From: a virus
IMG/VR virus record: IMGVR_UViG_3300031857_001545
Location: 1 to 22,242 of that record
Reading direction: 5' to 3' (one strand)
DNA: 22,242 nt
The notes below the pieces were generated by a model. It saw only the letters and a list, made by a program, of their open reading frames with translations. It was not told where the DNA came from and did not search any database. The first letter of the stretch is position 1. Every line of letters begins with the position of its first letter. The position numbers and the translations under genes are program-made. Of this stretch, positions 1-22,242 are shown in pieces.

Positions 1-216
1 ATGGAATGTCCTAACTGTATTACTCCTTGGAAATGTAACGGGCCTCATCTTGAACAGATGAGTGATTCTATCTATAAGAGTATTCATGGATATTTTCTTA
101 TTAAGAATGATAGATGGATATTTACACCTGTAGACAAAGAATTTGATGTAGATACTTTATTCTCTATTATTGATACCTTAAGGAATTTAAATGAGTCTCA
201 CGCACGAAGATATTAA
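1..216 (+). CDS. Hypothetical protein with N-terminal CxxC, possibly 5'-truncated
   Basis: A 71-residue reading frame opens at the first base of the window, so the true start may lie upstream and no ribosome binding site can be judged. A CPNC pair at residues 3-6 and another Cys at residue 12 suggest a small metal site, but there is no second CxxC. The rest is mixed alpha/beta with aromatic residues (YFLIKNDRWIF). It overlaps the next gene by 26 bases in the same direction. I do not recognise the family and infer no function. Confidence 0.6.
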   Translation: MECPNCITPWKCNGPHLEQMSDSIYKSIHGYFLIKNDRWIFTPVDKEFDVDTLFSIIDTLRNLNESHARRY

Positions 217-385
217 AGATATTAGGTCTGTCTTAAACGAACAGTTTGATTTAATTTATCGTTTAGAAAAAATGGATCATAAAGATAAAGTAATTCAAGG
301 ATTTATAATGGCGATTAAAGAATGTAATATGGTCATGATGGAGATTATTGAAGGCCCAAAAGGCACAGTAGAAAGAATGATATGA
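191..385 (+). CDS. Small helical hypothetical protein
   Basis: This 64-residue protein starts at an ATG inside the end of the preceding gene and ends in an ATGA overlap with the next. It is predominantly alpha-helical, with several Met residues in the C-terminal half (MAIKECNMVMMEII), and it has no membrane segment or cysteine pair. Tight coupling on both sides supports a real coding region. The family is not recognised. Confidence 0.6.
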   Translation: MSLTHEDIKDIRSVLNEQFDLIYRLEKMDHKDKVIQGFIMAIKECNMVMMEIIEGPKGTVERMI

Positions 386-567
386 GTTCAGATGAACTAG
401 ACATTATCAAACAAAGATATGAGAGTGCTAAAAAATTAGCACAAGAATTGTGGCTGGACGCGGATCACGAAGGAACCTCTAATGATTTCTATTATTTCCA
501 GTGCGGATTTGTTGCTGGAATGAATTATAAATTGTATAAGGACTATTCTGATGAAAATACAAAATAA
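382..567 (+). CDS. Small acidic helical hypothetical protein
   Basis: A 61-residue protein whose ATG overlaps the upstream TGA (ATGA), the usual translational-coupling arrangement of this window. The sequence is helical and acidic, with a central aromatic stretch (FYYFQCGFVAGMNYKLY) that looks like a buried amphipathic helix rather than a membrane span. Many phages carry small proteins of this general form, often with a GFVAGMN-like segment, but I cannot name a family or function. Confidence 0.65.
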   Translation: MSSDELDIIKQRYESAKKLAQELWLDADHEGTSNDFYYFQCGFVAGMNYKLYKDYSDENTK

Positions 568-760
568 AAAAGAGATAGAGTTATCTGCTGAAGATATTAC
601 TATTGCGATCATGAGATATTTGCGAGAGACTCAAAACATTTCATTAGATAGTCAATTTAGCATAGATTTTAGGGTAATAAATAAGCCTATACGAAGTGGT
701 ATGTATGATAGTATGGATCATCATGTATTTGATGGAGCAAAGGTTGTGGTTCTAGAATGA
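551..760 (+). CDS. Small hypothetical protein
   Basis: A 69-residue protein starting 17 bases before the end of the preceding gene and ending in an ATGA overlap with the following one. The N-terminal half reads as a helix (SAEDITIAIMRYLRET) and the C-terminal half as beta strands ending in AKVVVLE. No catalytic or metal-binding motif is visible. It is supported mainly by its place in the coupled run and its unbroken frame. Confidence 0.6.
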   Translation: MKIQNKKEIELSAEDITIAIMRYLRETQNISLDSQFSIDFRVINKPIRSGMYDSMDHHVFDGAKVVVLE

Positions 761-996
761 GTTGGAATTATCGTGTGGTAAAAACTGTTACCAAAATTCC
801 TCTTGGCGATATGGATATTAGTTATGGTATCCATGAGGTATATTATGATGAGAACGGAGATATTGTTAATATTTCTGAAAGTTTGGCCCATCCAATATCT
901 GATGACTTAAAGGGTTTACAGTGGAACCTAGAAAGAATGATGGAGGCTTGTAAAAAGCCGGTTATCGACTATAATACTGGAGAAGAACTGAACTAA
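757..996 (+). CDS. Conserved phage-type hypothetical protein (MSWNYRVV family)
   Basis: A 79-residue protein starting with MSWNYRVV and containing YGIHEVYYDENGDIV near residues 24-38. Proteins with this opening, a central HEVYYDE segment and a C-terminal helix ending near KPV(I/L)DY recur in phages and bacterial genomes as uncharacterised small proteins, so I consider this a genuine conserved family seen from memory rather than by search. The ATG overlaps the upstream stop (ATGA). It is the last gene before the first sizeable gene-free gap, so it probably ends a translation-coupled block. Function unknown. Confidence 0.75.
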   Translation: MSWNYRVVKTVTKIPLGDMDISYGIHEVYYDENGDIVNISESLAHPISDDLKGLQWNLERMMEACKKPVIDYNTGEELN

Positions 997-1108
997 CAGT
1001 CACCAACGGGTTGATCGCCGTTAGGTAACGTCCTGTTGCTCTAATGCTCGTATGTGAAAGAGCATTAACCAACGATAATGGGGGCGTTTTCAATACAAAA
1101 GGAAAAAG
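997..1108 (+). promoter_or_regulatory. Structured intergenic region (hairpins), possible leader or small RNA
   Basis: This gene-free gap of 112 bases holds a perfect 8-bp hairpin (TAATGCTC at 1042-1049 with GAGCATTA at 1060-1067, 10-base loop). A further GTTG/CAAC pair encloses it (1035-1038 with 1070-1073). A short CGTT/AACG hairpin lies at 1019-1030, and a possible outer CGCC/GGCG pair at 1016-1019 with 1083-1086. No good -35/-10 pair is visible. GATAAT at 1074 has no partner at the right distance. No T-run follows the main stem, so it is not a classical terminator. The ribosome binding site of the next gene (AAAAGGA near 1097-1103) follows. Leader, attenuator or small RNA are all possible. 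Confidence 0.45.
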
Positions 1109-1312
1109 ATGAATAATCAAGAGTTTTTAGATATTCTACAACAATTCGTTACAAAGTATGATAAGCAAAATGGATCATATCCAGAAAATGATTATGAGGG
1201 TTTATCGTTTTATAGTTTTGTTTGTAACCAATTAGGAGTTGAGAACAATTGGTTAAATATTATAGAAAATAATCCACATATTTACGACCACAGATATAAC
1301 AAAATACGATGA
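1109..1312 (+). CDS. Small hypothetical protein
   Basis: A 67-residue protein preceded by an AAAAGGA ribosome binding site and lying directly downstream of the structured gap at 997-1108, so it may be the first gene under that element's control. It begins with an amphipathic helix (NNQEFLDILQQFVTKY), followed by a segment rich in Asn and aromatic residues. No motif is recognised. It ends in an ATGA overlap with the next small gene. Confidence 0.65.
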   Translation: MNNQEFLDILQQFVTKYDKQNGSYPENDYEGLSFYSFVCNQLGVENNWLNIIENNPHIYDHRYNKIR

Positions 1313-1431
1313 AAATACATTGGATAGGTTGGGATATTAGTAATCTATTCTATTATGGAACACGATTTAATAGCGGAGTTCCGTACAAGTTTGCTCGCGT
1401 CGGCCCTTTAATGTTCAAGAAATACTTATGA
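1309..1431 (+). CDS. Very small hypothetical protein
   Basis: A 40-residue frame linking its neighbours with ATGA overlaps at both ends (start inside 1309-1312, stop inside 1428-1431). It reads MKIHWIGWDISNLFYY at the start and is unusually rich in aromatic and basic residues. It fills what would otherwise be a 115-base gap in a run with almost no gaps, and the double coupling is the main support. Function unknown. Confidence 0.6.
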   Translation: MKIHWIGWDISNLFYYGTRFNSGVPYKFARVGPLMFKKYL

Positions 1432-1625
1432 TAGTTAACATACCAAAAGAACTAGTAAAATTAGACAGAAATGATTTTACCAAAGTTTGTACATTAGTAG
1501 ATAAAATAGTTGCTGATATAGAAGAAATTCTTACTGAAATTGGACATGAAGAATCGTTGGCTTTGACCAAAGATTATATGATAGACTTAATTAATCCAGA
1601 CTTACTAAATTTTGACAAGGAATAA
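1428..1625 (+). CDS. Small acidic helical hypothetical protein
   Basis: A 65-residue acidic protein, ATGA-coupled to the gene before it. It is nearly all helix, with a heptad-like pattern through TKVCTLVDKIVADIEEILTE, so a short coiled coil or helical hairpin is likely. No metal-binding or catalytic residues stand out. The next gene begins five bases after its stop. Confidence 0.65.
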   Translation: MIVNIPKELVKLDRNDFTKVCTLVDKIVADIEEILTEIGHEESLALTKDYMIDLINPDLLNFDKE

Positions 1626-1630
1626 ATAAT

Positions 1631-2041
1631 ATGAAAAAAGATATTGCTAAAAAGTGGGTCAAGGCTTTGCGTAGTGGAAAATATAAGCAAGGTAAGGGCT
1701 ATCTGAAACAGTTTACTAGCAAGAACGAACCAAGACATTGTTGTTTAGGAGTTCTTTGTGAACTCTATAATGATACTATGAAAAAAAACCATAAAAAAAC
1801 ATTGTATACTGAAGAAATGCAAGATAATTCGTCTGGTACAAGTTTTGTAAGATTTGATTTAGTAGATGGTGGTTTGCCAAAAGCAGTTAGAAAATGGGCG
1901 GATATTATAAATCCTCTAGGAGAATTTCAGGTTAGTTGTGGTGAATATGATATTGAAGAATGTCTAGCAGACTTGAACGATAGTGGCAAAAAGTTTTCAA
2001 CTATTGCTGATATTATAGAAAAAAATGTGGAGAATCTATGA
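1631..2041 (+). CDS. Conserved phage hypothetical protein (CCLGVLCEL family)
   Basis: A 136-residue protein with three features I recognise from a widespread uncharacterised phage family: an N-terminal W-x-x-ALRSGKYKQG segment (residues 9-21), a CCLGVLCEL core (about residues 38-46) and a C-terminal LNDSGKKFSTIADIIEKN segment. The family is common in tailed phages of many hosts and has no established function to my knowledge. The conserved cysteines could be structural. It ends in an ATGA overlap with the DUF4325-like gene, placing it in the same coupled block as the RNA ligase rtcB. Confidence 0.8.
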   Translation: MKKDIAKKWVKALRSGKYKQGKGYLKQFTSKNEPRHCCLGVLCELYNDTMKKNHKKTLYTEEMQDNSSGTSFVRFDLVDGGLPKAVRKWADIINPLGEFQVSCGEYDIEECLADLNDSGKKFSTIADIIEKNVENL

Positions 2042-2337
2042 AGGGGCCATTAATTTATTATGAAATTAAAGAAATGTATGGTAGTGATTTAAGTAGCACA
2101 AAATTGGCTTCTGAGTTGCGTAAATCTATACTTGATGAAATAGACCTTGGCTTTAATGTCGAGGTTGATTTTAAAGATGTTCGTTCATTGTCTAGTGGAT
2201 GGACAAGAAATGCATTTGGGGTTATTGTAAAAGAAAAAGGTGAAAAATTTTTCAAGAATCATATATTGCTCAGTAATATGAGTAAGGGTGTTAGAAAAAG
2301 CGTGTTAGAAGGAATAGGAGAAATATTAGAAGTATAA
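2038..2337 (+). CDS. STAS-like domain protein (DUF4325-like)
   Basis: A 99-residue single-domain protein. The pattern of a helix (TKLASELRKSILDEIDLG), a strand VEVDFKDVRSLSSGW, and a late segment ILLSNMSKGVRKSVLEGI matches the STAS-like DUF4325 family, small alpha/beta proteins thought to act as regulatory or protein-binding modules. Elsewhere the domain is found alone or near histidine-kinase-type ATPases. Here no ATPase is adjacent. Instead it is coupled to rtcB, whose ATG shares one base with its stop codon. A regulatory role toward RtcB is possible but is only inferred from the coupling. The family call rests on remembered sequence pattern. Confidence 0.65.
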   Translation: MKGPLIYYEIKEMYGSDLSSTKLASELRKSILDEIDLGFNVEVDFKDVRSLSSGWTRNAFGVIVKEKGEKFFKNHILLSNMSKGVRKSVLEGIGEILEV

Positions 2338-3704
2338 TGGTTACTGGCAAAACTCTTATAGACTTAGGATATAAACCCTCAAAGTGGTTTAAGAATGTTA
2401 TAGATTATGCCAATACTAATAATCTAGAAAGTGACGCTATACATAAATATATAGATTCTATTGTTCCCAAAACACTAGAACCTCATAGTCAACCAATATC
2501 TTTTCATAAGAATATAGTGGCAGATAATCAGCATGAACAATCTAATATAGATAGTGTTTGTGCTGCAATGAACAATATATTGACAATTCCTACTGTGGTC
2601 AATGCAGCCATTATGCCCGATGCTTGTCCTACGGGGCCGAATGATATTCCTGTTGGTGGAATTGTGGCTACAAAAAATGCTATTCATCCTAGTATGCACA
2701 GTGCGGATATTTGTTGCTCCATGATGGCTACTGATTTGGGTTTTACAACGCCTAGAATCGCTCTGGAGGCCGCTTTTAAAATTACGCACTTTGGAGTAGG
2801 TGGACGAATATCGAACCACAGATGGCTTCCTAGCGACCTCAAAGATAAAATAATCAGCAATTACTATTTGAGTAGTCCTAAAAGTATAAATTATGCTGAA
2901 TATCATCTTGGTACTCAAGGTGATGGTAATCATTTCCTGTTTATAGGAATAAGACAAAGTGACGGTCATACTATGATGGTAACTCATCATGGTAGTAGAG
3001 GTTTTGGTGCGAATCTATATAAAGAGGGTTTGCATAAAGCCGAACAATTTACACAAGAATTAAGTCCGAATAGTAATCCTAAGCATCCTTGGATTCCCTT
3101 TGATAGTAAAGAAGGTCAGGATTATTGGGAAGCCCTTCAAATAACAAGAGAATGGACAAAACTTAATCATGAAATAATTCATAGGCTAGTTAAACAAAAG
3201 GTATTTAGTTCAATTAATAATGAAACTTTTTGGAACGAGCATAATTTTGTCTTTAAGAAAGATGATATTTTTTATCACGCTAAAGGAGCGACCCCATTAG
3301 AAGATATTTTTGTACCAGATTCTACAAATGGTTTACGTTTGATACCCATGAATATGAAAGACGGTATTTTAATCGTTAAAGGTGAAACAACACCAACTAA
3401 TTTAGGGTTTGCCCCTCATGGTGCTGGGAGAAATCTTAGTAGATCAGAACACAGACGATTAAGATTAGGTATTACCGGCAAGACCAAAGAAGAAATCTTT
3501 AAAGATGAAACAGATGGTATTGATGTTAGATTTTTCTCTGGACAACCAGATATTACTGAGTTACCATCAGCATACAAAGATGCCAACAAAGTAAAAGAAC
3601 AAATAAAACAATTTAATCTCGGAACTATAGTAGACGAAATAGAACCCTATGGTTGTATTATGGCTGGAGAAATAGATAAGCCTTGGAGAAAAAAGAAATG
3701 CTAG
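2337..3704 (+). CDS. rtcB: RNA-splicing ligase RtcB
   Basis: A 455-residue RtcB-family ligase. RtcB joins RNA 3'-phosphate (or 2',3'-cyclic phosphate) ends to 5'-hydroxyl ends using GTP and Mn2+. The active-site elements are all present: MPD at residues 93-95, a metal-binding Cys in SADICC (Cys126/127), GDGNH (195-199), HHGSRGFG (217-224), HNF and HAKGAT (302-319), and the guanylylated His in APHGAGRNLSR (His361). The segment after MPD (ACPTGPNDIPVGG) differs from the usual HWGYGFPIGG, so it belongs to a divergent branch. Full length, not truncated. The ATG overlaps the upstream stop by one base, and the next gene starts inside its last codons. With the RNA ligase at 4677-5705 it suggests repair of cut host or phage tRNAs. 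Confidence 0.95.
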   Translation: MVTGKTLIDLGYKPSKWFKNVIDYANTNNLESDAIHKYIDSIVPKTLEPHSQPISFHKNIVADNQHEQSNIDSVCAAMNNILTIPTVVNAAIMPDACPTGPNDIPVGGIVATKNAIHPSMHSADICCSMMATDLGFTTPRIALEAAFKITHFGVGGRISNHRWLPSDLKDKIISNYYLSSPKSINYAEYHLGTQGDGNHFLFIGIRQSDGHTMMVTHHGSRGFGANLYKEGLHKAEQFTQELSPNSNPKHPWIPFDSKEGQDYWEALQITREWTKLNHEIIHRLVKQKVFSSINNETFWNEHNFVFKKDDIFYHAKGATPLEDIFVPDSTNGLRLIPMNMKDGILIVKGETTPTNLGFAPHGAGRNLSRSEHRRLRLGITGKTKEEIFKDETDGIDVRFFSGQPDITELPSAYKDANKVKEQIKQFNLGTIVDEIEPYGCIMAGEIDKPWRKKKC

Positions 3705-3916
3705 ATTTTGTAGGGAAATTGATGTTAAGTACAGCATTGGCATGTGTAATATCCATTTTACTTTCTATGTTTATTACAATGTTATTAGGTAATATTGGTC
3801 ATTTTCTTGAATGGAATCATAATAGAGATATGTATTGGATTTTTAATGTCTCTATAATCACTTTGGTATTGACTTGGATACTTAGTTTCGGATATTTTAT
3901 GAGTACTATCAAATGA
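3698..3916 (+). CDS. Small membrane protein, two predicted spans
   Basis: A 72-residue hydrophobic protein. The ATG at 3698 is preferred to the in-frame TTG at 3683 because GGAGAA at 3685-3690 is a well-placed ribosome binding site. Two membrane segments are visible, roughly residues 8-30 (LMLSTALACVISILLSMF and following) and 48-68, with a short hydrophilic loop (EWNHNRDMYW) between them. It overlaps the end of rtcB by seven bases and the next gene by four. Function unknown. It is one of several tiny membrane proteins in this window. Confidence 0.7.
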   Translation: MLDFVGKLMLSTALACVISILLSMFITMLLGNIGHFLEWNHNRDMYWIFNVSIITLVLTWILSFGYFMSTIK

Positions 3917-4131
3917 TTACATTCAACGAATTCTTAAAAAAAGTTGACGAAACCTTTGCAAATAATCAAGGTAAAAATAAGTGGAGATATGGTCAGACAG
4001 TTATGAATGTTTTGTGGACAACATGGCCTCAAAAATACAAAGAGATTCAAGGTAGCGATTTTGATTGTTTTTATGATAATGGCACAGTCAGATTAACACT
4101 AACTAAACTAGAACAAGAGTGGTACATATGA
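3913..4131 (+). CDS. Small hypothetical protein
   Basis: A 72-residue soluble protein, coupled by ATGA at both ends. It begins MITFNEFLKKVDETF and contains KNKWRYGQTVMNVLWTTWPQKYKEI, a pattern seen in small uncharacterised phage proteins (a helix followed by RxGQxxxNxL..YP/WP). Tryptophans at residues 23, 35, 38 and 70 support a real folded protein. No function can be assigned. Confidence 0.7.
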   Translation: MITFNEFLKKVDETFANNQGKNKWRYGQTVMNVLWTTWPQKYKEIQGSDFDCFYDNGTVRLTLTKLEQEWYI

Positions 4132-4391
4132 AAAAGAAAACGAAGAAACCAACTAAACGTAAACAAAAGATTGATGTTGTACTAGCATCTTTACTTAATC
4201 TTGAAAGAGTAGTCAAAGGATTGGTTGCACAAATTGAACAACTAAGATATAGTCAATCTCGTTTTAAAGACACTGAGATAGATTCAAAGAAATATTGGCC
4301 TAATACCGAGCCGCCTTTTAAATACAAAGATATAATGTGGAATGATAATTCAAGTAGTCAATGGGACGCTATTGATAAAGGCTTACAGTGA
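4128..4391 (+). CDS. Small hypothetical protein with strongly basic N-terminus
   Basis: An 87-residue protein. I take the ATG at 4128, which forms an ATGA overlap with the upstream stop, over an in-frame GTG at 4119. The first 16 residues are nearly all Lys, Thr and Arg (MKKKTKKPTKRKQK), followed by an amphipathic helix (LASLLNLERVVKGLVAQIEQL) and a Trp/Pro-rich tail. The basic tail could contact nucleic acid, which is inference only. It sits between the rtcB block and the HAD phosphatase. Confidence 0.65.
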   Translation: MKKKTKKPTKRKQKIDVVLASLLNLERVVKGLVAQIEQLRYSQSRFKDTEIDSKKYWPNTEPPFKYKDIMWNDNSSSQWDAIDKGLQ

Positions 4392-4675
4392 ATAAACTCA
4401 CAATCGCTATAGATTATGACGATACATATACTGCCGATCCTTCATTTTGGAATAAAGTAATAGAATTAGCAAAAGATCATGGCCATAATATGATTTGTAT
4501 TACGGCACGAAGAAATATCTTAGAACATCGTCAGGAACTTATGAAAGTTTTACCAGAAGGTATACAAACTTATTTTTCTTATGATGAACCCAAAGCAGAT
4601 TATATCAAAAGACAAAATATAGTAGTAGATATATGGATTGATGATAGTCCCGGTTGGATTGTAGGAGTAACATAA
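4388..4675 (+). CDS. HAD-like phosphatase
   Basis: A compact 95-residue HAD-superfamily hydrolase. Motif I is IDYDDTYT with the nucleophile Asp9 and acid/base Asp11, motif II is ITAR (Thr39), and motif IV is DIWIDDSPG with Asp85-Asp86; Lys69 or Lys74 may serve as motif III. The protein has only the core fold with no cap. It starts at GTG, overlapping the upstream TGA by four bases; this is the only start giving the normal coupling. One base separates it from the RNA ligase gene. HAD phosphatases remove 3' phosphates in polynucleotide kinase-phosphatases, so an RNA end-healing role is attractive, but a nucleotide phosphatase is equally possible. Confidence 0.8.
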   Translation: MNKLTIAIDYDDTYTADPSFWNKVIELAKDHGHNMICITARRNILEHRQELMKVLPEGIQTYFSYDEPKADYIKRQNIVVDIWIDDSPGWIVGVT

Positions 4676-4676
4676 A

Positions 4677-5705
4677 ATGAGAAAACTAGCAAGCATACAA
4701 ACTATCAAATATGTTAAGCCTATACTAGATGCCGACAGCATAGAAACTGTTGGTGTTTTAGGTTGGGAGGTTGTAAGTAAAAAGGGTGAATTTAAACCCG
4801 GTGATACTTGCGTATTCTTTGAGATTGATAGTTTACTGCCAGATATTCCACAGTTTGAATTTCTACGCAAGGGTTGTTGGAACGACAAACTACAAAAATA
4901 CAGACTAAAAACAGTAAAACTTAGAAAACAACTTAGTCAAGGATTAGCACTACCAACAAGTGTCTTTCCTATACTAGCAGGATTGACTGCTGGGGCTGAT
5001 GTTACTGAGTTATTAAACATAGAAAAATACGAGCCGCCAATTCCAGCACAAATAGTAGGAGACGCACGATCTTTTAGTTGGCCCATAAGTAAAACAGATG
5101 AAACCAGAGTTCAATTAGATGACGAATACGGTTTCATTGAACAACTAACTGGTAATCCATATTATATTACTCTAAAACTAGATGGAACTAGTAGCACATT
5201 TTTAATTGATCCCAAAGACGATACTTATCATGTTTGTGGACGTAATTATAGTTATAAAGAAAATGAATCTCATAATTTTTGGCATATTAGTAGACAATAT
5301 AATATTGAGCAAGGACTAAGAGATCTATGGAATAGTGGAAAGAAAATAGCGGTTCAAGGAGAGGTTGTTGGGCCGGGAATACAAAAGAATCCATTAGGAT
5401 TAGCGAATCATGATCTATATATTTTTAATGTAGTGGATATCATTACCAATTCTAAATTATGTCTAGACGAATCACTAGAAATAGTGAATAAATTAGGTTT
5501 GCGGTTTGTACCGATCATTGACAAAGGCTCAAGGTTCGACTATACTCAAGACGATCTATTAGACAAAGCCAGAGGCAAATACAAAGAACACTTTCCTTCT
5601 GCTAAAGATTCTCAAGATCGTGAGGGAATAGTAATTCGAAGTATATGCGGAAACATCAGTTTCAAGGCTATAAATAATGACTTTTTATTAAAGGAATCAG
5701 TATGA
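4677..5705 (+). CDS. RNA ligase, DraRnl/Rnl5-like
   Basis: A 342-residue ATP-dependent RNA ligase. Residues 1-55 (MRKLASIQTI, GWEVVSKKGEF, GDTCVFFEIDSLLP) match the OB-fold that precedes the catalytic domain in the Deinococcus DRB0094 (Rnl5) family. The nucleotidyltransferase domain follows: motif I KLDGT with Lys167, VQGEVVG (227-232), a DLYIFNVVDI strand (246-255), motif IV REGIVIR (315-321) and motif V SFKAIN with Lys330. All catalytic elements are intact. DraRnl-type enzymes seal nicks in RNA or RNA-DNA duplexes with a 3'-OH RNA end, a different chemistry from RtcB. It follows the HAD gene by one base and overlaps the next small gene. Confidence 0.92.
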   Translation: MRKLASIQTIKYVKPILDADSIETVGVLGWEVVSKKGEFKPGDTCVFFEIDSLLPDIPQFEFLRKGCWNDKLQKYRLKTVKLRKQLSQGLALPTSVFPILAGLTAGADVTELLNIEKYEPPIPAQIVGDARSFSWPISKTDETRVQLDDEYGFIEQLTGNPYYITLKLDGTSSTFLIDPKDDTYHVCGRNYSYKENESHNFWHISRQYNIEQGLRDLWNSGKKIAVQGEVVGPGIQKNPLGLANHDLYIFNVVDIITNSKLCLDESLEIVNKLGLRFVPIIDKGSRFDYTQDDLLDKARGKYKEHFPSAKDSQDREGIVIRSICGNISFKAINNDFLLKESV

Positions 5706-5872
5706 CTAATAGAGAAAAGTTAGTGTGGATTATTGCAGGACTCCTTGGACTGCCATATATTTGTTTATTTACATGGTCTATTAACTCGTTAGGGTTTGTG
5801 TCTGGTGTTAGATTGGCATTAGATTTTATTTTGCTGATGATAGGATTACAGCCCCTTTTAGGACGATACTAA
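5702..5872 (+). CDS. Small membrane protein
   Basis: A 56-residue protein coupled by ATGA to the RNA ligase and by TAATG to the next gene. After a short polar start (MTNREKL) it has two hydrophobic stretches, about residues 9-25 (WIIAGLLGLPYICLFTW) and 32-50, consistent with one or two membrane spans. Its first 23 bases are almost identical to those of the gene at 9015, which is otherwise unrelated. Function unknown. Confidence 0.65.
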   Translation: MTNREKLVWIIAGLLGLPYICLFTWSINSLGFVSGVRLALDFILLMIGLQPLLGRY

Positions 5873-6210
5873 TGACCACAAAAGAACTAGGTAAAATTGA
5901 AAAAACATATTTCGGATACGGCGGATACCAAGATATGCAATTTGGTCTTACTGTTGTATTAAGTTTTGATGGCAAAGGATGCGTTGACTTTATAGAGGGT
6001 GGATGGAGTGAAGATATTTGGGTAGATCAGTATACCAAATGGACAGAAGAAGATCGTTCAAATCAAAGAATAGAAATGATCAAAAAGATTAATAAGTTAC
6101 TGAAAGACGCCAAAGTTAAAACTGTTGATGAACTTAAAGGTAAGCCCATAGAAGTTATTAATGAGGGACTAAAACTGAAAAGTTGGAGAATTCTTACAGA
6201 AGTATTATGA
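5872..6210 (+). CDS. Conserved phage-type hypothetical protein
   Basis: A 112-residue protein. The N-terminal half (GKIEKTYFGYGGYQDMQFGL, then VVLSFDGKGCVDF and GGWSED) resembles a small uncharacterised phage family with an FGYGGYQ(D/E) signature and a GxW segment; I recognise the pattern but know no function. The C-terminal half is helical with the stretch LKDAKVKTVDELKGKPIEV. The start overlaps the upstream stop by one base and it ends in an ATGA overlap. Confidence 0.75.
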   Translation: MTTKELGKIEKTYFGYGGYQDMQFGLTVVLSFDGKGCVDFIEGGWSEDIWVDQYTKWTEEDRSNQRIEMIKKINKLLKDAKVKTVDELKGKPIEVINEGLKLKSWRILTEVL

Positions 6211-6485
6211 AAACTTTTAAAAAGAAAACAATCAAGACCATTGATGATGTGCATTGTGATCTTTGTGGCAAAAGTACCACAAATATATACGAGCCAGATT
6301 ATGCCACTTTAGAGAGTTGTTGGGGGTATGGTTCTAAAAATGACGGCAAAAAATATAATATTGACCTTTGTGAAACTTGTTTTTTTGAAGTTCTAAACTT
6401 TATCAAGGATAAGAGAAAAAAGATTTTAGGGCCATTTAACTATCCTTACGATAATGATCCCCTTAACGGAACAGAGTATTTATAA
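6207..6485 (+). CDS. Small zinc-binding hypothetical protein
   Basis: A 92-residue protein; the ATG at 6207 overlaps the upstream TGA and is preferred to an in-frame TTG at 6183. Two Cys pairs, CDLC (about residues 17-20) and CETC (about 55-58), are spaced as in a treble-clef or zinc-ribbon site. The segments GKKYNIDLCETCFFEVLNFI and ESCWGYGSKNDG match a recurrent small phage protein with the same architecture. It probably binds zinc. The partner or substrate is unknown. Confidence 0.75.
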   Translation: MKTFKKKTIKTIDDVHCDLCGKSTTNIYEPDYATLESCWGYGSKNDGKKYNIDLCETCFFEVLNFIKDKRKKILGPFNYPYDNDPLNGTEYL

Positions 6486-6503
6486 AAACCAGAGATAAAA
6501 ACA

Positions 6504-6716
6504 ATGCATGATCTTCCACAAATATCGATAATGAGTTTACGTCCAGAAGATGTGTTAGTATTCTCTACTATAGATAAACTAAGTGCTGAAACTTATCATA
6601 GAGTTGAACAAAAAATTATACATTGGAAAAAAGAGAGTAATATCACCAATAAACATTTACTATTAACATCAGCATTAGAACTAAAAGTATTAAGACCGGA
6701 AAAGGTAGAACCATGA
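6504..6716 (+). CDS. Small hypothetical protein
   Basis: A 70-residue protein starting 19 bases after the previous stop, with a weak AGAG ribosome binding site. The segment ISIMSLRPEDVLVFSTIDKLSAETYHRVEQ is typical of a small phage protein family in which RPGDxLVV is followed by a helix LS.E....(I/V). It ends in an ATGA overlap. The function is unknown. Confidence 0.7.
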   Translation: MHDLPQISIMSLRPEDVLVFSTIDKLSAETYHRVEQKIIHWKKESNITNKHLLLTSALELKVLRPEKVEP

Positions 6717-7123
6717 GTCTGTTAAAAGGTTTTATTAGTTTATTTGACTGGATGTTTCGATCTAAAAGTTATCAAGAACTAAGTGATGATCTTGACAACA
6801 AGATGCAAGATTTATATGACCGTAATGGATGGGGAACATACAACAACCCACTGAATCATACTAGATCAATCAGCAGCGAAGAATGGAACTCTAGATATAT
6901 AGGTCCAATTTCAGAAGTAGAAAAAGTGTTAAATGCATACAAACCGGGGACTTTTATTCCATATGCCATTTATGACAAGCAAGATGACACTCTAATCTCT
7001 CATTTTAAAAACGGAGAGTATGTCAGTATAGTTCTAAATGATACTGTAACAGTATTCAAGAGCAATTACGGTGGCGAAATTATAGGATGTAGAATTCATA
7101 ATATAAATAAACTTACCAAATAG
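6713..7123 (+). CDS. Hypothetical protein
   Basis: A 136-residue protein coupled by ATGA to the previous gene. It starts with an amphipathic, aromatic-rich segment (LLKGFISLFDWMFR), which could associate with a membrane or partner, then a helical part (YQELSDDLDNKMQDLYDR) and a beta-rich C-terminal half (DTVTVFKSNYGGEIIGCRI). No catalytic motif is visible and the family is not recognised. Confidence 0.7.
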   Translation: MSLLKGFISLFDWMFRSKSYQELSDDLDNKMQDLYDRNGWGTYNNPLNHTRSISSEEWNSRYIGPISEVEKVLNAYKPGTFIPYAIYDKQDDTLISHFKNGEYVSIVLNDTVTVFKSNYGGEIIGCRIHNINKLTK

Positions 7124-7131
7124 GACGAAGT

Positions 7132-7287
7132 ATGAAACTAACTAATCAAGATTTAGATATTATTCGAGAACTCGTAGAAGATAAACTGAAAAAGATAAAT
7201 AATGGGCCAGAAGGAACTGAGGTTCATCAGCAACCAGAAGTTTATATTAACATTATCAAGAAGATAGACAGTCTATATTTTTCATGA
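7132..7287 (+). CDS. Small hypothetical protein
   Basis: A 51-residue protein starting at the ATG at 7132, eight bases after the preceding stop and behind a GGACGAAG stretch that may act as ribosome binding site. It ends in an ATGA overlap with the metallophosphoesterase. It is helix, turn, helix: MKLTNQDLDIIRELVEDKL, then EVYINIIKKIDSLY. Phages often carry short proteins of this form; no function is known. Confidence 0.65.
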   Translation: MKLTNQDLDIIRELVEDKLKKINNGPEGTEVHQQPEVYINIIKKIDSLYFS

Positions 7288-7850
7288 TATATTTTATATC
7301 TGATACGCATTTTGGACACTACAATATTATCAAACATTGCAATCGTCCATTCTTAAATGCTCATATTATGGATCAAATTATGTTCGACAATATTAATGAA
7401 GTTGTTGGACATGATGATGTTCTATATATTCTTGGAGATTTTTGTTTTAGGGGTAAGAAGCCACTAGACTACAGACTCAGGATAAATTGTAGGAATATTC
7501 ATCTTATTTTAGGAAACCATGATAAAAGAACAGATTTTTATCCAGATGAACTAACTGTAGATATGCAGGGATTTTCATCAATACAAGAAGTTAAAGAAAT
7601 AATATATTGTAATCAAAGAATATATCTAAGTCATTATCCTCATAGGTCGTGGCCTGCTAGTCATAAAGGAAGTTATATGCTTTATGGTCATGTACACGGT
7701 AAATTTAATAATGAAGACAAAGTATCTAATAGATTAACTCTAGATGTTGGAGTTGACAATACGGTTAACTATAATAAACCATTCGGACAACCGTGGAGTT
7801 TCAAGGAATTACAAAAACTATTTAATGAGAAAATTAAGGACGTTAAATGA
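7284..7850 (+). CDS. Metallophosphoesterase
   Basis: A 188-residue calcineurin-like phosphoesterase. All metal-binding motifs are in place: SDTHFGH (Asp7, His9), GDFCF (Asp52), GNHD (77-80), SHYPH (His117) and GHVH (135-138). The opening SDTHFGHYNIIKHCNRPF is very close to a single-domain family common in phages and bacteria, whose substrates are mostly unknown; cyclic phosphodiesters and nucleotides are possible. It is coupled by ATGA on both sides. A role in RNA end processing together with the ligases is conceivable, but nothing in the sequence shows it. Confidence 0.92.
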   Translation: MIYFISDTHFGHYNIIKHCNRPFLNAHIMDQIMFDNINEVVGHDDVLYILGDFCFRGKKPLDYRLRINCRNIHLILGNHDKRTDFYPDELTVDMQGFSSIQEVKEIIYCNQRIYLSHYPHRSWPASHKGSYMLYGHVHGKFNNEDKVSNRLTLDVGVDNTVNYNKPFGQPWSFKELQKLFNEKIKDVK

Positions 7851-8263
7851 GTGGCTTTAATAAATTAAGTTATGATGAATTAGTTCAAATAAATGATGAA
7901 CTAAGATATACAATTGCTAATCTAAAAAAACAACAAGAAGAATATGAACAATGTACAGCACGAGTTTATGCTCCGGGTAAAAGCTATAAAGAATTAGAAA
8001 ATCAATTAGCCAAGTTTGAAACAGAAAAAACGCGAGAGATAGCAGAAATACTAGAAACTAAAGTAGAGCCGCTGAATCGTAAAATTGTAATATTACAAAA
8101 CGATTATAGTCATCTAAAATCTAGAAATAGAGACTTGGAAAGAATTATAGAAAAACAAAATGTTGTAATAACTCTTGCTGCTGGATATATTAGTGCTAGT
8201 CAAAAATTCGCTGATAAGCATCCTATAGATGTAAAAAAATGGCTAATGGGAGGAATGGAATGA
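7847..8263 (+). CDS. Coiled-coil hypothetical protein
   Basis: A 138-residue protein that is almost entirely helical with heptad-like spacing, mainly residues 8-35 (ELVQINDELRYTIANLKKQQ) and 45-105. It is rich in Glu, Lys, Gln and Asn. The C-terminal segment (AAGYISASQKFADKHPIDVKKWL) breaks the coil and may be a short helical cap. No enzyme motif is present. It is coupled by ATGA to the metallophosphoesterase and overlaps the next gene's start. A structural or scaffolding role is inferred from the coil only. Confidence 0.7.
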   Translation: MSGFNKLSYDELVQINDELRYTIANLKKQQEEYEQCTARVYAPGKSYKELENQLAKFETEKTREIAEILETKVEPLNRKIVILQNDYSHLKSRNRDLERIIEKQNVVITLAAGYISASQKFADKHPIDVKKWLMGGME

Positions 8264-8814
8264 ATGATAAATTGTACTATTGGGTAGCAATCTTTACTTC
8301 TGTTGCTTCTATTTTGTGCTGGTTTGTCTTGAATCCTATTCATAAAGCCAATCTACAAAAGGTAGAAAAATCTAAAATAAAGACTGAATATAAAAAACCA
8401 TTACACTATGTTTCAACTAATGTTAATGGTACGGTAGAAAGTATTCATATTTGGGGACGAACAGAAGTTGTGCCGGTATTTCAAGTACAACTAACAAGAT
8501 ATTTTTATGAAGATAACTTATGGGTTCTTGAAGAACCTCAAACTGGTGGTATAATTCAACCAAAGGGACGCAAGGGATATTTTATGCCGGTTATGAGTGG
8601 AACACTAAATACCAAGTTCGGCCCAGCACAATTAACAGAAGTTAGTAGTGTTGGATGGGCTGATGAAAAAGACGAATATTGGAGTGAATTTAGAGTAGCC
8701 AATTTAATTTTTAAAGATGATGAACCTGTGGCTATTTACTATAAGCACTACAATTATGACTATCAAACAAAATCATGGAAAGAAATAGCAGGATACGAGG
8801 CCACTTTTAAATAA
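8260..8814 (+). CDS. Membrane-anchored hypothetical protein
   Basis: A 184-residue protein. The ATG at 8260 is chosen because it overlaps the upstream TGA and has GGGAGG (8248-8253) as ribosome binding site; an in-frame ATG at 8239 would lie ahead of that site. One membrane segment (residues about 6-25, YYWVAIFTSVASILCWFVL) is followed by a polar linker and a beta-rich domain with Trp and aromatic residues. The domain is likely outside or inside the cell depending on insertion direction; lysines follow the span, favouring a cytoplasmic C-terminus by the positive-inside rule. Family not recognised. Confidence 0.7.
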   Translation: MNDKLYYWVAIFTSVASILCWFVLNPIHKANLQKVEKSKIKTEYKKPLHYVSTNVNGTVESIHIWGRTEVVPVFQVQLTRYFYEDNLWVLEEPQTGGIIQPKGRKGYFMPVMSGTLNTKFGPAQLTEVSSVGWADEKDEYWSEFRVANLIFKDDEPVAIYYKHYNYDYQTKSWKEIAGYEATFK

Positions 8815-8820
8815 GTCATT

Positions 8821-9018
8821 ATGAGTTATCTATGTCCAAGTTGTGAAGAAGATGTTTCTAATTTAATTAGTTGGGACAACCTTACTGAACAATATAATAG
8901 CGATAGAATATTATTTTGCCCCCATTGTAATGTTGGACTACAATTAAACTATGACGAAGAATGGGATGGTGTTGACGAGTATTCTTACTGGAGTTTTGAA
9001 ATAAAAAAACTACCATGA
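8821..9018 (+). CDS. Small zinc-ribbon-like protein
   Basis: A 65-residue acidic protein with CPSC at residues 5-8 and CPHC at residues 33-36, the spacing of a rubredoxin-like or zinc-ribbon knuckle pair. The rest contains an acidic and aromatic tail (DEEWDGVDEYSYWSFEI). It most likely binds one zinc ion. Such miniature zinc proteins in phages often bind host polymerase or other proteins, but nothing here identifies a partner. It overlaps the next gene by four bases. Confidence 0.75.
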   Translation: MSYLCPSCEEDVSNLISWDNLTEQYNSDRILFCPHCNVGLQLNYDEEWDGVDEYSYWSFEIKKLP

Positions 9019-9353
9019 CTAATAGAGAAAAATTAGTTCAAATTCGTAAATTACTTAAAGAAGCATACGATCACTATTTTGATAATTGTCAAGATTGTGG
9101 TTGTAAAAGCGGAGAAGGACATATTAGTTTAGAGTTTGGCAATTATTGGGAAGATCCTAATTGTGAACTAAATATAACCTCTGTATGTATAAGCTCTTAT
9201 GTTTTTGGGCCTCATAGAACCCATTGCTTTAATACTTTAGATGAAGCATTGGCAGAAGTGTCAAAATGGCACGAAGAAGAAATGAAAACGGTTTATACAT
9301 TGGATGATGAAGGATACCCTACTAGTTATTGGGCAAATCCAGACTATGAATAA
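9015..9353 (+). CDS. Conserved hypothetical protein with CxxCxC cluster
   Basis: A 112-residue protein with a helical start, then CQDCGCKSGEGHISLEFG (around residues 25-42) and a later FNTLDEALAEVSKWHEEEM helix. The cysteine cluster suggests a metal site, though only one CxxC is present and a partner Cys may be Cys51 or Cys57. Its first 23 bases nearly match those of the gene at 5702, giving both the N-terminus MTNREKLV. The end overlaps the start of the next gene by eight bases. Function unknown. Confidence 0.7.
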   Translation: MTNREKLVQIRKLLKEAYDHYFDNCQDCGCKSGEGHISLEFGNYWEDPNCELNITSVCISSYVFGPHRTHCFNTLDEALAEVSKWHEEEMKTVYTLDDEGYPTSYWANPDYE

Positions 9354-9489
9354 CGAAGAGATAACAGAAAATAGTTCAGAAGAGTCTTGCCAACTGCCGA
9401 TCTATGGAGTAGAATACGCAGACGGATCGCTTGTACCATTTGGCGATTTGTACTTAGATTTATTTCCAGAACAATATACTGTTGAATAG
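9346..9489 (+). CDS. Very small acidic hypothetical protein
   Basis: A 47-residue acidic protein. I use the ATG at 9346, overlapping the upstream stop, rather than the in-frame ATG at 9304, because the longer start would lie deep in the previous gene and add a segment that simply mirrors that gene. The core YGVEYADGSLVPFGDLYLD reads as two beta strands. Function unknown. Confidence 0.55.
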   Translation: MNNEEITENSSEESCQLPIYGVEYADGSLVPFGDLYLDLFPEQYTVE

Positions 9490-9498
9490 GAGACTATT

Positions 9499-9735
9499 AT
9501 GAAAGACCGATTTGATTTGGAAAATGAGATAACACAAACTTCCATATTCGCTAAACATCTGAGAGATTTGGCATATAGTGTACTAGAGCATGATTTGTCT
9601 GTAGATGAAACCGCTAATGCTCTTGAAGGTTTGGCTATTTTGATTGAGTCGCATGAAAAAGTATTGTTTGATACATTTACACAAGCCTTTCAACTGGATG
9701 GTTATAGCGATTTTGCTAAAACGTATGAACAGTAA
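9499..9735 (+). CDS. Conserved phage hypothetical protein (DLEN / FDTFT family)
   Basis: A 78-residue helical protein preceded by AGGAG at 9488-9492. FDLENEI at the N-terminus, LSVDETANALEGLAILIE in the middle and LFDTFTQAF near the C-terminus match a widespread small phage protein that begins with a DLE helix, then shows a sD(E)..nAL.Gl motif and ends in FDTFE. I know the pattern from many phage genomes but no function has been established to my knowledge. Confidence 0.8.
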   Translation: MKDRFDLENEITQTSIFAKHLRDLAYSVLEHDLSVDETANALEGLAILIESHEKVLFDTFTQAFQLDGYSDFAKTYEQ

Positions 9736-9937
9736 AGCACAAAAACTGATCGATGATTTTTCAGAGTTTGTTCTATACTATATTGGTATGGAGTATGATG
9801 TAAACACTGATATTGATACGCATTGTGTAGAGGTACATAGAATTATTGCATCCTATTATCTTGGCGGAAATAGCGTGGGGGATACTGCTGCTTATGTAGT
9901 TAACTATTTGCGGAGTATCAAGCATGAGCAGCAATAA
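9725..9937 (+). CDS. Small hypothetical protein
   Basis: A 70-residue protein; the ATG at 9725 overlaps the previous gene's end by 11 bases and is preferred to an upstream in-frame start at 9644. It is helical with VHRIIASYYLGGNSVGDTAAYVVNYL in the C-terminal half. No motif is recognised. It overlaps the next small gene by 14 bases. Confidence 0.6.
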   Translation: MNSKAQKLIDDFSEFVLYYIGMEYDVNTDIDTHCVEVHRIIASYYLGGNSVGDTAAYVVNYLRSIKHEQQ

Positions 9938-10067
9938 AATGCAAGAGTTAATCTCTCTATATGCTCAATCTCATCCAGAAGATAAATATCCAAATTTTAT
10001 GAAAGCCTTATCTTGGGCAGTATATATTATTAGACATCGTATTAATACATCCAATGTTAGCAGTTAG
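9924..10067 (+). CDS. Very small hypothetical protein
   Basis: A 47-residue frame starting MSSNKMQELISLYAQSHPED and ending at a TAG at 10065-10067. It overlaps both neighbours by 14 bases and fills the space between them; without it this stretch would be a 116-base gap. It is helical with a Trp in the second half. The content resembles the other miniature proteins of this block. Support is positional. Confidence 0.5.
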   Translation: MSSNKMQELISLYAQSHPEDKYPNFMKALSWAVYIIRHRINTSNVSS

Positions 10068-10242
10068 ACTTGATAAAGAAATTCCTTGCGACTACATTTG
10101 TCATAGTATTCAAAAATTAATTGAATCCTATATGAAAGATAGTCCTAATTTAGCCGATGCCGTGCTGGTGGTCGATATAAAAACTATTATAGATGATGAT
10201 AAAAATAAGTATTTACCATACAAACCAGAGAACGAATCATGA
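10054..10242 (+). CDS. Small hypothetical protein
   Basis: A 62-residue protein starting inside the previous small gene and ending in an ATGA overlap with the next. It contains a helix (CHSIQKLIESYMKD) and a strand (AVLVVDIKTII). No recognised motif. Confidence 0.55.
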   Translation: MLAVRLDKEIPCDYICHSIQKLIESYMKDSPNLADAVLVVDIKTIIDDDKNKYLPYKPENES

Positions 10243-10604
10243 ACATAGATATTGCACTCTCAATTAAAGTTAATGATGTTGTTTATAATTGTTTTATGGA
10301 TAAACTAATTGTAAAATCTTATTCGTGTAAATTCAATGATCTAGGCAAGATATCATCTATTACTTTTGATACTGTTGACAGCAATAACTATAGTAGAACA
10401 TATGACTATGAAAACTTATATGATAAAGACATGACATGGGAGAGTGACGAAGAAAAGTCTTGGATAGAATGGGCTTCACAAAATAAAGACTTTATTTTTG
10501 AGTTTGATCATATAGATACAATTAAGAATATATACAAGATAGGTTTTGCTAATGGATTTGAATACAAAAAATATAGAAACTATCAAGAAATGATGGAAAA
10601 ATGA
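10239..10604 (+). CDS. Hypothetical protein
   Basis: A 121-residue acidic protein, coupled by ATGA on both sides. The N-terminal part is beta-rich (IALSIKVNDVVYNCFMDKLIV), the middle is acidic (DKDMTWESDEEKSWIEWASQ) and the C-terminus is helical. No catalytic motif can be seen. The sequence has the composition of a real folded protein with regular Trp and Tyr, but I do not recognise the family. Confidence 0.7.
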   Translation: MNIDIALSIKVNDVVYNCFMDKLIVKSYSCKFNDLGKISSITFDTVDSNNYSRTYDYENLYDKDMTWESDEEKSWIEWASQNKDFIFEFDHIDTIKNIYKIGFANGFEYKKYRNYQEMMEK

Positions 10605-10858
10605 ACTCAGAAGACTATAAACTTTTAATACATATTTGTCAACAGTGCCTACGGTCATCAATATTATCAATGCAACAAATCATAGATATAGATACTATGA
10701 TCAATAAATTATATACGGAAATGGACAACGCAAAGGAGAGAAATAGTATATGTTATGGAAAGAAGTTAAAAGTTGGTGTAAAGAAAACGGCTTCAAAACA
10801 GACAGAACAAAAATTAAAGAGGAAGAAAATTCCTACAATTACACATGGTTCAAAATAG
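10601..10858 (+). CDS. Small hypothetical protein, C-terminal part overlaps the next gene
   Basis: An 85-residue frame, ATGA-coupled to the gene before it. The first 45 or so residues (MNSEDYKLLIHICQQCLRSS and following) look like an ordinary helical protein. From about residue 50 the frame enters the following gene in another phase and becomes very Lys-rich (KKLKVGVKKTASKQTEQKLK), as expected of a shadow translation. Either the stop codon has been lost, extending the protein by some 35 residues, or the basic tail is a genuine overprinted extension. The start is more secure than the end. Confidence 0.5.
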   Translation: MNSEDYKLLIHICQQCLRSSILSMQQIIDIDTMINKLYTEMDNAKERNSICYGKKLKVGVKKTASKQTEQKLKRKKIPTITHGSK

Positions 10859-11001
10859 ATGACCCGTCCATTTCTGGAACAGCAACCAGTGTTAGCAAAT
10901 TAGCGACTATTATCTATAATGTAATAACAGATAATAAATATGTAGAGTATCAAACGAAATATCAAGAACAACAGGCTCTAGAAGATTTTAAATATGAATA
11001 A
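10750..11001 (+). CDS. Small hypothetical protein
   Basis: An 83-residue protein with a good ribosome binding site (AAAGGAGAG, ending 9 bases before the ATG). It opens MLWKEVKSWCKENGFKTDRT and continues with TWFKIDDPSISGTATSVSKLATIIYN, a pattern seen in short phage proteins with an N-terminal W..v..W....G and a central helix. It overlaps the preceding frame by 109 bases, far more than any other pair here; composition says this frame is the real one in the overlap. Function unknown. Confidence 0.7.
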   Translation: MLWKEVKSWCKENGFKTDRTKIKEEENSYNYTWFKIDDPSISGTATSVSKLATIIYNVITDNKYVEYQTKYQEQQALEDFKYE

Positions 11002-11170
11002 TGAGTCCGACATAACTGAGCATGGAGTCAAAACTCAAACTGTTGTTACATTTGGCACTATATTTAGTGCTGCCATTAACGGTATCGTAGGATATATTGC
11101 AGTATACTTCTTCCGACCAATATGGCTAAAAACAGTAAAATGGTGGGAAAGTGACAAATCACAAAACTGA
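10994..11170 (+). CDS. Small membrane protein
   Basis: A 58-residue protein starting eight bases before the previous stop. A polar N-terminus (NNESDITEHGVKTQT) precedes one membrane segment at about residues 17-41 (VVTFGTIFSAAINGIVGYIA and on), followed by a basic and Trp-rich tail (WLKTVKWWESDK). A single span with a cytoplasmic C-terminus is likely. It overlaps the following phosphoesterase start by 20 bases. Function unknown. Confidence 0.6.
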   Translation: MNNESDITEHGVKTQTVVTFGTIFSAAINGIVGYIAVYFFRPIWLKTVKWWESDKSQN

Positions 11171-11834
11171 CATTATAATTATTAGCGATATTCATTTAGG
11201 GTCGCATATCTGTCAAGATGAGAAACTACTAAAATTTTTACAATCCATAGAGTTTAGAACTAATCATCTCATTATCAACGGTGATTTATTTGATAATTGG
11301 AATTTTTCTAGATTGAATAATAATCATTGGCAAATTCTAAAAACTATTCGTAAAGCATCTGAAAAAATTAAAACCACTTGGATCAGTGGCAACCATGATG
11401 GGCCAGCAGAAATCATATCTCATCTACTCAATGTAGACTTCATAGAAGAATATCGTTTTGTAAATGGATATAAACGATATATAGTATTGCATGGTGACAT
11501 ATTCGATAGTTATATTACTAAATATCCTAGATTAGCCAAAATAGCCGACTGGTGCTATAGATTGATACAAAAGTTAGATTCTTCTTTGTACTGGGCTAGA
11601 AAACTCAAAAGAAGCAGCAAAACATTTTTAAGAGCAGTAGAGACAGTGCAATATAGTGCCATAGACTATTGCAAAAAACATAAATCGGATGTTATCTGTT
11701 TAGGACATACTCACAGTGCTGCCGCTATTGATTCTGGTGCGGTTGCCTATTATAATAGTGGGTCATGGACTGATACTGTATGTACATATATTTCTATTAC
11801 TAATGGTTATACGGAACTTAAAACTTATGAATAA
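11151..11834 (+). CDS. Metallophosphoesterase, LpxH-like (COG2908 type)
   Basis: A 227-residue calcineurin-like phosphoesterase. Metal-site motifs are SDIHLGSH (Asp13, His15), NGDLFDNW (Asp45), SGNHDGP (GNHD 80-83), LHGDIFDSY (His114) and LGHTHSA (GHTH 185-188). The SDIHLG / GDLFD / HGD order is that of UDP-2,3-diacylglucosamine hydrolase relatives. True LpxH acts on lipid A precursors; phage members may act on other diphosphates, so the substrate is open. Start: GTG at 11151 is the only reasonable in-frame start ahead of motif I, with GGGA four bases upstream. It overlaps thyX by eight bases. It is distinct from the smaller phosphoesterase at 7284. Confidence 0.9.
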   Translation: MTNHKTDIIIISDIHLGSHICQDEKLLKFLQSIEFRTNHLIINGDLFDNWNFSRLNNNHWQILKTIRKASEKIKTTWISGNHDGPAEIISHLLNVDFIEEYRFVNGYKRYIVLHGDIFDSYITKYPRLAKIADWCYRLIQKLDSSLYWARKLKRSSKTFLRAVETVQYSAIDYCKKHKSDVICLGHTHSAAAIDSGAVAYYNSGSWTDTVCTYISITNGYTELKTYE

Positions 11835-12486
11835 ACTAGTTAAATTTGTTTCTGTGACTCCAGACGCAGAAAAACAAATATCTTATTGTGCAAGAGTATC
11901 TAATCCATCTAATCAAGACTCAGATAACATTAGTAAATTGTTGAAGTATTGCATAGATCACAGGCACTGGTCTATATTTGAAATGGCATTTATGACACTA
12001 GAAGTTAATACAACTAGAGGTCTTGCTGCCCAAATCCTTAGACACAGAAGTTTTACTTTTCAAGAATTTAGTCAGAGATATGCTGATACTACACTATTAG
12101 CAGAAGAAATTCCTTTGTTTGAACTCCGCAGACAGGATAATAAAAATAGACAAAATAGTATAGATGATATTGCCGATGAAGTTAAAAGCAAATGGACTAG
12201 TCAGATTCGACAGCATCTAGCCAAATCTAAGGCTATTTATGATGGTATGATTGCTGATGGGATAGCAAAAGAATGTGCTAGATTTATTCTGCCGTTAGCC
12301 ACACCTACTAGACTTTATATCAGTGGGTCAATTAGATCGTGGATTACATATATTGCTCTAAGAGAAAAAAGCGGCACACAAAAAGAACATATGGATATTG
12401 CTAAAGAATGTAAGAACATATTATGTGAGCATTTACCTATAATTGCAGATGCTTTGGGCGGCAACTCAAAAGACTGGACTATATAA
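11827..12486 (+). CDS. thyX: FAD-dependent thymidylate synthase ThyX
   Basis: A 219-residue ThyX, which makes dTMP from dUMP with FAD, NADPH and methylenetetrahydrofolate. The signature RHR-x7-S is present at residues 72-82 (RHRSFTFQEFS, followed by QRYAD). Also typical are the early CARVS segment (21-25), HWSIFE (47-52), the helix before the signature, and the late ARFILPLATPTRLY and RSWITYIALR segments. The ATG at 11827 overlaps the upstream stop; an earlier in-frame ATG at 11716 would only add a shadow of the phosphoesterase gene. It ends with a one-base overlap into a tiny membrane-protein gene. It supplies thymidylate for phage DNA synthesis. Confidence 0.95.
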   Translation: MNKLVKFVSVTPDAEKQISYCARVSNPSNQDSDNISKLLKYCIDHRHWSIFEMAFMTLEVNTTRGLAAQILRHRSFTFQEFSQRYADTTLLAEEIPLFELRRQDNKNRQNSIDDIADEVKSKWTSQIRQHLAKSKAIYDGMIADGIAKECARFILPLATPTRLYISGSIRSWITYIALREKSGTQKEHMDIAKECKNILCEHLPIIADALGGNSKDWTI

Positions 12487-12608
12487 TGATACATTTTAGA
12501 TATTCCGACTATGCTGATATACTTGCTGTGTTTCCTATAATCTTTATTGCTTTGTGTGCTATTATGTTTAGTATACTAGGTATTCTATTAAAAATAACAA
12601 AGGATTGA
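12486..12608 (+). CDS. Very small membrane protein
   Basis: A 40-residue frame whose ATG shares one base with the thyX stop (TAATG). After a short polar start it has one strong hydrophobic span, about residues 12-36 (ILAVFPIIFIALCAIMFSIL). Coupling and a clean membrane helix support it. Function unknown. Confidence 0.6.
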   Translation: MIHFRYSDYADILAVFPIIFIALCAIMFSILGILLKITKD

Positions 12609-12615
12609 TCTTATT

Positions 12616-12753
12616 ATGTTAATAAATTTAGTACTGTCTCTTTTTGCTATATATCTAATTATAGGATTAGTAGCAATAGTATTCGGTGTGGTCTTTTTGG
12701 GTTCTATGGCGTATAATATTCATCAACAAGATAAGAGGATAAAAAAGAACTAA
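12616..12753 (+). CDS. Very small membrane protein
   Basis: A 45-residue protein with a membrane segment at about residues 3-33 (LINLVLSLFAIYLIIGLVAI and following) and a polar, basic tail ending DKRIKKN, so the C-terminus is probably cytoplasmic. It starts seven bases after the preceding small membrane-protein gene; the two form a pair between thyX and the gene at 12756. Function unknown. Confidence 0.6.
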   Translation: MLINLVLSLFAIYLIIGLVAIVFGVVFLGSMAYNIHQQDKRIKKN

Positions 12754-12755
12754 CT

Positions 12756-12941
12756 ATGGAATACTTAGTCACAGCACAAGCCTACGATAAAAACGATCAG
12801 TATAAACAAACTTTTTTGCTACACGATACATTTCTAGCAGCCGACGAATCTGGTGCTAGAAGTGCTTTTATAGATAAGTTTCAGCCAACTCATAATATTG
12901 TCAAAATTTTTTCCGCAATAGGTCTTGATAACAACCCCTAA
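12756..12941 (+). CDS. Small hypothetical protein
   Basis: A 61-residue protein beginning two bases after the previous stop. The layout of strand, helix and strand (EYLVTAQAYDK, FLAADESGARSAFIDKF, HNIVKIFSAI) resembles small uncharacterised phage proteins in which an AxSxxxARxxF helix follows a beta hairpin. No catalytic motif is seen. Confidence 0.65.
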   Translation: MEYLVTAQAYDKNDQYKQTFLLHDTFLAADESGARSAFIDKFQPTHNIVKIFSAIGLDNNP

Positions 12942-12957
12942 AATTAAGAGCATTAGT

Positions 12958-13563
12958 ATGGATACAAAAATGTCTTTTATGATGAAGTGTGTAAAAGAAC
13001 TACTAAATAATGGCTTTAGCGTTCTTTTGCATAAAAAAGACAATCTTAACGGATATGGCGGGTGGTTTGGAACCGATGAAGGAGAAGAAGAATTTGTCGT
13101 GGCCCTAAATCATCATATGGGTTTTGAAATTTTTATTCACGAATATTGCCATTTTTTACAGTGGAAAACTGACAGAAAATTTTGGGACGATTCTTGCGAA
13201 CACTATGATACCTTATTTGATTGGATAGAAAATAAAGATATGATAGTATCAGAAGAAAATTTACAAGCTAGTTTACATACTATTTTATCTATTGAGCATG
13301 ATTGTGAAAGAAGGGTATTAAAGTTAATAGATTTGAATCCTGTAGAGGGTTTTGACAAGGATAAGTATATTAGGGCGGTTAATGCTTATCTATGGTCTTA
13401 TCATATTAATAGAGAATTAAGAAAGAGACCAAAAAATCCTATATATTCTGAAAAAGTATTAGAGCATATGTCCAATACTTTTAATACTAATCTAGATTTT
13501 TATCTAGATGCTAATAATTTATCTTCGTTATCTAAACAAGTATTACTGGCCGAATACGAATAA
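12958..13563 (+). CDS. HExxH putative metallopeptidase
   Basis: A 201-residue protein with a zinc-peptidase signature: IFIHEYCHFLQW, giving HEYCH at residues 61-65. Upstream, an aromatic Gly-rich strand (NGYGGWFGTDEGEEEFVVAL) precedes the motif, as in small gluzincin-like proteins; a third ligand could be the Glu in IEHDCERRVL, around residue 120. Start: ATG at 12958 has AAGAG nine bases upstream and avoids overlap with the preceding gene, whereas the 12925 ATG lacks a site. No signal peptide is visible, so it would act inside the host cell. Similar HEYCHF proteins are encoded by other phages; targets are unknown. It is the last gene before a promoter. Confidence 0.7.
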   Translation: MDTKMSFMMKCVKELLNNGFSVLLHKKDNLNGYGGWFGTDEGEEEFVVALNHHMGFEIFIHEYCHFLQWKTDRKFWDDSCEHYDTLFDWIENKDMIVSEENLQASLHTILSIEHDCERRVLKLIDLNPVEGFDKDKYIRAVNAYLWSYHINRELRKRPKNPIYSEKVLEHMSNTFNTNLDFYLDANNLSSLSKQVLLAEYE

Positions 13564-13577
13564 ATTTTCAAGTCCGG

Positions 13578-13606
13578 TTGACAGATCGGCCGATAACTGA
13601 TATAAT
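13578..13606 (+). promoter_or_regulatory. Sigma-70-type promoter with GCCGATA in the spacer
   Basis: TTGACA at 13578-13583 and TATAAT at 13601-13606 are both perfect consensus hexamers, 17 bases apart. The spacer contains GCCGATA at 13589-13595, five bases after the -35 box. The element lies in a 61-base gap between the HExxH gene and the UV-damage endonuclease gene, whose ribosome binding site (ACGGAGA) follows. The same heptamer sits in two other promoters of this window. Confidence 0.9.
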
Positions 13607-13624
13607 ACGCCAAACGGAGATTTT

Positions 13625-14551
13625 ATGATTAGACCGGGATTGTGCTGCATTAGTTTGACTCTCAAAGATCAAGGCTATAGTTTTCAGACTATGACCTACA
13701 AACGCTTTTCTAGTTTGCCTAGAGAAGAAGCATTGAGTATTCTTGGTTCACGAATTCACAATAATCTTGTTGTCACAAACAAGACTATTGAATTTTGTGC
13801 TACTAATAATTATGTCTATCGTGTTAGTAGTGATATTTTCCCACTAATTACTTATGACGAAGCCAATGTTAATCTTGAGGATTTGCCAAATTATGACGAG
13901 ATACAAAAAGAATTTGAGAATATTTCACAGACTATTTCCAGTAGCGGGGTTCGTGTTTCTGCTCATCCTAGCGAATTTAATGTGCTGGCCTCACACAATC
14001 ACAAGGCGGTTGAAAAAACAATCAAAGAACTCAATTTCTACAGCAGTTTCTTCGACCGAATCGGCTGTCCGGCAGATTATAACTCTCCCATGAATCTTCA
14101 TGTACATAACAAAAACGGCTCACATGATGAAATTATAGATAGATTTATGTCTAATTTTGATAGACTAGATGATAATTGCAAAGCAAGGCTAGTTATAGAA
14201 AATGACGACAAATTGAATTGCTGGAGCGTAAGTGAACTAGTTAATATTTTTCACGCTAGAACAAATATACCCATTACTTTCGATTATCTTCATCATAAGT
14301 GTCATCCAAATGGACTAGACGAAGAATCTGCGATTCGTAGTTGTTATGCAACATGGCGAGGTTATCGTCCACTGTTTCATTATAGCGAAAGTAGAGAAGG
14401 TAATAATCCTAGAGCGCACGCAGATTATGCCTGTATTAAATTTAATCATTATGATTTAGATTTCGATTGTGATTTCGAACTTAAGGCTAAGTGTTTAGCC
14501 ATTAAGCAATACAAAGAGTTATATCCAGAACCAGAAACATTAGCAGCATAA
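13625..14551 (+). CDS. uvsE: UV damage endonuclease (UvsE/UVDE family)
   Basis: A 308-residue UVDE-type enzyme, a TIM-barrel endonuclease that nicks DNA 5' to UV photoproducts and starts alternative excision repair. It begins RPGLCCIS, as is usual for the family, followed by RVSSDIFPL (66-74), SAHPSEF (112-118), LHVHNK (158-163), LVIENDD (189-195), FDYLHHKCHP (219-228), FHYSES (251-256) and AHADY (264-268). These carry the expected His, Glu and Asp metal ligands. Full length. It has its own consensus promoter 19 bases upstream of the ATG and a GGAGA ribosome binding site, making it the lead gene of a unit reaching at least 16246. Phage copies would repair phage DNA exposed to sunlight. Confidence 0.93.
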   Translation: MIRPGLCCISLTLKDQGYSFQTMTYKRFSSLPREEALSILGSRIHNNLVVTNKTIEFCATNNYVYRVSSDIFPLITYDEANVNLEDLPNYDEIQKEFENISQTISSSGVRVSAHPSEFNVLASHNHKAVEKTIKELNFYSSFFDRIGCPADYNSPMNLHVHNKNGSHDEIIDRFMSNFDRLDDNCKARLVIENDDKLNCWSVSELVNIFHARTNIPITFDYLHHKCHPNGLDEESAIRSCYATWRGYRPLFHYSESREGNNPRAHADYACIKFNHYDLDFDCDFELKAKCLAIKQYKELYPEPETLAA

Positions 14552-14561
14552 AGGAGTAAAT

Positions 14562-14711
14562 ATGGGCCAAATCGGTACTATTGTAATTAGTGATAATGTA
14601 AATACCCAAGCACTGATTGAGTTGCTGAAAAAAGAACCCAAAATTATTATTGGTAAGGAACAGGTCACAGAGGACGGCGTTCGCTATATTCCAATAGATA
14701 AAAATGGGTGA
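14562..14711 (+). CDS. Small hypothetical protein
   Basis: A 49-residue protein with a strong ribosome binding site (AAAGGAG at 14550-14556). It reads MGQIGTIVISDNVNTQALIE at the start, then a basic and acidic beta/alpha pattern ending in YIPIDKNG. The site and position support it. The family is not recognised. Confidence 0.6.
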   Translation: MGQIGTIVISDNVNTQALIELLKKEPKIIIGKEQVTEDGVRYIPIDKNG

Positions 14712-14714
14712 ACT

Positions 14715-14861
14715 ATGAGTGGTTGGTTAATTATGTTAACAGGTTGTGTTTATTCTTGGGTTGCTATAGAACAATATATGAAAGGAAATATAGGACTCGG
14801 TATAGCATATACGGGTTATGCCTTTGCTAATATGGGTTTATATATGATCGCTACAAAGTGA
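14715..14861 (+). CDS. Very small membrane protein
   Basis: A 48-residue protein with two hydrophobic stretches, about residues 3-18 (GWLIMLTGCVYSWVAI) and 26-46 (LGIAYTGYAFANMGLYMI), separated by a short EQYMKGN loop, so a helical hairpin in the membrane is likely. Small proteins with this W....G..Y....EQ..KGN..G....GYA..N.GL pattern occur in several phages, function unknown. Confidence 0.65.
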   Translation: MSGWLIMLTGCVYSWVAIEQYMKGNIGLGIAYTGYAFANMGLYMIATK

Positions 14862-14867
14862 AATATT

Positions 14868-15044
14868 ATGAAAAAGCCTCAAAACATACCATTAAATCCA
14901 GACGCACCAAGATCAAAAAAGGTTGAGACTACACCAATGCCTCAATTATATGCTGATCGTATGGAAGATGATATTTATATCAGACCAGATAGAGACTCCG
15001 TATACGTTCCTATTCAAAAACCCCAAGAAGATGAAAATAATTAA
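14868..15044 (+). CDS. Small Pro/Asp-rich hypothetical protein
   Basis: A 58-residue protein rich in Pro, Asp, Lys and Arg (MKKPQNIPLNPDAPRSKKVE at the start and EDDIYIRPDRDSVYVPIQKP later), probably unstructured. It starts six bases after the previous stop and overlaps the start of the deaminase-fold gene by 14 bases. No function is indicated. Confidence 0.55.
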   Translation: MKKPQNIPLNPDAPRSKKVETTPMPQLYADRMEDDIYIRPDRDSVYVPIQKPQEDENN

Positions 15045-15531
15045 AACAGCGATTAAACTTTCTTATGAAAGATTTATTCCTAACGCTTTTCAGAGAAGGT
15101 ATCATTTTGCTATAGCATTTGACGGTAACAAGCCCGTCTGCATAAGTCAGAATAATCCCATTAAGGTCAATGCTAAAGCACTTAGAATGGGACACAGATT
15201 TAACATCCAAACCTATAAGGAATATCCATATAATCATGCAGAATCTCATCTTATTTCTCAACTTCTGGATCGCTATAATACCATTGATACTAATCTTTCA
15301 ATTGTTGTTGTCAGGATTGGCAGAGATGGAAGAATGAGGTTGAGTAAACCTTGTGAAAATTGTGCTAAGATATTACATGCGGTTGGATTGAACGATGTAT
15401 ATTGGAGTATTGGCGATAATATATTTGAAGATACCTATGCCAATCAGATTAATATAGACAAAGACTATTTTTATAGATATGCAAGAGGAAAGTTTTATGC
15501 TAAGAACAAGATGGCATTATTGGACTTGTAG
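15031..15531 (+). CDS. Cytidine deaminase-fold zinc protein
   Basis: A 166-residue protein with the zinc site of the cytidine/dCMP deaminase superfamily: NHAESH with His69 and catalytic Glu71, and KPCENC with Cys108 and Cys111. An N-terminal strand pair (YHFAIAFDGNKPVCISQN) and the central VVVRIGRDGRMRLS hairpin fit the fold. The substrate cannot be read from the sequence: free nucleotides (with ThyX this would feed dTMP synthesis) or a polynucleotide are both possible. The ATG at 15031 overlaps the preceding gene; an upstream in-frame start at 14923 would only translate that gene out of frame. Confidence 0.85.
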   Translation: MKIIKTAIKLSYERFIPNAFQRRYHFAIAFDGNKPVCISQNNPIKVNAKALRMGHRFNIQTYKEYPYNHAESHLISQLLDRYNTIDTNLSIVVVRIGRDGRMRLSKPCENCAKILHAVGLNDVYWSIGDNIFEDTYANQINIDKDYFYRYARGKFYAKNKMALLDL

Positions 15532-16246
15532 TAAATTTGCCGACTGGATTAGGGGAGAGAAGAAACCCTATGCTCTTGAGTGGGGTGGTTGGACAGAGTG
15601 GGAACAAGAGCAAAAGACAAAAAGACCAATACGTTTTTGGTTGAGTGATACTGGTCTTAAATGGCTACAAAATATTGTATATTTCCCTAGCGACATTTAC
15701 CATACCATAGATTGTTATGTCAGTAATCGCTGGATAAGTAAAACTCATTATCTTAAAACAGGCTTTAAACCTGGGGGTTACTATGAGTTTGATGAAAAAA
15801 TTATTCATGCTTTGTTTAATGAATTAGTAGATTTTGTAGAAAAAGACTTGGCTCATATGGGTAACTTTAATTCTCAAGAGAAATATACATTTAAGAATGG
15901 TCGTTGTGTTGAAGCAGCATATAATTATTTTAAATGGGCCAAAAACCTTAAAGATACACTACCCAACGGAAAGAGAGTATTGAGCCAACAGGCTAAAGGT
16001 TCAAGAAAAATTAAACAACTATATGAATGGTGGACAAAAAAAAGACCTAATAGACCAGACCCATACGAAGCAAGTGGATGGTCAAAAGTGTGTCAAATAT
16101 CTAGTGAATCAGATTTTGCTCCTAAACAACTAAATAAGCAAATGCAGGCTATGAAAAAACTAACACAAATAGAAAACAAATATGATAACGAGGATACTGC
16201 TATGCTAATTGAGTTGATTAAAATACGCCACCACCTGTGGTCATAA
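15497..16246 (+). CDS. Conserved phage hypothetical protein (RPDPYxxSGW)
   Basis: A 249-residue Trp-rich protein. I choose the ATG at 15497 because AAGAGGAAAG lies just upstream; an in-frame ATG at 15479 would precede that site. Recognisable segments are FKPGGYYEFDEKIIHALFNE followed by LVDFVEKDLAHM, a central EAAYNYFKWA, and a C-terminal KQLYEWWTKKRPNRPDPYEA-SGW motif. The order matches a family carried by many large phages; its function has not been established as far as I know. It overlaps the deaminase-fold gene by 35 bases and is the last gene before a promoter. Confidence 0.8.
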   Translation: MLRTRWHYWTCSKFADWIRGEKKPYALEWGGWTEWEQEQKTKRPIRFWLSDTGLKWLQNIVYFPSDIYHTIDCYVSNRWISKTHYLKTGFKPGGYYEFDEKIIHALFNELVDFVEKDLAHMGNFNSQEKYTFKNGRCVEAAYNYFKWAKNLKDTLPNGKRVLSQQAKGSRKIKQLYEWWTKKRPNRPDPYEASGWSKVCQISSESDFAPKQLNKQMQAMKKLTQIENKYDNEDTAMLIELIKIRHHLWS

Positions 16247-16261
16247 TTTTTAAAGAATCTC

Positions 16262-16289
16262 TTGACAAACGCCGATAGAGTGGTATAAA
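16262..16289 (+). promoter_or_regulatory. Sigma-70-type promoter with GCCGATA in the spacer
   Basis: TTGACA at 16262-16267 and TATAAA at 16284-16289 with a 16-base spacer. GCCGATA is at 16271-16277, three bases after the -35 box. It occupies the 73-base gap before the zinc-finger gene at 16320, which has TAGGAG as ribosome binding site. Confidence 0.85.
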
Positions 16290-16319
16290 TGGGTACTCGC
16301 CCGCCTTTAGGAGTATTCT

Positions 16320-16538
16320 ATGCTTTGTAGATATTGTCAGAGTATGATAGATAGTGACAGGCTTGAGTTTTTGCAAGAATATAATAGACCGCTAGTGTGC
16401 AAAGAATGTTCGACTGAACAACGTGCTGTCGGGTTCATGGATTGGGGACATAAAACAGCACCAAGTTTAGTTATGGTTCCAGCAAATGCTAATGAAACAA
16501 TTCGTATACTAAACAGAGCAAATCGTCGTGCGAGATAA
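16320..16538 (+). CDS. Small zinc-finger protein
   Basis: A 72-residue basic protein with CRYC at residues 3-6 and CKEC at residues 27-30, a standard four-cysteine zinc site in the first half. The C-terminal half continues GHKTAPSLVMVPANANETIR and ends in a basic helix (RILNRANRRAR), which could contact nucleic acid or a protein. It is the first gene after a strong promoter, so it is probably expressed well. The GHKTxPxLVMVPANA segment recurs in a small uncharacterised phage family as I remember it. Confidence 0.8.
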   Translation: MLCRYCQSMIDSDRLEFLQEYNRPLVCKECSTEQRAVGFMDWGHKTAPSLVMVPANANETIRILNRANRRAR

Positions 16539-16540
16539 TA

Positions 16541-16771
16541 ATGAATAAAATAACATGGTTAGAATTATACAATTTTTTGTATGAAAAAGCGAATAATGTC
16601 AAGAATTTGGGAGACTTTAATTGGAACAGTCCAGTAATAATTCACGATGCGTCAACTGGCGATGAATATTCTTGCGACACATATATTATTTCGGATAAAA
16701 CCAATCAAGAAAAATTAGTGTTGCTTACTAACATAGATAGTTTATTTTCAGACATAAAGGATTTTAATTAA
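16541..16771 (+). CDS. Conserved small phage protein
   Basis: A 76-residue acidic protein starting two bases after the previous stop. ITWLELYNFLYEKANNVKNL, FNWNSPVIIHDASTGDEY and a final VLLTNID match a recurrent small phage family (ITW..LY..L...a..l..fdW...V.v.D..TGde). Function unknown. The stop overlaps the next ATG by one base. Confidence 0.75.
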   Translation: MNKITWLELYNFLYEKANNVKNLGDFNWNSPVIIHDASTGDEYSCDTYIISDKTNQEKLVLLTNIDSLFSDIKDFN

Positions 16772-17025
16772 TGAATGAACTAGAAATAGAAGATTTGCTA
16801 TTTAAACAAGTAGAAAAACCCAAGCATTTTCTAATGACCAAAATTATTAATGTGTTTGAAAATCGTTATAGAATTAATGTTTATGTTGAGATTGAAGAAG
16901 ATAACTTAATTAAGAAAAGAATACGCAATAGTTATTTTTGTCACTATAGTCCCGGCAAGTTAACTATTATACCAGAAACGGATAAAGAAAATGAGTCCAG
17001 AACTAATAAATCAATTAGTAACTAA
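16771..17025 (+). CDS. Small hypothetical protein
   Basis: An 84-residue protein with a beta-rich middle (FENRYRINVYVEIEEDN) and a short basic strand. It overlaps the previous stop by one base (TAATG) and the following gene by 35 bases. A conserved HYSPGKLTII segment near residues 63-72 is the most distinctive feature. The family is not recognised. Confidence 0.65.
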   Translation: MNELEIEDLLFKQVEKPKHFLMTKIINVFENRYRINVYVEIEEDNLIKKRIRNSYFCHYSPGKLTIIPETDKENESRTNKSISN

Positions 17026-17395
17026 ATACCCCATGCAGTTTAAGAATCTGTCTTATATTGAATGTGGCGATGGTTGGTATAACCTATTGGACAAACTATT
17101 CTCTGTAACACAGAGTCAGATTGAGCGTAATATTCGCAACAACAAGAATATGGATTTATTCTGGTGGAGCCAAATTAAAGAAAAGTTCGGCGGATTAAGA
17201 GCCTACTGTTATGGTGCAGATGATTATATTCGTGGGGCCATAGACCTTGCAGAAAATCTGAGTTATAATACTTGTGAAGTTAGTGGAGAACTTGGTAAAC
17301 TTAGAAACCAACGTAAGGGAGATAATGGAGAGCCTATTCGTGCATGGATGAAAACATTATCAGATAAAGAAGCAGAAAAAGAAGGATATTTGTGA
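16991..17395 (+). CDS. Conserved phage protein (ECGDGWYNLL / IKEKFGGLR family)
   Basis: A 134-residue protein with segments I recognise from a widespread phage family: YIECGDGWYNLLDKL (about residues 22-36), WWSQIKEKFGGLRAYC (57-72), AIDLAENLSYNTCEVSGELG (86-105) and AWMKTLSD (118-125). In many relatives the C-terminal part has a full Cys4 zinc site (CE.CG.pG...CA). Here only Cys97 of the CEVSG segment is left, so metal binding may be lost. Function unknown. It ends the unit that begins at the promoter at 16262. Confidence 0.85.
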   Translation: MSPELINQLVTKYPMQFKNLSYIECGDGWYNLLDKLFSVTQSQIERNIRNNKNMDLFWWSQIKEKFGGLRAYCYGADDYIRGAIDLAENLSYNTCEVSGELGKLRNQRKGDNGEPIRAWMKTLSDKEAEKEGYL

Positions 17396-17414
17396 AATTC
17401 TTCAAGTCAACCAC

Positions 17415-17442
17415 TTGACAAAGCCGATAAGCATGATATGAT
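17415..17442 (+). promoter_or_regulatory. Sigma-70-type promoter with GCCGATA in the spacer
   Basis: TTGACA at 17415-17420 and TATGAT at 17437-17442 with a 16-base spacer. GCCGATA is at 17423-17429, two bases after the -35 box. It lies in an 86-base gap ahead of the zinc-ribbon gene at 17482, which has AGGAGA as ribosome binding site. The stretch AAGTCAACCACTTGAC across the -35 box is a partial inverted repeat. Confidence 0.85.
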
Positions 17443-17481
17443 TAGTGCGTATCGCTAACACAAACACAGGAGAGTAGAGTT

Positions 17482-17904
17482 ATGGGACTTGGCAAAGGTA
17501 AAAAGGCTTGTACGAAGTGTGGTACTATTACTGGGCCTAGAGCGTATATGTGCAAGAAATGCAATACTCCTTTTGCATTTAAGGTAAAGAGCAAAGAGGC
17601 TAGAAATACCAAGATCGTTAAGGATTTTTGCTGGCAAGATTTGGTCAAGGGTGAGCGTATCAAGGTGAATGGTGGCCCATATTTTGTGAATCTTTCTACG
17701 GGAGATTTTATCCCTATGGGATATAGGGGTAGATTTGTTGTAGAGGGTGTTGATGCTAACGGTATTAAGGCTTGGGGTCTGGATAAGCACCAAGGATTCT
17801 GCCATATTTATATGGGGCCAGATACGCAGAATAAAGAAACCGGCGTATGGAAGATCAAGCATAAGATTATTAAACTTAAGCCAAAGGTAGAAGTCAATGC
17901 CTAA
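17482..17904 (+). CDS. Zinc-ribbon protein of unknown function, promoter-proximal
   Basis: A 140-residue basic protein. The N-terminal CTKCG (residues 10-14) and CKKCN (29-33) pairs form a clear zinc ribbon. The rest is beta-rich: RIKVNGGPYFVNLSTGDFI, GYRGRFVVEGVDANGIKAWG, and a late CHIYMG segment. It lies right after a strong promoter. Codons favour AAG and GGT and seem richer in G/C than in most of its neighbours, as in a highly expressed gene. Similar zinc-ribbon proteins are encoded in other large phages, without known function. A nucleic-acid-binding role is inferred from the ribbon and the high Lys content. Confidence 0.8.
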   Translation: MGLGKGKKACTKCGTITGPRAYMCKKCNTPFAFKVKSKEARNTKIVKDFCWQDLVKGERIKVNGGPYFVNLSTGDFIPMGYRGRFVVEGVDANGIKAWGLDKHQGFCHIYMGPDTQNKETGVWKIKHKIIKLKPKVEVNA

Positions 17905-18163
17905 AGATACCTCTGTTATTCTACAAATTAAGTCTTTGTCTAAGAATATCGAGGATTCCCTATCTGCTATTGACAATCTGATTAAGGTTGAATATCCTAA
18001 TAAATATGAAATATTTTATCAGCATATCATGCCACAGATTATCACAGCGTTAAATAATGATACCAAATGGCTCCCAAGAGGTAGATATAATTTAGAATAC
18101 TTGTTGAACTCAATATCAAACAACAATAAATACACTAATGGTCTAAAGAAATACATAGAGTAA
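17897..18163 (+). CDS. Small helical hypothetical protein
   Basis: An 88-residue protein overlapping the previous gene by eight bases. It is helical: residues 8-30 (ILQIKSLSKNIEDSLSAIDN) form an amphipathic helix, and the C-terminal half contains a Trp-Leu-Pro-Arg segment. No recognised motif. Confidence 0.65.
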   Translation: MPKDTSVILQIKSLSKNIEDSLSAIDNLIKVEYPNKYEIFYQHIMPQIITALNNDTKWLPRGRYNLEYLLNSISNNNKYTNGLKKYIE

Positions 18164-18167
18164 CTAT

Positions 18168-18503
18168 ATGAAAAAAAAGAAGTCTATGATGCTGATCGAT
18201 AATCTTCAGCAATACTCTGAGTCTGTTAGAGAGTTTGCCGCAGCACAACTATCTGATGATGCGGGGGATCTTGATGCTTATGTATCTATTAAACAAGTAG
18301 AGAATTTGGTGATGTCCACATCTAGAGTTAAAAATAATAAGTACTATATCTCTGAGAAAAAGCATTATCTAGTTATAGAAACTATCATGAATATGATATA
18401 CGGAGTCGGACTTGCCAAACTTGCTGGCTCAGATAAAATAGAGTGTGCTTGGGACGACGAAAGCAACAGTATGGTATTCTGGTCAAAAACTCAATATGAA
18501 TAA
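18168..18503 (+). CDS. Hypothetical protein
   Basis: A 111-residue protein starting four bases after the previous stop. It is helical through residues 8-60 (LIDNLQQYSESVREFAAAQL), then has a segment KHYLVIETIMNMIYGVGLAKLAGSDKIECAWDDE and ends in SNSMVFWS. The pattern of a long helix followed by a short beta unit with Trp resembles small phage proteins that I cannot name. It overlaps the next gene by eight bases. Confidence 0.65.
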   Translation: MKKKKSMMLIDNLQQYSESVREFAAAQLSDDAGDLDAYVSIKQVENLVMSTSRVKNNKYYISEKKHYLVIETIMNMIYGVGLAKLAGSDKIECAWDDESNSMVFWSKTQYE

Positions 18504-18648
18504 TATAGACAAAATTCAAGAAGAGATTGATTACCTCAAGGAATATATTTCCACCGACTTCTGTAAAAGATGCGAGGATATGGTTAATCGTTTGAAGAAG
18601 TGTGAAGAGTTATTAATTGAACACAAAAACAATATTAACCAAGAATAA
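18496..18648 (+). CDS. Very small coiled-coil protein
   Basis: A 50-residue protein, helical throughout with heptad spacing (DKIQEEIDYLKEYI and later MVNRLKKCEELLIEH). A CKRC pair at about residues 23-26 lies in the middle of the helix; two such chains could share a metal or form disulphides. I use the ATG at 18496 rather than 18445, since it gives the short overlap typical of this window. Confidence 0.6.
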   Translation: MNNIDKIQEEIDYLKEYISTDFCKRCEDMVNRLKKCEELLIEHKNNINQE

Positions 18649-18650
18649 AT

Positions 18651-18857
18651 ATGTTTTCTAATACCCTAAATAAAATTTTATGCAATAGGTTGTGGCGTCT
18701 TTGTTTTTCGTTTAAACAACGCAGATGCTATATTAGTGGCGATTCTCTGTGGTGTTGTTTGGCCTATAAAGGGGTCAAGCCTAATACTAGTTATATAGAT
18801 GATATATGGCTATCGCAAAAAGAATATTTGCAAAACCTATCCTATAATAATATATGA
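18651..18857 (+). CDS. Small Cys/Trp-rich hypothetical protein
   Basis: A 68-residue protein beginning two bases after the previous stop. It is basic with five Cys and four Trp. The core RRCYISGDSLWCCLAYKGV followed by IDDIWLSQKEYL resembles small phage proteins in which a strand with SGD(S/K)LW leads to a helix with W.....Y. The function is unknown. It ends in an ATGA overlap. Confidence 0.6.
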   Translation: MFSNTLNKILCNRLWRLCFSFKQRRCYISGDSLWCCLAYKGVKPNTSYIDDIWLSQKEYLQNLSYNNI

Positions 18858-19066
18858 ACAGACCATTCATACTGGTGCTATCAGGTATATTATCAATATC
18901 TGTCGGTGTGAATATTCTTTGCTTAGGTCATATATCTCAACAGCAAAAAATAATGACAGAAATTAACGCGATTTTGATAGAAAAAAGGGAACAAAAACGC
19001 AAACAATATATGGACAAAATTATTGAACACATATTAGAATTCTATGATAGAAAGTGTATTATTTAA
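18854..19066 (+). CDS. Small membrane-anchored protein
   Basis: A 70-residue protein with one hydrophobic segment (residues 5-26, FILVLSGILSISVGVNILCL) and a long basic helix behind it (EINAILIEKREQKRKQYMDK). It may be a spanin-like or holin-associated small protein in general form, but there is no lipobox or other diagnostic feature, so I only call it a single-pass protein. The stop codon is three bases before the first base of the tmRNA. Confidence 0.6.
   Translation: MNRPFILVLSGILSISVGVNILCLGHISQQQKIMTEINAILIEKREQKRKQYMDKIIEHILEFYDRKCII
19034..19062 (+). promoter_or_regulatory. Possible weak promoter for the tmRNA
   Basis: TATTAT at 19057-19062 is eight bases ahead of the mature tmRNA 5' end (19070), a fitting distance for direct initiation. 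At 17 bases upstream only TTAGAA (19034-19039) is found, a poor -35. The element lies inside the coding end of the preceding gene. It may be real, or the tmRNA may be cut from a longer operon transcript. Confidence 0.25.
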
Positions 19067-19069
19067 TAC

Positions 19070-19423
19070 GGGGACGTAACGGTATCGATTGGATATGGAG
19101 AATTATATTAGCAAGTAGTGGTTGATCGACCGGCCACTTTAAAAGTCGATTAAATGCTTTAACTGGCACAAATCAGTTAGCCCTTGCTGCTTAATTAAAT
19201 AACAGCAACAATCTTAGAAAGCGATGAAGGTAGCGTTCAAAAGATTGTCGTAAAATCCTTCGGCCGCTAGAATAGCCAACGGGTTCTAGCCTGAGATTAG
19301 TTGGTACGGAAAGACGAATGTTGTTTGTTCTTTAGTCTTTCTTAAAACTTATGAACAAAATAAACTTGTAGAATATGTAATTAGAAGTATCGCAAGACAT
19401 GGGTTCGACTCCCATCGTCTCCA
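19070..19423 (+). ncRNA. ssrA: Transfer-messenger RNA (tmRNA)
   Basis: A complete 354-base one-piece tmRNA gene. The ends pair as an alanine-type acceptor stem: GGGGACG (19070-19076) with CGTCTCC (19416-19422), then the discriminator A; CCA is not encoded. A T-arm (ATGGG, TTCGACT loop, CCCAT; 19399-19415) precedes the 3' end. Strands at about 19101-19115 and 19365-19382 pair as the long P2 helix. Hairpins at 19266-19290 (GCTAGAA/TTCTAGC) and 19309-19341 (GAAAGAC/GTCTTTC) fit the downstream pseudoknot region. The tag frame ends at 19194. tmRNA with SmpB frees ribosomes stalled on broken messages and marks the products for proteolysis. Phage-type genes on both sides show that it belongs to the phage genome. 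Confidence 0.95.
19156..19194 (+). other. tmRNA proteolysis-tag reading frame
   Basis: In-frame codons from GCT at 19156 to TAA at 19192 give ALTGTNQLALAA, with a second TAA four bases on. The LALAA ending matches the degradation signal read by ClpXP-type proteases in most bacteria. The resume codon is not certain: GCT at 19156 is the most usual choice (Ala), but the frame is open further upstream to AGT CGA TTA AAT, so a few residues more are possible. Confidence 0.85.
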
Positions 19424-19457
19424 TTTCAAATATACTGACTAAGATAAGGAATAATAA

Positions 19458-19580
19458 ATGAGTTTTTGGAAAAAGATGTATAAAAAATTAACCAAAAAGG
19501 AAAATAAAGACCCAAAAGAATTAGCAGAAGATAAGTATCTAAAAAAACTTAAGAAAAAATTAAAGAAACATTCATCATGA
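19458..19580 (+). CDS. Tiny lysine-rich protein
   Basis: A 40-residue, highly basic protein with about 17 Lys (MSFWKKMYKKLTKKENKDPK at the start). It has a ribosome binding site AAGGA (19446-19450) eight bases upstream, is the first gene after the tmRNA and is coupled by ATGA to the DUF1501 gene. It may be unstructured or bind nucleic acid; nothing further can be said. Confidence 0.6.
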   Translation: MSFWKKMYKKLTKKENKDPKELAEDKYLKKLKKKLKKHSS

Positions 19581-20824
19581 TTAATCGTAGACATTTTTTA
19601 TCTCACCTATCTGGATTATCTTCTGCTGCGTATTCTGCTCTTTATTTGAGAAATAGTATAGCGGCTAATGCTCCAGAATTACGCAAACAAAATAAAAGCA
19701 CTATACTCATTTGGTTGGGCGGTGGTGCTAGTAGTATTGATATGTGGGATTTAAAACCGGGATCAGCAACAGGAGGCCCATTTAAGCCAATCAATACTAA
19801 TGTAGACGGTATTCAAATCTGTGAACATCTACCCCTGCTCTCTAAAAATATGGATAAGTTAAGTATTATCCGTAATATGAGTACTAGAGAAGCAGATCAT
19901 ACCAGAGGTAGATATTATATGCATACAGGATATGTTCCTAATCCTAATATAGACTATCCTAGTTATGGTAGTGTAATATCCCATGAATTAGAACATCTTT
20001 GTAAAGATATAGAAATTCCATTGTTTGTAAGTATTGGTGGTACTAGCACAGGCCCAGGTTTTCTTGGCATGAGTTATGCTCCATTTATTGTTAATACCAA
20101 TGGAACGGTTCGTGATTTAGATATGGGACTAGATGAGACTAGAGTTAAACAACGCATGGAAATGCTGGCAACGATTGAAAATAGATTTATAAAAGAGAAT
20201 CGCGGAGGGTTTGCCCTAGATCATGCCAAAGTATTGAACAAGACTTGGAAAATCATGAATAGTGATCAAATGTATGCGTTTAAAACTACATCTGAATCTT
20301 CACAAACTAAAGATAGATATGGCAATTCTGCTTTTGGTAGAAGTTGTTTAATGGCAAGAAGATTGGTTGAGGCTGGCATACCCTTTATTGAAGTAGATTT
20401 TGGTGGATGGGATAATCATACTGATATTTTTAATACGCTAGAAAATCAAAAACTACCAGACCTAGACAAAGGTTTGAGTGCCTTAATCGAAGACCTTCAA
20501 GATAGGGGCTTGCTAGAAAATACAACCATAATATGTATGGGAGAATTTGGTCGAACACCAAACATTAATGGTAATGGGGGTAGAGATCATTGGGCAAGAA
20601 GTTGGAGTGTTGTAGTTGGTGGAGGTTCTTTTAAGAATGGAAGAGTTGTTGGCGAAACAAATGAAAATGGCAAAGAGATTGTGGGTAATGCATATACTTC
20701 TCAAGACTTAATGGCTAGCGTATTAAGAAGTTTGGGTATCTCACTAGAGACTACATTTACTGCTAAGAATGGCAGACCAATGAAAATTGCTAATTCTGGT
20801 AAAGTTATTACAGAATTATTTTAA
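19577..20824 (+). CDS. DUF1501 protein with twin-arginine leader
   Basis: A 415-residue DUF1501 protein, a branch of the sulfatase/alkaline phosphatase fold. It opens NRRHFLSHLSG, a Tat-type signal (Arg4-Arg5), with likely cleavage near AANA at residue 32. Family segments follow in order: IWLGGGASSIDMWDLKPGS (45-63), GGPFKPI (66-72), ICEHLPLL (81-88), DHTRGRYYMHTGYVPNP (107-123), GPGFLGMSYAPF, VDFGGWDNH and GEFGRTPNINGNGGRDHWAR, ending RPMKIANSGKVITELF. It appears full length, with the conserved Asp, His and Trp kept. The family is typical of planctomycete genomes, where the function is largely unknown; phage ownership is unusual. It is ATGA-coupled to the upstream small gene and two bases from endonuclease VII. 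Export by the host Tat system is inferred. Confidence 0.93.
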   Translation: MINRRHFLSHLSGLSSAAYSALYLRNSIAANAPELRKQNKSTILIWLGGGASSIDMWDLKPGSATGGPFKPINTNVDGIQICEHLPLLSKNMDKLSIIRNMSTREADHTRGRYYMHTGYVPNPNIDYPSYGSVISHELEHLCKDIEIPLFVSIGGTSTGPGFLGMSYAPFIVNTNGTVRDLDMGLDETRVKQRMEMLATIENRFIKENRGGFALDHAKVLNKTWKIMNSDQMYAFKTTSESSQTKDRYGNSAFGRSCLMARRLVEAGIPFIEVDFGGWDNHTDIFNTLENQKLPDLDKGLSALIEDLQDRGLLENTTIICMGEFGRTPNINGNGGRDHWARSWSVVVGGGSFKNGRVVGETNENGKEIVGNAYTSQDLMASVLRSLGISLETTFTAKNGRPMKIANSGKVITELF

Positions 20825-20826
20825 TT

Positions 20827-21210
20827 ATGTCTAGAAAAATTTGTGCATATTGTGGTAAACGCAAAAATAAAGGCAGTTTTCCTAAACACACCATGTACAA
20901 AGACAATCTTGATACACGATGTAAAAAATGTGTCAAGAAACACAGCAAAGTAAGAAATCAATTACACAAAGAAGCCCCGCCAAAACCAGAGTTGTGTGAA
21001 TGTTGTGGAAAAATGCCAATCAAATGGGTTTTAGATCACGACCATAGCGATGATAGTTTTAGAGGATGGATTTGTGATCGTTGCAATACTGGTATAGGAA
21101 AATTAGGAGACTCTTTAGATGGTGTAATTAAAGCTGTAAACTATTTAATTATGTCTAAAAATAGAGTGGTGCCAAATGAATCTCCGACAAAGATGGATCA
21201 AACATCTTGA
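20827..21210 (+). CDS. Recombination endonuclease VII family protein
   Basis: A 127-residue His-Asn-His-type nuclease of the T4 endonuclease VII family, which cuts branched DNA. The nuclease zinc site is CECC (57-60) and CDRC (83-86), with the catalytic LDHDH (69-73, Asp70 and His71) and Asn87 in CDRCNTGIGKLGDS. FRGWICDRCN is the usual family signature. An additional Cys4 site, CAYC (6-9) and CKKC (32-35), precedes the domain, as in many phage versions. It lacks the C-terminal dimerisation and linker portion of T4 gp49, so it is a short form. It follows the DUF1501 gene by two bases and probably takes part in branch resolution. Confidence 0.92.
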   Translation: MSRKICAYCGKRKNKGSFPKHTMYKDNLDTRCKKCVKKHSKVRNQLHKEAPPKPELCECCGKMPIKWVLDHDHSDDSFRGWICDRCNTGIGKLGDSLDGVIKAVNYLIMSKNRVVPNESPTKMDQTS

Positions 21211-21382
21211 ACAAAATAATATGACATATATTCAGCATTTAATTTTTGCTATGTTTTATGGATCTTGTTGTTTATTAGCGGGATTATTTTTGATCATTCA
21301 TTCAGTTCTTCCGTGTTTTTTCCCAACGGCAGGGAGTGATTTAGTCAGTAAATTAAGTGAAAGATTCAAGAAACGACACTAG
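21176..21382 (+). CDS. Small membrane protein, DUF6356-like
   Basis: A 68-residue protein with one hydrophobic span (residues 22-45, HLIFAMFYGSCCLLAGLFLI and on). The pattern Y-x-x-H at the start, AG...IIHSVLPCFFP and then GSDLVSKLSERF agrees with the DUF6356 family of small phage and bacterial membrane proteins as I remember it. Function unknown. It overlaps the endonuclease gene by 35 bases and is the last gene before a promoter. Confidence 0.7.
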   Translation: MNLRQRWIKHLEQNNMTYIQHLIFAMFYGSCCLLAGLFLIIHSVLPCFFPTAGSDLVSKLSERFKKRH

Positions 21383-21393
21383 ATTGTCGATAC

Positions 21394-21422
21394 TTGACAA
21401 GGACAGGACGCTAGTGTATACT
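21394..21422 (+). promoter_or_regulatory. Sigma-70-type promoter for the DNA ligase gene
   Basis: TTGACA at 21394-21399 and TATACT at 21417-21422, 17 bases apart, in a 66-base gap. A leader with ACGGAGA (21434-21440) as ribosome binding site follows, nearly the same as the leader before the UV endonuclease gene. Unlike the other three strong promoters, it has no GCCGATA in the spacer. Confidence 0.88.
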
Positions 21423-21448
21423 GTAGGGAAACAACGGAGATATTGTAA

Positions 21449-22242
21449 ATGACTCATCACTTTGATTATGTTTGGAGAATGGTTTGTGATCTTAAGGCTA
21501 CTAGTAGTACGATTGATAAGCAGGGAATAATTGAGGATTATTGTAATTGTAGTAGTGATGCTGCTAGTTTTACTAAGAAGATTTTCCTGTATGTTTATCA
21601 TCCTTTGTGGCAATACAATGTAACCAGCGATAATCTTAAAAAGAAAAGTTCGTTGAGTGGTAAGCAGTATAATAATGTTTTTAAACTTTTGGATGATCTT
21701 AAGAATCGTATCATTACTGGTCACGATGCTATAGGTGCTGTTAATACCTTTATAGATACTCATAAAGAGTATGAGGAACTTATCCATTGTATTATTGATA
21801 AAGACCTCAAAACTCGTGCTGGAGATAAGATTATCAACAAGGCTATTCCTGACCATATTCCAGAATTTAGTGTTGCTCTGGCAGATAAATATGAACCTAA
21901 ACTTGTAGATTGGAAGGATGGTTGGTATGTTAGCCGTAAAATTGACGGTGCTAGATGTATCGCTATTGTTGATTCTGATGGGAACGCTACCTTTTATTCC
22001 CGTACAGGAAAAGAGTTTGATACTCTTGGTGTTGTTAGTGGTGGTATTAAGGCTTTGGGGATTACTGATGTAGTATTTGATGGTGAACTTTGTCTAGTAG
22101 ACGCAGATGGTAATGAAGATTTTCAAGGAGTTATGAAACAACTGAAAAAGAAAGATCATACTATTCCTAATCCATCCTTTAAAATTTTTGATATGATTAC
22201 GCACAACGAATTCTATAGTAAGAAAGGCGAAAATAATCGTCC
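21449..22242 (+). CDS. ATP-dependent DNA ligase, 5' part (runs off the window)
   Basis: The first 264 residues of a DNA ligase; no stop is reached before the window ends. An N-terminal helical domain of about 145 residues precedes the adenylation domain: motif I SRKIDGAR with Lys164, FYSRTGKEF (183-190), motif III FDGEL (210-214) and FKIFDMI (244-250). The K-x-DG-x-R signature and the SRTG segment mark an ATP-dependent ligase rather than an RNA ligase or NAD enzyme; the long helical N-terminus is like T4-type ligases. It is the lead gene of its own promoter, with codons such as AAG and GGT being frequent. It seals nicks in DNA in replication and repair. Confidence 0.92.
   Translation, partial: MTHHFDYVWRMVCDLKATSSTIDKQGIIEDYCNCSSDAASFTKKIFLYVYHPLWQYNVTSDNLKKKSSLSGKQYNNVFKLLDDLKNRIITGHDAIGAVNTFIDTHKEYEELIHCIIDKDLKTRAGDKIINKAIPDHIPEFSVALADKYEPKLVDWKDGWYVSRKIDGARCIAIVDSDGNATFYSRTGKEFDTLGVVSGGIKALGITDVVFDGELCLVDADGNEDFQGVMKQLKKKDHTIPNPSFKIFDMITHNEFYSKKGENNR

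Follow-up and report, generated by a model that had tools for sequence, protein, structure and literature searches.

A complete tmRNA gene of the one-piece, ssrA-like type lies at 19070-19423 of the window, which is the entire IMG/VR record of 22,242 bases. Judged from its sequence and those of its relatives, it is very probably a functional phage tmRNA, an ancient acquisition, most likely from a planctomycete host, that a lineage of large phages has retained. Phage tmRNAs as such are already known, and the parts worth following are the lineage-wide retention, the replacement of Ala by Gly or Val at the resume codon, and the substitution of permuted for one-piece forms. The gene comprises the following elements.

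19070-19423, forward strand: one-piece tmRNA gene (ssrA-like), followed by UUU, CCA tail not encoded (ARAGORN; Rfam RF00023, 119.2 bits)
19070-19076, forward strand: 5' strand of the acceptor stem, GGGGACG (RF00023 alignment; comparison of 50 phage tmRNAs)
19159-19180, forward strand: predicted 8-bp hairpin, UUAACUGG-CACAAA-UCAGUUAG, pairing part of the resume codon (stem test and fold; kept in the window's phage clade)
19165-19167, forward strand: resume codon GGC
19165-19194, forward strand: tag frame GGC ACA AAT CAG TTA GCC CTT GCT GCT TAA, encoding GTNQLALAA and a stop (ARAGORN; codon-level conservation in relatives)
19184-19208, forward strand: helix 5 (UUGCUG/CAGCAA) around the tag stop codon (RF00023; fold)
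19399-19415, forward strand: T-arm with a 5-bp stem and the 7-base loop TTCGACT (RF00023; alignment of relatives)
19416-19422, forward strand: 3' strand of the acceptor stem, CGTCTCC (RF00023 alignment; comparison of 50 phage tmRNAs)
19423, forward strand: discriminator A

A sequence-only reading had proposed a complete tmRNA with an acceptor stem, a T-arm, a P2 helix and a tag ending in LALAA, and had recommended a covariance-model search as a check. Run on the window, ARAGORN reports a single tmRNA at exactly 19070-19423 on the forward strand, with the tag GTNQLALAA and the coding part at 96-125. The RF00023 search matches 19070-19426 over the full model (1-374) with 119.2 bits (E=2e-46) against a gathering score of 47 bits, which places the gene in the family by its whole-model score and disposes of the doubt that a low score would have raised. 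The proposed elements are each present by RF00023 or fold: the T-arm, P2, the tag frame and helix 5 (H5) are found together, and the acceptor stem GGGGACG/CGUCUCC, with its discriminator A, carries the Ala identity pair G3-U70, which together with the T-arm marks the tRNA-like domain. The tag frame lies between PK1 and H5, closes with an in-frame UAA and has a hydrophobic end finishing in Ala-Ala. The order of the parts is that of a one-piece gene, not that of the permuted form (RF04321). The fold energy of the single sequence is weak (z = -1.96, folding without pseudoknots), and the case for a tmRNA is therefore built on the covariance score and on comparative covariation, which also rule out a chance RNA-like fold.

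The covariation was assessed on phage copies that are full-length and include an acceptor stem; 76 such copies were reduced to 50 by a 95% identity filter. In a structure derived from this same alignment of related sequences, standard pairs occupy 93% of the predicted pair cells, and 57 of the 86 predicted pairs, likewise taken from that alignment, vary on both sides. In the acceptor stem pairs 4-7 covary, with 5' strands reading GGGGGCG, GGGCTAG, GGGTGCG, GGGCCGG, GGGCGAG and others, each with a matching 3' strand, and pair 3 is G-U (G3-U70) in 50/50. Across 35 distinct tag DNAs the tag always ends in Ala-Ala with Leu or Met as the third-last residue, copies differ by third-base changes in the tag end, and variation in the LALAA end is mostly synonymous. 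Covarying acceptor pairs, an invariant G3-U70 and a synonymously varying tag end form the pattern expected of a tmRNA that is charged and translated. This bears on the proposal that the RNA does not support rescue and is instead a decoy or competitor, titrating host SmpB or altering the tagged pool, as proposed for the RNA of phage DS6A, which consists only of a tRNA-like domain and inhibits tmRNA (PMC4131195). Such a role would agree with the failure to find SmpB in phage records and with a resume codon and tag altered relative to hosts, but a decoy needs no intact frame with a conserved Ala-Ala end and synonymous variation, and we consider it quite unlikely. One phage copy (L032, 7627-7980) has the T-loop UGCAAAU where UUCRANU is usual, with its stems and tag frame intact.

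A tmRNA is retained in most of the lineage. Relatives were sampled as 35 IMG/VR records carrying DUF1501, which are contigs of unproven completeness. A one-piece tmRNA above the RF00023 cut-off occurs in 26 of them and a permuted tmRNA in three more (G028, G031 and G033, at 82-97 bits), none of the 35 has both forms over the cut-off, and six are without a tmRNA (four of 78-122 kb and two of about 21 kb). ARAGORN missed several of the one-piece genes that RF00023 detected in these records. A tmRNA-specific motif scan of IMG/VR returned at least 119 stretches. The earlier description of full tmRNA genes as uncommon in phages holds in general, a survey of 18,146 genomes having reported tmRNAs in 402 phages (2.3%) and 133 unique structures among them (PMC9004378), but it does not apply here, as the majority of this lineage's records carry one. 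That nearly all related viruses checked have a tmRNA suggests that they need one. BLASTN of the tmRNA with its flanks against 50,697 phage records gave no match. Two further contigs carry tmRNAs: a compact gene of about 264 nt with the apparent tag AKTFAQAA (RF00023, 71.5 bits) lies at 3310-3573 on the reverse strand of an 81-kb contig (L283), and one with the tag VEAPLQMAA at 400-754 on the reverse strand of a 527-kb IMG/VR contig that is either a huge phage or a host contig (L266).

Among the relatives, contigs of 187-238 kb encode a terminase of about 680 aa in addition to a tmRNA. A phrog_2 terminase match was obtained in 17 of 18 large relatives and is strong in 11, whose terminases are mutually 51-83% identical, and the tyrosine integrase profile PF00589 found nothing in 19 records of the lineage. 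The relatives are therefore read as large, apparently non-integrating phages, and the window as a viral genome on the strength of its IMG/VR record, the terminase of its relatives and the lack of a detected integrase. Kinship of the DUF1501 protein and of the tmRNA indicates that the hosts are probably planctomycetes.

Permuted (two-piece type) tmRNA genes, at 82-100 bits with RF04321, were located in L068 (4491-4687, forward), L076 (3350-3561, forward), L190 (1366-1562, reverse) and L192 (1368-1562, reverse), all four carriers belonging to the same DUF1501/terminase lineage. The terminase tree groups the permuted carrier G031 in a single clade with G029 and G030, which have the one-piece form. 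None of 149 planctomycete genomes contains a permuted tmRNA.

In the window the tmRNA stands in a run of genes on the same strand, of which its neighbours are the following.

18854-19066, forward strand: 70-aa frame with a hydrophobic N-terminal stretch, ending 3 bases 5' of the tmRNA (sequence)
19458-19580, forward strand: 40-aa lysine-rich frame between the tmRNA and DUF1501, overlapping the DUF1501 start (sequence)
19577-20824, forward strand: DUF1501 protein of planctomycete type (Pfam PF07394, 332 bits; tmRNA linkage in relatives)

The close packing among coding genes, with three bases between the upstream stop and the tmRNA, is thus as first described. A scan for sigma-70 promoters and terminators around the tmRNA found no more than in shuffled sequences, so no such signals can be claimed as its own. 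The arrangement recurs in relatives: in 33/33 loci the tmRNA profile hit and DUF1501 share a strand, in 30 they are no more than 3 kb apart, and the hit often lies 14-20 bases upstream of DUF1501, the permuted gene of L068 being among these loci. So tight a linkage in most relatives could be taken to mean that the tmRNA is a neutral hitch-hiker kept through DUF1501. However, substitutions across divergent copies preserve pairs, the frame is conserved, and the permuted tmRNA takes the place of the one-piece gene in sister phages; covariation largely contradicts neutrality, and this reading is very improbable. The closest cellular relatives of the window's DUF1501 protein are in planctomycete MAGs, many of them freshwater, at 60-69% identity, and its viral relatives are closer than the cellular ones (80 kept). 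The protein has a twin-arginine-like start (RRHFL), DUF1501 is common in large phages (138 confirmed IMG/VR stretches), and a FastTree tree shows only 3 label changes between viral and cellular copies. Against phage isolates only one weak match was found, covering 28%, and the literature search returned no paper joining planctomycete, phage and DUF1501.

A midpoint-rooted tree confined to tmRNAs of phages (50) and planctomycetes (55) unites the phage copies in one clade (support 99/95) adjoining host groups with AE-type tags; of the non-phage copies sampled, planctomycete ssrA genes are nearest. Like bacterial one-piece tmRNAs of RF00023 and planctomycete ssrA, the window gene matches the model over its full length, has G3-U70, encloses its stop codon in H5 and encodes an LAA-type tag. 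Unlike planctomycete ssrA it is AT-rich (39% G+C, against 59% in host tmRNAs and 32-34% in its own flanks), has GGC in place of a GCN resume codon and a predicted hairpin at that codon, and its identity to the nearest sampled host copy is only about 54%. These comparisons are best explained by a single ancient acquisition, after which the gene stayed in phages for a long time. A host ssrA beside an integration site had been named at the outset as the rival to a phage gene; in the form considered here, the gene would be a host ssrA or a fragment of host DNA caught at an attachment site by imprecise excision or as an att core. Integration at ssrA is common and prophages are known to contain fragments of host ssrA (PMC9004378), tmRNA is where Cluster K mycobacteriophages integrate (PMC3203893), and the adjoining DUF1501 gene is of planctomycete type. 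However, the window tmRNA is complete, sits in a phage-only clade at a distance from sampled hosts and is shifted towards phage composition, no second partial copy occurs in the window, the lineage records yielded no PF00589 integrase, and the terminase-bearing relatives of 187-238 kb hold the gene too. On these grounds an origin at an integration site was rejected as very improbable.

The suggestion that a phage tmRNA might change the tag agrees with the comparison of tags. Host-family tags read AEAQFSLAA, AEARFSLAA and AEAQFALAA, whereas the window's phage clade has GTNQLALAA, GETQLALAA, GVTQLALAA and similar, and a second phage clade GEVTLALAA, GEVSTLALAA and GETRFALAA. Among the 50 phage copies 46 tags begin with Gly, 3 with Val and 1 with Ala, whereas the planctomycete tags begin with Ala in 53/55 and with Gly in 2/55; over all rows the tree requires six changes at this position. 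Two planctomycete tmRNAs (L256 and L259) were given odd tags by ARAGORN (beginning GRAYQSVAKSDS), probably through a misplaced frame. A first residue of Gly or Val in 49/50 phage copies could mean that a working tmRNA is selected mainly to recode the tag, for another protease or adaptor or for selective degradation of host proteins that recycles amino acids, the latter having been proposed for phage Melnitz (PMC9004378). But the C-terminal degron (Leu or Met, then Ala-Ala) is kept and tag positions 2-4 vary within the phage clade, and recoding as the main benefit is unlikely.

An Ala (GCN) resume codon is usual in tmRNA, though not universal. In the window both ARAGORN and the alignment give GGC as the resume codon. 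The window's clade also has an in-frame GCU three codons upstream, preceded by similar bases (U-5 A-4), and the window tmRNA may from there encode a longer, Ala-first tag, ALTGTNQLALAA. GGC is favoured because UUG or AUG stands at the position of this GCU in the second phage clade. A scripted placement that put 11 resume codons at the upstream in-frame GCU was rejected, the alignment with other clades giving GGC as the homologous codon. The bases before it (UUUAACU, then GGC; U-5 A-4 A-3) partially match the preferred AUAG/AUAA-like tetramer named for the 5' side of tmRNA resume codons (PMC4236655).

In most of the window's clade, pairing is possible between positions -6 to +2 at the resume codon and tag positions +9 to +16 (UUAACUGG/UCAGUUAG, with two G-U pairs). 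Such stems comprise 6.4 pairs in phages against 4.2 with synonymously shuffled tags, and 4.4 against 4.4 in hosts. Within the clade the codons CAG UUA (Gln-Leu) vary only in L301, which has A-U in place of a C-G pair and His in place of Gln; this single compensatory change is suggestive support for the predicted hairpin. Local folding gives a pairing probability for the resume codon of 0.57 in the window's clade, 0.90 in other phages and 0.45 in hosts, which does not set the clade apart, so the hairpin rests on the stem test and the change in L301.

The SmpB profile (PF01668) detected its positive controls and found nothing in the 35 phage records, again contigs of unproven completeness, and SmpB is present in 37 of 40 host-family genomes. 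The failure to see smpB in the window, noted first, is repeated in the records of its relatives, and the phage tmRNA would most likely use host SmpB, as had been presumed. The gene, its fold, charging determinant, frame, conservation and linkage, and the lack of a phage SmpB in the records searched are established; expression, charging, tagging and benefit are what we infer, along the following lines. The tmRNA would be transcribed as part of a same-strand phage operon, its ends made and its CCA added by host enzymes, and G3-U70 would direct charging by host alanyl-tRNA synthetase. Where ribosomes had stalled on broken messages, of the phage or of the host, it would be delivered by host SmpB and EF-Tu; translation would start again at GGC and append (A)GTNQLALAA, and the LAA end would direct the fragment to ClpP-type proteolysis by the host. 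The phage would gain a supply of free ribosomes late in infection, a stage of message cleavage and possibly of declining host ssrA expression.

Other genes of phage type in the window encode RtcB, an RNA ligase, ThyX, a UvdE-like endonuclease, endonuclease VII and a DNA ligase; no structural gene was identified in its 22,242 bases. RtcB (2337-3704) and the RNA ligase (phrog_968, 4677-5705) share the 22-kb stretch with the tmRNA, and the nearest isolate RtcB proteins, of Tenacibaculum phages PTm1 and PTm5, are 59% identical. These RNA repair enzymes make a setting of RNA cleavage during infection plausible, and we infer that they may be functionally tied to the tmRNA.

Eight mycobacteriophages and Bacillus phage G are on record as carrying tmRNAs (PMC4131195); those of the Bxz1-like mycobacteriophages and of phage G are, like the window gene, complete tmRNAs of large phages, which have other hosts and belong to other phage lineages. 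Methylophage Melnitz and pelagiphages have a two-piece tmRNA, likewise common to part of a phage group; that of Melnitz is permuted and linked to a glutamine riboswitch (PMC9004378), whereas the window gene is one-piece and it is the sister phages that have the permuted form (RF04321). Huge phages of over 200 kb similarly carry ribosome-rescue genes, with tmRNAs and also SmpB reported (PMC7162821), whereas no SmpB was found in the records of the present lineage. A further-reaching reading, possible but doubtful, is that these large planctomycete phages rely, as a whole lineage, on a rescue RNA of their own that has been retuned from that of the host, through a resume codon for Gly or Val instead of Ala, through a conserved hairpin in the window's clade that could control tagging, and through replacement of the gene in sister phages by a permuted form not found in the 149 planctomycete genomes.

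The finding presents phage ribosome rescue as a lineage trait rather than an oddity, with dozens of natural variants, covarying stems and drifting tags in what are apparently planctomycete phages. What phages need from a tmRNA, whether ribosome release, tagging or resistance to host nucleases, can be tested directly through the altered resume codon and through the substitution of permuted for one-piece forms.
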